Below, one piece after another: positions 1 to 30,995 of a DNA stretch of 30,995 nt; the stretch's first letter is position 1, and each line of letters opens with the position of its first letter. The stretch spans positions 1-30,995 of IMG/VR virus record IMGVR_UViG_3300036770_005635. One strand, given 5' to 3'. The DNA is from a virus. The notes beneath the pieces were generated by a model. It saw only the letters and a list, made by a program, of their open reading frames with translations. It made no database searches and was not told the origin of the DNA. A program made the position numbers and the translations under genes.

Positions 1-696
1 GATGGTGGTAAAGGTGGTAGGTTTACTGAGGAGGTTAGGAAAAAAATGAGTGAAATACAAAAAGGTGAAAAAAGTTTTTGGTGGGGTAAAAAACACTCTG
101 AGGAAACTAAAATTAAGATTGGGTTAGGTAATAAAAATAAAGTATTTTCTGAAGAAACTAGAAAGAGGATTGGTGAGAAATCTAAGGGTAGGGTATTTTC
201 TGAAGAAACTAAAAAGAAAATTAGTGAAAAATCTAAAGAGACGAATAGAAGTAAATCTAAATTAAATATTGATTTAGTTAACGAGATTAGGTTTAAATAT
301 TTAAAAGGTATTAAAAGAGAGTATATATTTGATGAATATGCACATATAAACACCAATACTTTATCCGGTGTATTAGAAAATAAAACTTGGACTGATGATT
401 TATATTCTTCACAGTTAGAAAACATGGATAAAACTGTGTTAAGAAAACACTCAGAAAAGACTAAAGAAAAATTAAGTATTCTAAAAAAGGGTGTAACTGG
501 TGAAAAATCTGGTGGATCTAAGTTAAAACAATCTGAAGTCGATTTTTTTCGTGAATTATATTTAAAGGGTGGTACACCTAAACAAATTTCAAAAAATTAT
601 AATATATCTAAAGCAACATTATTAAAAATATTATACAACTATACATGGCCAAGTGATGATTATTATTTTAAATTAAAACAAAAAAGAGGTTTATAA
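1..696 (+). CDS. Homing-endonuclease-like protein with NUMOD3 repeats, 5' end outside window
   Basis: The frame is open from base 1, so the first ATG at 46 is internal and the true start lies upstream. The visible part has at least four copies of the NUMOD3 pattern (for example HSEETKIKIG, FSEETRKRIG, FSEETKKKIS, and a divergent HSEKTKEKLS further on). These are DNA-binding modules that follow a GIY-YIG or HNH nuclease domain in phage homing endonucleases. The C-terminus (GEKSGGSKLKQSEV, then ISKNYNISKATLLKIL) resembles the helix-turn-helix that ends many such proteins and reads the recognition site. The nuclease domain itself is not visible, so activity cannot be judged. The stop lies inside a terminator shared with the converging TROVE gene. 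Confidence 0.8.
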   Translation, partial: DGGKGGRFTEEVRKKMSEIQKGEKSFWWGKKHSEETKIKIGLGNKNKVFSEETRKRIGEKSKGRVFSEETKKKISEKSKETNRSKSKLNIDLVNEIRFKYLKGIKREYIFDEYAHINTNTLSGVLENKTWTDDLYSSQLENMDKTVLRKHSEKTKEKLSILKKGVTGEKSGGSKLKQSEVDFFRELYLKGGTPKQISKNYNISKATLLKILYNYTWPSDDYYFKLKQKRGL

Positions 697-707
697 AACC
701 TCTTTTT
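681..707. terminator. Bidirectional rho-independent terminator
   Basis: GAGGTTT at 686-692 pairs with AAACCTC at 696-702 around a 3-base loop. A runs on the left and T runs on the right give a U-tract in either direction. It separates two convergent genes whose stop codons both lie in the hairpin. Confidence 0.85.
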
Positions 708-2292
708 CTAATTCATTCATAGGTTGTAGACTATTCTCCAAAGAATCCCAAACCTCAGTTACGGCTTTAATATATTCTGTTTCACGACCCGTCCAACCAG
801 CTAACGTGTTTAGGCGGTATCCTGTTTCTGGAACAATACTGTTATTATAACCAGCGACTTGGACACTAGTTACGTTAACTTTTGGGTTAACCTTTCTACG
901 GTATTCTTCTATCATCTTAGTTACGTGTATATATGCACCACCCATTTCTTGATCAATATCCTCTTTATTTATTGTTTTTCCGTACAATTTGGAATGATTA
1001 CATTGTTGGTCGGAATATATTACTATTTGATCGTAGTGAACTTTATTATCAATTGCTTCACGTAAAAACAACCAAATCCCATGTTCACAACCCATACCTT
1101 GTGCTCTACCTCTCTTACAAGTTTCTTCCAACTGAGTGATAATACCGTCTCTTTTAGAAACAGGTTTTAAACTTAATTTTTCACCAAAGACACCAACATA
1201 TCCTTCATCAGAACATAATGCTGTGATGATAGAAGATAAGTTCGCAATTTCTGCGATGTGTGTACTTCCGTATTCAGAAGTCATTTGACCCCAAGAAGAA
1301 CCTGAGTTATCAGATAAACAAGCCACTTTACCCTTTAATTTAGGGAAGTTTGCTAAAGAGATATCCAAACACTCTTGTAAAGTGTCAATAATCATACCTT
1401 TATGGTTAAGGTCAACCTTTTTGATTTCTTTGTAAGCCGTGTAATAACGGAACGGGAATTGTTTACCGTAAAGAACACCACCTTTAAGGTCAGCCATTAC
1501 TTTCTTAGCCAACTCAGTATCGTTCACTTCAGTGAAGATACCACGAAGGTTTCTTAAAAGAGCCATGTGTGGAACCTTAATTGTGTTAAGAATTTCTTTC
1601 CAAGTTTTACCTTGAGATTTTAAGGACTCCCATGTTTGTTCTGTTTCAGAAACAGCCACGTCACCATTCTTCATCAACTCGTCAATAACTTCAGAGTGTG
1701 CGTGAGAGATACGAACCAAGTCAATTAAAGATTTTGATTTGTACTTATGGATTTGGTATCTTCCAAAAGTACCTAGTTTATCTGCCCATGTACGTTTTAC
1801 AATAGACGGTAGTTTATTCTTAGAACCCTTTAAGAACATAAAGTAATCAAATTGGTTGGTAATATCGTCAGGACGACCAACGATTTCCATACCAATTTTC
1901 TTCATGAAACCTGGGTTTGCCTCATTGAATTCAACACGTTTTGGGTGTTGTGATGCTCTAATGAAAATAACCGCTGGGTTAAGTCTCATAAACATTTCAT
2001 TACGAAGTTTAACCGCCAATTCAAGGGTTGCCTTAAAGTCATAGTCCAAAGCGGCATCGATAGCCTTAGTAAAGACATCGGTAGTAGTCTCACTTGGATC
2101 AGTGTAGACACCTAAAATATCATGTCTTTTTAAAGTAGACAAATTAGAAGGTTTATCATGAGAACCTCTGTAATAAGAAGGTTCACCAAAAATAGATGAA
2201 GCCGCTATAATACGAAGTGTATTAATTGGGTTTACGGTATAAGAAATACCACCATCGAAATTTTCTACTGCTTTTGATTCAAACTTTGGCAT
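691..2292 (-). CDS. rsr: Ro60/Rsr-like RNA-binding protein (TROVE domain plus vWA domain)
   Basis: The 533-residue protein has the length and layout of Ro60/Rsr. The N-terminal part carries TROVE-type signatures: NPINTLRIIAASSIFG near residue 22, LIDLVRISHAHS near 190, and MALLRNLRGIF near 245. TROVE is a HEAT-repeat ring that holds misfolded RNA ends and Y RNAs. The C-terminal third is a von Willebrand A fold with an intact metal-binding MIDAS motif, DNSGSS, near residue 328. Ro60 orthologues act in RNA quality control in animals and bacteria, and some mycobacteriophages carry one. Upstream on the same strand lies a long untranslated RNA region, the place where Y RNAs often lie beside bacterial rsr genes. 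A terminator at 2321-2353 separates that RNA from this gene. No Shine-Dalgarno site is seen. The family call is firm; the RNA partner is inferred. Confidence 0.93.
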   Translation of the reverse strand: MPKFESKAVENFDGGISYTVNPINTLRIIAASSIFGEPSYYRGSHDKPSNLSTLKRHDILGVYTDPSETTTDVFTKAIDAALDYDFKATLELAVKLRNEMFMRLNPAVIFIRASQHPKRVEFNEANPGFMKKIGMEIVGRPDDITNQFDYFMFLKGSKNKLPSIVKRTWADKLGTFGRYQIHKYKSKSLIDLVRISHAHSEVIDELMKNGDVAVSETEQTWESLKSQGKTWKEILNTIKVPHMALLRNLRGIFTEVNDTELAKKVMADLKGGVLYGKQFPFRYYTAYKEIKKVDLNHKGMIIDTLQECLDISLANFPKLKGKVACLSDNSGSSWGQMTSEYGSTHIAEIANLSSIITALCSDEGYVGVFGEKLSLKPVSKRDGIITQLEETCKRGRAQGMGCEHGIWLFLREAIDNKVHYDQIVIYSDQQCNHSKLYGKTINKEDIDQEMGGAYIHVTKMIEEYRRKVNPKVNVTSVQVAGYNNSIVPETGYRLNTLAGWTGRETEYIKAVTEVWDSLENSLQPMNELEKEVL

Positions 2293-2320
2293 AATGTGTA
2301 ATTTAATTTGTTTTTAAAAT

Positions 2321-2353
2321 AAAAAAGTCCCTACAATTTTACTCGTAGGGACT
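2321..2353 (-). terminator. Rho-independent terminator of the large structured RNA
   Basis: On the minus strand AGTCCCTAC (2353-2345) pairs with GTAGGGACT (2334-2326), nine perfect pairs, followed at once by six U. It ends the RNA unit upstream, 29 bases before the TROVE start codon. Confidence 0.88.
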
Positions 2354-2445
2354 AACAGGTCTCACTCAGGGCATATTTCAACCATAGTGGACAATAAGTT
2401 CCTATTGAGTATATTAGATAAAAGTGTTTTTCAGTTTCAATAGTT

Positions 2446-2470
2446 TTGATGTAACTTCTATCACCGCTTC
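2446..2470 (-). repeat. Internal module copy 2 of the large RNA
   Basis: On the plus strand this reads TTGATG, 11 bases, ACCGCTTC. On the RNA strand it is GAAGCGGT, N11, CATCAA. The same words at the same spacing recur at 2729-2753, near the 5' end of the same RNA. Confidence 0.6.
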
Positions 2471-2728
2471 AACAGAATATTTGTATGATTTCTTAGATTA
2501 CCTGAGAATTTCTCAGAATAATGGTTACTTCTTGCTTCCCCATCTAGGGGATTGGCCGGGAGTGACCCCGAGAAGATTTTAAAGACCTTACCTTAACTTA
2601 ATAACTTTTAGAGAGGTTATCGAACTCCTAAGGCTTGAGTAAGTCAAACGCTTAAGTTAAACACTTTTTTCGTAAAACAAAACCTTTCGGCTTTATCGTT
2701 TTACGTTTCTGAATTGTAGTTGTTTTAA

Positions 2729-2753
2729 TTGATGAAATTACTCCAACCGCTTC
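2729..2753 (-). repeat. Internal module copy 1 of the large RNA
   Basis: Same arrangement as 2446-2470: GAAGCGGT, N11, CATCAA on the RNA strand, 283 bases away. In this copy GAAG overlaps the 6-bp stem 2708-2713/2751-2756. Confidence 0.6.
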
Positions 2754-2792
2754 AGATAATCAAAGAATCAATATTTTCAAGAACGTTTGTTA

Positions 2793-2821
2793 ATACTAAG
2801 TATAAAAAGTCTTTCTGTCAA
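2793..2821 (-). promoter_or_regulatory. Sigma-70-like promoter for the large RNA
   Basis: On the minus strand TTGACA at 2821-2816 is followed 17 bases later by TAGTAT at 2798-2793. This matches the general -35/-10 form rather than the Bacteroidota TTTG/TAnnTTTG form used by the other RNA units here, so it may be a chance match. It would start transcription near 2787, at the beginning of the structured stretch. Confidence 0.45.
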
Positions 2822-2852
2822 TACGCTATTTTACTTTTTTTTACTTTTTTTG

Positions 2853-2923
2853 TAGTCCCAGAGGGATTCGAACCCCCATTAAATCTTTAGAAGAGATTTG
2901 TCCTTCCCTTGAACGATGGAACC
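2853..2923 (-). tRNA. tRNA-Arg(UCU)
   Basis: A full cloverleaf reads on the minus strand. Acceptor GGTTCCA pairs with TGGGACT, with G-U pairs at 1-72 and 4-69. The D-stem is GTTC/GGAC. The anticodon stem AATCT/AGATT carries loop CTTCTAA, giving anticodon TCT (reads AGA). The T-arm is GGGGG-TTCGAAT-CCCTC. The discriminator is A and a full CCA is not encoded. It reads AGA, a codon expected to be common in AT-rich genes. Confidence 0.92.
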
Positions 2924-2930
2924 AAATTAT

Positions 2931-3005
2931 GTAATAGAGGTGGGTTAAAATTTTTAAGCCCTCGATCTGACCCCTTTCGGGTACGTTTCCGACCCCACAT
3001 ATTAC
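2931..3005 (-). ncRNA. Structured spacer element C between boxA and tRNA-Arg
   Basis: On the minus strand GTAATA (3005-3000) pairs with TATTAC (2936-2931). The next helix is GTGGG with CCCAC, and an ACCC-GAAAG-GGGT hairpin sits inside. The long end-to-end stem with a small loop domain has the general outline of a Y RNA, but no diagnostic sequence is certain. It may instead be a processing stem for the tRNA transcript. Confidence 0.42.
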
Positions 3006-3007
3006 AA

Positions 3008-3019
3008 TTTCAAAGAACA
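3008..3019 (-). promoter_or_regulatory. boxA-like antitermination site, copy 2
   Basis: On the minus strand this reads TGTTCTTTGAAA, the same 12-mer as at 3448-3459. It resembles the boxA elements of rRNA operon leaders and spacers that recruit NusB/S10 to prevent Rho termination of untranslated RNA. Confidence 0.5.
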
Positions 3020-3021
3020 TT

Positions 3022-3153
3022 GGTAAGTTCCCATATTTTGAGGACTACATTGCAATTTTACCTCCACTGGCTGGGCCTTATCTATGGTTTATAGTCCAGT
3101 GACCTATAACCCCAATAGTCGACATACGATTTGACGATACGTTTTAACTTACC
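3022..3153 (-). ncRNA. Structured spacer element B between the tRNA-like gene and boxA
   Basis: On the minus strand GGTAAGTT (3153-3146) pairs with AACTTACC (3029-3022), closing a 132-base domain that begins right after the tRNA-like element. Inside, GACTATTG pairs with CAATGTAGTC (8 bp with a 2-base bulge), and CACTGG pairs with CCAGTG around a CTAT-AAACC-ATAG hairpin. It has no protein reading of note. It shares the word CTGGACTA with spacer element A. Function unknown. Confidence 0.42.
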
Positions 3154-3157
3154 TTTG

Positions 3158-3283
3158 TAGTCAGAGTGGGACTCGAACCCACATGGTCTACGGCTCTCCT
3201 AGCTGGCCCAACTAACGGGACTCGAACCCAAAATGCGTGTGACCTAACTCCAGCTCTAGCGTCTAACATTCCGCCACCTGACT
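3158..3283 (-). tRNA. tRNA-like element (class II, Leu-like) with two T-arms; possibly defective
   Basis: The two ends match each other: acceptor AGTCAGG at the 5' end pairs with TCTGACT at the 3' end, followed by A. A D-arm of Leu type (GCG...CGC, with TTAGACGC) follows the 5' acceptor, and a perfect T-arm GTGGG-TTCGAGT-CCCAC precedes the 3' acceptor. Between them lie about 40 bases too many for a tRNA. They form a long arm, AGCTGG/CCAGCT, whose loop holds a second T-arm-like piece TTGGG-TTCGAGT-CCCGT. A short variable-type arm CTAGG-AGAG-CC-G-TAG follows. No normal 7-base anticodon loop can be drawn. It may be a tRNA-Leu damaged by insertion or by fusion with a neighbour, or a deliberate tRNA mimic. 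No amino acid can be assigned safely. Confidence 0.45.
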
Positions 3284-3301
3284 ATTTGAGGGTGAGAAAT
3301 C

Positions 3302-3370
3302 CTCTGTGTTGGTAGTCCAGTCATTCATACTACTGCTCGAGTCTTCCTTTCTCAAGGGAACAACACAAAG
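3302..3370 (-). ncRNA. Structured spacer element A, directly 3' of tRNA-Glu
   Basis: On the minus strand CTTTGTGTTG (3370-3361) pairs with CAACACAGAG (3311-3302), ten pairs with one G-U, and it starts on the base after the tRNA-Glu discriminator. Inside are TTCC/GGAA and GTAGT/ACTAC hairpins, giving a compact three-way fold of 69 bases. It could be a separate small RNA or a stem that guides processing of the tRNA precursor. Confidence 0.45.
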
Positions 3371-3442
3371 TACTCCCAGCGGGAATCGAACCCGCGTTTC
3401 ATCCGTGAAAGGGATGCGTCCTAACCCCTAGACGATGGGAGC
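3371..3442 (-). tRNA. tRNA-Glu(UUC)
   Basis: A clean cloverleaf reads on the minus strand. Acceptor GCTCCCA pairs with TGGGAGT (G-U at 1-72), discriminator A. The anticodon stem CATCC/GGATG carries loop CTTTCAC, giving anticodon TTC (reads GAA/GAG). The T-arm is CGGG-TTCGATT-CCCG type. CCA is not encoded. It is the first gene after the promoter at 3463-3494. Confidence 0.95.
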
Positions 3443-3447
3443 GTTAT

Positions 3448-3459
3448 TTTCAAAGAACA
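3448..3459 (-). promoter_or_regulatory. boxA-like antitermination site, copy 1
   Basis: TGTTCTTTGAAA on the minus strand, between the promoter and tRNA-Glu at the very start of the predicted transcript. It is identical to 3008-3019. A boxA here would fit antitermination of an RNA-only operon. Confidence 0.5.
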
Positions 3460-3462
3460 GTA

Positions 3463-3494
3463 CAAATATAAAAACAATATTTCATAAAAACAAA
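3463..3494 (-). promoter_or_regulatory. Bacteroidota-type promoter of the tRNA array
   Basis: On the minus strand TTTG (3494-3491), 20 bases, then TATATTTG (3470-3463). This matches the Bacteroidota housekeeping consensus TTTG/TAnnTTTG. It lies 20 bases before tRNA-Glu and overlaps the end of the preceding terminator. Confidence 0.75.
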
Positions 3495-3525
3495 AAATCC
3501 GACCATTTTTTTAGTCGGATTTTGA
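3492..3525 (-). terminator. Rho-independent terminator of small RNA E
   Basis: AAATCCGAC (3522-3514) pairs with GTCGGATTT (3503-3495) on the minus strand, followed by a U run. It ends the small RNA and any readthrough from the secreted-protein operon, just before the tRNA promoter. Confidence 0.85.
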
Positions 3526-3649
3526 GATTGTGTATGTATATAAACGTAACTACATGCGACACCCAGTCCGACTTTTAGTCGATTCTCTTCTCTCTCTTAT
3601 TTTGAAAAACCTGTGTGTCATAGTTAACGGAGTATTTGTAATAATTAAA
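3495..3649 (-). ncRNA. Stand-alone small structured RNA E
   Basis: A complete transcription unit without a protein: promoter at 3656-3686 and terminator at 3492-3525. The core 3545-3629 folds end to end on the minus strand. CGTTAACTA (3629-3621) pairs with TAGTTACG (3552-3545) with one bulged base, then GACAC with GTGTC and CAG with CTG. This leaves a purine-rich internal loop (near 3584-3600) and an inner CGACT/AGTCG hairpin. A single interrupted long stem with a large internal loop is the general shape of both Y RNAs and 6S RNA. Neither can be proved from the sequence, but the TROVE gene about 1.2 kb away makes a Y-like partner worth testing. Confidence 0.6.
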
Positions 3650-3655
3650 TATTCA

Positions 3656-3686
3656 CAAATGTACGAAAATTTATAATAAAGTCAAA
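3656..3686 (-). promoter_or_regulatory. Bacteroidota-type promoter of small RNA E
   Basis: On the minus strand TTTG (3686-3683), 19 bases, TACATTTG (3663-3656): an exact TTTG-N19-TAnnTTTG match just beyond the stop codon of the gene ending at 3688. Confidence 0.75.
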
Positions 3687-3687
3687 T

Positions 3688-4254
3688 TTATCTTAAAAGT
3701 GTTAAATGTCCGTAATCTGTGTATTGTCTACCTCTTTTATCTTTCCATCTAACAACGTAAACATAAACACCGTCTTGGCATATTTTACCACCGTAAGTTC
3801 CATCCCAACCAATATCAAAACTATTTGAACTAAATAAAAAATTACCCCATCTATTCATTATAAAAAAATAAGGTTCTTGGTAATTAAACCCTTTTGGTAC
3901 CCAAAACTCGTTTGTGTTATCACCATTTGGTGTAAAAGAATTAGGTATGTACACAGTTGTTTGTTCACATTCTTTAGTTATGACCTGAAATGAAACTTGT
4001 TCTGCCGGACAATTGTATATTGAAATAAAATCCGCGGTAATGATGTAAGTTCCTGCAGAGTAATCGGCCCAATTAACGGTTAAAGTTTGACCCCCACCTT
4101 TTATAGTGTTATCTATATACCAATTTATACTACCCATTTGGTTCGTACCTGTTGAATAAGTAAAAATCACATTATCACCTTCACAAACTTCAATTTCTTG
4201 TTGTGAAAAGGCAAAAATTGGCAATAAGATTAATATGTAAAATAACCTTTTCAT
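3688..4254 (-). CDS. Secreted protein with T9SS type B (gliding-motility-associated) C-terminal sorting domain
   Basis: The 188-residue product starts with a signal peptide (MKRLFYILILLPIFAFS, cut near residue 18). A short Ig/PKD-like segment follows (about 24-95). The last about 85 residues are a complete type B sorting domain, with landmarks IPNSFTPNGDNTNEFW, then NRWGNFLF, WDGTYGGK and DGVYVYVVRW, ending in LTLLR. In Bacteroidota this C-terminal domain sends proteins through the outer membrane by the type IX secretion system. It is the last gene of the operon that begins with dnaJ, two bases after the gene at 4257. A phage-encoded copy would ride the host export route to reach the cell surface or medium. 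The domain call is firm; the role in infection is unknown. Confidence 0.85.
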   Translation of the reverse strand: MKRLFYILILLPIFAFSQQEIEVCEGDNVIFTYSTGTNQMGSINWYIDNTIKGGGQTLTVNWADYSAGTYIITADFISIYNCPAEQVSFQVITKECEQTTVYIPNSFTPNGDNTNEFWVPKGFNYQEPYFFIMNRWGNFLFSSNSFDIGWDGTYGGKICQDGVYVYVVRWKDKRGRQYTDYGHLTLLR

Positions 4255-4256
4255 TG

Positions 4257-4817
4257 TTAGTTATGTTGTATTGGTGATAGTACAGGTAATGGTACTACTA
4301 CGATACTTGTTGTGGTTGTAAATGTACAACCATTCTGAGTTACTGTGTAAGTAATATTAAAGTTACCACTTGTTGTTGGACAAAATTGGCCGTTACTAAC
4401 TCCTGTACCTGACCAAGTACCGCCTGCCGGACTACCAACTAAATTAACACAAGGACCGCCTTGACATAAAGGTCCCACAGCAGTGATTGTTGGTATGACT
4501 TGTAAAATAAAAACATTTATTGTAACAGGTGAACTTTGACAACCTCCTGGTCCTGTCGCTGTCACTGTAACAGCGTTATTAATTAACCCTGGGTTTGCTG
4601 CCGACCAATTAACATTAATTTGATTAGTACCCTGACCACCTGTGATAACCCCAGGTGCAACAACGTTCCAGTTGTAAGTATATCCCGCCCCTAATGAAGG
4701 TACTTGATATATAGAACCATTAGTTTGATAACATACGGTATCGGGATTGGTGGTTGTTAACTGCCCAAATACAGTTGTTGTTAGGATTGTAAAGATGAGT
4801 AGAAGTAGGTTTTTCAT
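4257..4817 (-). CDS. Small secreted protein with PKD/Ig-like region
   Basis: The 186-residue product has a clear signal peptide (MKNLLLLIFTILTTTVFG, cut before Gln19). The mature part is rich in Thr, Gly, Asn and Pro with few charges. It carries two stretches typical of repeats in Bacteroidota surface adhesins: YNWNVVAPGVITGGQGTNQI, and CQGG followed later by GGTWSGTGVSNGQF. It ends in SPIQHN, close to the GPISHN end of the neighbouring gene at 4836. It has no sorting domain of its own. It resembles one module of a large adhesin split into separate small genes. Function unknown. Confidence 0.75.
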   Translation of the reverse strand: MKNLLLLIFTILTTTVFGQLTTTNPDTVCYQTNGSIYQVPSLGAGYTYNWNVVAPGVITGGQGTNQINVNWSAANPGLINNAVTVTATGPGGCQSSPVTINVFILQVIPTITAVGPLCQGGPCVNLVGSPAGGTWSGTGVSNGQFCPTTSGNFNITYTVTQNGCTFTTTTSIVVVPLPVLSPIQHN

Positions 4818-4835
4818 TTTTCTTTTTTTTATTTC

Positions 4836-5441
4836 TTAGTTATGACTTATTGGCCCAACAACTACTGGTGTCGGGTTACTGAAACCTGTATATACATTAG
4901 TATAATTTACATTATCACATGACGTACTTGTATAACTACCCCAAACCCCATCAGCACCAGGTGCTATTTGTATTGATAAGTTTTGTGGTGTACAATTATT
5001 AGAAACTTTAACACTAAAACACATAGTCCAAGTACAATTACCACCGGCATTACTATCACCATAATCATTACCTGGATTACCATCATTGTTTAAATCAAAA
5101 AAATAACCAGGACCTACTGTGGTAACAGGTGTAGCGTTTGATGTTACAGAATTCATCCAAATCCATTGACCCCCTGTCCCATTACCACCACAATTTGCGG
5201 GAGCTGAAATAGGTGTTACGTTAGTCCATCCAGTACCTAGATTAATATCAAATCCTTCAAACCAATTAGAGTTTGTTTGTGTAAAACTTGTTAAAGTAAA
5301 ACAAACTGTTACTGTTGTATTAGGAAGATATCCACTTGCTGGTGGTGTTGGTGTTAGGGTGAATGTTGTAGGGCCGGCACACTGTCCAAAAGATTTTAAT
5401 ATTGAAAAAAGAAATAATAAATAAAAAAACAGTGTCTTCAT
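4836..5441 (-). CDS. Small secreted protein of adhesin type
   Basis: The 201-residue product has a signal peptide (MKTLFFYLLFLFSILKSFG). The mature part is Gly/Asn/Thr/Pro-rich with an N-terminal beta-rich segment (TVTVCFTLTSFT) and an Asp/Asn stretch (FDLNNDGNPGNDYGDSN, about residues 113-130) that could bind calcium. Several Cys residues could form disulfides after export. The C-terminus GPISHN matches the next gene's SPIQHN. It belongs to the dnaJ operon, three bases after the gene at 5445. No enzyme motif is seen. Confidence 0.72.
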   Translation of the reverse strand: MKTLFFYLLFLFSILKSFGQCAGPTTFTLTPTPPASGYLPNTTVTVCFTLTSFTQTNSNWFEGFDINLGTGWTNVTPISAPANCGGNGTGGQWIWMNSVTSNATPVTTVGPGYFFDLNNDGNPGNDYGDSNAGGNCTWTMCFSVKVSNNCTPQNLSIQIAPGADGVWGSYTSTSCDNVNYTNVYTGFSNPTPVVVGPISHN

Positions 5442-5444
5442 ATT

Positions 5445-6671
5445 TTATTTTTCCATTAAACTTTTATCCAAAACTAAAACTGATATGTTATAAAGTTTTC
5501 TTTTAAATTTTTCTGCCTTTTTGTGAAATCTTTTTTCAAAAAATTTAAAAAAATTATAAGGATCTTTCATTGCTTTAGCTGGTACTAATTCCATAAGTTT
5601 ACCTTTATAAACACCTTGTTCTGAAAATTTCAAATTTAACATTTGTAAAACCGAATCCCATCCTTGAATTAAATGTTGCATACCTTCTTTTGGTGATTTA
5701 ATTGGTTTAATTGCCGGTAAACCTTGTGCTCTTCTTTCCATTTGTTTACCGATATCATTCATCATACCAAATAAGTCATCACCACCTCTCATTTTAAAAC
5801 TGTTTATAAAATCATCAGCTTTAAAATTTTCTAACATTTGTAATTCTTTCCAAACTGAACTTTTTTTAAGTTCAACCATAAATTCATCAATGTTTTTTAT
5901 ATCCTTATCTTTTACACTGTAATAGAATTGTGTTACCCTAGCATTAATTTCAAAACTAAGATGTAAGTAAACTAATGTTAAAAACTGTCCCCATTGTGGG
6001 TATTTGTCGTCTCGCATTAATTGTTGTGCTGCATTTAAAAAAGATTCTTGTCCTTGAAAAGGATCTCCAGATGTGGAAACTCTATTAAAAGTTTCATAAG
6101 CATGTACTAATTCATGGCTAACAGTTATTTTAACCATTTTTCTTATACTATCAACGTCTAGATTATCTAAATCTGAAGTTGGTAAATAAATTTGAAAATT
6201 TAATTTTTGTTTAACAAAAATTTTATTATTACCAATTTTTGAAATGGCTTTTTCATCTGTTCTAAAAGAATGACTTCCTTCTACAAGATCAGAGCTATCT
6301 CTACCCCCAAATTCAAGTTGAAATAACTCGTCTGGTAAAAAATATAAAGAAAGAGTTACAGTTGGGTTATAAAGTGGGAATTGTTGAAACCTTGGGTCTG
6401 TTAATAATTGCCTTAAATCCGTGTAATTATTTATTTTAAGAACCCAATTCATAAATTCTTTACCTTCCATTACCGTTCTAGCTCTGTAAGCAGTATCGGT
6501 TACAGTTTCATTTTCACTATTAACATAGTCAACATCACTTTCTTCAACCTCATCTTTACTAACAAGTCCTTTAGCCATCCCCGCTAAGATAATAGAAAAG
6601 TTATCTACCCAAAAGTCTACTGCTTTTGGTACTCCCATGATTTCATTTAATAATTGACGCTTCTTCATCAA
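5445..6671 (-). CDS. Putative zinc metallopeptidase (HExxH) of unknown family
   Basis: The 408-residue protein contains VSHELVHAYETF near residue 185-195. The HELVH core is the zinc-binding and catalytic HExxH motif of many metallopeptidases. A third zinc ligand cannot be placed from sequence alone. No signal peptide or membrane segment is present, so it should act in the cytoplasm or the particle. The C-terminal 100 residues are Lys-rich. It lies between dnaJ (9-base gap) and the secreted proteins (3-base gap), so it may process or fold products of the same operon. The two tandem ATG codons at 6671 and 6668 are both usable. Confidence 0.6.
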   Translation of the reverse strand: MMKKRQLLNEIMGVPKAVDFWVDNFSIILAGMAKGLVSKDEVEESDVDYVNSENETVTDTAYRARTVMEGKEFMNWVLKINNYTDLRQLLTDPRFQQFPLYNPTVTLSLYFLPDELFQLEFGGRDSSDLVEGSHSFRTDEKAISKIGNNKIFVKQKLNFQIYLPTSDLDNLDVDSIRKMVKITVSHELVHAYETFNRVSTSGDPFQGQESFLNAAQQLMRDDKYPQWGQFLTLVYLHLSFEINARVTQFYYSVKDKDIKNIDEFMVELKKSSVWKELQMLENFKADDFINSFKMRGGDDLFGMMNDIGKQMERRAQGLPAIKPIKSPKEGMQHLIQGWDSVLQMLNLKFSEQGVYKGKLMELVPAKAMKDPYNFFKFFEKRFHKKAEKFKRKLYNISVLVLDKSLMEK

Positions 6672-6680
6672 TTATAAATA

Positions 6681-7646
6681 TCATGAAAAGTTAGTTGTTT
6701 CTTTTAGTTTTAATAATAAATCTTTCTCTTGTTCTGTAATATCTTTTGGTGTTTTTGGTACTATTTTAACGTATAAATCACCCACTATACCTGTGTCATC
6801 GTCTTTAATACCCTGACCTCTTAATCTAAATAATTTATTTGTTTCACAGAATTTAGGTACCGTTATTTTAAAAGTACCACCTAAAGTGGTTATATCTATA
6901 TCACCACCTAATACCATATCAACAAAAGATATTTCTTCGGTTTGATTAACATTTAAACCATTTAGTTCGTATTTTTTATGTGGTAAAACTCTAATGATAA
7001 CTACTGAATCACCCCTTTCAGCCCCAACAACATCGTTACCACCGTTATTGACCACCATTTTTGAGCCTTCAGTAGCTCCTTTAGGAATTTTAATGTCCAG
7101 ACTTTCAATTTCTTTTTTAAGACCTACCCCAGCACATGTACCACAATTTTCTAAACTTACTTGCCCAAAACCACCACAATTATTACACATTGTAAAAGTT
7201 TGCATTCCGTGCATACTTTGGACATACATACCCCTTCCATTACACGCACCACAGGAACTAAATTTTAAAGCACCCTTTCCTTTACAGGTATGGCAAAATC
7301 TATCAACATAATATTTAACATTTTTAATACACCCATTATAAACTTCTTCAACAGTCAAATTCACATCCAAATTTATTGCTCTGGCTTTCATCCTAAAACC
7401 GTTATTTCTCACAAAAGGGTTTCCACCAAAAGGGTTTCCACCAAAAGGGTTTCTAAACTGATTTGGATCTTTAGGTTCTTCTCTTTTACCAGTTAAAATT
7501 TCATAAGCTTCGTTAATTTTTTGAAACTCTTCTTCACTCCCACCTTTATCTGGGTGTGAATCCATAGCTTTTTTTCTATAAGCTTTTTTAATTTCATCTT
7601 CTGTTGCTCCAGGGTTTACACCCAATATATCATGATATTTTCCCAT
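6681..7646 (-). CDS. dnaJ: DnaJ-type (Hsp40) co-chaperone
   Basis: All parts of a class A DnaJ are present: J-domain starting KYHDILGVNPGATEDEIKKAY with the HPD tripeptide (SHPDKGG), a Gly/Phe region with repeated GGNPF, four CxxCxGxG zinc repeats (CHTCKGKG, CGACNGRG, CNNCGGFG, CGTCAGVG), and the C-terminal client-binding beta domains. It should stimulate the host DnaK ATPase and deliver clients. At about 321 residues it is a little shorter than host DnaJ (about 375). I chose ATG 7646 because the J-domain begins directly after it. The frame stays open to a TTG at 7709, which would add 21 residues. It heads the operon that ends with the T9SS-type secreted proteins. Confidence 0.92.
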   Translation of the reverse strand: MGKYHDILGVNPGATEDEIKKAYRKKAMDSHPDKGGSEEEFQKINEAYEILTGKREEPKDPNQFRNPFGGNPFGGNPFVRNNGFRMKARAINLDVNLTVEEVYNGCIKNVKYYVDRFCHTCKGKGALKFSSCGACNGRGMYVQSMHGMQTFTMCNNCGGFGQVSLENCGTCAGVGLKKEIESLDIKIPKGATEGSKMVVNNGGNDVVGAERGDSVVIIRVLPHKKYELNGLNVNQTEEISFVDMVLGGDIDITTLGGTFKITVPKFCETNKLFRLRGQGIKDDDTGIVGDLYVKIVPKTPKDITEQEKDLLLKLKETTNFS

Positions 7647-7742
7647 ATCTTTGTTTATAATTTTATTAATCTGATTAACATAATCTAATATTTTTTTATA
7701 ACTATCCAATTTATTTTGTGTGGAACATATTTATATATTAGT

Positions 7743-8384
7743 ATGTATCAAATAGTTTTAACCGAAAATCGTAAAAAAATTAAAGTTCTCCACAATTATA
7801 GTAGAGAACACGATGTTAATTATAGGTTTGAAAAATTGAAATCTCAAGCAGTATTCTTCCCTAAAACTAAAATCTACAAGGATAAAGTTTTAGAAGATAT
7901 TAATTATGAAATTTTACTTTTAAAAAAAAGAACCGAAGAAGATTCAGATAGAATCATAAAAAATGAATTAGGGAAATTTGTTCAAGAATCGGTTGATGAC
8001 GATTCTTGGGTAATAGTTGATGTTGCCCCTTACTTTGTAGAAGAGACTTTTAATATTTCAGGTGCCAATCGTAAATTAACAGCAAAAGAAATTATAGACT
8101 ATGTTGTTATACCAAATAAGCAAAAAAAGGCACCTAAGCAAGTTTTAATGTTAAATAATAAGATTGTTGTAGAAGGTTTAGAGTTATATTTGGTAACCTG
8201 TAAAGATATTGATGAAACAATTAGACTTTATAATAAAATAAGAACTTATTGTTTTGATAATAAAATTGGTGATATTATATTCTTTGGATCCATCCCAAAA
8301 GAAAATCGTAAGACTTGGTATAAAAAGATTCATGAAAGAACGGGGATTGGGTATAACCGTCTTTACCGTTCTAACTCAAGGTAA
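7743..8384 (+). CDS. Conserved-looking hypothetical protein
   Basis: A 213-residue soluble, charged protein. ATG 7743 (MYQIVLTENRKK) is preferred over an upstream in-frame TTG at 7716. The sequence alternates strands and helices, for example SWVIVDVAPYFVEETF, VLMLNNKIVVEGLELYLVTC and IGDIIFFGSIPKENR, as in a compact alpha/beta fold. The C-terminus is basic. It is divergently placed from dnaJ and its end overlaps the convergent gene at 8371 by 14 bases. I do not recognise the family. Confidence 0.7.
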   Translation: MYQIVLTENRKKIKVLHNYSREHDVNYRFEKLKSQAVFFPKTKIYKDKVLEDINYEILLLKKRTEEDSDRIIKNELGKFVQESVDDDSWVIVDVAPYFVEETFNISGANRKLTAKEIIDYVVIPNKQKKAPKQVLMLNNKIVVEGLELYLVTCKDIDETIRLYNKIRTYCFDNKIGDIIFFGSIPKENRKTWYKKIHERTGIGYNRLYRSNSR

Positions 8385-8811
8385 ATCTATCAAGTCCTTT
8401 TTGTATTAAATTATAGTCATCTTTAACTATATAAACTTTATCACCATCTTCTATTAAACCGTCAGCATGGTCAAAAAGTATTTTTAACCTCCAAGTTTTT
8501 AGATAAACATCTGAAATATCTTCATCTAAATCATCCTTCCCAAACAGGTATTCTTCATATAGAATTTTGAAGAATAGAACCCAATTAAGGTTTAATGAGT
8601 AGTGGTAAACCCATGGGTTATCAGAGTTTTTTAAAATATTTCTAATCTGATGAGGGTTTTCTATCCAAATCACTTCTTTTTGATTATCATATAAATCGTT
8701 AATCTCACCAATTACATCTTTTTTTGATAGGTGTGGTTTTCTAACATAGTTTTTAAAAACTTGTTCAGTTCTTTCTATGACAGATTTTAAAACATTGTTA
8801 GGTAATTTCAT
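8371..8811 (-). CDS. Hypothetical protein
   Basis: A 146-residue, mainly helical, acidic protein with an aromatic stretch (NPWVYHYSLNLNWVLFFKIL, about 67-86) that is too mixed to be a membrane segment with certainty. It follows rnhB by 24 bases on the same strand and overlaps the 3' end of the convergent gene at 7743. No known motif. Confidence 0.65.
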   Translation of the reverse strand: MKLPNNVLKSVIERTEQVFKNYVRKPHLSKKDVIGEINDLYDNQKEVIWIENPHQIRNILKNSDNPWVYHYSLNLNWVLFFKILYEEYLFGKDDLDEDISDVYLKTWRLKILFDHADGLIEDGDKVYIVKDDYNLIQKGLDRFTLS

Positions 8812-8835
8812 ATAGTAAGAATACCAAAAATAAAA

Positions 8836-9423
8836 TTAAGACTGAAGGATATTTTTTAAAAATGACATACGATGATGTTCTGTATAACCAATTTCTTTAA
8901 TCATTTTAATATGGTCGGCAGAACCATAACCTTTGTTACCTTCCCATTTATATTTAGGAAACTGAGTATGTAACTCTTTCATGTATTCGTCTCTCGATAC
9001 TTTAGCTAATATAGATGCCGCAGCTATTGAATAGTAGGTGTCGTCTCCTTTTATAAGACAAGTGTGTGGAATATCTTTATACTCATTAAAATAATTACCG
9101 TCAACTAATATATGGTTAAAATCTCTCAACATGTCGAGACAATTATGCATTGCTAACATTGTTGCTTGAAGTATATTATATTTATCAATTTCTTGTGGGG
9201 TTACAAAAGAAATACTATAATCAACAGCCTCTTTTTTTATCAATTCAAAGGCCTCTTTTCTTTTTTTCTCACTTAATTTTTTAGAGTCTCTGACGATTGA
9301 ATAGTCAAAATGTTTTGGTAATATGACCGCTGCGGCAACGACAGGACCGGCAAGGCAACCACGACCAGCTTCATCTAACCCAACTTCAATATTGGATTCG
9401 TTTAAAAATGGTAGTAAACTCAT
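8836..9423 (-). CDS. rnhB: Ribonuclease HII
   Basis: The 195-residue length is typical for RNase HII. The catalytic DEAGRG block is at residues 17-22 (VGLDEAGRGCLAGPVVAAAV). A second active-site Asp sits in ILVDGN, and the third block is YSIAAASILAKVSRDEYM. A GNKGYGSADH stretch near the C-terminus is also typical. The enzyme cuts the RNA of RNA-DNA hybrids and single ribonucleotides, useful in phage replication and primer removal. The start codon overlaps the stop of the gene at 9420 by four bases, suggesting coupled translation. Confidence 0.93.
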   Translation of the reverse strand: MSLLPFLNESNIEVGLDEAGRGCLAGPVVAAAVILPKHFDYSIVRDSKKLSEKKRKEAFELIKKEAVDYSISFVTPQEIDKYNILQATMLAMHNCLDMLRDFNHILVDGNYFNEYKDIPHTCLIKGDDTYYSIAAASILAKVSRDEYMKELHTQFPKYKWEGNKGYGSADHIKMIKEIGYTEHHRMSFLKNILQS

Positions 9424-9668
9424 TTGGAAACGAACTTGAATATAATTCCGTATAATTCCAATTCAAATTCATCTACTAAATCTATCATTGGCATATTTTT
9501 TTCACGTAAAACTTCTTTTTGTAAAGATTCGTGATTTTTTTTATCTAAAGAAAAAGTAATTGTGTTCGGTACGGGAAATCCTTTTTTAACCTCATCCATT
9601 TCTTTTAAAGAAATAGCAAAATCAACATACTCTTTTAAAGAAACCATTTTATAAACTAATTTTTCCAT
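9420..9668 (-). CDS. Small hypothetical protein
   Basis: An 82-residue protein with no known motif. The N-terminus (MEKLVYKMVSLKEYVDFAISL) is helical and the C-terminus strand-rich (FELELYGIIFKFVSK). It overlaps rnhB by four bases and the gene before it by one base, so it belongs to the Nudix-rnhB operon. Confidence 0.6.
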   Translation of the reverse strand: MEKLVYKMVSLKEYVDFAISLKEMDEVKKGFPVPNTITFSLDKKNHESLQKEVLREKNMPMIDLVDEFELELYGIIFKFVSK

Positions 9669-9856
9669 TAAAACAATTTTTTTATTTTATCCCAAAAAGT
9701 TATTTTTTTGACAGTTTGTATTTTATTAGGTTCTTGTAATATTTCATTACCCAAACCATCAACCATTTCTTTAATAAAATTTTCTTTTTTAATTTCAGTT
9801 GCAACAATATCTTGTCGCATCTTACGTTGTTCGTCTTTAATTAAATCCCTACTCAT
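9668..9856 (-). CDS. Small basic hypothetical protein
   Basis: A 62-residue Lys-rich protein, probably two helices, ending ITFWDKIKKLF, an amphipathic tail. It overlaps the Nudix gene by eight bases and the next gene by one. No known family. Confidence 0.55.
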   Translation of the reverse strand: MSRDLIKDEQRKMRQDIVATEIKKENFIKEMVDGLGNEILQEPNKIQTVKKITFWDKIKKLF

Positions 9857-10292
9857 TTAAAAAATTATTTAAAACCTTTTTAATATTTTCTCTTAAATTT
9901 AATAAAGGTTTTATCATATTTAAAGACTTTATAAAACCTGGGTGTAAAGGTTTAGGTAAATTTTCTTCCGTAAACCAACCGTAATTATCATTTTCTTCTA
10001 TTTGCAAGTTGGGTATTTCAAATTGTTTATTCACAAAACCTACCATGACGTAATGTGTGTGACCCATAGCGTTAGATGTACCCACTATTTCTATATCTTT
10101 AACCATACTCGGGTTAACCCCTATTTCCTCTTTTATTTCTCTTTTAACAGTTTGGATTGGATCCTCCCCCTTTTCCATACCACCTGCCAAAGCAGACCAA
10201 GTAATTGGGTAATTAACGCGGTGTAACATTAAAAATTTATTAGTGTCTTTAGCTACAATAATAATTCCAACTGACTGATATTCTTTTCTCAT
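9849..10292 (-). CDS. Nudix hydrolase
   Basis: A 147-residue protein with a full Nudix box, GGMEKGEDPIQTVKREIKEE followed by IG (pattern Gx5Ex7REUxEExGU), around residues 37-58. The fold start SVGIIIVAKDTNKFLMLHRV is also typical. These enzymes hydrolyse nucleoside diphosphates linked to another group; the substrate (oxidised nucleotide, sugar nucleotide or RNA cap) cannot be told from sequence. It heads the operon leading to rnhB. A terminator at 10311-10336 separates it from the DoxX-like gene. Confidence 0.88.
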   Translation of the reverse strand: MRKEYQSVGIIIVAKDTNKFLMLHRVNYPITWSALAGGMEKGEDPIQTVKREIKEEIGVNPSMVKDIEIVGTSNAMGHTHYVMVGFVNKQFEIPNLQIEENDNYGWFTEENLPKPLHPGFIKSLNMIKPLLNLRENIKKVLNNFLNE

Positions 10293-10310
10293 ATATAATA
10301 AATATCAAAT

Positions 10311-10336
10311 AAAAAACCCCACACATGTGGGGTTTA
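10311..10336 (-). terminator. Rho-independent terminator after the DoxX-like gene
   Basis: CCCCAC (10317-10322) pairs with GTGGGG (10327-10332) around ACAT, flanked by A and T runs so it could work both ways. On the minus strand it follows the gene ending at 10354. Confidence 0.82.
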
Positions 10337-10353
10337 AAAAATTTTAAGTTTTT

Positions 10354-10713
10354 TTACTTTTTACGACGATAAGTACGTAAACAGTGCCCTGCCCAAGCTA
10401 ATGAACCAACAATAGTTGGCATTATCAAACCAACACCACCCATAAGTGAAAGGTGAATTGATGCAGCTCCTGCCATTACAGTGGATATAAGTAAAGCACC
10501 ATAGACAGAAGTTTTAGGGTAGACAAGTAACCCAACACCAGCAACTTCCATCAAACCAACCAAACCCATATAAGGAAGGAGATTCATAGATGTAAAGTTT
10601 TTAATAACTTCTTCAGTGCCGATAATTTTGGGTAATCCACTCATTAATACCATTAATGATACAACAGTAGTAAAAACCCAACCTAAATTTTTAAGTGTAA
10701 GATATTTTTTCAT
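10354..10713 (-). CDS. DoxX-like small integral membrane protein
   Basis: The 119-residue protein has four hydrophobic segments: about 9-27, 47-64, 70-88 and 92-110. The pattern GLPKIIGTEEVIKNF, then GLVGLMEVAGVGLLVYPKT, is typical of the DoxX-like family, where the Gly-x-x-K and the Glu in the second helix recur. It would sit in the inner membrane. Members link to redox or quinone functions in bacteria, but the role in a phage is unknown. A terminator follows it. Confidence 0.65.
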   Translation of the reverse strand: MKKYLTLKNLGWVFTTVVSLMVLMSGLPKIIGTEEVIKNFTSMNLLPYMGLVGLMEVAGVGLLVYPKTSVYGALLISTVMAGAASIHLSLMGGVGLIMPTIVGSLAWAGHCLRTYRRKK

Positions 10714-10751
10714 AAAACAATTATATTTAATTTTTTTTAATATGTAAAGAA

Positions 10752-11123
10752 CTATAAACCTGGTTCATCTGATTTTTGAATGTCAAAGTGTCTTTCCATC
10801 ATTTCTTGGAAAGAATGTATTAACCAAACAGCTCCAGAAGTTAAACAACCGTCAAGAAAAACTGATATTAACCCTTTTGGGATTGTAAAAAACCCAAGAT
10901 TTAATCCTTCAGTTACTATTTGATAGTATTCGGACGGGGACCAAACCAACATAGAACCTAAAAAACCAACCCAAGTAGGTAGACAAATCATACAGGTAAA
11001 TAACATACCCCAAAACTTAGGGCTAAAGGTAGACCAAAAATCACGCCAACCTTTAAAAATGGAACCAAAAACAATTATATTACAAATTCCGTAAGCGATT
11101 AAAAGAAAAATTATTAATTTCAT
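10752..11123 (-). CDS. Small membrane protein, unknown family
   Basis: A 123-residue protein with hydrophobic segments at about 2-21, 38-60 and 78-98 and a soluble acidic tail (MMERHFDIQKSDEPGL). The stretch CMICLPTWVGFLGS, a two-Cys turn in a helix, recalls small phage and Bacillus membrane proteins of unknown function. It precedes the DoxX-like gene in the same direction, 38 bases apart. Confidence 0.6.
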   Translation of the reverse strand: MKLIIFLLIAYGICNIIVFGSIFKGWRDFWSTFSPKFWGMLFTCMICLPTWVGFLGSMLVWSPSEYYQIVTEGLNLGFFTIPKGLISVFLDGCLTSGAVWLIHSFQEMMERHFDIQKSDEPGL

Positions 11124-11174
11124 AGATTATAAGTTTTAAAATATTTATATTTGTACAGTAAAAATAAGATTTTA

Positions 11175-11711
11175 ATGGAAAAAAGAAAGCTTTCGGTATT
11201 TGATTTTGATGGGACCTTGGTTGAGACGCCTATTGGATCTCCTGAAAACAAACAAAAATGGGCTAATTATTACGGTAAACCTTGGCCTTATCTTGGTTGG
11301 TGGGGACGCAACGAGTCTTTAGACACGGATGTTTGGGATATGCCTGTCGTTAAAGAAGTTTTTAATGATTACCAAAAAGAAGTTAATGACCCTAATACTG
11401 TAACGGTGTTGTTAACAGGTCGTATACAAAAACAAGATAATTTAGTTAAACAAATTGTTAATGACAGGGGATACTATTTTGAACACTATCTTTTTAATCG
11501 CGGTGGTAGTACTTTAAGTAATAAGATTCAACATTTAATGAATCTATTAGATAAGTACCCAAAAATTCGTGAAGTTGAATTGTGGGATGATAGATTAGAG
11601 CATTTTGGTGATTTTGAAGAGTGGGGTCGTAGATTAAAAAAAATGGGTCGTATCGATTCTTTTTACTTAAATAAAATCAAATCTGACCAATGGGACAAAT
11701 TTGTGGAATAA
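11175..11711 (+). CDS. HAD-superfamily protein of the Swiss Army Knife RNA-repair type
   Basis: A 178-residue protein with HAD motif I FDFDGTLVETP at its start, motif II LLTGR in the middle, and a late VELWDDRLEHF acidic motif. The interval KPWPYLGWWGRNESL and the trailing WDDR match the HAD_SAK_1 family (Swiss Army Knife RNA-repair-like), a phosphatase-like fold proposed to act on RNA ends. I start at ATG 11175 (MEKRKLSVFDFDG); an upstream in-frame TTG at 11151 is less likely. It is divergent from the membrane gene at 11123 and ends in a bidirectional terminator. The HAD fold is sure; the RNA-repair role is a family-level proposal. Confidence 0.78.
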   Translation: MEKRKLSVFDFDGTLVETPIGSPENKQKWANYYGKPWPYLGWWGRNESLDTDVWDMPVVKEVFNDYQKEVNDPNTVTVLLTGRIQKQDNLVKQIVNDRGYYFEHYLFNRGGSTLSNKIQHLMNLLDKYPKIREVELWDDRLEHFGDFEEWGRRLKKMGRIDSFYLNKIKSDQWDKFVE

Positions 11712-11713
11712 TA

Positions 11714-11739
11714 AAAAACCCTCTTTATTGAGGGTTTTT
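11714..11739. terminator. Bidirectional rho-independent terminator
   Basis: AAAACCCTC pairs with GAGGGTTTT around TTTATT, with T runs on both strands. It separates the HAD gene from the convergent gene ending at 11725, whose last codons lie in the hairpin. Confidence 0.85.
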
Positions 11740-12072
11740 AAATTTTAAAATATTAAGTATTTTTTTATCTCTTAAAGTCTCATAGAGATTTTTGATTTCT
11801 TCTGATTTAATTTCGTAACTCTCCAAAATTTTATTTTTAATTAAAACATTAAACCAATTTTCTACTTTAGATTTTGCTTGTTCTTCATTTAAAGCTGAAA
11901 CTTCTTTATATCCAGTAATTTCACCACCAATATCAAATTCATTATTTAAATAATCTTTATAACCTTCTGTTAGTTTATAATCGTACTTTACAGAGTAATA
12001 AATTAAATCATTTAATGATTCAACCCTGTTTTTAAAGTTAACTGTTTCATTAAACTTTTTCGGTAGTGCCAT
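11725..12072 (-). CDS. Hypothetical protein
   Basis: A 115-residue, mostly helical, charged protein with no known motif. Its start lies 23 bases inside the end of the gene at 12050, and its 3' end lies in the terminator at 11714. It is the last of a string of small genes running from about 13643 to 11725. Confidence 0.6.
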   Translation of the reverse strand: MALPKKFNETVNFKNRVESLNDLIYYSVKYDYKLTEGYKDYLNNEFDIGGEITGYKEVSALNEEQAKSKVENWFNVLIKNKILESYEIKSEEIKNLYETLRDKKILNILKFKNPQ

Positions 12073-12472
12073 TTTTATGTGGTTCTGGGGTTTTAACTTT
12101 TAACGTCACATCCATTTCTGAACTAAATTTTAAACCTTTTAATTCATCAAGAGATTTATCTTCAAACATTTTTTTAAGTTCTTCTACTTTTGAACGAAGA
12201 AGTGCTTGTTTTTGTTCATTTTCAATATTAGTGTTGATGACAACTTCTAAAGCATTAATCAAATTATCGATAGAATCCTCCCCCCAAAACATATGTGAAA
12301 CATAACCTTTATGGTCTTCTGATTCCTTCCCTGATTTATATTGAATTCCTGTGGCAATTACGCCATCAATCTTCCATGTATTTTTTAAAATACACTCAAC
12401 AACTGAAAATTCACCTGCTAATTTTACACCTCTCAGGTAAGGTTGTAATTCATTAAAACGTTCTTGTATCAT
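12050..12472 (-). CDS. Hypothetical protein
   Basis: A 140-residue soluble protein. The first half is strand-rich (GVKLAGEFSVVECILKNTWK) and the second half is a long helix (EQKQALLRSKVEELKKMFED) followed by a short strand region. No recognised family. It overlaps its downstream neighbour by 23 bases. Confidence 0.62.
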   Translation of the reverse strand: MIQERFNELQPYLRGVKLAGEFSVVECILKNTWKIDGVIATGIQYKSGKESEDHKGYVSHMFWGEDSIDNLINALEVVINTNIENEQKQALLRSKVEELKKMFEDKSLDELKGLKFSSEMDVTLKVKTPEPHKNGTTEKV

Positions 12473-12480
12473 ATTAAAAT

Positions 12481-12687
12481 TTATATGGTTATTTTTGTAA
12501 AAATTGTTGTTAAAACATAAGCGACAGATAAACCTAAAAATATGAGCTCTTGTTTTGAGAGCTCATACTTATTAGGGACATCTTCATTTCTCACTATAGA
12601 AAAAACCTTCCAAGTATGTCTTAATACATTTAATATCGACATAAAAAACAATACGTATAGAGTTTTATTTATGAGAATTTCAATCAT
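12481..12687 (-). CDS. Small two-helix membrane protein
   Basis: A 68-residue protein with hydrophobic stretches at about 8-24 and 48-66 and a basic middle loop. It starts on the last base of the histone-like gene's stop codon, so translation is probably coupled. Function unknown. Confidence 0.58.
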   Translation of the reverse strand: MIEILINKTLYVLFFMSILNVLRHTWKVFSIVRNEDVPNKYELSKQELIFLGLSVAYVLTTIFTKITI

Positions 12688-12875
12688 TAAGCTGCAGTTT
12701 TCTTTTTAGCATCACTAATTTCGGTTCTGATATCTTTCGCAAGATTTCTAATTTCTTGTAAAGCTTTTCTAGCACGAGTACCGGCTGCTTTGTTACCTTT
12801 TTCTGAAAATTTTGTAAAATCTGCTTCAAATTCTGAAACCAAAGCTTTCATTTTGTCTAAACTGTTTTCTTTCAT
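12687..12875 (-). CDS. Histone H1-like DNA-binding protein (Hc1 family)
   Basis: A 62-residue basic protein. Its central block GNKAAGTRARKALQEI and the preceding MKALVSEFEADFTKFSE match the small histone H1-like (Hc1) proteins of Bacteroidota, which are about this length and bind DNA without sequence preference. The usual Lys/Ala-rich tail is short (DAKKKTAA). In a phage it could help condense DNA or alter host nucleoid structure. It sits among short genes of unknown function. Confidence 0.82.
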   Translation of the reverse strand: MKENSLDKMKALVSEFEADFTKFSEKGNKAAGTRARKALQEIRNLAKDIRTEISDAKKKTAA

Positions 12876-12891
12876 TTTTGTTTATTTTTAT

Positions 12892-13128
12892 TTATTTATT
12901 ATTTTCCCTTTCTTCGGGTTTGGTTAGTTGTGATAAAATACTTTCCCACATTTGGTGTTCGGCAGAAACATTTCTTAAGATTTTAATTTTACCCATGATT
13001 AATTCAGCCAATTGATTGGACGTAATTTCTTTGGGTGATTCATTAATCAACTTTTCAAGGTCAATTTCTGCTTCCAACTTTTTTGTGATGTATTTTGTAC
13101 TAACAAGATCTAAAACTCTTTTATCCAT
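12892..13128 (-). CDS. Small hypothetical protein
   Basis: A 78-residue, helical, charged protein with no known motif. It lies 16 bases before the histone-like gene in the same direction. It ends PEERENNK, a disordered tail. Confidence 0.58.
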   Translation of the reverse strand: MDKRVLDLVSTKYITKKLEAEIDLEKLINESPKEITSNQLAELIMGKIKILRNVSAEHQMWESILSQLTKPEERENNK

Positions 13129-13178
13129 AAAAATTTTAATTAGTAAAAAAATAATGGGTTTATTTTAAAAACTAAATA

Positions 13179-13643
13179 CTAATTATTTAGAGATTTATCA
13201 AAAATTTTGTATAAATCAATAAAAGTCTCAATTTCAGACAAAGTTTTATTTGTAGAATATTTAAATACATCCTGCCAAAACTCTAAAATTTTATTAATAT
13301 TTTTTTCGGATTTATCAGATTCGTTGTAAAAAGATTCTAAAAAAAGTGTTAAAAAATAATTATATAATTCTGTACTACTAATGTAAACCCGTTCTTTCTT
13401 AAAAGAATCTATTGTTTTTTTCCAACACCAATCAAAATGCTCTTTAATGGTTTGACTATTCATTAGTTCATCACCCATATATGTATTTACAACTAAATCA
13501 AATAAAGAATGTGAAAAATCTAAATATAAACTACTACGTTCAGGTATTATGTTATTTATTCTATACATTAATAAAATATCTTCTTTCTTCATTGGTTTTG
13601 AAATGTATTCTATGAAATCTATCGTATGTAGTTTTCCTTTCAT
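13179..13643 (-). CDS. Hypothetical protein
   Basis: A 154-residue protein from ATG 13643 (MKGKLHTIDFIEYI); a TTG two codons upstream is unlikely. It is rich in Phe, Tyr and Trp, mainly helical, with no membrane segment or known motif. A terminator at 13692-13717 separates it from the gene at 13720. Confidence 0.6.
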   Translation of the reverse strand: MKGKLHTIDFIEYISKPMKKEDILLMYRINNIIPERSSLYLDFSHSLFDLVVNTYMGDELMNSQTIKEHFDWCWKKTIDSFKKERVYISSTELYNYFLTLFLESFYNESDKSEKNINKILEFWQDVFKYSTNKTLSEIETFIDLYKIFDKSLNN

Positions 13644-13691
13644 TATCAAAAATATAAAACTTATTATTTTTAAATAAATATTAAGTTAAAT

Positions 13692-13717
13692 AAAAAACCC
13701 CTCTAGTGAGGGGTTTT
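13692..13717 (-). terminator. Rho-independent terminator
   Basis: AAAACCCCTC pairs with GAGGGGTTTT around TAGT, with a U run on the minus strand, directly after the gene ending at 13720. Confidence 0.85.
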
Positions 13718-13719
13718 AA

Positions 13720-14661
13720 TTATTTTCTTTTAACTTGTCTAAACATTTTTTTAAATGTTTCTTCAGCCTCTTCTTTAACAATCTTTTTTTCTTCTTTAGG
13801 TTTAAAACCCCATAGATATTTCATTTTTTCTATGTCTTCATTTACTAACTTATTGTTTTTATAATTTGTAATAATGGGCTCACCTGTTTTTGTATCCCCT
13901 TCCCAAATTAATTTATAAGTATTTTCACCATCAGTTATTTCAAATTTAGTTTCATCTATTTTAATTCTTGTAGGAACTTTATTTGCTAACTTAATAACTT
14001 GTTCTTCTGAAACTAACTTACCTTTAGTTTTAAAAACGTTTTCATTTTTCTTTTCCGGTTGTTCTGGTTGTCTAGAATCTGAATTTCTTACAGGTCTACC
14101 GTTTCTGGCATCCTTATCATACTTCATAACATTTGTTTTATTAGCATTCTTTTTAAGTTTTTGGTGAGTTTTGTCATTACCATTAAGCTTATCTAATCTT
14201 TCTTTATATTTTTTCTTATCAGCCTCAGAACCACCTTCTTTTTCAGCCATATCGGACACTACCTCCATACCACTAACACCTACATCATAACCTGTCGTCT
14301 TAACTCTTTCATCTTCATTATCGGTATTTGTAGGCACTTTTGGTTCAACAAATTTTTCACTATCGTTTGGTTTTTGGTAGTCTTTAATTTTCTTAGCCAC
14401 TTCTTTATAGTATGCTTGAGCATCCTTGCCCCCTTGGATATTTGCCTTTTCAACTTCTTTAGTTCCAGGTACTTTAGGATTAGTAAAACTTCCACCCTCG
14501 GAAGTTTTTAATTGCCCCATTGGACCAAATTGGTTTTTTTCAGCGTCAGATAAATTATCACTTTTATGTTTAACACCGAAAGCAACCTCCATATCTTCAA
14601 AACCTTTAGTTTCCAAAAGATTTTCAAGATCGTTTTTGATTATTTTATTTAATTTTGACAT
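13720..14661 (-). CDS. Large disordered, Lys-rich protein, possibly structural
   Basis: A 313-residue protein of low complexity, with many Lys, Glu, Asn, Asp and Pro and little hydrophobic core until the end. A small folded C-terminal part is likely from KIDETKFEITDGENTYKLIW onward. It shares two short motifs with the next gene upstream (14669): GPMG near its N-terminus and NENVF before the C-terminal domain. The pairing suggests the two act together or descend from a common linker type. Function unknown; an internal virion, scaffold or packaging-associated role is a guess. Confidence 0.6.
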   Translation of the reverse strand: MSKLNKIIKNDLENLLETKGFEDMEVAFGVKHKSDNLSDAEKNQFGPMGQLKTSEGGSFTNPKVPGTKEVEKANIQGGKDAQAYYKEVAKKIKDYQKPNDSEKFVEPKVPTNTDNEDERVKTTGYDVGVSGMEVVSDMAEKEGGSEADKKKYKERLDKLNGNDKTHQKLKKNANKTNVMKYDKDARNGRPVRNSDSRQPEQPEKKNENVFKTKGKLVSEEQVIKLANKVPTRIKIDETKFEITDGENTYKLIWEGDTKTGEPIITNYKNNKLVNEDIEKMKYLWGFKPKEEKKIVKEEAEETFKKMFRQVKRK

Positions 14662-14668
14662 CTTTATT

Positions 14669-16234
14669 TTATTTTATAAATGTTTTATTCTTAACGATAT
14701 TATATACTTCTTGAAATGATTTACCGGTCATTTTAGCAACTTCATGAATATTTTTCATCAATTGTTCTTCTACGTAACTACCTGGTTCAGACACCTTAGT
14801 TGAAACTTCTAAAGGTTTATCTAAAGCACCTTGACTACAATAAGGAAATTTTGTACACTTCTTTTTTATTTTAACAAACTTACCACCTTTATTGTATTTA
14901 ACGGTATTTACTTCATTTATTGGATTTAACATACCGGAATTTTCAACTTGTTGTACTATTTTACCACCTTTCCATATTGGTTTTTTAGCTGTCTTCCATT
15001 GACCCTTTTTAGCCGCAAAAGCTGGTACAACAGGAAACCCAGAACCAAAAACAGAATTAAAAGTTGTTGTCTCTTCTATATTTTTTTTAAAAACATGCTT
15101 TTTTGTTTTATTAGGTTCTTTGTCTAATAAATTTAAAGTGATTGTGTTAAAACCCCTTTTTTTTATATCATCATCCAAAACTTCAAAATAACATGTATCT
15201 TTAGTACATTTTGTTAATTTAACATCGACAGTAGATTCTTCATCGTCACTTGTAGTAGGTGTACCCGATTTTTTTGATACTTTGCCTTTGTAAACATAAT
15301 TACTACCCTTGACTAACCCATCCCCATCATTATCTAAAAAAATATTTTCTATTGATTCGTTAAGAAGTTTTTTAACTATTTTAAAAACATTTTCTTTTTT
15401 AATTTTGTCTTGGTAGGCACCCCATTTTTTAGATATATCAAGATTGTCATCATCCCAAGTCGCAGATATTTTTGTTAGAGGATCAATAATAACACCTTCT
15501 TTGTGATAAGCCGGAGTATCGTTCCAACGCCAACCATCTTTGTTTTTATCTGCCCAAGCTTCAAACCTTGTATCATCATACCAACCACTTTCGTCTGAGT
15601 TGGTAATTTCACTAATTAAATCGGCTTTGGTAAAAATATTTTCATTCTTTGGGTGTAATGGACCTGGTTTAGTCACACCTTTATCTTTAGTTAAAGGACC
15701 CTTACCAAATGTTGGTTTTGTCGCTCCCATAGGACCAACGTAAGCCCCTGAAGAACTTGCGGCCCCTGTTGCAGCACCACCGGCACCAGTCATATAATCA
15801 ATATCTTCTTCAGACTCAACTTTAATGTCAGAGATATTAGCTGATTTAAAATTTTTTGTTACTTTATCTGTTTTAATACCTGAAGATTTTAATGAACTTT
15901 TAACATTAGAAGACATCTTTGTTGGTTTTGGCATTGATTTGCTTACAACACTAGGTGTTTTTTTAATATCATTTTTAATAGCAATTTTACCACTATCCTG
16001 TTCACTAAGTTTGTCAAACACATTTTCTAAATCAGGTTCTAAAATATACTCATCAACACCAGGTATCATACCAAGTCTTCTACCGTTATCCCAATTAACA
16101 TGAATAACACCCGCATCATCAATTAAAGATATTGTACCTAAAGTGTCTTTAGGTATTGGGTTTGGATCGTCAACCATGGAGATTATTTTAACTCTCATAC
16201 CTTCTTTTGCTTGTGGGTCTTTTTGTGTGTTCAT
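14669..16234 (-). CDS. Long multi-domain protein with N-terminal DUF4314 SH3-like domain
   Basis: A 521-residue protein. Residues about 12-68 (GMRVKIISMVDDPNPIPKDT, then GTISLIDDAGVIHVNWDNG) match DUF4314, a small SH3-like beta domain. Then comes a low-complexity linker with a Gly/Ala/Ser stretch (GAGGAATGAASSSGAYVGPMG). Two short helical blocks start NENIF and KENVF, and a region with paired Cys (KKCTKFPYCSQG) follows. The C-terminal helix is EVAKMTGKSFQEVYNIVKN. The linker motifs recur in the gene at 13720. It looks like a scaffold of several small modules; no enzyme signature is visible. Confidence 0.6.
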   Translation of the reverse strand: MNTQKDPQAKEGMRVKIISMVDDPNPIPKDTLGTISLIDDAGVIHVNWDNGRRLGMIPGVDEYILEPDLENVFDKLSEQDSGKIAIKNDIKKTPSVVSKSMPKPTKMSSNVKSSLKSSGIKTDKVTKNFKSANISDIKVESEEDIDYMTGAGGAATGAASSSGAYVGPMGATKPTFGKGPLTKDKGVTKPGPLHPKNENIFTKADLISEITNSDESGWYDDTRFEAWADKNKDGWRWNDTPAYHKEGVIIDPLTKISATWDDDNLDISKKWGAYQDKIKKENVFKIVKKLLNESIENIFLDNDGDGLVKGSNYVYKGKVSKKSGTPTTSDDEESTVDVKLTKCTKDTCYFEVLDDDIKKRGFNTITLNLLDKEPNKTKKHVFKKNIEETTTFNSVFGSGFPVVPAFAAKKGQWKTAKKPIWKGGKIVQQVENSGMLNPINEVNTVKYNKGGKFVKIKKKCTKFPYCSQGALDKPLEVSTKVSEPGSYVEEQLMKNIHEVAKMTGKSFQEVYNIVKNKTFIK

Positions 16235-16518
16235 TAAATGTTTTCTAAACCGTTACTCCAGAACCCTTTTCTTGTCCAAAGAGTTTTATATAGTTTAACT
16301 AAAACCTCTTTTGTAATTGAAGCAATTTCTTTTTGTGTTGCTTTATGGTTTTTAAGATTAGATATAACAAGTTCTTTTACTTTTTTTTCTAGTTGTGAAC
16401 TTGATAGGTGTTTTTTAATTTCTTTGTCAAATTCGTCGCGAGCAAGTTTTTTAATTCTTGCCTCGTCAGATGCATTTAACTCTTCTTTAATTAAATTTTT
16501 AATCCTAATTCTATCCAT
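16234..16518 (-). CDS. Small helical hypothetical protein
   Basis: A 94-residue protein, almost all helix, with many Lys and Glu (EARIKKLARDEFDKEIKKHL). Its stop overlaps the start of the DUF4314 gene by one base, so translation is probably coupled. No known family. Confidence 0.62.
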   Translation of the reverse strand: MDRIRIKNLIKEELNASDEARIKKLARDEFDKEIKKHLSSSQLEKKVKELVISNLKNHKATQKEIASITKEVLVKLYKTLWTRKGFWSNGLENI

Positions 16519-16528
16519 TTTACAAAAA

Positions 16529-16687
16529 TTATTTTAAAGATTTAAATCTTTCGTTTAGGTTTTTTCTTCTGTCATTTCTTAATTTAGATTCGTTAATACG
16601 TTTTTCTTCCGCTTTAACTTTATTAACAATGTTCTCTAAAAGAGTTACAAACTCTTCTTCTGTATACCTTAATACTCTCTTGGCCAT
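16529..16687 (-). CDS. Very small basic helical protein
   Basis: A 52-codon reading frame from ATG 16687 (MAKRVLRYTEEEFVTLLENI) to TAA 16529, ending NERFKSLK. The composition (Lys, Arg, Glu) and helical pattern match its neighbours, and it is the first gene after the promoter-like stretch at 16690-16750. It lies 10 bases before the gene at 16518 in the same direction. The coding call rests on this placement. Confidence 0.6.
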   Translation of the reverse strand: MAKRVLRYTEEEFVTLLENIVNKVKAEEKRINESKLRNDRRKNLNERFKSLK

Positions 16688-16716
16688 TTTGGGTTTTTTT
16701 AAATTATTTTGTTATT

Positions 16717-16730
16717 AGTGTATATACACT
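16717..16730. promoter_or_regulatory. 14-base perfect palindrome, possible operator
   Basis: AGTGTATATACACT is a perfect inverted repeat in the short gap upstream of the gene at 16687. It could be the binding site of a dimeric regulator. No regulator gene is identified. Confidence 0.35.
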
Positions 16731-16755
16731 TTTTCAATAAATATCGTCATAGCAT

Positions 16756-16784
16756 AAAAAAACCACCTGAAGGGGTGGTTTTTA
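16756..16784 (-). terminator. Rho-independent terminator of the lysis/glutaredoxin operon
   Basis: AACCACC (16761-16767) pairs with GGTGGTT (16774-16780) with A and T runs outside. On the minus strand it follows the glutaredoxin gene. Confidence 0.82.
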
Positions 16785-16865
16785 AATTAAAGTTTACACC
16801 ATTTGAAACAAAATTTTCCAAAGGTTAATTTACTTATCAAAATACAAAATTTTTTTTTCATAACT

Positions 16866-17180
16866 TTATTTTATAATTATTCTTCTACCAATCATTTCAC
16901 TAATCACCATACTAATTAAATCATTTATTTCGTCAAATTCATTTAAAATTTTACCTTCAATGTTAACTTGTGGTACATAATCCTTACCACCTTTTTCCTT
17001 AAGCCATTCCCACATTTTTTCGTTACCTTCCATTTCAACATTTTCATAAGTGATATTTAAATGGTCAAGTTTTTTCTTCAATTCTTTACAAGCAGGACAA
17101 TGTTCCATTGTGTATAAAACAATTTCTTTGTTATTGTTGTTTTTTATTTCTTGTAATAATTTTTCAATTTGACTGCTCAT
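16866..17180 (-). CDS. Glutaredoxin-like thiol-disulfide protein
   Basis: A 104-residue protein with a thioredoxin fold. The redox motif CPAC is in IVLYTMEHCPACKELKKKL near residue 28, and the cis-Pro motif is DYVPQVNIEGK. Phage glutaredoxins commonly reduce ribonucleotide reductase or other thiol enzymes. Its ATG overlaps the stop of the upstream gene (ATGA), and the upstream gene ends in a poly-Lys tract with slippery codons in the frame that would lead into this gene. Confidence 0.85.
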   Translation of the reverse strand: MSSQIEKLLQEIKNNNNKEIVLYTMEHCPACKELKKKLDHLNITYENVEMEGNEKMWEWLKEKGGKDYVPQVNIEGKILNEFDEINDLISMVISEMIGRRIIIK

Positions 17181-17968
17181 TTTTTCTTCTTTTTTTTCTT
17201 TTTTTGAAAATTATAAAAATAATTTAAACTTACTTCTTTATTTGTTGTTGCTTGTAAAAGTAAATTATGGTAACCGTTTATACTTAGACCCCCACCTATG
17301 CTAACACCGTTTGGTCCATCGGATAATGATCTAATATAACCGCCTCCTACAAAAAATTGAAGCTTTCCTAGTTCATTACCAGAAAAATCTTTCGGGGGTA
17401 AACTATTAATTGTCATAGAATCTACTTTTAACCATTCGGGGCCAACTAGTCTTGACTTCCATATACCGTTTTCTTCTTCAGTTAAAACAATTTGTAAAGG
17501 TAACTTACCAAAATTCCATTCACCCTTATAAAAAGCAGTTTTTTTATCTACACTACCATACCAATTAATAAAAGAGTTTTTATCATTAGGATACCTTAAT
17601 ACTAAATTAATTTTATTACTATCTATGGGATCTATTTTACCGATACCTTCAATTACAGCGTTTTCTAATGACAATACTGCTTTTGTTAAACTGAGGAGTT
17701 TTTCATCTTCTTTTTTAATAACATCGTATAATTTTTCATTACTTTTTTTAAGTTCAGATTTTAAATCTTTTTCTGTATTGTAATAATTAACTAATTTAGC
17801 GTACCTACCATCAGCTTCTTTAGTTAAAGAATCGTTCATTATAATAGATTTTTTTAAAGCATCTTGTGCATCTTCATTGTTTTTTTCAATATTATTAATT
17901 CGCCAAGTTAAAAATATTATCACCAACAATAAGATAACTAAAAGTATTGAATTGAATTTATCTTTCAT
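17177..17968 (-). CDS. Membrane-anchored coiled-coil protein with poly-Lys tail, possible spanin-like lysis protein
   Basis: The product has about 263 residues from ATG 17968. An N-terminal membrane segment (FNSILLVILLLVIIFLTWRI) is followed by a coiled coil (about 30-100). The C-terminal domain is beta-rich and Gly-rich (LQFFVGGGYIRSL, VSIGGGLSINGYHNLLLQAT). The last residues are eight Lys encoded by runs of A. The layout of an inner-membrane anchor plus coiled coil, two genes after the endolysin, fits a spanin, although it is long for one. The nucleotide run holds two in-phase A_AAA_AAG heptamers. Confidence 0.65.
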   Translation of the reverse strand: MKDKFNSILLVILLLVIIFLTWRINNIEKNNEDAQDALKKSIIMNDSLTKEADGRYAKLVNYYNTEKDLKSELKKSNEKLYDVIKKEDEKLLSLTKAVLSLENAVIEGIGKIDPIDSNKINLVLRYPNDKNSFINWYGSVDKKTAFYKGEWNFGKLPLQIVLTEEENGIWKSRLVGPEWLKVDSMTINSLPPKDFSGNELGKLQFFVGGGYIRSLSDGPNGVSIGGGLSINGYHNLLLQATTNKEVSLNYFYNFQKKKKKKKK

Positions 17969-18480
17969 CACTCCCCAAAACCCCCTTCTGGTACTTCGGT
18001 ACCCCCTTCTTCACCACCTTCTTCTGTGGTTGTACCTGTTAATCTAGCACTCCATTCATCAGACCATACATCGTAATAACCTTTAAGTTTTTTGAGTGTC
18101 TCAATTACTTCCATGGTTAACTGTAACATGTCTTGGGATTCTATTGAGATGTAACATCCGTTACTCTCGTTTAATGAAAAAACCCATTTTATTTTTTCAC
18201 GTACAAGTTGGCCAGACCATTCAACATTTTGACGGTAAACTTTCATTTTTTCAAACTTAACCAATTTAGACACAGTATCTTTAAACTTGTTTTCCTCCTC
18301 TCTTTGTTCTTCTGGTGTTATATCTTGAAATTCTTCTTCTTTTAAAAGTCTAATGTTTTGTTCTTTAATAATTTTTTTACCATCAGCGAAACTTGTTAAA
18401 CCTATTTGCTGATTTTCGTTTTGTAACTTTCTAATTCTACCTAAAAGTTCTCTAATGTCATCCTTTTTTTGTGTTTTCAT
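17968..18480 (-). CDS. Hypothetical protein in lysis operon
   Basis: A 170-residue soluble protein. The N-terminal half is helical and charged (LGRIRKLQNENQQ, ITPEEQREEENKFKDTVSKL). A compact middle contains VEWSGQLVREKIKWVFSL, and the tail is acidic and Gly-rich (TTEEGGEEGGTEVPEGGFGE). No known family. It lies one base after the endolysin gene and overlaps the next gene, so it is co-transcribed. Confidence 0.6.
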   Translation of the reverse strand: MKTQKKDDIRELLGRIRKLQNENQQIGLTSFADGKKIIKEQNIRLLKEEEFQDITPEEQREEENKFKDTVSKLVKFEKMKVYRQNVEWSGQLVREKIKWVFSLNESNGCYISIESQDMLQLTMEVIETLKKLKGYYDVWSDEWSARLTGTTTEEGGEEGGTEVPEGGFGE

Positions 18481-18481
18481 T

Positions 18482-19084
18482 TTATATGTTTTTTAATATT
18501 TCCATGTCAAAAGCCGGACTTACGTCAGTAGACTCTTGGTGGTAATTACTTCTAAAGGTTATACCTTTAAATAGGTCAACATTGTCATCAAAAACGTTGT
18601 GGCCAATAAAATTTTTAGAAATATCATAATTTTCACAAAGCTTTACCACCAAATTTTTTAATGATATTATTTGTTCATTAGTGTAAAGATCCCAATATGT
18701 ATAATTACGCCAACGTTTACATAAAACTTCTTCGTTATTTTTTTTGTAATTGTTACCTAACCAATCAACATATCTACCAATCATAGAATCTTTTTTAAAC
18801 CAACCTAAATTTTCTAAAACTATTGATATTGAGGCTTTATCTTGTTGATTGTCTACGAAAGAAGAATAATATATAGGATTATAGTGTTGGTATATTTTTC
18901 CGTTTTTTGTTATTGTAAATGTCGCGGTTTTTTTGTTCTTACCGTTTAACCTATAAACCCAACCATTATAATGTAACATATCATTTTGACCAGTATGTCC
19001 TATTATTATTTGTGTTTTATCATAAACTTCTTTATGGTAATTATTTTCTAATAGTTTATATGTCTCATTATCTATTAAGACCAT
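18482..19084 (-). CDS. N-acetylmuramoyl-L-alanine amidase (endolysin, Amidase_2 type)
   Basis: A 200-residue protein with the Amidase_2 fold. The first zinc ligand is His30 in QIIIGHTGQ. The usual FTITKNGKIYQHYNP strand pair follows, then SISIVLENLGW, then the second ligand in NFIGHNVF, and the third in STDVSPAFD near the C-terminus. It should cut the amide bond between muramic acid and the peptide stem. There is no signal peptide, so a holin must release it. The first 10 bases overlap the four-helix membrane protein upstream, a typical holin position. Confidence 0.82.
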   Translation of the reverse strand: MVLIDNETYKLLENNYHKEVYDKTQIIIGHTGQNDMLHYNGWVYRLNGKNKKTATFTITKNGKIYQHYNPIYYSSFVDNQQDKASISIVLENLGWFKKDSMIGRYVDWLGNNYKKNNEEVLCKRWRNYTYWDLYTNEQIISLKNLVVKLCENYDISKNFIGHNVFDDNVDLFKGITFRSNYHQESTDVSPAFDMEILKNI

Positions 19085-19716
19085 TTATCTAATCCTTGAT
19101 TTTTTTTTGTCATGTTTATGGACAAAGGGTTTTGTTTTATACTTGGGGTGGTTATTACATTCTGTTCTATTTTTTCGGTTTTTATTTCTTCGGCTTCGGT
19201 TTTTATTTCTTCAGTTTTTGGTAAAACTTTTTCTATTACCCGTTTTTCATCGTCCATACCACCGTATTTTATAAAAAAATGTAGGGAAGCTAAAGAAATT
19301 ATAGGTAATAAACCACCTTCTAATAAAGCTAACCATCTTTTTTGTGCGACTATATCAGTAATGTCTGAACCTAAAGACTCAAAAACTGGACCCGTTAATT
19401 CAACCCAACTTTTAAATTCTTTACTAGCCACATCAATGTCGTTAAAACAGAAAAAAATATTACCTATAAATTGTATCAAGGTAACAATAATAAAAACCAA
19501 CCAAACACCACCTTTAACTTTAACAGATGCTGCAGCAATAGAACTCATCGCGGCAATTTCAATAGCTACTGATAAGTATATTGCCCAACTAAATGGGTTT
19601 GATAAATCGTACCAACTAACAACGTGGGATATAGATATAATCATAACCAATATAATTGGTACAAGGAATGAACCTCTAATTATACCTTTTTTATTTGTTT
19701 TAAACCAATTTACCAT
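19075..19716 (-). CDS. Four-helix membrane protein, candidate holin
   Basis: A 213-residue protein with hydrophobic segments at about 15-34, 43-62, 69-92 and 128-148, then a hydrophilic tail rich in Glu and Lys (KTEEIKTEAEEIKTEK). It directly precedes and overlaps the endolysin gene. Position and topology suggest a holin, but it is longer than most, and a membrane-domain protein of another kind cannot be excluded. Its start shares a base with the stop of the gene at 19716. Confidence 0.6.
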   Translation of the reverse strand: MVNWFKTNKKGIIRGSFLVPIILVMIISISHVVSWYDLSNPFSWAIYLSVAIEIAAMSSIAAASVKVKGGVWLVFIIVTLIQFIGNIFFCFNDIDVASKEFKSWVELTGPVFESLGSDITDIVAQKRWLALLEGGLLPIISLASLHFFIKYGGMDDEKRVIEKVLPKTEEIKTEAEEIKTEKIEQNVITTPSIKQNPLSINMTKKNQGLDKWS

Positions 19717-20030
19717 TATTTATTTTCTAAATTTTGAATCTCTTTATCTATTTCCGATTGACGGTTGACATCGAAAATTTTCCTGTCTGTTGATTGTATC
19801 ATTCTTTTTTCAACTTTTAATCCTTCAATTTTTAACATTTTATTGAATTCTTCTTTTGAAATAGTTTCGGATTTTATTACAGAATCTAATTTTCTATTTT
19901 GTTCTGTCAAGTTTTTTTCTAATTTTTCAATTTTACCATTAGTGGAACAAGTTTTTAAAAAAACAATTAAAAAAAGTGGGAACGTGATTCTAATTGCCCA
20001 TTTGTCTACAAAATCTATAATTTTTTTCAT
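19716..20030 (-). CDS. Membrane-anchored coiled-coil protein, possible lysis accessory
   Basis: A 104-residue protein with one membrane segment (ITFPLFLIVFLKTC) followed by a coiled coil (IEKLEKNLTEQNRKLDSVI). It starts the lysis operon. FLKTCSTN is not a good lipobox. An inner-membrane spanin or antiholin-like role is possible on position alone. A TATAAATA sequence at 20039-20046 lies eight bases before the start. Confidence 0.6.
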   Translation of the reverse strand: MKKIIDFVDKWAIRITFPLFLIVFLKTCSTNGKIEKLEKNLTEQNRKLDSVIKSETISKEEFNKMLKIEGLKVEKRMIQSTDRKIFDVNRQSEIDKEIQNLENK

Positions 20031-20114
20031 TTTATTTTTATTTATAAATATCTTGTTATTTTATTATAATTATAAGTTAATATAAAGCAATCTAAATATT
20101 TATTTAAATACGAT

Positions 20115-20145
20115 TTTGCCAATAAACAAAACATTACTATATTTG
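20115..20145 (+). promoter_or_regulatory. Bacteroidota-type promoter of small RNA F
   Basis: TTTG at 20115-20118, 19 bases, then TATATTTG at 20138-20145: an exact match to TTTG-N19-TAnnTTTG, directly before the small RNA. Confidence 0.78.
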
Positions 20146-20151
20146 TATTGT

Positions 20152-20295
20152 TAATGAAACAGGGTTGAATTGGTTAACCCCTTAAGCTTAACCGACGGTA
20201 TGACACGAAACGTCAAGGTGAAAATCCTCAATCACTAACGGATATTAGTGATGAAAAATAAAAACCCCACGGTCAGAATACTAGTGGGGTTTTTA
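20152..20295 (+). ncRNA. Stand-alone small structured RNA F
   Basis: A compact transcription unit on the plus strand with its own promoter and terminator and no protein reading. Hairpins in order: GGTTAA/TTAACC (20172-20177 with 20188-20193), GACG/CGTC (20194-20197 with 20211-20214), a small AGG/CCT loop, the strong ATCACTAA/TTAGTGAT (20231-20238 with 20245-20252), and the terminator. It lies between the lysis operon and a convergent minus-strand gene. It shares the word TATGACAC with small RNA E. No known class is recognised; it is too short for tmRNA or RNase P RNA. Confidence 0.65.
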
Positions 20296-20296
20296 C
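20258..20296. terminator. Terminator of small RNA F, also usable by the convergent gene
   Basis: AAAACCCCAC (20261-20270) pairs with GTGGGGTTTT (20284-20293), with U runs in both directions. It ends the RNA on the plus strand and the gene at 20297 on the minus strand. Confidence 0.88.
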
Positions 20297-20695
20297 TTAT
20301 GCAAATATTTGTAATTGGTCTCTACCAATAGCAAAATCTTTTTTATTCATAACACTTATAACATATAAAGTCCATATATAAGGGTTTTTCATTTTAGGTT
20401 CAATAATAACATTTAAATGTGGATCACTTTTTTGTGAAACTATAAAACGAACTCCGTCTTGTATCTCTTCTTGGACTATTCTGAAAGTTATTTCATCTTT
20501 GGCCGCTTCAACAAGATTTTGTATATATAAGTCATAAATTCTATCACCCCCAGTTGATACGTGTCTCCATTTTCTTTTTTCACTGTGAGAACTTCTTTCA
20601 TCATGTCTTAAATCATAACTAATTATTAGATTAGCTCTAATATCAGCTATTTTTTTTTCTAATAATAAGTGTTCTTTTATTATTTTCTTTATCAT
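20297..20695 (-). CDS. Hypothetical protein
   Basis: A 132-residue protein, helical at the start (IIKEHLLLEKKIADIRANLI) and strand-rich later (VRFIVSQKSDPHLNVIIEPK, IWTLYVISVM). A His/Arg-rich stretch SYDLRHDERSSHSEKRKWRH lies around residues 26-45. The N-terminus resembles short tags seen on many proteins of large phages. No known family. Confidence 0.62.
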   Translation of the reverse strand: MIKKIIKEHLLLEKKIADIRANLIISYDLRHDERSSHSEKRKWRHVSTGGDRIYDLYIQNLVEAAKDEITFRIVQEEIQDGVRFIVSQKSDPHLNVIIEPKMKNPYIWTLYVISVMNKKDFAIGRDQLQIFA

Positions 20696-20741
20696 ATAAT
20701 ATAAATATTTATTATCTTAAATAAAATCTATATATTTCAAT

Positions 20742-21632
20742 ATGGATTTATCAATTTTAATCGCTACAGTACCACCAAGAAAAAAATACCTTAACAGGTT
20801 ATTAACTAATTTACAAGATCAAATTGTTAAAAATGAATTACAAAACAGGATAGAGGTTGTTATTTATCAGGACAATTTTGAATCTGTAGTTGGTTACAAA
20901 TTTAATAAATTGGTTGAGTCCGCCAAAGGTCGGTATTGTGTTTTAATTGGTGATGACGATATGGTATCTGAAGATTATTGTTCTTCTATTATAAAAGCCA
21001 TAGACGAAAACCCAAATGTTGACCAAATATCACACAATCACAGATATTATCACAATAATAAAGATAATTTTATTAGAATTAAAGTTTCTAATAAGTATGA
21101 AGGTGAATCTTTAGTGTTTTTTAATTTTTTAAAATGTTATGTTCAGAAATACTACGATGATAGAAATCAGGATTGGGAGTTTCGTTTAAACGTGCATCAA
21201 TTTATTAAAACTTTTGAAGATAAGGAAAAAACTATTTTAAAATTAAAAAATAATTCTATAAAAATGTTATTTTTTTTATTTATAATAAAATTTTTAAAAA
21301 AGAAGATAACATTGAATTTAAGACATACTTGTCACACAACCCCTATAAAAAAAGAAATATTCGAATCTGTAAAATTTAGTGATAGACCAAGAGAACAGGA
21401 TTTGGAGTGGGCTACAAAAATTTATAAAATGGGTTTGATAAAAACAGAGTGTGTGATAAATAAAGATTTATACTACTATTACTACAACGAAAATATGTCA
21501 ATAAATCGTGGTAAGGGTAAAGATATGAGTGAAGAAGAACAAAGAGACAAGTTAACCGAAACTTTTAATAAAACAGTGGATATTAATTGGTCAGTTAATA
21601 CAATCGATAAAATTAATTTAAGGTGGATTTAA
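20742..21632 (+). CDS. Family 2 glycosyltransferase (GT-A fold)
   Basis: A 296-residue protein that opens with LSILIATVPPRKKYLNRLL, the nucleotide-binding start of GT2 enzymes. The metal and donor motif is DDD at residues 71-73 (CVLIGDDDMVSEDY). A later acidic block, REQDLEWATKIY, is in the position of the acceptor-side catalytic motif. It would transfer a sugar from a nucleotide-sugar to an unknown acceptor. It heads a three-gene overlapping plus-strand operon with a ParB-like and a 2OG-oxygenase gene. A lysine-rich stretch in the middle (about 166-190) is unusual but no frameshift is seen. Confidence 0.82.
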   Translation: MDLSILIATVPPRKKYLNRLLTNLQDQIVKNELQNRIEVVIYQDNFESVVGYKFNKLVESAKGRYCVLIGDDDMVSEDYCSSIIKAIDENPNVDQISHNHRYYHNNKDNFIRIKVSNKYEGESLVFFNFLKCYVQKYYDDRNQDWEFRLNVHQFIKTFEDKEKTILKLKNNSIKMLFFLFIIKFLKKKITLNLRHTCHTTPIKKEIFESVKFSDRPREQDLEWATKIYKMGLIKTECVINKDLYYYYYNENMSINRGKGKDMSEEEQRDKLTETFNKTVDINWSVNTIDKINLRWI

Positions 21633-21955
21633 TTAAATTAAAATTAATAAAATTTAGTTTTTTAGAATCTTACGGTAGAGGTACTAATTCTGACCCTAAA
21701 TACGATTGGGGTGTGTTAAAAAAAAGTATTACAGAAAATGGGTGGTGTCCTTCTAAATTTGGTTACATCACAATTAGTAAAGATAGTTACTGTATTAACG
21801 GGCATCATAGAGTAGTTTTGTTGAAGGAGATGTATGGAGAAGATTTTAAAGTAGAGGTTATTAGATTAAAATATAACTATAAAAAAATATTTTTAAAAAA
21901 CCTATTAAAAGATTTGATTAAATTTAATTTTAAAAGAAAAAAATGGTACCTGTAA
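21623..21955 (+). CDS. ParB-like (Srx-fold) domain protein
   Basis: A 110-residue protein starting from GTG 21623, ten bases inside the glycosyltransferase gene. The core GYITISKDSYCINGHHRVVL followed by LKEMYG fits the ParB/sulfiredoxin fold, with the NGHHR motif at residues 59-63 in the nucleotide-binding position (ParB proteins have GxxR or GEHR here). Such stand-alone domains in phages and modification clusters are often nucleotide-dependent enzymes rather than segregation proteins. The overlap with both neighbours implies joint function. Confidence 0.72.
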   Translation: MDLIKLKLIKFSFLESYGRGTNSDPKYDWGVLKKSITENGWCPSKFGYITISKDSYCINGHHRVVLLKEMYGEDFKVEVIRLKYNYKKIFLKNLLKDLIKFNFKRKKWYL

Positions 21956-22530
21956 AAATAGTAAAAATTTTTGATGAAAAGGAGTGTGAGTCAATAGTAA
22001 AAGACTTTGAAAAAAATAGAGAGTTTATAAAAATTTCCACCAACCACGGTGTTGAGAGGATAAGTTCCTATGAAATAAACATAAAAAATTTGTCAAAACC
22101 CATCGCTGATTTAATACAGGAAAAAATTAATACTGTTATAAAACCTATAACAGGTGGAAAAACTGGGATGGTTTTCGGTGTAAGATATTCTTTAGATACA
22201 AAAAATTACATGTCAGCACATCACGATTGTAACTCTTACAGTTGTGTGGTTAAATTAAATGAAGATTATAAAGGTGGTGGAACTTATTTTCCCTTAAGTG
22301 GTGAAGTGTTAAACCCTAAAGAGGTAGGTTGTGGTTTATTATTTAAAGCTGACACAATTATGTCATATCATGAGGCATTTCCAATAACCGAAGGTATTAG
22401 ATATGTTTTAGTTATTAGAATGGAAAATAAAAATTTAATAAATCTAATTTTAAAGGCCTATTTTTTAAGTTTTGTAGATAAGTTCATTCAAAAATTTAAA
22501 AAAAGATTTTATAAAAAACCCCTTCTGTAA
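21943..22530 (+). CDS. 2-oxoglutarate/Fe(II)-dependent oxygenase (prolyl/lysyl hydroxylase type)
   Basis: A 195-residue protein with the full 2OG-Fe(II) facial triad: His93 and Asp95 (SAHHDCNSYS) and His143 (MSYHEAFP), plus Arg153 (TEGIRYVLVIRM) for 2-oxoglutarate. GGGTYFP between them is typical of the prolyl-4-hydroxylase branch. The last 35 residues are basic and hydrophobic, possibly membrane-associated. It overlaps the ParB-like gene by 13 bases. Together with the glycosyltransferase it could hydroxylate and then glycosylate one target, protein or other; this is inferred. Confidence 0.85.
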   Translation: MVPVKIVKIFDEKECESIVKDFEKNREFIKISTNHGVERISSYEINIKNLSKPIADLIQEKINTVIKPITGGKTGMVFGVRYSLDTKNYMSAHHDCNSYSCVVKLNEDYKGGGTYFPLSGEVLNPKEVGCGLLFKADTIMSYHEAFPITEGIRYVLVIRMENKNLINLILKAYFLSFVDKFIQKFKKRFYKKPLL

Positions 22531-22540
22531 AGGGGTTTTT
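22514..22540. terminator. Bidirectional rho-independent terminator
   Basis: CCCCTT (22519-22524) pairs with AAGGGG (22530-22535), with A and T runs outside. It separates the plus-strand oxygenase operon from the convergent sigma-factor operon. Confidence 0.86.
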
Positions 22541-22542
22541 CT

Positions 22543-23367
22543 TTATTTATAAACAAATTCAAATAAATTCTGACTTTTATTTCTCAACTTACGAAGGGCT
22601 TTTTCTTTAATTTGACGGATTCGTTCTTTGGTCAAACCATAGTCCTCACCAATTTCTTCAAGAGTTAATGGTGTTCCACCCAAACCAAAATAAAGTTCTA
22701 TTATTTGTCTTTCTCTTGGTGATAGGACTGAAAGAGTTTTTTCTAATTCATTTTTTAACATTTCGTTAGGTCTTTCCATGGACTCATCAGGTTTAACAAA
22801 TGAATTATCTTCAATAACGTCAATAATCTCATCACCGTCTTCATTTATAGTTTCATTTAAAGACGTACAAAATGGTTGGTTTAATCCGGTCATGTCCATA
22901 TCGGCCTCTGTCGGTTTACGTCCGTGTTTTTGTTCAAAAGCTGAAATATCTTTTTTCAGTTTTGTCATATGGTTTGTTACATTAACTGGTAAACGTACTG
23001 TTCTGGCGTGGTCATTTAATGACTGTATTATGGATTGTTTAATCCACCAAACTGCATAAGATATAAATCTAAAACCACGTTCAGGATCAAATTTTTGAGC
23101 AGCTTTTATCAAACCCAAATTACCTTCTGCTATCAAATCTGCTAAAGGAATCCCTTGGTTTTGGTATTCTTTTGCCACAGAAATAACAAACCTTAGATTT
23201 GATTTTATTAGTTTTTCAGTAGCTTTAACGTCACCTTCTTTAACTTTTTTAGCTAAGACAATTTCTTCTTCAGCCGTAATCATATCCAGCTTTCTAACGT
23301 CTTTAAGGTACATTGAAATGCTTTCTTCTGAAGTGTCGATAAATCTTTTTGTGTTTACTGTGCTCAT
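22543..23367 (-). CDS. Sigma-70 family RNA polymerase sigma factor, host-like
   Basis: A 274-residue protein with region 1.2 (MYLKDVRKLDMITAEEEIVL), region 2 (LRFVISVAKEYQNQGIPLAD, then GFRFISYAVWWIKQSIIQSL, the -10 recognition helix), an RPVN-type linker (TVRLPVNVTNHM), region 3 and region 4 with the -35 helix-turn-helix (LTLEEIGEDYGLTKERIRQI). It resembles the primary sigma of Bacteroidota far more than the divergent T4 late sigma gp55. It could redirect host RNA polymerase to TAnnTTTG-type promoters or compete with host sigma. It is the last gene of the operon starting at about 25047. Confidence 0.92.
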   Translation of the reverse strand: MSTVNTKRFIDTSEESISMYLKDVRKLDMITAEEEIVLAKKVKEGDVKATEKLIKSNLRFVISVAKEYQNQGIPLADLIAEGNLGLIKAAQKFDPERGFRFISYAVWWIKQSIIQSLNDHARTVRLPVNVTNHMTKLKKDISAFEQKHGRKPTEADMDMTGLNQPFCTSLNETINEDGDEIIDVIEDNSFVKPDESMERPNEMLKNELEKTLSVLSPRERQIIELYFGLGGTPLTLEEIGEDYGLTKERIRQIKEKALRKLRNKSQNLFEFVYK

Positions 23368-23376
23368 ATATAACTT

Positions 23377-23739
23377 TTATTTTGTTTTGTTTCCGAAAAT
23401 TAAACCACTATTTTTTGTCACTTTTTTTATTTCTTCTTTTGGTTCTTTTACATTTTTATTAATTTTAGGTTTTTTTTGTTTACTTTCAATTTCTTTTTTC
23501 TTTATTAAATAAAAATCACCGTTCATAGTGTAAGGTAAATTTTTTACATTTTCCCAAAGATTACAAATATAATCTTTTTTTGAGTTGGAATCAACGCCCT
23601 CGTATTTGTTTATTTGATCTACTATCTGATTTGCCATCGCTTTTACAATATCAGTTATTAGTTTCTCAGGTACTTGGGTGTCGTACCAATTTACTCTTTT
23701 ACCTTTTGTTAATATTTTTTCATACTCATTATATAACAT
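23377..23739 (-). CDS. Hypothetical protein
   Basis: A 120-residue protein. The N-terminal two-thirds are helical (EYEKILTKGKRVNWYDTQVP, ITDIVKAMANQIVDQINKYE) and the last third is a Lys-rich disordered tail. It lies between the sigma gene (9-base gap) and the nucleotidyltransferase, whose stop it overlaps by one base. No known family. Confidence 0.6.
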   Translation of the reverse strand: MLYNEYEKILTKGKRVNWYDTQVPEKLITDIVKAMANQIVDQINKYEGVDSNSKKDYICNLWENVKNLPYTMNGDFYLIKKKEIESKQKKPKINKNVKEPKEEIKKVTKNSGLIFGNKTK

Positions 23740-24371
23740 TAATAACTATAGTTCTTTGTAGGCTTACGGAACTTCATTTGTGAATCCGTATTATTTTTTT
23801 CTGACAAACCATTTTTAAGTCTGGCACTTCTTTTTTTAAGAACCCATCCCTCATACATATCGATTTGTATTATTTTTTGATATATTGTGTTAAAATTTTC
23901 ATAAAAAGATTTAACAATGTAAACGTCATCGGTAATTTTATTTATGTAACCATCATATTCTGTTGATTCAAAAAGAATGTTTAACAACTTTATTCTTTCA
24001 TCAAAAGACATTCCTACTGTCTGAATACCGTTGTAAACCAACACATCAAAGATAACTAATTTATGGTTAAAGGCCTCATTTTTTGAATTAATTTTTGCCT
24101 TGTTCATGTACTCACCGTTAAGAACAAACCAACCTTTACCCCTATGTAAGGATAAAAGTTCTTTGTTACCCATCTTAACATTCATTAAAGGGTTACTGTG
24201 ACGATTATAAATATGGATTTCAGTTCCATTTGTGAAGATTGTAATATTGGAACCATTTAATTTTGGTTGTCCCACCCATTGCCCTGTATCATATTTGGTT
24301 AACTCGGAAGATGGTAAGTTAATTTCGGGACGGGGTGGGTATATGTATCGATACTTGTTATAAGGAATCAT
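23739..24371 (-). CDS. RNA/DNA-ligase-family nucleotidyltransferase (RNA ligase-like)
   Basis: The product has about 210 residues from ATG 24371. The covalent nucleotidyltransferase motifs are in order: motif I KLNG (GQPKLNGSNI, near residue 37), motif III FVLNGEYM, motif IIIa LVIFDVLVYNG, motif IV YEGWVLKK and motif V MKFRKPTK. This is the catalytic core of ATP-dependent RNA and DNA ligases. The protein stops after motif V, with no C-terminal OB or RNA-ligase-specific domain, so it is a minimal form. RNA ligation is favoured by size and phage context, but DNA ligation or capping-type activity cannot be excluded. Confidence 0.82.
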   Translation of the reverse strand: MIPYNKYRYIYPPRPEINLPSSELTKYDTGQWVGQPKLNGSNITIFTNGTEIHIYNRHSNPLMNVKMGNKELLSLHRGKGWFVLNGEYMNKAKINSKNEAFNHKLVIFDVLVYNGIQTVGMSFDERIKLLNILFESTEYDGYINKITDDVYIVKSFYENFNTIYQKIIQIDMYEGWVLKKRSARLKNGLSEKNNTDSQMKFRKPTKNYSY

Positions 24372-24388
24372 CGACACAAATGTAACAC

Positions 24389-24883
24389 TTATTTTTTCTT
24401 TGGCAAAGATTTTTCTCTTTTTTCAAAAGACTCTTCTTTACGTTTCATCTCTTCTTCTGTATAACGAACATCTTCAGGGACAAAATAATTCCACTGTTCT
24501 AAAGGTTTTAGAGGACGTAAAGTATCCATCAATTCATGTGTGTAGGGTCTAACTATACCATGAACATTAAATTTTTTACCATTACGACTATTTCTTACCA
24601 CTGGAACTGGTGTTGTCCATTTACCTTCATTATCCCAAAATTCAATAATTTTACCAATTATTAAAGGGTATGGTTCATTTGATCTACAAATTACTTTATC
24701 ACCTATTTTAAAGTTGTAACCCTGTATTTCACAATTTTCTTTTGGTTCATACTTTTTGGGTTTTTTACCTTTTTTTTTGTCTAAAATTATTTTAGCAAAA
24801 GCCTCTTTTGATTCTTCTGTTATTTCTAGTTTTTTTTCCCTTTTAAAAGGGTTTTTAAAAAAATTTTTTAAATCCAATTTCAT
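24389..24883 (-). CDS. Hypothetical protein with SH3-like core
   Basis: A 164-residue protein with basic, disordered ends. The middle (about 50-115) reads FKIGDKVICRSNEPYPLIIG, then KIIEFWDNEGKW, then VVRNSRNGKKFNVHGIVRPY, a beta-rich pattern like small SH3/KOW-type domains. It lies 17 bases before the ligase-like gene, and its start overlaps the stop of a tiny membrane protein (ATGA). Function unknown. Confidence 0.6.
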   Translation of the reverse strand: MKLDLKNFFKNPFKREKKLEITEESKEAFAKIILDKKKGKKPKKYEPKENCEIQGYNFKIGDKVICRSNEPYPLIIGKIIEFWDNEGKWTTPVPVVRNSRNGKKFNVHGIVRPYTHELMDTLRPLKPLEQWNYFVPEDVRYTEEEMKRKEESFEKREKSLPKKK

Positions 24884-25047
24884 TTTTTAAATTTAGTGTA
24901 AAACAAATGTATAGGCCATGTTACAACGACAAACATTGATCCTAACATATTATATTCCTGTATGTTATTTTTTTTTATAATGTAATATAACCAACCAATA
25001 CCTAATGTTAGGTATATTGCCCATAAAATAAACAATAGGAAAATCAT
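24880..25047 (-). CDS. Very small membrane protein
   Basis: A 55-residue frame from ATG 25047 to a TGA that overlaps the next start codon (ATGA). It has two hydrophobic stretches (FLLFILWAIYLTLGIGWLYY and MFVVVTWPIHLFY) around a short polar loop (KKNNIQEYN). The hydrophobic pattern and the tight overlap support a real gene. Function unknown. Confidence 0.6.
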   Translation of the reverse strand: MIFLLFILWAIYLTLGIGWLYYIIKKNNIQEYNMLGSMFVVVTWPIHLFYTKFKK

Positions 25048-25048
25048 A

Positions 25049-25516
25049 TCAATTTTTATTTAAAATTTGTATTTCTTTTTCTGTTAAACAATTTCTATCA
25101 TAATTATAACGAGATAATTTATCTAAAATCTCATCTATAGAGTCGTATTCTTCAATTTTAGGTACAATCTCTTCTTCTTTTATTTTAGTTTTTACAGAAG
25201 TTTTTGTTAACCCCCATTTTTCTTCTAAAATAGAATCCATTGTTTTTTGAACTTCAGGGAAAATACCCATATAATATTTTGGGGGTAGGTTCACTCCGTA
25301 GCTGTCAACATCTGTGATATCAAAAATCATGATAGCTGGTCTATGAGCCATTTTTTCGTGAATTTCGGCTGCTGTATAAGGACTATAAAAAGTACAAATA
25401 AACATACCTTTACCATCAACATAGTTAACACCAGTATCACCATCGGCGATAAAATTTAAATCTTTCTCAATACCGTTCGCGGTACCAAGTATAATAATCA
25501 TAAATCTTTTGTTCAT
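25049..25516 (-). CDS. Hypothetical protein
   Basis: A 155-residue protein starting from ATG 25516 (MNKRFMIIILG); an upstream in-frame TTG at 25549 is less likely. The N-terminal 100 residues alternate strands and helices (ADGDTGVNYVDGKGMFICTF, RPAIMIFDITDVDSYGVNLP) as in a small alpha/beta fold, followed by a charged linker and a C-terminal helix pair. It lies downstream of the gp46 gene in the same direction. Family not recognised. Confidence 0.65.
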   Translation of the reverse strand: MNKRFMIIILGTANGIEKDLNFIADGDTGVNYVDGKGMFICTFYSPYTAAEIHEKMAHRPAIMIFDITDVDSYGVNLPPKYYMGIFPEVQKTMDSILEEKWGLTKTSVKTKIKEEEIVPKIEEYDSIDEILDKLSRYNYDRNCLTEKEIQILNKN

Positions 25517-25558
25517 AGTTGTTGTTTTTATTATAAATATCTCTAACAAATGTAATCA

Positions 25559-27934
25559 TTATTTTGACATAGTCAAAGAAGAGATGTTATTTACTTTCTC
25601 AATCATAATAACATTGTTAGACCAATCTTTTACTAACGGATTGTGTGTAATTAAAAAGATGTTATCAAACATTTCCGAACACTTTTGAAAGAAGTTACCG
25701 ACTAACTCTAAGTTTTCATTCGCCACCTTACCCAACACTTCGTCAAATACAATAATATTTGGTTTTGGTAATGAACTAATTCTTGATAAAACAACTCTTA
25801 ATGCTAAAGAACCTAAAGTTTTTTCAAGTCCTGAACCTTCTGTTAATAAATAACTAATAGTCTGACCGTTTTCATCCTCTTTTTCCAACATAAAATCAAC
25901 TTCTTGTTTAGCATTAATATCAACAGTTAATTTAAAATTAGATGAATCTGAAAGTAACCTTTCTAACTCAGAGTTTAATAAAGGCATCACATTCTTCATA
26001 ATCAATTTGGTGATTCCGTTCTTACCAACCATTCTTGTATAAATTTCAAAGATGATTTTAACCTCCTCTTCAACTTTAATGGTTTTAATTAACTCTTTAT
26101 TTTTGGTGATGGAGTCTTCCGCTCTTTCAATATCAGATTTGTTTCTTTGAATTCTAGAAACATAACCATCACGTTCTCTGTTAAGTCTATCTAACTTGGC
26201 ATTATAACCTAAAATCTTAGAATCTAAATCTTTATTCTTTTCGATGTTACCAATATTGTCCTCGTACTTTTTCTTTAAATCTTTTTTCTCTTTAAGTTGA
26301 AGTCTAAGGTTTTCAATTTCAAGTTCAATCTTATCTATCATGATAGATTTTCTATCGTATTCATCAACCCTTTCTTTAATCTTATCAAGTTTTTCAATTT
26401 CAACTTTAGCCTCTTCAATTTCTTGGTTTAAATCATTAATATTTTTAACTAATTCCTCTAACGTCAACTTGTTACTAGCAATTTCTTCAGAATGGTCAAC
26501 ATCTTTTAATGGTTGTTTACAAAGAGAACAAAACTCACCTTCTTCCAAGTTTTTAATTAAGTCTTGTACAGCATCTTTTTTAATACTTTTATGTGATTTA
26601 GCAATATTCAAATCACTTAATTGTTGCTTCCATTCTTTGTGGGTTTGACCATCATATTCTACTTCCGTTAATTTATCAAACTCGTCTTTTAAGATGTCAT
26701 ACTTTTCTTTAGATTTTTTACCCTTTTCAGTTATTGCATCAATTTCCCTATCAATATCTTCAGGTCTTAATCTAATGATTTCAGTATCAATAACAATTTT
26801 TTGGGATAGTAGGGTATCTTTAATACCACTTGTATCAGATATTTCAACTTTTAATTCATCCAATTTACCGTTACAAAAAGTGTTGTCATCATTTAAATCT
26901 TTAATCTTAACCGTTAAATCATTAATTTCTTTGGTTAAATCACCAGAGTTGTATTGGTCAGATTTAAGATTTTTAGCCCAAGTAGATTTTAATTCCTTAA
27001 CAATTTCTTCTTTTTGTTCAATAACTTCTAACCCAATAAATTTAGATAGTAGTCTACCTTTTTGAGTCGGTAATGTGTGTATTAATTCTTCAAGATTGTC
27101 TGAGGTTGCAATAATTGTTAATAAAAAATCATCAACATCTCCAATTGATTTTCTAATGAATTCGTCTGTTTCTCTACGTTGTTCACCCTCTAGATTCTGT
27201 ATAGAACCATCAACTAATACTTTTTGAAAATTTAAATCGGTTTTTACATTATAACCATCTTCATTTTTCTTTTTACTACGAGTTAAAGTTCTTTCAATAA
27301 TGTAATCACCACCATCAATATTAATCTTACCTTTAACCCTAACTGTATTAACATCCCTAAATTTATTAAAAACTTGTGCAGCAACTTTTGTTCTAGTAGT
27401 TTCATTAAAGAATAAAAACAATAATAAATCAACAGATAAAGCTGTTTTACCACCTTGATTTGCCGGATTTGAAGAAATAGTTGTTATACCTCTTAAACCG
27501 TCGAATGAGAGTTTATTACCATCACCGTAAGATAAAAAGTTATCCCACTCAAGTTCTTTAATGTACCAATTACGGTAACGATATTCAATATCACGGACTT
27601 GTTTTAATTTGTCATTAACTTTATCGTCAAGACGTATTAACCTTTCCCAATCAATTTCAATCTTATTACCATCTAACCACTCTTTAAATAACTTTCGTTG
27701 GTAGTTACTGTCCATAACGTTATCTGCTATAGACATTTCTACTTGGCCGTGAGTAGTATCTTGTTTTTTAGGTTTAAAGATTACCTGTACTTTACTAACA
27801 GCATATTTTTCAGCGATATATTGTTCAATTCTTTTAACCCTGTCTTTTGTATATTCTACAGGATCACCTTCCCAAATCACCCTTACTGTTGCCTTTGCGG
27901 GTATTGAAACTTTTTCTTTTGTTTTAGTTGTCAT
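25559..27934 (-). CDS. gp46: Recombination endonuclease subunit gp46 (SbcC/Rad50-like ATPase)
   Basis: A 791-residue SMC-type ATPase. Residues 1 to about 118 are an extra N-terminal region (begins MTTKTKEKVSIPAKATVRVI). The ATPase head starts WYIKELEWDNFLSYG, with the Walker A region SNPANQGGKTAL near residue 160. Long coiled-coil arms meet at a zinc hook CSLC near 468. The signature GSGLEKTLGSLALRVVLS is near 705 and Walker B IIVFDEVLG near 730. With gp47 it resects DNA ends for phage recombination and recombination-dependent replication. Walker A is unusual: Pro stands where the first Gly of GxxxxGKT is expected. T4 gp46 lacks the N-terminal extension. Confidence 0.92.
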   Translation of the reverse strand: MTTKTKEKVSIPAKATVRVIWEGDPVEYTKDRVKRIEQYIAEKYAVSKVQVIFKPKKQDTTHGQVEMSIADNVMDSNYQRKLFKEWLDGNKIEIDWERLIRLDDKVNDKLKQVRDIEYRYRNWYIKELEWDNFLSYGDGNKLSFDGLRGITTISSNPANQGGKTALSVDLLLFLFFNETTRTKVAAQVFNKFRDVNTVRVKGKINIDGGDYIIERTLTRSKKKNEDGYNVKTDLNFQKVLVDGSIQNLEGEQRRETDEFIRKSIGDVDDFLLTIIATSDNLEELIHTLPTQKGRLLSKFIGLEVIEQKEEIVKELKSTWAKNLKSDQYNSGDLTKEINDLTVKIKDLNDDNTFCNGKLDELKVEISDTSGIKDTLLSQKIVIDTEIIRLRPEDIDREIDAITEKGKKSKEKYDILKDEFDKLTEVEYDGQTHKEWKQQLSDLNIAKSHKSIKKDAVQDLIKNLEEGEFCSLCKQPLKDVDHSEEIASNKLTLEELVKNINDLNQEIEEAKVEIEKLDKIKERVDEYDRKSIMIDKIELEIENLRLQLKEKKDLKKKYEDNIGNIEKNKDLDSKILGYNAKLDRLNRERDGYVSRIQRNKSDIERAEDSITKNKELIKTIKVEEEVKIIFEIYTRMVGKNGITKLIMKNVMPLLNSELERLLSDSSNFKLTVDINAKQEVDFMLEKEDENGQTISYLLTEGSGLEKTLGSLALRVVLSRISSLPKPNIIVFDEVLGKVANENLELVGNFFQKCSEMFDNIFLITHNPLVKDWSNNVIMIEKVNNISSLTMSK

Positions 27935-28179
27935 TTAATAAAATTATGTTTTAAAATATTTTTTTGATATATGCCGGTTTCAATTCCTACATGTTCATTA
28001 TTTTCAAAAATGTGTGTAGCCAAATTTTCTATCCTTTTTAGAACATTATCTGGATGTTCTGTACTACCGTATCTTACGTCAGGAGTGTCTATACTAGTCA
28101 ATATAGCCACAGCTGAAAGTAAAAGTTTACCCTCATCTGTGGTCGTATCTATATCAGATATGTTATTAAAATTTTTCAC
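27931..28179 (-). CDS. Small hypothetical protein between gp47 and gp46
   Basis: An 82-residue protein from GTG 28179, which overlaps the stop of the coiled-coil gene (GTGA), and ending four bases inside gp46. It is acidic, with helices LLLSAVAILTSI and NVLKRIENLATHIFENN. No known family; its place implies translation coupled to the recombination genes. Confidence 0.62.
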   Translation of the reverse strand: MKNFNNISDIDTTTDEGKLLLSAVAILTSIDTPDVRYGSTEHPDNVLKRIENLATHIFENNEHVGIETGIYQKNILKHNFIK

Positions 28180-28844
28180 TCTCCGTATAAATTTTTATTA
28201 TCTCTTTCATCTTTAGGAATCCAATTAATAGAACTTTTTGGTTTATCACCAAAAGGATTGTCTTGGTCTTTTCTAGCTTTATTTCGGTTTCTTTCAACTT
28301 CTAATAAAGCCTTTAAATTATTTATTTCATCATATAACCTATTTAAACCACTGTTAGAAGTTTTTATTTTTTCTAACTCTAAATCTTTTTCTAATAAAGA
28401 AACTTTGTTTGTTAAATCTTTTTCCCTGTCACTAATTTGTTTTAAATTATCATTTTTAGAATCTTCCAATTCTTTTTCCAAGTTTTCAATCTTTACAACC
28501 AATTCTTTGATTTGTGAATCATCAGTGATAATTTTTTCCACAATTTTTTCAACAGGTACTTCTTTGATAACTTCTATTATTTTTTCAATTGGTTTCTCAA
28601 TAATTTTCTCAATAATCTTTTCAACAGGGACCTCAACTTCTTTAATAACCTCAACTTCTTTAATAACCTCTTTCTCTATAATTTGAGGTGGTAAAGGTGA
28701 GGTACCGTATTTTTCAACAGCAAAGCCTTGTTTAATTAAATTGATTGTAAAAGAATCAATATTGGTAATGTCATTGATACGACAATAATCCCAAATTTCA
28801 TCTTTTAAAGCCTGTGGTACGTCCACTATATTTTTTTGACTCAT
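28176..28844 (-). CDS. Repeat and coiled-coil protein in the gp47-gp46 operon
   Basis: A 222-residue protein. The first about 50 residues form a small helical domain (VDVPQALKDEIWDYCRINDI). Residues about 58-110 are degenerate repeats of Ile/Val with Glu/Lys (EVIKEVEVPVEKIIEKIIEK and variants). A classical coiled coil follows (IENLEKELEDSKNDNLKQIS to about 195), then a short basic tail. KEVEV-type repeats are known from extended fibrous segments in bacterial and phage proteins. It starts four bases inside gp47 and leads into gp46 through a small gene. Its role, perhaps a spacer or tether, is unknown. Confidence 0.65.
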   Translation of the reverse strand: MSQKNIVDVPQALKDEIWDYCRINDITNIDSFTINLIKQGFAVEKYGTSPLPPQIIEKEVIKEVEVIKEVEVPVEKIIEKIIEKPIEKIIEVIKEVPVEKIVEKIITDDSQIKELVVKIENLEKELEDSKNDNLKQISDREKDLTNKVSLLEKDLELEKIKTSNSGLNRLYDEINNLKALLEVERNRNKARKDQDNPFGDKPKSSINWIPKDERDNKNLYGE

Positions 28845-29632
28845 ATTACTAATCTTTCAGATTCAGTTTCAATATCTTCAATAGATTTTATTTTAAATGT
28901 ATAGAAGCCGTAGTCATTAGTTAATTTTTTTAATTCATGTTTTTTGGTTTCTAAGTCCCAAATAACATACCCATGATTATAGGGATCTTCACCAAAATCT
29001 TGTTGAATCATAGAGGAAGGCATTACGATAGGTGTTTTACGATGGTTCATGACTTGGTACTTATGGATATCACCACACATTACCAAATCACATCCTTCAA
29101 AGATAGAAATGTCTTTACCATCCTCAAATTCAAATCCAACAGCGGTTTTTAACCCAACCAAAGGATCGTGATACAAACCAATATAAGTTTTTTCATCACC
29201 ATAAAATTCTTTTGCCTCTTCAATATTAGGTCTTTCTGAACCTTCCATATGACCGTAAACACACCAAACAACATTTTCATCAACATAACAACCCGTATGT
29301 TTTAAAAATAAAATATTAGGGTTATCCATAGTAGAGATAATTGGTGATAAGGCATCCATTCTATCTAAATTGTTCGCTAAGAAATCATGATTACCCAAGG
29401 TTATAACAGTTTTAGCAATCTTAGAACAGTTATTTAAAAAAGTTGTAACCATATAAATAAGTTCGGGCGTCATCTGATTCTTAGAGTGAACTAAGTCACC
29501 GACAATAACTATTCTATCAGGCTGGTGTTCCTGACATTCTTTATAGAACTTTTCAAATTGTTCAGTATATTCTTCATGTCTTTTAAAAAGACGAAGGTGA
29601 ATATCTGCTGTATGTATAACCTTTTGTATCAT
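28841..29632 (-). CDS. gp47: Recombination endonuclease subunit gp47 (SbcD/Mre11-like)
   Basis: A 263-residue metallophosphoesterase nuclease with the motifs in order: HTADIHLRLF at the start, VGDLVHSKN, LGNHDFLANN, VYGHMEGSE, IGLYHDPLVG and CGDIHKYQ. These are the di-manganese ligands of Mre11/SbcD. It pairs with gp46 to process DNA ends. It is shorter than T4 gp47 (about 339 residues), with little beyond the nuclease core, so the C-terminal Rad50-binding part is reduced. It is first in its operon. Confidence 0.92.
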   Translation of the reverse strand: MIQKVIHTADIHLRLFKRHEEYTEQFEKFYKECQEHQPDRIVIVGDLVHSKNQMTPELIYMVTTFLNNCSKIAKTVITLGNHDFLANNLDRMDALSPIISTMDNPNILFLKHTGCYVDENVVWCVYGHMEGSERPNIEEAKEFYGDEKTYIGLYHDPLVGLKTAVGFEFEDGKDISIFEGCDLVMCGDIHKYQVMNHRKTPIVMPSSMIQQDFGEDPYNHGYVIWDLETKKHELKKLTNDYGFYTFKIKSIEDIETESERLVI

Positions 29633-29679
29633 ATTTATTTATATATTTGTAATAATAAACTTTTTAAAATTGGTTGTAA

Positions 29680-30366
29680 ATGTCTATGGAAGATTTTGAT
29701 TGGCTACCTAATATAGATGACCCGTTAGATTTTACTATAGGTCAAACGTATCATATCAAATCAGGTAATAACTGGGAGACTATGGAATATATAGGTTTTG
29801 ACCCTAAACATACAGTAAATTTTCGTGATCGTGAGGACGGACTTACATACCCTGTTTTTATGTTTAAAAACAAATATGGCACTTCTAATATGAGTCAAGG
29901 TTATGTTGAAGATTTGGCTCGTAAGGGTATGATTAAATTTTTTGACCCTGAATTTAATTTTTACAAAGAATTAAATATTAAAAAAGTTGGTGTTGATGCC
30001 GATGGTTTTCCAATAATTAAAGGTGATTTTGTTATCTTATTTAAAAATGGGGTCAATGTAGAGTCTACTTACAAACTACAAAAAAAACTTTTAGAAATGG
30101 GTTATCAATGGTATGTTAAAGGAAAAAGATTAATAACCCCTAAAGATGTTAAATCAGATATTTTTACAATTGAAAGTTTAAATTGGGACACTTCTAATAA
30201 TCTTTATTCTAGAATGGATTCTACTTTTGGTGATAGGAAAATTATAATGTTATCAACTATGGAAGGTAAAGAAACTGAACAAGATAAAGAAAGACGTTTA
30301 AACTTTATCCACGACCACCCAAGGGTTCAAGTTATTGATGGTGACGATTTGATTTCTAAAATTTAA
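29680..30366 (+). CDS. Hypothetical protein
   Basis: A 228-residue protein divergent from gp47. The N-terminal part holds a small beta domain (FTIGQTYHIKSGNNWETMEY with IGFDPKHTVNFRD) that looks like an SH3-like or phage-tail-type barrel. A central part has KLQKKLLEMGYQWYVKGKRL, and a C-terminal part ends RVQVIDGDDLISKI. The first and last parts are unlike each other, suggesting two domains. No family is recognised. Its end overlaps the convergent gene at 30356 by 11 bases. Confidence 0.68.
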   Translation: MSMEDFDWLPNIDDPLDFTIGQTYHIKSGNNWETMEYIGFDPKHTVNFRDREDGLTYPVFMFKNKYGTSNMSQGYVEDLARKGMIKFFDPEFNFYKELNIKKVGVDADGFPIIKGDFVILFKNGVNVESTYKLQKKLLEMGYQWYVKGKRLITPKDVKSDIFTIESLNWDTSNNLYSRMDSTFGDRKIIMLSTMEGKETEQDKERRLNFIHDHPRVQVIDGDDLISKI

Positions 30367-30655
30367 AAGTTGTTAAATATCTAACAGGTTCGACCGCAGG
30401 TTTAAAAAATTGTGGATATAATCTTCTAATTTCCATTCTAATAAGTTCTCTTAAGGCCTCAACATGGTGGTCATAAGATATACCCCAACCGTGTAAATCA
30501 TCAGTTAGTTCAAGCGTTAATTTAATGTTAGTACATCTTCCACTTGGATCTATAACCTTTTTGAGTGGCATAAAATTATGTGGGTTATAAACGATAGGAG
30601 TTAATGTAAAACCATACTCACCAAATTCATTTAAAAACCATTCATCAAACCTCAT
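30356..30655 (-). CDS. Small hypothetical protein
   Basis: A 99-residue protein with His-rich middle (DDLHGWGISYDHHVEALREL) and aromatic N-terminus (FDEWFLNEFGEYGF). No known motif is certain. Its start overlaps the stop of the gene at 30652 by four bases, so the two are translated together. Confidence 0.6.
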   Translation of the reverse strand: MRFDEWFLNEFGEYGFTLTPIVYNPHNFMPLKKVIDPSGRCTNIKLTLELTDDLHGWGISYDHHVEALRELIRMEIRRLYPQFFKPAVEPVRYLTTFKF

Positions 30656-30995
30656 AACTTAGCTTTAACATTTTCAATTCTTTTATTAGCCCATCTTTCT
30701 CGCCAATGGTTAGTTAAAGTTTCAATACTCAAATCTTTTGGTTTAAATTCTTTATCAACACCTTTTAAAAACTCAGAAGTGTTTTCACCCCTATCACACC
30801 AATAAATTCCTCTACGATTACCATGGGTTGTTAAACGTCTCGCATCAATATCTAAATAGTCACAAGCTTTTCTAATAATGTTAATACGAGAATTTTTACC
30901 ACTTGTAAATCTACCCCCAAGAATCTCACCTTCCTCTTCCTCAACAATTAATCTCATTTGTTGATACAAATCTTCGTCAATCTGAACGGTTCCCT
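30652..30995 (-). CDS. Hypothetical protein, 5' end outside window
   Basis: The frame stays open to the window edge (visible start of protein GTVQIDEDLYQQMRLIVEEE), so the start lies beyond base 30995. The visible 114 residues are charged, with a possible helix-turn-helix-like stretch (SRINIIRKACDYLDIDARRL) followed by GNRRGIYWCDRGENTSEFLK. It is upstream of the gene at 30356 and overlaps it. Family not recognised. Confidence 0.6.
   Translation of the reverse strand, partial: GTVQIDEDLYQQMRLIVEEEEGEILGGRFTSGKNSRINIIRKACDYLDIDARRLTTHGNRRGIYWCDRGENTSEFLKGVDKEFKPKDLSIETLTNHWRERWANKRIENVKAKL

Follow-up and report, generated by a model that had tools for sequence, protein, structure and literature searches.

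Known Y RNAs, found in animals and bacteria, are small and are usually described with one Ro60 site each, and one of them, YrlA, tethers Rsr to PNPase. GOLLD and ROOL are large phage RNAs found near tRNA genes. Ro60 proteins bind Y RNAs, and YrlA has a length of 90-150 nt (PMC8394870). Y RNAs have been proposed for mycobacteriophages, as cited in passages of PMC12282133, and passages of the same paper suggest them for Listeria phage CKA15 from transcript abundance.

Here we describe an intergenic RNA from a 31-kb IMG/VR virus record (30,995 nucleotides, the whole of which is called the window below), whose phage probably infects Bacteroidota. The RNA has two Ro-type stems, the first of which carries a new domain of ~210 nt, and neither has a tRNA-like apex. 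Our combined findings make it highly likely that this tailed-phage RNA is a divergent Y-type RNA with more than one module, most likely docking the phage's own Ro60.

The noncoding RNA and its transcription unit

The RNA lies between a tRNA-Arg gene and the gene for a 533-aa protein, and all of its features are on the minus strand, as are the neighbouring tRNAs and most genes (Table 1). The initial annotation had proposed a structured noncoding RNA of about 465 bases with its own promoter and terminator, giving no strand, and this description stands. The predicted transcript is ~467 nt long (~2786 to 2320), and folding of the minus strand yields -128 kcal/mol (z -4.59), a value equalled by none of 100 shuffles, with a z of -2.85 for the plus strand of the same region. 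The terminal hairpin described earlier is the terminator, a 28-nt inverted repeat (2353-2326) followed by six T, a pattern that appeared in 0 of 100 shuffles, and the GNRA hairpin is CC-GAAA-GG at 2690-2683, atop a CGTAAAAC/GTTTTACG helix. No open reading frame of 60 aa or more was found on either strand in 2293-2851, which speaks against a coding reading of the region and agrees with the reported lack of a reading frame of note.

Table 1 Features of the noncoding RNA and its neighbours in the window.
Feature	Position	Strand	Basis or remarks
tRNA-Arg (TCT)	2852..2923	-	Upstream neighbour of the noncoding RNA
Sigma-70-like promoter	2793..2821	-	TTGACA 2821-2816, 17-nt spacer, TAGTAT 2798-2793; sequence
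Whole noncoding RNA	2320..2786	-	Predicted transcript, ~467 nt; start inferred from promoter
boxA-like leader GTTCTTGAAAATATTG	2769..2784	-	Leader present in 20/21 relatives
Module 1	2496..2761	-	RNAalifold also recovered stems A1 and B1, unprompted, from 12 relatives
Stem A1, 10 bp	2761-2752 with 2505-2496	-	Module 1
Stem B1, 9 bp	2746-2738 with 2521-2513	-	Module 1
Module 1 boxes	2753-2747; 2737-2731	-	GAAGCGG; TTTCATC; 3' box AAATTCTC
~210-nt domain at module 1 apex	2522..2730	-	Between B1 and B1'; GNRA hairpin inside
Module 2, 82 nt, short loop	2398..2479	-	R1 match and covariation
Stem A2	2477-2469 with 2408-2400	-	Module 2
Stem B2	2462-2455 with 2424-2417	-	Module 2
Module 2 boxes	2470-2464; 2454-2448	-	GAAGCGG; TTACATC; 3' box ATATACTC
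Intrinsic terminator AGTCCCTAC-GAGTAAAATT-GTAGGGACT-TTTTTT	2320..2353	-	Sequence; kept in relatives
Phage Ro60/TROVE protein, 533 aa	691..2292	-	Presumed partner of the RNA; profile and predicted-fold matches

The noncoding RNA is conserved in five relatives (L003, L254, L257, L260 and L007; L numbers designate the loci compared). The promoter is kept in the first four of these and largely so in L007, and a Bacteroidota-type TATATTTGC box replaces it in other relatives. The leader GTTCTTGAAAATATTG is similar to the rRNA leader boxA (AAAGTTCATTAACATATTG) of four Flavobacteria-type genomes and may function as a boxA. Together, the RNA's own promoter, the rRNA-like leader and the strong terminator argue for a stable RNA that acts in trans.

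Rfam, searched at E<10, returned only tRNAs and chance matches. No match was obtained with the tmRNA, RNase P RNA or group I intron models, as expected from the reported absence of their landmarks. The suggestion that the RNA might be a member of ROOL or GOLLD fell, with no match to either model even at E<10. A near-identity search of phages found nothing, and a distant DNA search matched mainly tRNA-Glu.

Several other elements were observed in the window. A boxA-like GTTCTTTGAAA at 3457 and 3017 starts other tRNA units. More structured stretches lie between tRNAs at 2925-3165 (minus strand); one of ~135 nt is closed by GGTAAGTT/AACTTACC, and a GTGGG/CCCAC hairpin element in this interval precedes tRNA-Arg. 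The tRNA at 3158-3283 (minus strand; Rfam 29.5 bits over 126 nt) has a matching 7-bp acceptor stem and a T arm but is ~50 nt too long, and its insert includes another T-arm-like GGGTTCGAGTCCC as well as a CTAGAGCTGG/CCAGCTAG helix. Further along, 3688-4254 and 4257-4817 (minus strand) encode a CHU_C type IX secretion sorting domain and a PKD-like domain, which are unusual for a phage. Genes for a sigma-70 factor, an SbcC-like protein, a calcineurin-like phosphoesterase (near the SbcC-like gene) and RNase HII are found among 22543-23367, 25559-27934, 28841-29632 and 8836-9423 (all minus strand).

A phage Ro60 gene next door

The identity of the adjoining downstream gene had been overlooked in the initial annotation. 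By sequence and predicted fold its product is a Ro60 protein. It matches phrog_850 (E 7e-46) and Pfam TROVE (E 7e-7), and the DNSGS motif is invariant. Its AlphaFold model (pLDDT 83, pTM 0.82) has the helical-repeat ring and the vWA domain with a MIDAS motif of the Ro60 fold. The top PDB matches of the model are all Ro60 or TROVE proteins, with ten structures at Z 18-26, including 9kop (TROVE crystal structure, Z 25.7), 9l5y (Ro60 of Thermus phage phiLo, Z 22.7), 2nvo (D. radiodurans Rsr, Z 19.9) and 1yvp (Ro with RNA, Z 19.3). Since Ro60 proteins bind Y RNAs (PMC8394870), we examined the window RNA as a Y RNA. Just past the Ro60 gene, on the opposite strand (1-696, plus), lies a gene for a NUMOD3 protein, a likely homing endonuclease.

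A repeated module with covarying stems

The window RNA consists of two copies of one module, ordered as stem A, GAHGCGG, stem B, TTACWTC, apical loop, stem B', ATATTCTC and stem A'. Most relatives of the Ro60 protein are accompanied, on the Ro60 strand, by the rigid 23-nt motif GAHGCGG-N9-TTACWTC, usually in 2-3 copies, in which N9 pairs with a strand further downstream and pairing of the flanks takes place past the 3' box ATATTCTC.

The stems were assessed first in modules selected by their sequence boxes only, with no pairing used. In this set, 205 of 294 stem A cells were paired, compared to 134.7 ± 8.0 when partners were permuted, and helices of stem B averaged 5.86 bp against 3.69 ± 0.25 bp. 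For an alignment of 34 modules, chosen to have at least 4 bp in stem A, RNAalifold found both stems unprompted with compensatory change at 14 of 15 pairs, and 88.4% of cells were paired versus 61.8%. The covariation score of the 34 modules was 0.735, compared to 0.225 ± 0.019 when shuffled and 0.244 for the best slid control, so the covariation check that the initial annotation had set for its helices gave a strong signal in relatives. An A-T pair within stem A also covaries, GGAGCGG being accompanied by CCC. From these 34 modules, window module 2 among them, we built a covariance model (R1), which matches module 2, a member of its own training set, at 74.3 bits (E 1.8e-15).

In the 5' half of the window RNA, the helix backed by evolution is formed by the long-range stems A1 and B1 and not by the local minimum-energy helix. 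Forcing all four module stems costs only ~5 kcal/mol (-113.9 vs -119.0). The long-range layout of module 1 recurs in 27 other RNAs, with a span of 178-277 nt and one outlier of 322. An alignment of 12 relatives with this layout has compensatory change at 18 of 28 pairs, and from it RNAalifold recovered, unprompted, the module 1 stems, a GNRA-type hairpin and another helix. In relatives, the ~210-nt domain includes a GNRA-type hairpin that covaries and a segment with UAGAAA; Rfam, searched with eight relatives at E<0.5, gave no family for it. In one relative (L280, 2010-2100), the main RNA is immediately preceded by a module-like GACGCGGTCGTAATGGTTACTTC joined to a 3' part that resembles tRNA-Asn.

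Association of modules with Ro60 across phages

We sought the module and the protein from independent directions. Relatives of the window Ro60 were encoded in 87 viral stretches recovered by the protein search. R1, about half of whose training sequences come from viral Ro60 loci, placed a module no more than 3 kb from Ro60 at 56 of 60 such loci, where 100 of its 100 matches were on the Ro60 strand. At E≤0.001, it matched 26 of 30 Ro60 phage records. Scans that used only the motif and took no account of Ro60 gave 235 loci, and at 43 of these the stretch also had a Ro60 gene. Of 15 module-bearing contigs, eight had no Ro60 gene, all of them fragments of 15-54 kb. No recognisable or significant module was found in phages with a distant Ro60 (<40% identity), namely phiLo and Vibrio, Rhizobium, crAss-like and Desulfovibrio 7757 phages. 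Exact motif matches in cellular genomes (119 stretches) were dismissed as chance because R1 gave nothing better than E 0.02 across 80 loci. tmRNA genes were observed near the phage Ro60 gene in L303 (2317-2721) and in Bacillus phage G (L453, 10596-10907).

Phage G has an array of modules (R1 22.9-52.2 bits) directly upstream, and on the same strand, of the TROVE gene gp540, whose product is 49% identical to the window Ro60. A further module there hosts a YrlA-type permuted tRNA domain and is followed by a terminator. These modules are unannotated in the phage G record.

The window RNA could instead be unrelated to Y RNAs, an ornate phage RNA of ROOL/GOLLD-like or wholly new type whose place next to Ro60 is incidental. 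Its size, its place beside tRNA genes and its lack of an Rfam match would fit such an RNA. We nonetheless consider this very unlikely given the module-Ro60 association reached from independent search directions, the copy number of the modules and the recognition of sister modules by the YrlA model (below).

In the window and in many relatives the RNA immediately precedes Ro60, a position that would also suit a cis-acting leader of this gene, whether riboswitch or autoregulator. However, a perfect terminator closes the RNA before the gene, and other ORFs intervene in L003-L006 and L009. Modules are located 1.5-2.2 kb upstream of Ro60 in L274, L279 and L298, downstream of it in L300, L303-L306, L311 and L313, and also inside tRNA arrays. 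This variety of placement (upstream with or without ORFs, downstream, within tRNA arrays) makes a cis leader highly improbable.

Relation to YrlA and permuted tRNAs

The YrlA model (RF02553) has no match in the window RNA. In module-bearing records, its best mappable matches fall on modules at 27-40 bits, short of the 69 bits set as curated cut-off, and ordinary tRNA-rich genomes used as controls also drew weak responses from the model. In L304 and L238, all 114 model positions align to tRNA-bearing modules, and in L238 YrlA stems 1 and 2 are in register with stems A and B, with few non-standard pairs. R1 had no match on genuine cellular YrlA even at E 10, and the case for stem homology is therefore built on the YrlA model and on a core common to both groups, which is GAAUGC-N9-UACAUG in cellular Bacteroidota YrlA and GAHGCGG-N9-UUACWUC in phage modules. 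The Y RNA consensus used for comparison was the Rfam model together with cellular loci. In the Bacteroidota genomes L462, L464 and L468, cellular YrlA genes form tandem arrays of at least three copies and apparently contain anticodon-arm remnants too.

The initial annotation had also raised the possibility of a new class. The absence of an Rfam match is in line with this, but the RNA is not wholly new, because the Ro60 gene and the YrlA model matches of relatives link it to the Y RNA/YrlA class.

Long modules in relatives host a permuted tRNA, often with an intact anticodon arm, in the order T arm, acceptor 3' strand, linker, acceptor 5' strand and D arm. Standard tRNA finders missed such permuted tRNAs in L077, L056, L094, L200, L184, L198, L218, L238, L304 and phage G (L453, 3733-3885). 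ARAGORN, run on doubled loops, made many junction-dependent anticodon calls, and we kept an anticodon only where its call was dominant or the joined anticodon arm was perfect. The permuted Tyr and Lys(CTT) anticodons of L077 are absent from the linear tRNAs of that locus, as is the permuted Arg(CCT) anticodon of L056 from its own. Phage genomes are under-annotated for module-bearing RNAs, since both Rfam and tRNA finders miss them.

Permuted tRNA genes occur in algae and archaea, and the module might serve to process or splice permuted tRNAs and not to dock Ro60. The 210-nt apical domain of the window RNA would then be excised or made circular, and Ro60 would act on the resulting products. Consistent with this, permuted tRNAs sit exactly between TTACWTC and the 3' A-rich stretch, their acceptor stems pair 7/7 in most cases, and in L056 (Arg CCT) and L077 (Lys CTT) the anticodon arm is perfect once the two halves are joined near tRNA position 28/29. 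Yet most modules, including window module 2, have loops of 20-40 nt with nothing to splice, and cellular YrlA RNAs share the permuted arrangement, which points to tRNA mimicry. We thus regard a splicing role as unlikely.

A proposed Ro60-docking RNA

We favour a Y-type RNA that docks Ro60. The module, two stacked helices split by a conserved asymmetric loop, would be the counterpart of the basal stem by which YrlA binds Ro60, and it most likely serves as a dock for the phage's Ro60 ring, whose gene is adjacent. Because each module would be a Ro60-binding stem, one transcript is predicted to offer two Ro60 sites, and three in some relatives. The module apex would be a swappable RNA domain: modules within the tRNA arrays of relatives have a permuted tRNA-like domain there, module 2 has a short loop, and module 1 has the conserved ~210-nt domain, which probably recruits or gates another factor such as a nuclease, the ribosome or a substrate. 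The window RNA may serve as a scaffold or gate, and it may affect RNA decay or tRNA quality control.

The occurrence of two to three Ro60-type stems with a 210-nt domain, kept across many phages, suggests phage-run Ro60 particles. A bolder reading, which we hold to be possible but rather doubtful, is that the Ro-stem is a general phage platform and the 210-nt domain an effector RNA shown by a two-ring Ro60 particle to host machinery. If so, the host ribosome, tRNA or decay machinery would be the targets of this effector, and some permuted tRNAs may mature into working tRNAs.

Comparison with known systems

As with YrlA (RF02553; PMC8394870), the window RNA is encoded beside a Ro60 ortholog and its modules have a two-helix basal stem with an asymmetric internal loop. 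The core GA(A)(U)GC...UACAU is shared as well, and tRNA-bearing sister modules match over all 114 model positions. Unlike YrlA (90-150 nt), the window RNA is ~467 nt long, with two basal stems on one transcript, the loop consensus GAHGCGG / TTACWTC / ATATTCTC, a new 210-nt domain and its own boxA-like leader; it has no tRNA-like apex and stays below the Rfam cut-off of 69 bits. Because score, tRNA-like domain and length all differ, we place it in the Y RNA kind and not in YrlA. What it has in common with Y RNAs is its location near a Ro60/TROVE ortholog and a two-helix basal stem flanking a conserved asymmetric loop, the predicted Ro60 site.

GOLLD and ROOL resemble the window RNA in being large, phage-borne and near tRNA genes. 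Their conserved elements are different, however, and the constant neighbour of the window family is Ro60. By their description, the mycobacteriophage and Listeria phage CKA15 RNAs are likewise phage-borne RNAs near an Rsr/Ro60 gene, although the passages of PMC12282133 give no consensus for the CKA15 RNAs to set beside that of the window family. Another close counterpart of the window RNA is the array of phage G, which is matched by the same covariance model and likewise adjoins a TROVE gene in the same position and on the same strand. There, four to five separate small modules stand in place of a single two-module RNA, and a further phage G module has a YrlA-type tRNA domain. Since the family reaches this cultured Bacillus phage, the role of phage Ro60 and its Y RNAs becomes testable.
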